Assembly: GCA_027046105.1 (NCBI GenBank)
Contig: JALTZQ010000031.1
Span: 1 to 5,994, forward strand
Length of the DNA: 5,994 nucleotides
DNA from: Pyrodictiaceae archaeon
GTDB lineage: Archaea; Thermoproteota; Thermoprotei_A; Sulfolobales; Pyrodictiaceae
Reading direction: 5' to 3'
Part shown: piece after piece, positions 1 to 5,994 of the stretch
Layout of the letters: each line of letters starts with the position of its first letter
Numbering within the stretch: position 1 is the stretch's first letter
Translations under genes and position numbers: made by a program
Notes under the pieces: generated by a model
Databases searched by the model: none
The model's input: the letters and a program-made list of their open reading frames with translations, nothing else
What the model was told of the DNA's origin: nothing

Positions 1-44
1 AAGAGCTGCGTAGAAGCCCAGTAACGTGGGAAGGGAGCACTATT

Positions 45-722
45 ATGCTGGGCGGGTGCAGACATGTAGTTGCAGTAGTAGAAGGACACAACGACGCCTA
101 CCTCCTAGGCGCACTAGCCCCAGAAAGCCATGCCTACCACTACTATGAAGACCTGCGGAGCGTATACGAGAAACTATGGGAGTGCATATACGAGGAACAA
201 GAATGCATCATAGCATACATCGCCCAGGGACTAAAGAAGATAAAGGAAGCATCAAGGAAAATACGCATAATACTCAAAACCATCCCAGACCCAGAGAAAA
301 CCACATGCCTAACAGTAATAGTAGACAGCAACTCAGACGAGCCAGCAAAACGAGCAGAAGAATACTACCACGAAATAACCAGGAGCCAGCAGCCAGACAC
401 ACAAAACGCAGACAAGTACTTCGCAAAACTCTGCACAGCACAGGCCAAAGGACCAAAACTATGCACAGCCTCATGGAGATGTAGCGCAGAATGCTGGATA
501 GCACTAACAACCCCAGAAAACCCAGTCACAAACATAGAACAATGCAGCCCCAACCAGAGAAAACAATGCCACGAAACAGCAAGAGAACACCTAAAAAGAC
601 AAGAAGACAAGGTCAAAACACTAAAAGACAACATCAAAAACACAAAACATCCATGGAGAACACTACTAGACAACCTAACACAAAAGATACATGACGGCAC
701 ACTCGACAACAAGAAAACCTAA
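45..722 (+). CDS. TOPRIM / DUF3226-like protein, cysteine-rich
   Basis: This 225-residue protein is probably a small TOPRIM-fold protein of the DUF3226/OLD-nuclease-like kind; the biochemical role is unknown. Seen: a hydrophobic strand runs into VVEGHND (acidic residue E13), and a second strand runs into VIVDSNSDEPAKR (D94, N96, D98). This matches the E...DxD metal-binding layout and the acidic patch plus Arg typical of the family. A later segment, ECWIALTTPENP, resembles the family's conserved Trp/Pro region. Ten cysteines are present, including a KLCTA repeat about 11 residues apart and a WRCSAEC cluster, which is odd and could bind metal. The C-terminal third is Lys/Asn/Thr-rich and helical. 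ATG 45 is used because GGGAG lies 7 bases upstream, but the frame is open to the window edge with no other standard start, so the N-terminus may be longer. It is a single-gene unit as far as visible. Confidence 0.7.
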   Translation: MLGGCRHVVAVVEGHNDAYLLGALAPESHAYHYYEDLRSVYEKLWECIYEEQECIIAYIAQGLKKIKEASRKIRIILKTIPDPEKTTCLTVIVDSNSDEPAKRAEEYYHEITRSQQPDTQNADKYFAKLCTAQAKGPKLCTASWRCSAECWIALTTPENPVTNIEQCSPNQRKQCHETAREHLKRQEDKVKTLKDNIKNTKHPWRTLLDNLTQKIHDGTLDNKKT

Positions 723-925
723 GACCCCTCCAGACAGATAATTCATGGAAGAAAGATCCACCCACACTCTCTTCAAGTATAAGTTAATCGCCGTTCGCTG
801 CCCAATAGAGTAGGCCTAACACCTAGCACGGCTGGACTCTACAACTCATACATTAAAGACCCTAGCATGCCACTGATATCAGGCCACTAAGGATTAAACC
901 CTTCTCGAATTGCTGAGTTAAGACC

Positions 926-933
926 GATAAAAG
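926..933 (+). promoter_or_regulatory. Possible TATA box
   Basis: GATAAAAG is centred about 27 bases before GTG 957, the spacing expected for a leaderless archaeal transcript starting at that codon. The match is weak and there is no clear purine-rich BRE. Confidence 0.25.
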
Positions 934-956
934 CCTCATAACACGCCAAGAGAAGA

Positions 957-1199
957 GTGTGCTCGCTCCACATAATGTTCACAGAACTCTGGCAATGGGT
1001 TCTAATTCTTCGGTTCAGCATAAACTACTATGGCCCAGGCCTACTGGGCTGTCTAGGCGCTAGCACTGAGGCCGACACAAATAGATCTGCAACCCTTATA
1101 TCTTATGTTATGCTGGCACTAGGCGCCACGTGCTATACAACTATGAGAAAACAACAGTCCACAGTGTCAACTATAACCCCAGAGCAAATACATCCATAA
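957..1199 (+). CDS. Doubtful small hydrophobic protein
   Basis: An 80-residue frame that I do not recognise. Two hydrophobic stretches (about residues 11-35 and 45-60) could be membrane segments, followed by a polar tail ending STVSTITPEQIHP. GTG 957 fits a possible leaderless start from GATAAAAG; ATG 975 is an alternative giving 74 residues. Codon choice is plausible but less A/C-biased than the neighbouring gene at 45-722. It could be a small plasmid or viral membrane protein, or a chance ORF in a non-coding gap. Confidence 0.33.
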   Translation: MCSLHIMFTELWQWVLILRFSINYYGPGLLGCLGASTEADTNRSATLISYVMLALGATCYTTMRKQQSTVSTITPEQIHP

Positions 1200-1257
1200 G
1201 CAAGACATATAGCTGTAATACCAGTGAGAACGCCACATACAAGGGTTTCACAGGACA

Positions 1258-1566
1258 ATGAGCACTGGTTATATCCTAGAAAAGATTAGCATACTTCTAA
1301 ACTACCTAGCGGAAATAGCCAGAAAACCCTACAGTCTAATAAACCTATCTACATTCATCATTATTATGTGGATTCTCTTTGTAAGCAACCTTTCCGACTA
1401 TGTCAAACTCTTATCAAGCACAATACTCTTGTTTTCATCCATGCTACTACAATCCTTCCTAAGACTTTTTGTGCATGAAAGAAAGATAAAAGCAATCAGC
1501 CCTCCTATAATACGGGATAAGAGTGGTTATGGAGAACTTAAAAAGCACCACTGTATACTTGAGTGA
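1258..1566 (+). CDS. Small membrane protein with two predicted TM helices
   Basis: A 102-residue protein of unknown function. Seen: an amphipathic N-terminus, then a hydrophobic segment at about residues 27-45 (containing FIIIMWILFV) and a second at about 49-68, separated by a very short polar turn (NLSDY). A basic tail (HERKIKA) follows. This suggests a helical hairpin in the membrane with a cytoplasmic C-terminus by the positive-inside rule. ATG 1258 is the first start; no convincing ribosome site precedes it and the nearest TATA-like strings (around 1206-1212 and 1233-1240) are poor. Its 3' end overlaps the next gene by 38 bases, so the pair may be cotranscribed. The coding strand is richer in T than that of its neighbours, partly explained by hydrophobic codons. 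Confidence 0.6.
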   Translation: MSTGYILEKISILLNYLAEIARKPYSLINLSTFIIIMWILFVSNLSDYVKLLSSTILLFSSMLLQSFLRLFVHERKIKAISPPIIRDKSGYGELKKHHCILE

Positions 1567-2041
1567 AGACTCTTTAAGTAGTGATTTGTTTAAGCAGGTT
1601 GTAGAGTATAAAAGCGAGAGATACAAGTATATTGGCCGTTTACTGGAAGTTCTGGAAGAAGAGAAGTACATCAGCAAAAGAGAATTAGAGAAGATAATCA
1701 TGGAGAAAGGCATAATCCTAGATGTATTAGCGCAAGAGAGAGGACTATGGAATTACATAGACGAAAAGAGGAGAAGAAGGTCTATGAGGGAACTAGCTGA
1801 ATCCTATGGAGTCGAAGCTCAGAGCCAGACAATATTCGGAGTATACATGTCTACAAGAGCCGGAGAAGTCTTAGGAGAATACAAGCCCAAAATCCTACGT
1901 CTACAACGACAAAGACTCACAGCAGTCTCAGAGCACATGATAATCCTCAAGGGAGTAAAAAGCCTAGAAGAACTAAACAAGGTAATACTAAGACTTATGG
2001 AGGGCTACCTTAAATTCATGAAGGAGGCACAGAGAGGCTAG
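1529..2041 (+). CDS. Hypothetical helical protein
   Basis: A charged, mostly alpha-helical protein of about 170 residues that I do not recognise. A short beta-like N-terminus (STTVYLSED) is followed by helices rich in Glu, Lys and Arg; the stretch ISKRELEKIIMEKG and the basic run KRRRRSM look compatible with a DNA-binding helical domain, but no family motif is certain. ATG 1529 is chosen over GTG 1523, which is two codons upstream; neither has a clear ribosome site. TATAATA at 1506-1512 is somewhat too close (about 20 bases) to be a leaderless promoter. The gene starts inside the preceding ORF, and its last 28 bases overlap a second open frame (2014-2568) in the -1 frame. The two may be halves of one protein or a coupled pair. 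Confidence 0.68.
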   Translation: MENLKSTTVYLSEDSLSSDLFKQVVEYKSERYKYIGRLLEVLEEEKYISKRELEKIIMEKGIILDVLAQERGLWNYIDEKRRRRSMRELAESYGVEAQSQTIFGVYMSTRAGEVLGEYKPKILRLQRQRLTAVSEHMIILKGVKSLEELNKVILRLMEGYLKFMKEAQRG

Positions 2042-2568
2042 TAGCTACAGACACGCTAGAAGAAAATGAGAAAAACATACTTAAAGAAAGAGTAGAAGCA
2101 CTATCAAGCCTTGACCCAAGAATAATAATATCACCACCCTTCACGGGTAAAGAAGAGCAACACCCGGTAGTAGCAGTCCACATACCCTTTGAGTACACCA
2201 TGAAAGCCCTCCCATGGCTAAGCAGGGTTGTAGGCAAAGAAGCCATCATAGAGTCTCTACTAGAGGAAATGCTGAGAGAAGTCATAGAGCTACGCGGGAT
2301 AAGGCTACACCACATATTCAAGACAGTCGGGTGCAGAAACAAGGAGGCAGTAGAGAGGCTAAAGAAGCTAGAGAAGAAGATACTAAAAAGACTAGGCTAT
2401 GACAGCGTCTTACACCTAGTCAAAGCACATAGAAACCCCGCCAAGGCAATACTGGAAGCAATAAGGGGAGAAGACCCGGAAACCTACCATATCCTCGAAG
2501 AAAACTGTGGGCAAACACTAGGAGAACTAGAACAAGCAACAAAGGAAATAAGCAAAGTCCTACTATGA
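2014..2568 (+). CDS. Hypothetical protein, start codon missing
   Basis: The frame is open from just after a stop at 2011-2013 to TGA 2566-2568, but it contains no ATG, GTG or TTG before ATG 2200. Starting at 2200 gives 122 residues and leaves about 160 bases unexplained. Those bases translate to coding-like sequence (for example LEENEKNILKERVEALSSL, then HPVVAVHIPFEYT) that runs smoothly into MKALPWLSRVV, so I think the true protein begins earlier. The rest is charged and helical, with a Lys-rich region (ERLKKLEKKILKRLG) and the C-terminus EISKVLL. Options are a one-base deletion that split a fused gene, programmed frameshifting from 1529-2041, a non-standard start near 2041, or a real start at 2200. 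I recognise no family. Confidence 0.6.
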   Translation: MHEGGTERLVATDTLEENEKNILKERVEALSSLDPRIIISPPFTGKEEQHPVVAVHIPFEYTMKALPWLSRVVGKEAIIESLLEEMLREVIELRGIRLHHIFKTVGCRNKEAVERLKKLEKKILKRLGYDSVLHLVKAHRNPAKAILEAIRGEDPETYHILEENCGQTLGELEQATKEISKVLL

Positions 2569-2673
2569 AACAATACAAGATGACACCAAAGTACATGACT
2601 CAGAACCTCAGTCCAAGAGCAAAGCCCTACCCGGGAATGCATTAGGCTTAATAGCGTAATACACTCCCTCTCT

Positions 2674-2682
2674 TAAGATCTA
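2674..2682 (+). promoter_or_regulatory. Possible TATA box for the membrane-anchored gene
   Basis: CTTAAGATC lies about 37 bases before GTG 2715, which would place transcription start near 2703 and give a short leader containing AGGT at 2702-2705 as a weak ribosome site. The assignment rests on spacing and A/T content only. Confidence 0.3.
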
Positions 2683-2714
2683 TGAGCGTTACACTCGAAA
2701 AAGGTTGACCAACA

Positions 2715-3092
2715 GTGACAGACTACGAAGCTACCTATGAAAACACCACATACTACTCTTCGTGGATCCTAGTAATAGATAAGGTTCTAAAGCGTAGAGC
2801 ACACGAGAGCATAATCATACCAGAGCACAGCATATTACACCCACTACAAGACCCCATCATAAAGTTCGAGAAAACAATAGGCGAGCCACGAGGCCAGCTA
2901 GGAGACTACGAGTACACCCTACCAGACAAGAGGAGAATACACGTAAGAGAATACAGCACATACTACGAAGTACACTGGGACTACGCGAGCCCCAAGCTAG
3001 ACCCCATAAGACACCTAGTACATGACGCACCCCACTGGCTCCTCCTAGGCATCATTGCAGTCCTAGTACTAGCAAGGCTATCCAAGAAATAG
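2715..3092 (+). CDS. Hypothetical protein with C-terminal membrane anchor
   Basis: A 125-residue protein of no family I recognise. The N-terminal hundred residues are polar and rich in Tyr, His, Arg and Glu with alternating beta-like patterns (DYEYTLPDKRRIHVREYSTYYEVHWDY, seen as two pieces around residues 70-95). The last 20 residues contain one hydrophobic segment (WLLLGIIAVLVLA, about residues 108-120) and a short basic tail RLSKK. That is a tail-anchor layout, implying a soluble domain tethered to the membrane. GTG 2715 is the only possible start: an in-frame TGA lies at 2706-2708 and there is no internal Met. It is separated from its upstream neighbour by 146 bases and is probably transcribed alone. 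The coding strand is strongly A/C-rich, like the gene at 45-722. Confidence 0.68.
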   Translation: MTDYEATYENTTYYSSWILVIDKVLKRRAHESIIIPEHSILHPLQDPIIKFEKTIGEPRGQLGDYEYTLPDKRRIHVREYSTYYEVHWDYASPKLDPIRHLVHDAPHWLLLGIIAVLVLARLSKK

Positions 3093-3124
3093 TCAAGACA
3101 AAACTAAGCTTAGGCAAATCCAGG

Positions 3125-3195
3125 AGTCTCAGCAACACTAAAGGCTTGAGAATACATAAACTCATGGGGAGGCATGAGAGGAGACTGTCTCCTCT
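3125..3195. other. Hairpin-rich gap between convergent genes
   Basis: Three stem-loops lie end to end. The first pairs TCTCAGC (3127-3133) with GCTTGAGA (3144-3151), with one bulged base and a 10-base loop. The second pairs CTCATG (3161-3166) with CATGAG (3173-3178). The third is a perfect 9-1-9 palindrome (3177-3195). AGTCTC (3125-3130) could instead pair with GAGACT (3181-3186), a possible alternative fold. It lies between the ends of convergent genes (3092 plus, 3263 minus), so it could be a transcription boundary or a small RNA; no classical U-run follows on the plus strand. Confidence 0.4.
3177..3195. repeat. Perfect 9-1-9 palindrome
   Basis: AGAGGAGAC, a single T, then GTCTCCTCT. It could act as a protein binding site or as an RNA hairpin. 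Its place between convergent transcripts fits a bidirectional barrier, but no poly-T tract adjoins it; the nearest T-rich run for the minus-strand operon is at about 3208-3216. Confidence 0.6.
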
Positions 3196-3262
3196 AAGAG
3201 ATGACAATTAAAATATCGCTTGCCAAGCTCTTATTGACTGTTAAGTGTTATTGTTCAAGCGA

Positions 3263-3592
3263 CTATGTGTGCCGCGTCATACTGAGATACTTGTTCATCC
3301 GTAGTTTTCTGTAGATAAGCCCCGTGGTGACTGCTTCTGCTAGCCACTCTAGTATGTAAAGTGCGCGTTGTAGCTTGTGTTTTAGCAATTTGTATTCTAG
3401 TACTGATGTAAATGGATAGAGTTGTAGTAGTGTTAGTGATGAGTGTACAAATCCACTATAGTCACCATAGAGTCTTTGAAGCTCTACCTTTAATCCAAGC
3501 TCTTTTGCATGTTGCTCTGTAAGCTGAACAAGAAGCACTAGGTTGACTACTGGTAAAACAGCCTTGGAGCTTGTAATGACGGTGATAGGCAT
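3263..3592 (-). CDS. Hypothetical protein, third gene of partition-like operon
   Basis: A 109-residue protein of no family I recognise. It is rich in Leu and mostly helical (ELGLKVELQRL, SLTLLQLYPF, LEYKLLKHKLQRALYILEWLAEAV), without a clear membrane segment or DNA-binding motif, and it ends in a basic tail. ATG 3592 lies one base after the TAG of the preceding gene (TAGAATG on the minus strand), so translation is very probably coupled and the product probably works with the ParA and RHH proteins encoded upstream. It could be an adaptor or regulator of the partition complex; that is inference from position alone. Confidence 0.65.
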   Translation of the reverse strand: MPITVITSSKAVLPVVNLVLLVQLTEQHAKELGLKVELQRLYGDYSGFVHSSLTLLQLYPFTSVLEYKLLKHKLQRALYILEWLAEAVTTGLIYRKLRMNKYLSMTRHT

Positions 3593-3593
3593 T

Positions 3594-4076
3594 CTATGTA
3601 GTGTGTTGCCACACGTACTCTACAAACTTTCTCAACAAACCCTTGTATACATAGTATGATTTTTTACTTATACTATGTCCTCTCTGATACTCTTCTAGAA
3701 AAACTTGTATAAGACTTTCATGTATCTTCGATGCCGGAACCCCCTTCTTCTTCACCCATGAAGCGAACTCCCTAATGATGAATGTATTTTTCTTAATGCT
3801 CTCTGCGCGAATGAAGTCTTCCACAAGTTCTTCTATGTCTGTTTTAACAGTCTCAGTAGCTAAAGCAGCTGACTCTACACCGGAAGCACTCTCACTTATT
3901 GATATTCTTCGCCCCTTTTCAAGGCCAGCCTTCCATGCTTCATAGTAATATGTAAGGATTGTTGCAATAACCTGGTCTGGCTGCATTGCAATCTGATTAG
4001 AGAACTCGTAGAGCCACTCAACCAAATATCTCGGTAGCCTAATCCTTATAATACTAAAGTTACTTGAGCCCTTCAA
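3594..4076 (-). CDS. RHH protein with C-terminal SAM-like helical domain; putative centromere-binding partner
   Basis: A 160-residue protein, probably the DNA-binding partner of the adjacent ParA. Residues 7-52 fit a ribbon-helix-helix fold: a beta strand (FSIIRIRLP), a helix (RYLVEWLYEFSNQIA), a turn, and a second helix (DQVIATILTYYYEAWKAGL). A Ser/Ala/Thr-rich linker spans about 58-78. The C-terminal part, about 80-160, is all-helical (LVEDFIRAESIKKNTFIIREF ... LEEYQRGHSISKKSYYVYKGLLRKFVEYV) and resembles the N-terminal SAM-like core-binding domain of tyrosine recombinases, without any catalytic domain. TTG 4076 is the start: it overlaps the parA end by 17 bases and has a GAGGATC ribosome-site match at 4090-4084. 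Archaeal SegB is also RHH but shorter and without this extra domain, so the architecture is unusual. The SAM-like call is by eye. Confidence 0.72.
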   Translation of the reverse strand: MKGSSNFSIIRIRLPRYLVEWLYEFSNQIAMQPDQVIATILTYYYEAWKAGLEKGRRISISESASGVESAALATETVKTDIEELVEDFIRAESIKKNTFIIREFASWVKKKGVPASKIHESLIQVFLEEYQRGHSISKKSYYVYKGLLRKFVEYVWQHTT

Positions 4077-4926
4077 AGTTCTCGATCCTCTCAGTAACCT
4101 CCTTAGCCAAACTCTCTATATTCTGTTTTAACTCATTATTTCTCTCTATAACCCTATATAGAGGAACGTCCCATCTTCTAGGCCTATACGTTAGATCTCT
4201 AAGCTCATTATACCTGTATATGATTGTGTCAAATACGGGCTTAGAGTAGAAGCGCTCACGTATTACAGGAGGTAGCTGACGTAGGAACTTCGTGAGTTTA
4301 TCGTTAAGTTCATTTATGGTCTTAGACTTAGAACTGTATTTTCTCACTACATTTATCAGTAATACGCCTAGAACCCTTACATCCTTCCTGCTCGTCATAA
4401 TAACTTCTGGGAGGATATCCCGTATCAACAATTTTACCCCTAAAAGAGAGAGCTCTTCAAGATTTGAAGGAATCAGTATGTAGTCAGCTGTAAATAGCCC
4501 CCAAATGGTTGGCGGGAAAAGCTCTGGAGGCGAGTCGCATATAACGAAATCGAAGGATTTATTTATAGCAGGCTCAGTAGTAATACGCCGATAAATAGCA
4601 TATGGATCCCAGGATGGAATAGCACCCCTATACACGCTTACTATATAATTAAGACCCGATGGGATGATACCAACCTTACCCTTTGTACCCATGTTTACAG
4701 ATCTAATCTTAAAGCGCCCACCTTGAGCCATCTCTATGAAGCCATCAGTAATAGACTCAAGTTGAGGTATCTTTATAAAGAAGGATGAGAGATGGGCTTG
4801 TGGGTCTAAATCTATTAATAGAACGTTATACCCCCTACTCGCCAAAGCATAGCCAAGTAATGATGTGAGTGTAGTTTTTCCAGTCCCTCCTTTCTGATTA
4901 GTAATCGTTATCACTTTAGGCGGCAC
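4060..4926 (-). CDS. parA: ParA/SegA-family Walker-type partition ATPase
   Basis: An ATPase of the ParA/MinD superfamily, which drives DNA segregation by ATP-dependent dimerisation and non-specific DNA binding. Seen in order: deviant Walker A KGGTGKTT at residues 12-19 with the signature Lys at 12 and P-loop Lys at 17; the switch motif LLIDLDPQAHLSSFF (D39, D41, Q43) typical of ParA proper; and Walker B FVICDSPPE with D131. The length of 288 is normal for archaeal ParA without an N-terminal HTH, so it probably does not repress its own promoter by itself. GTG 4926 is supported by AGGTGG 8-13 bases upstream and a TATA box. It is the first gene of a three-gene operon (overlap of 17 bases with the RHH gene). 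Codons are more T-rich than in the plus-strand genes at 1-3092, consistent with a separate origin. Confidence 0.95.
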   Translation of the reverse strand: MPPKVITITNQKGGTGKTTLTSLLGYALASRGYNVLLIDLDPQAHLSSFFIKIPQLESITDGFIEMAQGGRFKIRSVNMGTKGKVGIIPSGLNYIVSVYRGAIPSWDPYAIYRRITTEPAINKSFDFVICDSPPELFPPTIWGLFTADYILIPSNLEELSLLGVKLLIRDILPEVIMTSRKDVRVLGVLLINVVRKYSSKSKTINELNDKLTKFLRQLPPVIRERFYSKPVFDTIIYRYNELRDLTYRPRRWDVPLYRVIERNNELKQNIESLAKEVTERIENFEGLK

Positions 4927-4933
4927 TAAAAGG

Positions 4934-4940
4934 CCACCTA
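4934..4940 (-). promoter_or_regulatory. Ribosome binding site of parA
   Basis: TAGGTGG on the minus strand matches the crenarchaeal anti-Shine-Dalgarno (core GGTG) and leaves seven bases before GTG 4926. This supports the GTG start. Confidence 0.6.
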
Positions 4941-4964
4941 TTCGCTATTAGAATTTACAAAGTC

Positions 4965-4979
4965 AAAAATATACTTTCC
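4965..4979 (-). promoter_or_regulatory. Archaeal promoter of the parA operon
   Basis: On the minus strand a purine-rich BRE-like GGAAAG (4979-4974) is followed directly by TATATTTTT (4973-4965). Transcription would start near 4943-4945, giving a leader of about 18 bases that contains the ribosome binding site. Confidence 0.6.
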
Positions 4980-5201
4980 TATAAATACAAATATCGCTAC
5001 AAAAATGTTCCCATATAACACCATAAATAACTAGAGCAACATTACATCGTATATAACACAAAACTCGGATCTGCAAAACTTGGGATCAAACAGCTCTACT
5101 GTAGCAGAGGGAATAGTTGACATGTCCTTAAGCTATGCTCTCGAGAAACAATGCTGAGAAGAGGCTTTGAAACTATGTGAATAAGATGAAGGATCTTGCA
5201 T
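4980..5201. other. A/T-rich gap between parA promoter and GTAC array
   Basis: No gene is supported here. The part from 4980 to about 5060 is very A/T-rich and contains a 9-bp direct repeat, ATATAACAC, at 5013-5021 and 5051-5059, which may be chance. Bases 5061-5201 are more balanced and show nothing I can name. A frame on the minus strand (5305 to 5096) crosses the repeat array and looks spurious. The position beside a partition operon and a repeat array makes an origin or segregation site possible, but nothing in the bases shows it directly. Confidence 0.4.
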
Positions 5202-5202
5202 G

Positions 5203-5250
5203 GTACCTTAGTAGTACTATTAGCGTATGGGTATAGTACTACTAAGGTAC
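5203..5250. repeat. Perfect 18-bp inverted repeat with 12-base centre
   Basis: The arm GTACCTTAGTAGTACTAT (5203-5220) is the exact reverse complement of 5233-5250. Each arm carries two GTAC cores 11 bp apart. The centre (5221-5232) includes CGTATG at 5224-5229, in phase with the other cores, so the whole element is five 11-bp steps. It could extrude as a cruciform or simply reflect symmetric operator sites. Confidence 0.85.
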
Positions 5251-5278
5251 TAGAGGGTGGGATTGTAGGTGCTACAAA

Positions 5279-5295
5279 AGTACTATTATAGTACT
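5279..5295. repeat. 8-1-8 palindrome of two AGTACT sites
   Basis: AGTACTAT, one T, then ATAGTACT. It repeats the inner eight bases of the large inverted repeat's arms with a much shorter centre, and the two cores are again 11 bp apart. Confidence 0.8.
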
Positions 5296-5314
5296 GGGGC
5301 ATCAAATTTTAGTA

Positions 5315-5322
5315 CTTTTAAG
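5315..5322 (+). promoter_or_regulatory. Probable TATA box of the small RHH gene
   Basis: CTTTTAAG is centred about 30 bases before ATG 5349, predicting a transcription start near 5344 and an almost leaderless mRNA. It lies between the GTAC cores at 5312 and 5323, so protein bound there would block TBP. The TATA-like ATAAG at 5328-5332 is too close to the start. Confidence 0.45.
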
Positions 5323-5348
5323 GTACTATAAGAGTACTGGGTAATGTT

Positions 5349-5606
5349 ATGGCTAGACTCAAGCAGGTTAAGTTCTATCTTGGCGAGGAGCAGTATGAGA
5401 AGCTGAGGAAGATAGCCGAGCAGCAGGGCCTGTCTGTTCCAGCGCTAGTAAAGAGCATTGTTCTCGAGTACCTGGGGGAGGCTGAGTACGGGGACCTCGT
5501 CCATCGTATCGAGGAGCTTGAGAGGAAGTATGAGCAGCTAGCACGAGAGGTAGGCCGCATAGAAAGGGACCTAGCACTCCTCGCGAAGAGGTGTAGTAAG
5601 AGTTGA
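5349..5606 (+). CDS. Ribbon-helix-helix DNA-binding protein with C-terminal coiled coil
   Basis: An 85-residue CopG/Arc-type transcription factor. The strand LKQVKFYL (residues 4-11) would insert into the DNA major groove, followed by helix A (12-26), the turn GLS (27-29) and helix B (30-42, PALVKSIVLEYL). Residues 50-80 form a regular coiled coil with hydrophobic a/d positions L50, I54, L57, Y61, L64, V68, I71, L75 and L78, which may tie dimers together or bind a partner. ATG 5349 is the first start and lies 11 bases after the last array site. The gene is very probably autoregulated through the upstream GTAC array. Its stop overlaps the start of a truncated ATPase (TTGA), implying that the pair was once one operon. 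Codons are G-richer than those of the 5' genes. It could alternatively be a partition centromere-binding protein or an antitoxin-like regulator. Confidence 0.88.
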   Translation: MARLKQVKFYLGEEQYEKLRKIAEQQGLSVPALVKSIVLEYLGEAEYGDLVHRIEELERKYEQLAREVGRIERDLALLAKRCSKS

Positions 5607-5914
5607 ACATCAAAGAGCTGAGGAGGCTTCTAGAACCATACAACCCGTGGTGGAAGGATAGGCATTGGTACAAGTATGACCTGTTGCTCCGAAACTTCTA
5701 CAACTCCATGCTCAAGAGCGAGCCTAGGCTCTACTACCACCTAAGGAGGATAGCTACGCCCAGCGCATATGGTGTAATCACTATACGGGGGCCCCGGCGA
5801 GTAGGTAAAACCACGCTAATCAAGCTCCTCATAAGGTACCTTATTGAGGAGAAGAATGTTGACCCCCGAGCAATATTCTACATCTCCCTAGACTACGGAT
5901 CTCCTCTAGAATAG
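5603..5914 (+). pseudogene. Truncated archaeal AAA-type ATPase
   Basis: The N-terminal 103 residues of an archaeal P-loop ATPase of the AAA family common in Crenarchaeota, whose intact members are several hundred residues long. Seen: the typical opening with NPWWKDRHW (residues 14-22), Walker A GPRRVGKTT (63-71), then the strand AIFYISLDYGSPLE, where it ends at TAG. Walker B, sensor and C-terminal regions are absent, and the two other forward frames of the remaining 80 bases do not restore them. It should be unable to hydrolyse ATP normally. TTG 5603 is the start and overlaps the RHH stop codon as TTGA. The break near 5895-5914 looks like a deletion or recombination junction. A shortened but still expressed product cannot be ruled out. 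Confidence 0.82.
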
Positions 5915-5994
5915 CCTTCTCCACAGCTGCTGGCACCCCAACACCCGCAACCTATACTAGCTCCTTAAAACTTGATTAACCCACCGTCCAAGGA

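Follow-up and report, generated by a model that had tools for sequence, protein, structure and literature searches.

A helically phased array of GTAC palindromes as the probable operator of an archaeal RHH-ATPase operon

What binds a row of nine short palindromes standing directly in front of a small RHH gene, and what is such a row for? The question is raised by a contig of a Pyrodictiaceae archaeon (JALTZQ010000031.1, assembly GCA_027046105.1), of which positions 1 to 5,994 were analysed; this whole stretch of 5,994 nucleotides is called the window below. RGTACY sites start at 5202, 5213, 5235, 5246, 5279, 5290, 5311, 5322 and 5333, with intervals of 11, 22, 11, 33, 11, 21, 11 and 11 bp, and both positions and spacings match those listed in the initial annotation of this DNA. 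Five further RGTACY sites (415, 3065, 3399, 5467 and 5835) are scattered over the rest of the window. Within the 422 bp of intergenic DNA (4927-5348) there are 9 GTAC and 9 RGTACY, with 18 pairs at a multiple of 11 bp and 5 neighbours at 11 bp. Of 5000 dinucleotide shuffles of this stretch, 1 reached 9 GTAC, while 9 RGTACY, 18 phased pairs and 5 11-bp neighbours were each reached by 0. The features of the locus are as follows.

5202-5207 and 5213-5218 (strand not applicable): distal pair, GGTACC and AGTACT, both present in the same slots in the nearest relative (G001)
5235-5240 and 5246-5251 (strand not applicable): second pair, AGTACT and GGTACT, both present in G001
5203-5220 / 5233-5250: perfect 18-nt inverted repeat with 12 nt between its arms, made by the two upstream pairs
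5268..5295: middle triplet of one weak site, GGTGCT (5268-5273), and two AGTACT sites (5279-5284 and 5290-5295)
5304..5311, plus strand: TATA-like element AAATTTTA, placed in the empty slot (5296-5310) that precedes the last triplet
5311..5338: promoter-proximal triplet, AGTACT (5311-5316), GGTACT (5322-5327) and AGTACT (5333-5338)
5349..5606, plus strand: RHH protein of 85 aa, RHH domain at about 5-43, long C-terminal helix 48-84
5603..5914, plus strand: 5' remnant of the partner ATPase gene, whose TTG start overlaps the RHH stop

The last RGTACY site starts 16 bp upstream of the RHH start codon. The 18-nt inverted repeat is an addition to the initial annotation, from which it was absent.

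To see how far the array is shared, relatives of the RHH protein were collected. A protein search gave 67 clusters, whose source names, where given, are Thermoprotei and related thermophilic archaea, and an alignment of 33 sequences led to 12 loci in the genome collection and to more in whole genomes, among them a sample of 398 from a larger phylum. With this alignment 21 loci, the window included, reach E 1e-8, and 17 of them were counted. The four left out are a 43-codon fragment (G012, residues 27-69), an AbrB-like protein (G218, residues 35-84) and two partial matches (G187, residues 7-43 only; G072, residues 48-84 only), and a ladder is absent upstream of all four. At 17 of 17 loci, which share ancestry and do not represent 17 independent origins, an array lies directly upstream of the RHH-coiled-coil gene. 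No comparable cluster exists at 23 control loci with weaker matches to the RHH domain or the coiled coil (at most 2 RGTACY per 140 bp). The initial annotation had assigned the array to the RHH gene and named orthologues without upstream repeats as the finding that would speak against this; with arrays at every family locus and at 0 of 23 control loci, the assignment holds.

The 17 arrays contain 130 RGTACY sites, mostly at intervals of 10 (30 cases), 11 (41) and 20-23 bp (26). A period scan of these sites peaks at 10.6 bp, close to one turn of B-DNA, with a power of 5.37 versus at most 3.09 in 2000 random placements of the same site numbers. This common period bears out the suggestion that the sites lie on one face of the DNA. 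An unbiased ranking of 80 palindromic dyads at each locus puts GTAC on top at 14 of 17 loci, second at 2 (TANTA ahead) and outside the top three in G226, where the array is degenerate (GGTTCT/GGTTCY and GGAACC alternating with AGTACY); the array of G329 is irregular. Seven pairs of arrays were aligned and three non-overlapping pairs pooled, giving changes at 9 of 113 positions of the GTAC core versus 70 of 244 in the spacers (p 4.5e-6), where a column counts as core if either sequence of the pair has GTAC there, a definition that leans towards conservation. For the window and G001 alone the figures are 1 of 40 and 31 of 96.

These comparisons refute in large part the idea of a functionless minisatellite, i.e. 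simple expansion of an 11-bp sequence. Unrelated viral contigs do contain ladders of AGTACT with identical spacers, many of which are plain tandem repeats: 28 stretches were found, and many of the 16 inspected have identical spacers. In the arrays studied here, however, the spacers differ from site to site, the intervals mix 10 and 11 bp, cores are conserved relative to spacers and the presence of the array tracks the RHH gene, so that a minisatellite origin is extremely unlikely. By eye, no RHH-ATPase pair is found among the listed neighbouring ORFs of the 16 viral ladders. One viral contig (L067:8246-8588) carries 26-28 GTAC, mostly in 11-bp steps, inside a reading frame adjoining a ParA-like gene; these are coding repeats, with relatives in L068, L070, L073 and L077.

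The gaps of the array also recur. The commonest plan consists of triplets with one empty slot between them: a strict 3+3+3 layout is found at 3 of 17 loci (G006, G010 and G011), five loci are one site short of it (G003, G004, G005, G007 and G008), and a promoter-side run of three RGTACY sites exists in 14 of 17. At 15 of 17 loci TTTA (TTTTA in 12) is present in the 17-bp stretch that ends at the promoter-proximal group's first site, versus 0 of 17 for the equivalent stretch ahead of the preceding group. The array had been interpreted as an older continuous 11-bp ladder, partly eroded, with degenerate copies at two skipped positions. One of these copies is credible, since G001 (L002) has GGTACT where the window has GGTGCT (5268-5273); the other, GTAT at 5225, corresponds to no site in the aligned G001 stretch. 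An eroded continuous ladder is not supported, as empty slots recur in relatives and the promoter-side slot has a TATA-like element, and the gaps are for the most part not erosion. An archaeal TATA element in that slot would place the transcription start near the last site, so that an occupied array should keep the promoter from being used; the element at 5304..5311 would then act as a promoter element.

Does the array occur elsewhere? The bare pattern GTAC N6-7 GTAC N6-7 GTAC was searched in 14 genomes and is found at the module in 12 of them and at three further positions, of which one is a CRISPR spacer, with none in G012 and G226; the backward control of the pattern gave one match each in G001, G011 and G029. 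Full RGTACY triplets exist in 15 of 229 genomes of one class (0 in the control), comprising 8 module loci, 5 arrays without the RHH gene and 2 others, one within an intron-bearing tRNA-like gene as judged by eye (G097) and one inside a reading frame (G149). A regulon of the RHH protein made of RGTACY triplets is thus not visible in the 229 genomes.

The five array-only copies (G049, L122:3347-3411; G052, L123:2965-3030; G062, L124:1040-1094; G064, L125:7665-7731; G067, L126:2020-2076) each comprise two groups of sites, five or six sites in all, separated by one empty slot. No family RHH gene was found near them in the contig stretches scanned (best weak E 0.0014, in L125), and they are surrounded by many small wHTH and membrane genes, which resembles an integrated mobile element. 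Pure autoregulation by the RHH protein leaves these copies unexplained, and they favour a platform for another host DNA-binding protein, which the RHH gene would merely adjoin. Against such a platform, the bare triplet pattern is almost confined to the module, and the motif follows the type of RHH protein (GTAC or GTNNAC) and the ladder is absent with an AbrB-like domain, as described below; we consider this reading quite improbable.

The array of one relative has been sampled as foreign DNA. In the CRISPR array of G029, which has 78 spacers, one 42-nt spacer (L129:2821-2862, G029:C9) shares its first 41 bases with the outermost part of the GTAC array located on G029:C47. A 191-bp array query against the 229 genomes matched G029 and G001 only, and the only CRISPR spacer among its matches is this one. 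The 5' flank of the spacer target is TAA, not the CCN known as 5' flank motif for some Sulfolobales, and therefore active interference is not claimed.

The RHH protein belongs to the RHH family by its curated profile (PF01402, 25.5 bits, cut-off 20.5). The AF2 monomer model has helices at 13-25 and 30-41 and the long C-terminal helix; the strand is missing from it, as is expected because the dimer is absent. A PDB sequence search matched AvtR (4hv0, E 5e-5) among others, and Arc and AvtR are on top of a Foldseek search with the monomer, in which all E values are above 0.5. The closest curated name is the RelB antitoxin, at 22.7 bits for a cut-off of 50. No viral relative was confirmed in the viral contig collection, and an RHH protein of Aeropyrum coil-shaped virus (38% identity) was set aside, with no ladder upstream of its gene. 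Known plasmids gave partial matches that cover residues 5-39 at most, and none for the RHH protein of G226.

A NikA-like Pfam profile is just passed (27.2 bits, cut-off 27), and some RHH accessory proteins, such as PcfF, have a helical stalk, so that the array might be thought of as a relaxosome or oriT with the RHH protein as a NikA/MobC-like accessory protein. Yet a scan of ten window proteins detected no relaxase family, the neighbour conserved across loci is an ATPase instead of a relaxase, and the plasmid matches stop at the short N-terminal segment just given. This makes an oriT very unlikely.

That neighbour had been missed by the initial annotation, and the role of the operon cannot be judged without it. 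In relatives, the RHH gene is the first of two genes and is followed by one for an AAA_14/DUF4143 ATPase of about 516 aa; the two genes overlap by a few bases at most loci (5603/5606 in the window; a 6-bp gap in G003). In the window, the remnant of the ATPase gene is still recognised as AAA_14 (33.8 bits, cut-off 27): its first 99 residues are homologous and keep the Walker A motif, and homology stops at 5895-5897. The last 99 bases of the window (5896-5994) have no match among the sequences compared, which reflects either a real truncation or an assembly join. A complete ATPase gene is missing at 4 of 17 loci, the window among them. In one relative (G006, L080:2686-4236) Walker A reads GxxxxGET for GxxxxGKT, a sequencing error or an inactive copy.

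The predicted fold of the ATPase is STAND-like, and the model has the P-loop arrangement of STAND/MNS proteins. E454, D456, E473 and K475 in its C-terminal part are invariant in 40 sequences and lie on strands 455-463 and 466-474; these acidic and lysine residues may form a PD-(D/E)XK nuclease motif, with no nuclease fold match obtained for this part, and the ATPase may have nuclease activity. Pfam and NCBIfam searches with three partner ATPases returned AAA_14/DUF4143 and no toxin family, and the ATPase profile brought up no useful match among PDB sequences. Known plasmids contain seven remote matches and phages none. By predicted fold and profile the ATPase is similar to archaeal STAND/MNS-type ATPases (2qen, 2fna) and to the PADLOC candidate PDC-S01; unlike here, no RHH partner or array appears in the portions of their descriptions compared.

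Searching with the ATPase also led to related operons with other DNA-binding partners. At two loci (G004:C57 and G092:C357) a different RHH protein (strand TLSTK) is accompanied by triplets of GTNNAC at 9-10 bp on the same plan. Here, too, the last triplet is preceded by an AT-rich TTTATTAA, and in the dyad scan GTNNAC ranks first at both loci. At one locus (G218) the same coiled coil (E 1.0e-9, residues 35-84) carries an AbrB-like domain instead, in a gene that precedes the same ATPase (E 8.3e-221); no ladder lies upstream. RHH sequence and array thus change together, as an operator bound by the RHH protein predicts, in small numbers (2 and 1). By eye, G041 and G050 have other RHH proteins with other repeats, and longer palindromes of the type TACCCCAAGCTGGGGTA lie upstream of another RHH-ATPase pair (L153, G050:C152). 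Short palindromic repeats alternating with TATA-like boxes were noticed by eye in L160, L162, L163, L164, L169 and L170, directly preceding distant AAA_14/DUF4143 ATPase genes without a clear DNA-binding partner; L169 has three of them. Partner ORFs at 21 distant ATPase loci look spurious and were set aside.

On these sequence comparisons, the array is probably a cooperative autoregulatory operator bound by the RHH protein, with the RHH-ATPase operon as its target. Each palindromic RGTACY would take one RHH dimer through the major groove, and dimers one helix turn apart would lie on the same face, in contact with one another, and cooperate in binding, about three to a group. A filled array would turn off transcription of the operon, because the TATA-like slot precedes the last triplet and this triplet covers the expected transcription start; the large number of weak sites would give a steep switch. 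The most likely ligand of the C-terminal helix is the partner ATPase, so the RHH protein may be repressor and holder of the ATPase at once, as an antitoxin is for its toxin.

This mechanism may resemble those of omega/pSM19035, ParR/parC and SvtR, by analogy with the available parts of their descriptions. The archaeal virus repressors SvtR and AvtR are RHH proteins for which binding at a distal site and subsequent spreading towards the TATA box have been proposed; their sites are imperfect inverted repeats, and the part of the description considered mentions neither a ladder nor an ATPase partner (PMC5569661). Omega dimers polymerise on contiguous repeats overlapping promoters, according to excerpts of PMC9499535 and PMC4803016, but those repeats are 7-bp non-palindromic heptads without a 10.6-bp phase, and the partner is ParA.

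The likeness to ParR/parC also suggests a centromere-like array, that is, a partition site coated by the RHH protein and moved by the ATPase or by a ParA encoded in the window (4060-4926, minus strand), with a secondary use as operator. In R1, pB171 and pSK41 ParR is an RHH dimer whose C-terminal part binds the partner ATPase, and its tandem iterons of about 10-11 bp lie upstream of the operon, are split around the promoter in R1 and serve autorepression, as stated in parts of PMC5016525. Omega, as an RHH ParB, occupies 7-10 contiguous heptads, of which at least four are required to activate the ATPase fully, in the sections of PMC9499535 covered. The array-only copies, with their plasmid- or virus-like surroundings, would fit a partition site as well. 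The R1 parC iteron is 11 bp long, and here too an RHH protein goes with sites about one turn apart around a promoter; here, however, the site is an archaeal 6-bp palindrome in triplets with TATA in the gap, and the motor of ParMRC is the actin-like ParM instead of an AAA_14/DUF4143 ATPase. The conserved partner, a STAND-like ATPase with nuclease-like residues, is neither ParM nor ParA; in tblastn against 24 further loci the window ParA has one neighbouring match (L082; 22% identity, E 2e-8), where the stretches vary in length and farther partners would be missed, so that ParA is not the constant neighbour expected of a pSM19035-type pair. Module loci also occur on large chromosomal contigs (G226, G329 and G218), which argues against partition. 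We therefore regard a centromere as unlikely. The window ParA itself (phrog_164, E 7e-42) and the 160-aa protein encoded next (3594-4076, minus strand) are possibly the partition pair of the element carrying the window.

What the operon does once regulated is a separate matter. Type II toxin-antitoxin systems such as RelB, VapB and MazE have palindromic operators at their own promoter and a small DNA-binding protein, RHH or AbrB, with a partner-binding segment, in the passages of PMC4803016 available. The module shares with them the DNA-binding domain (RHH or AbrB) plus partner-binding segment, the small DNA-binding gene placed first with an overlapping or abutting second gene, and, in one case (G218), a swapped DNA-binding domain with the partner-binding segment kept. 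It differs in that the second protein is an ATPase of about 516 aa and of no known toxin family, and operators there are usually one or two palindromes. The module might thus work like a type II system and, lacking a known toxin family, would not be a member; a toxin-antitoxin-like or defence-like role, taken by itself, is a serious candidate that we place slightly below an even chance. A more specific version, an immune or addiction module, is improbable: the RHH protein would lay inactive STAND-like ATPase-nucleases on the array, in threes and on one face, and loss or titration of array-bound RHH protein, for instance when an invading element brings in an array comparable to the five array-only copies, would free or trigger them.

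Multi-site RHH operators are already known from bacterial plasmids. In the open-licence full texts searched, neither a helically phased triplet array with an archaeal TATA element in its gap nor this operon of RHH protein and STAND-like ATPase was found described. The change of motif with the DNA-binding domain provides a natural series for studying how RHH proteins read DNA and how phase affects cooperativity. Should the operon serve in defence or addiction, a STAND-like ATPase would stand under an antitoxin-like partner in thermophilic archaea.
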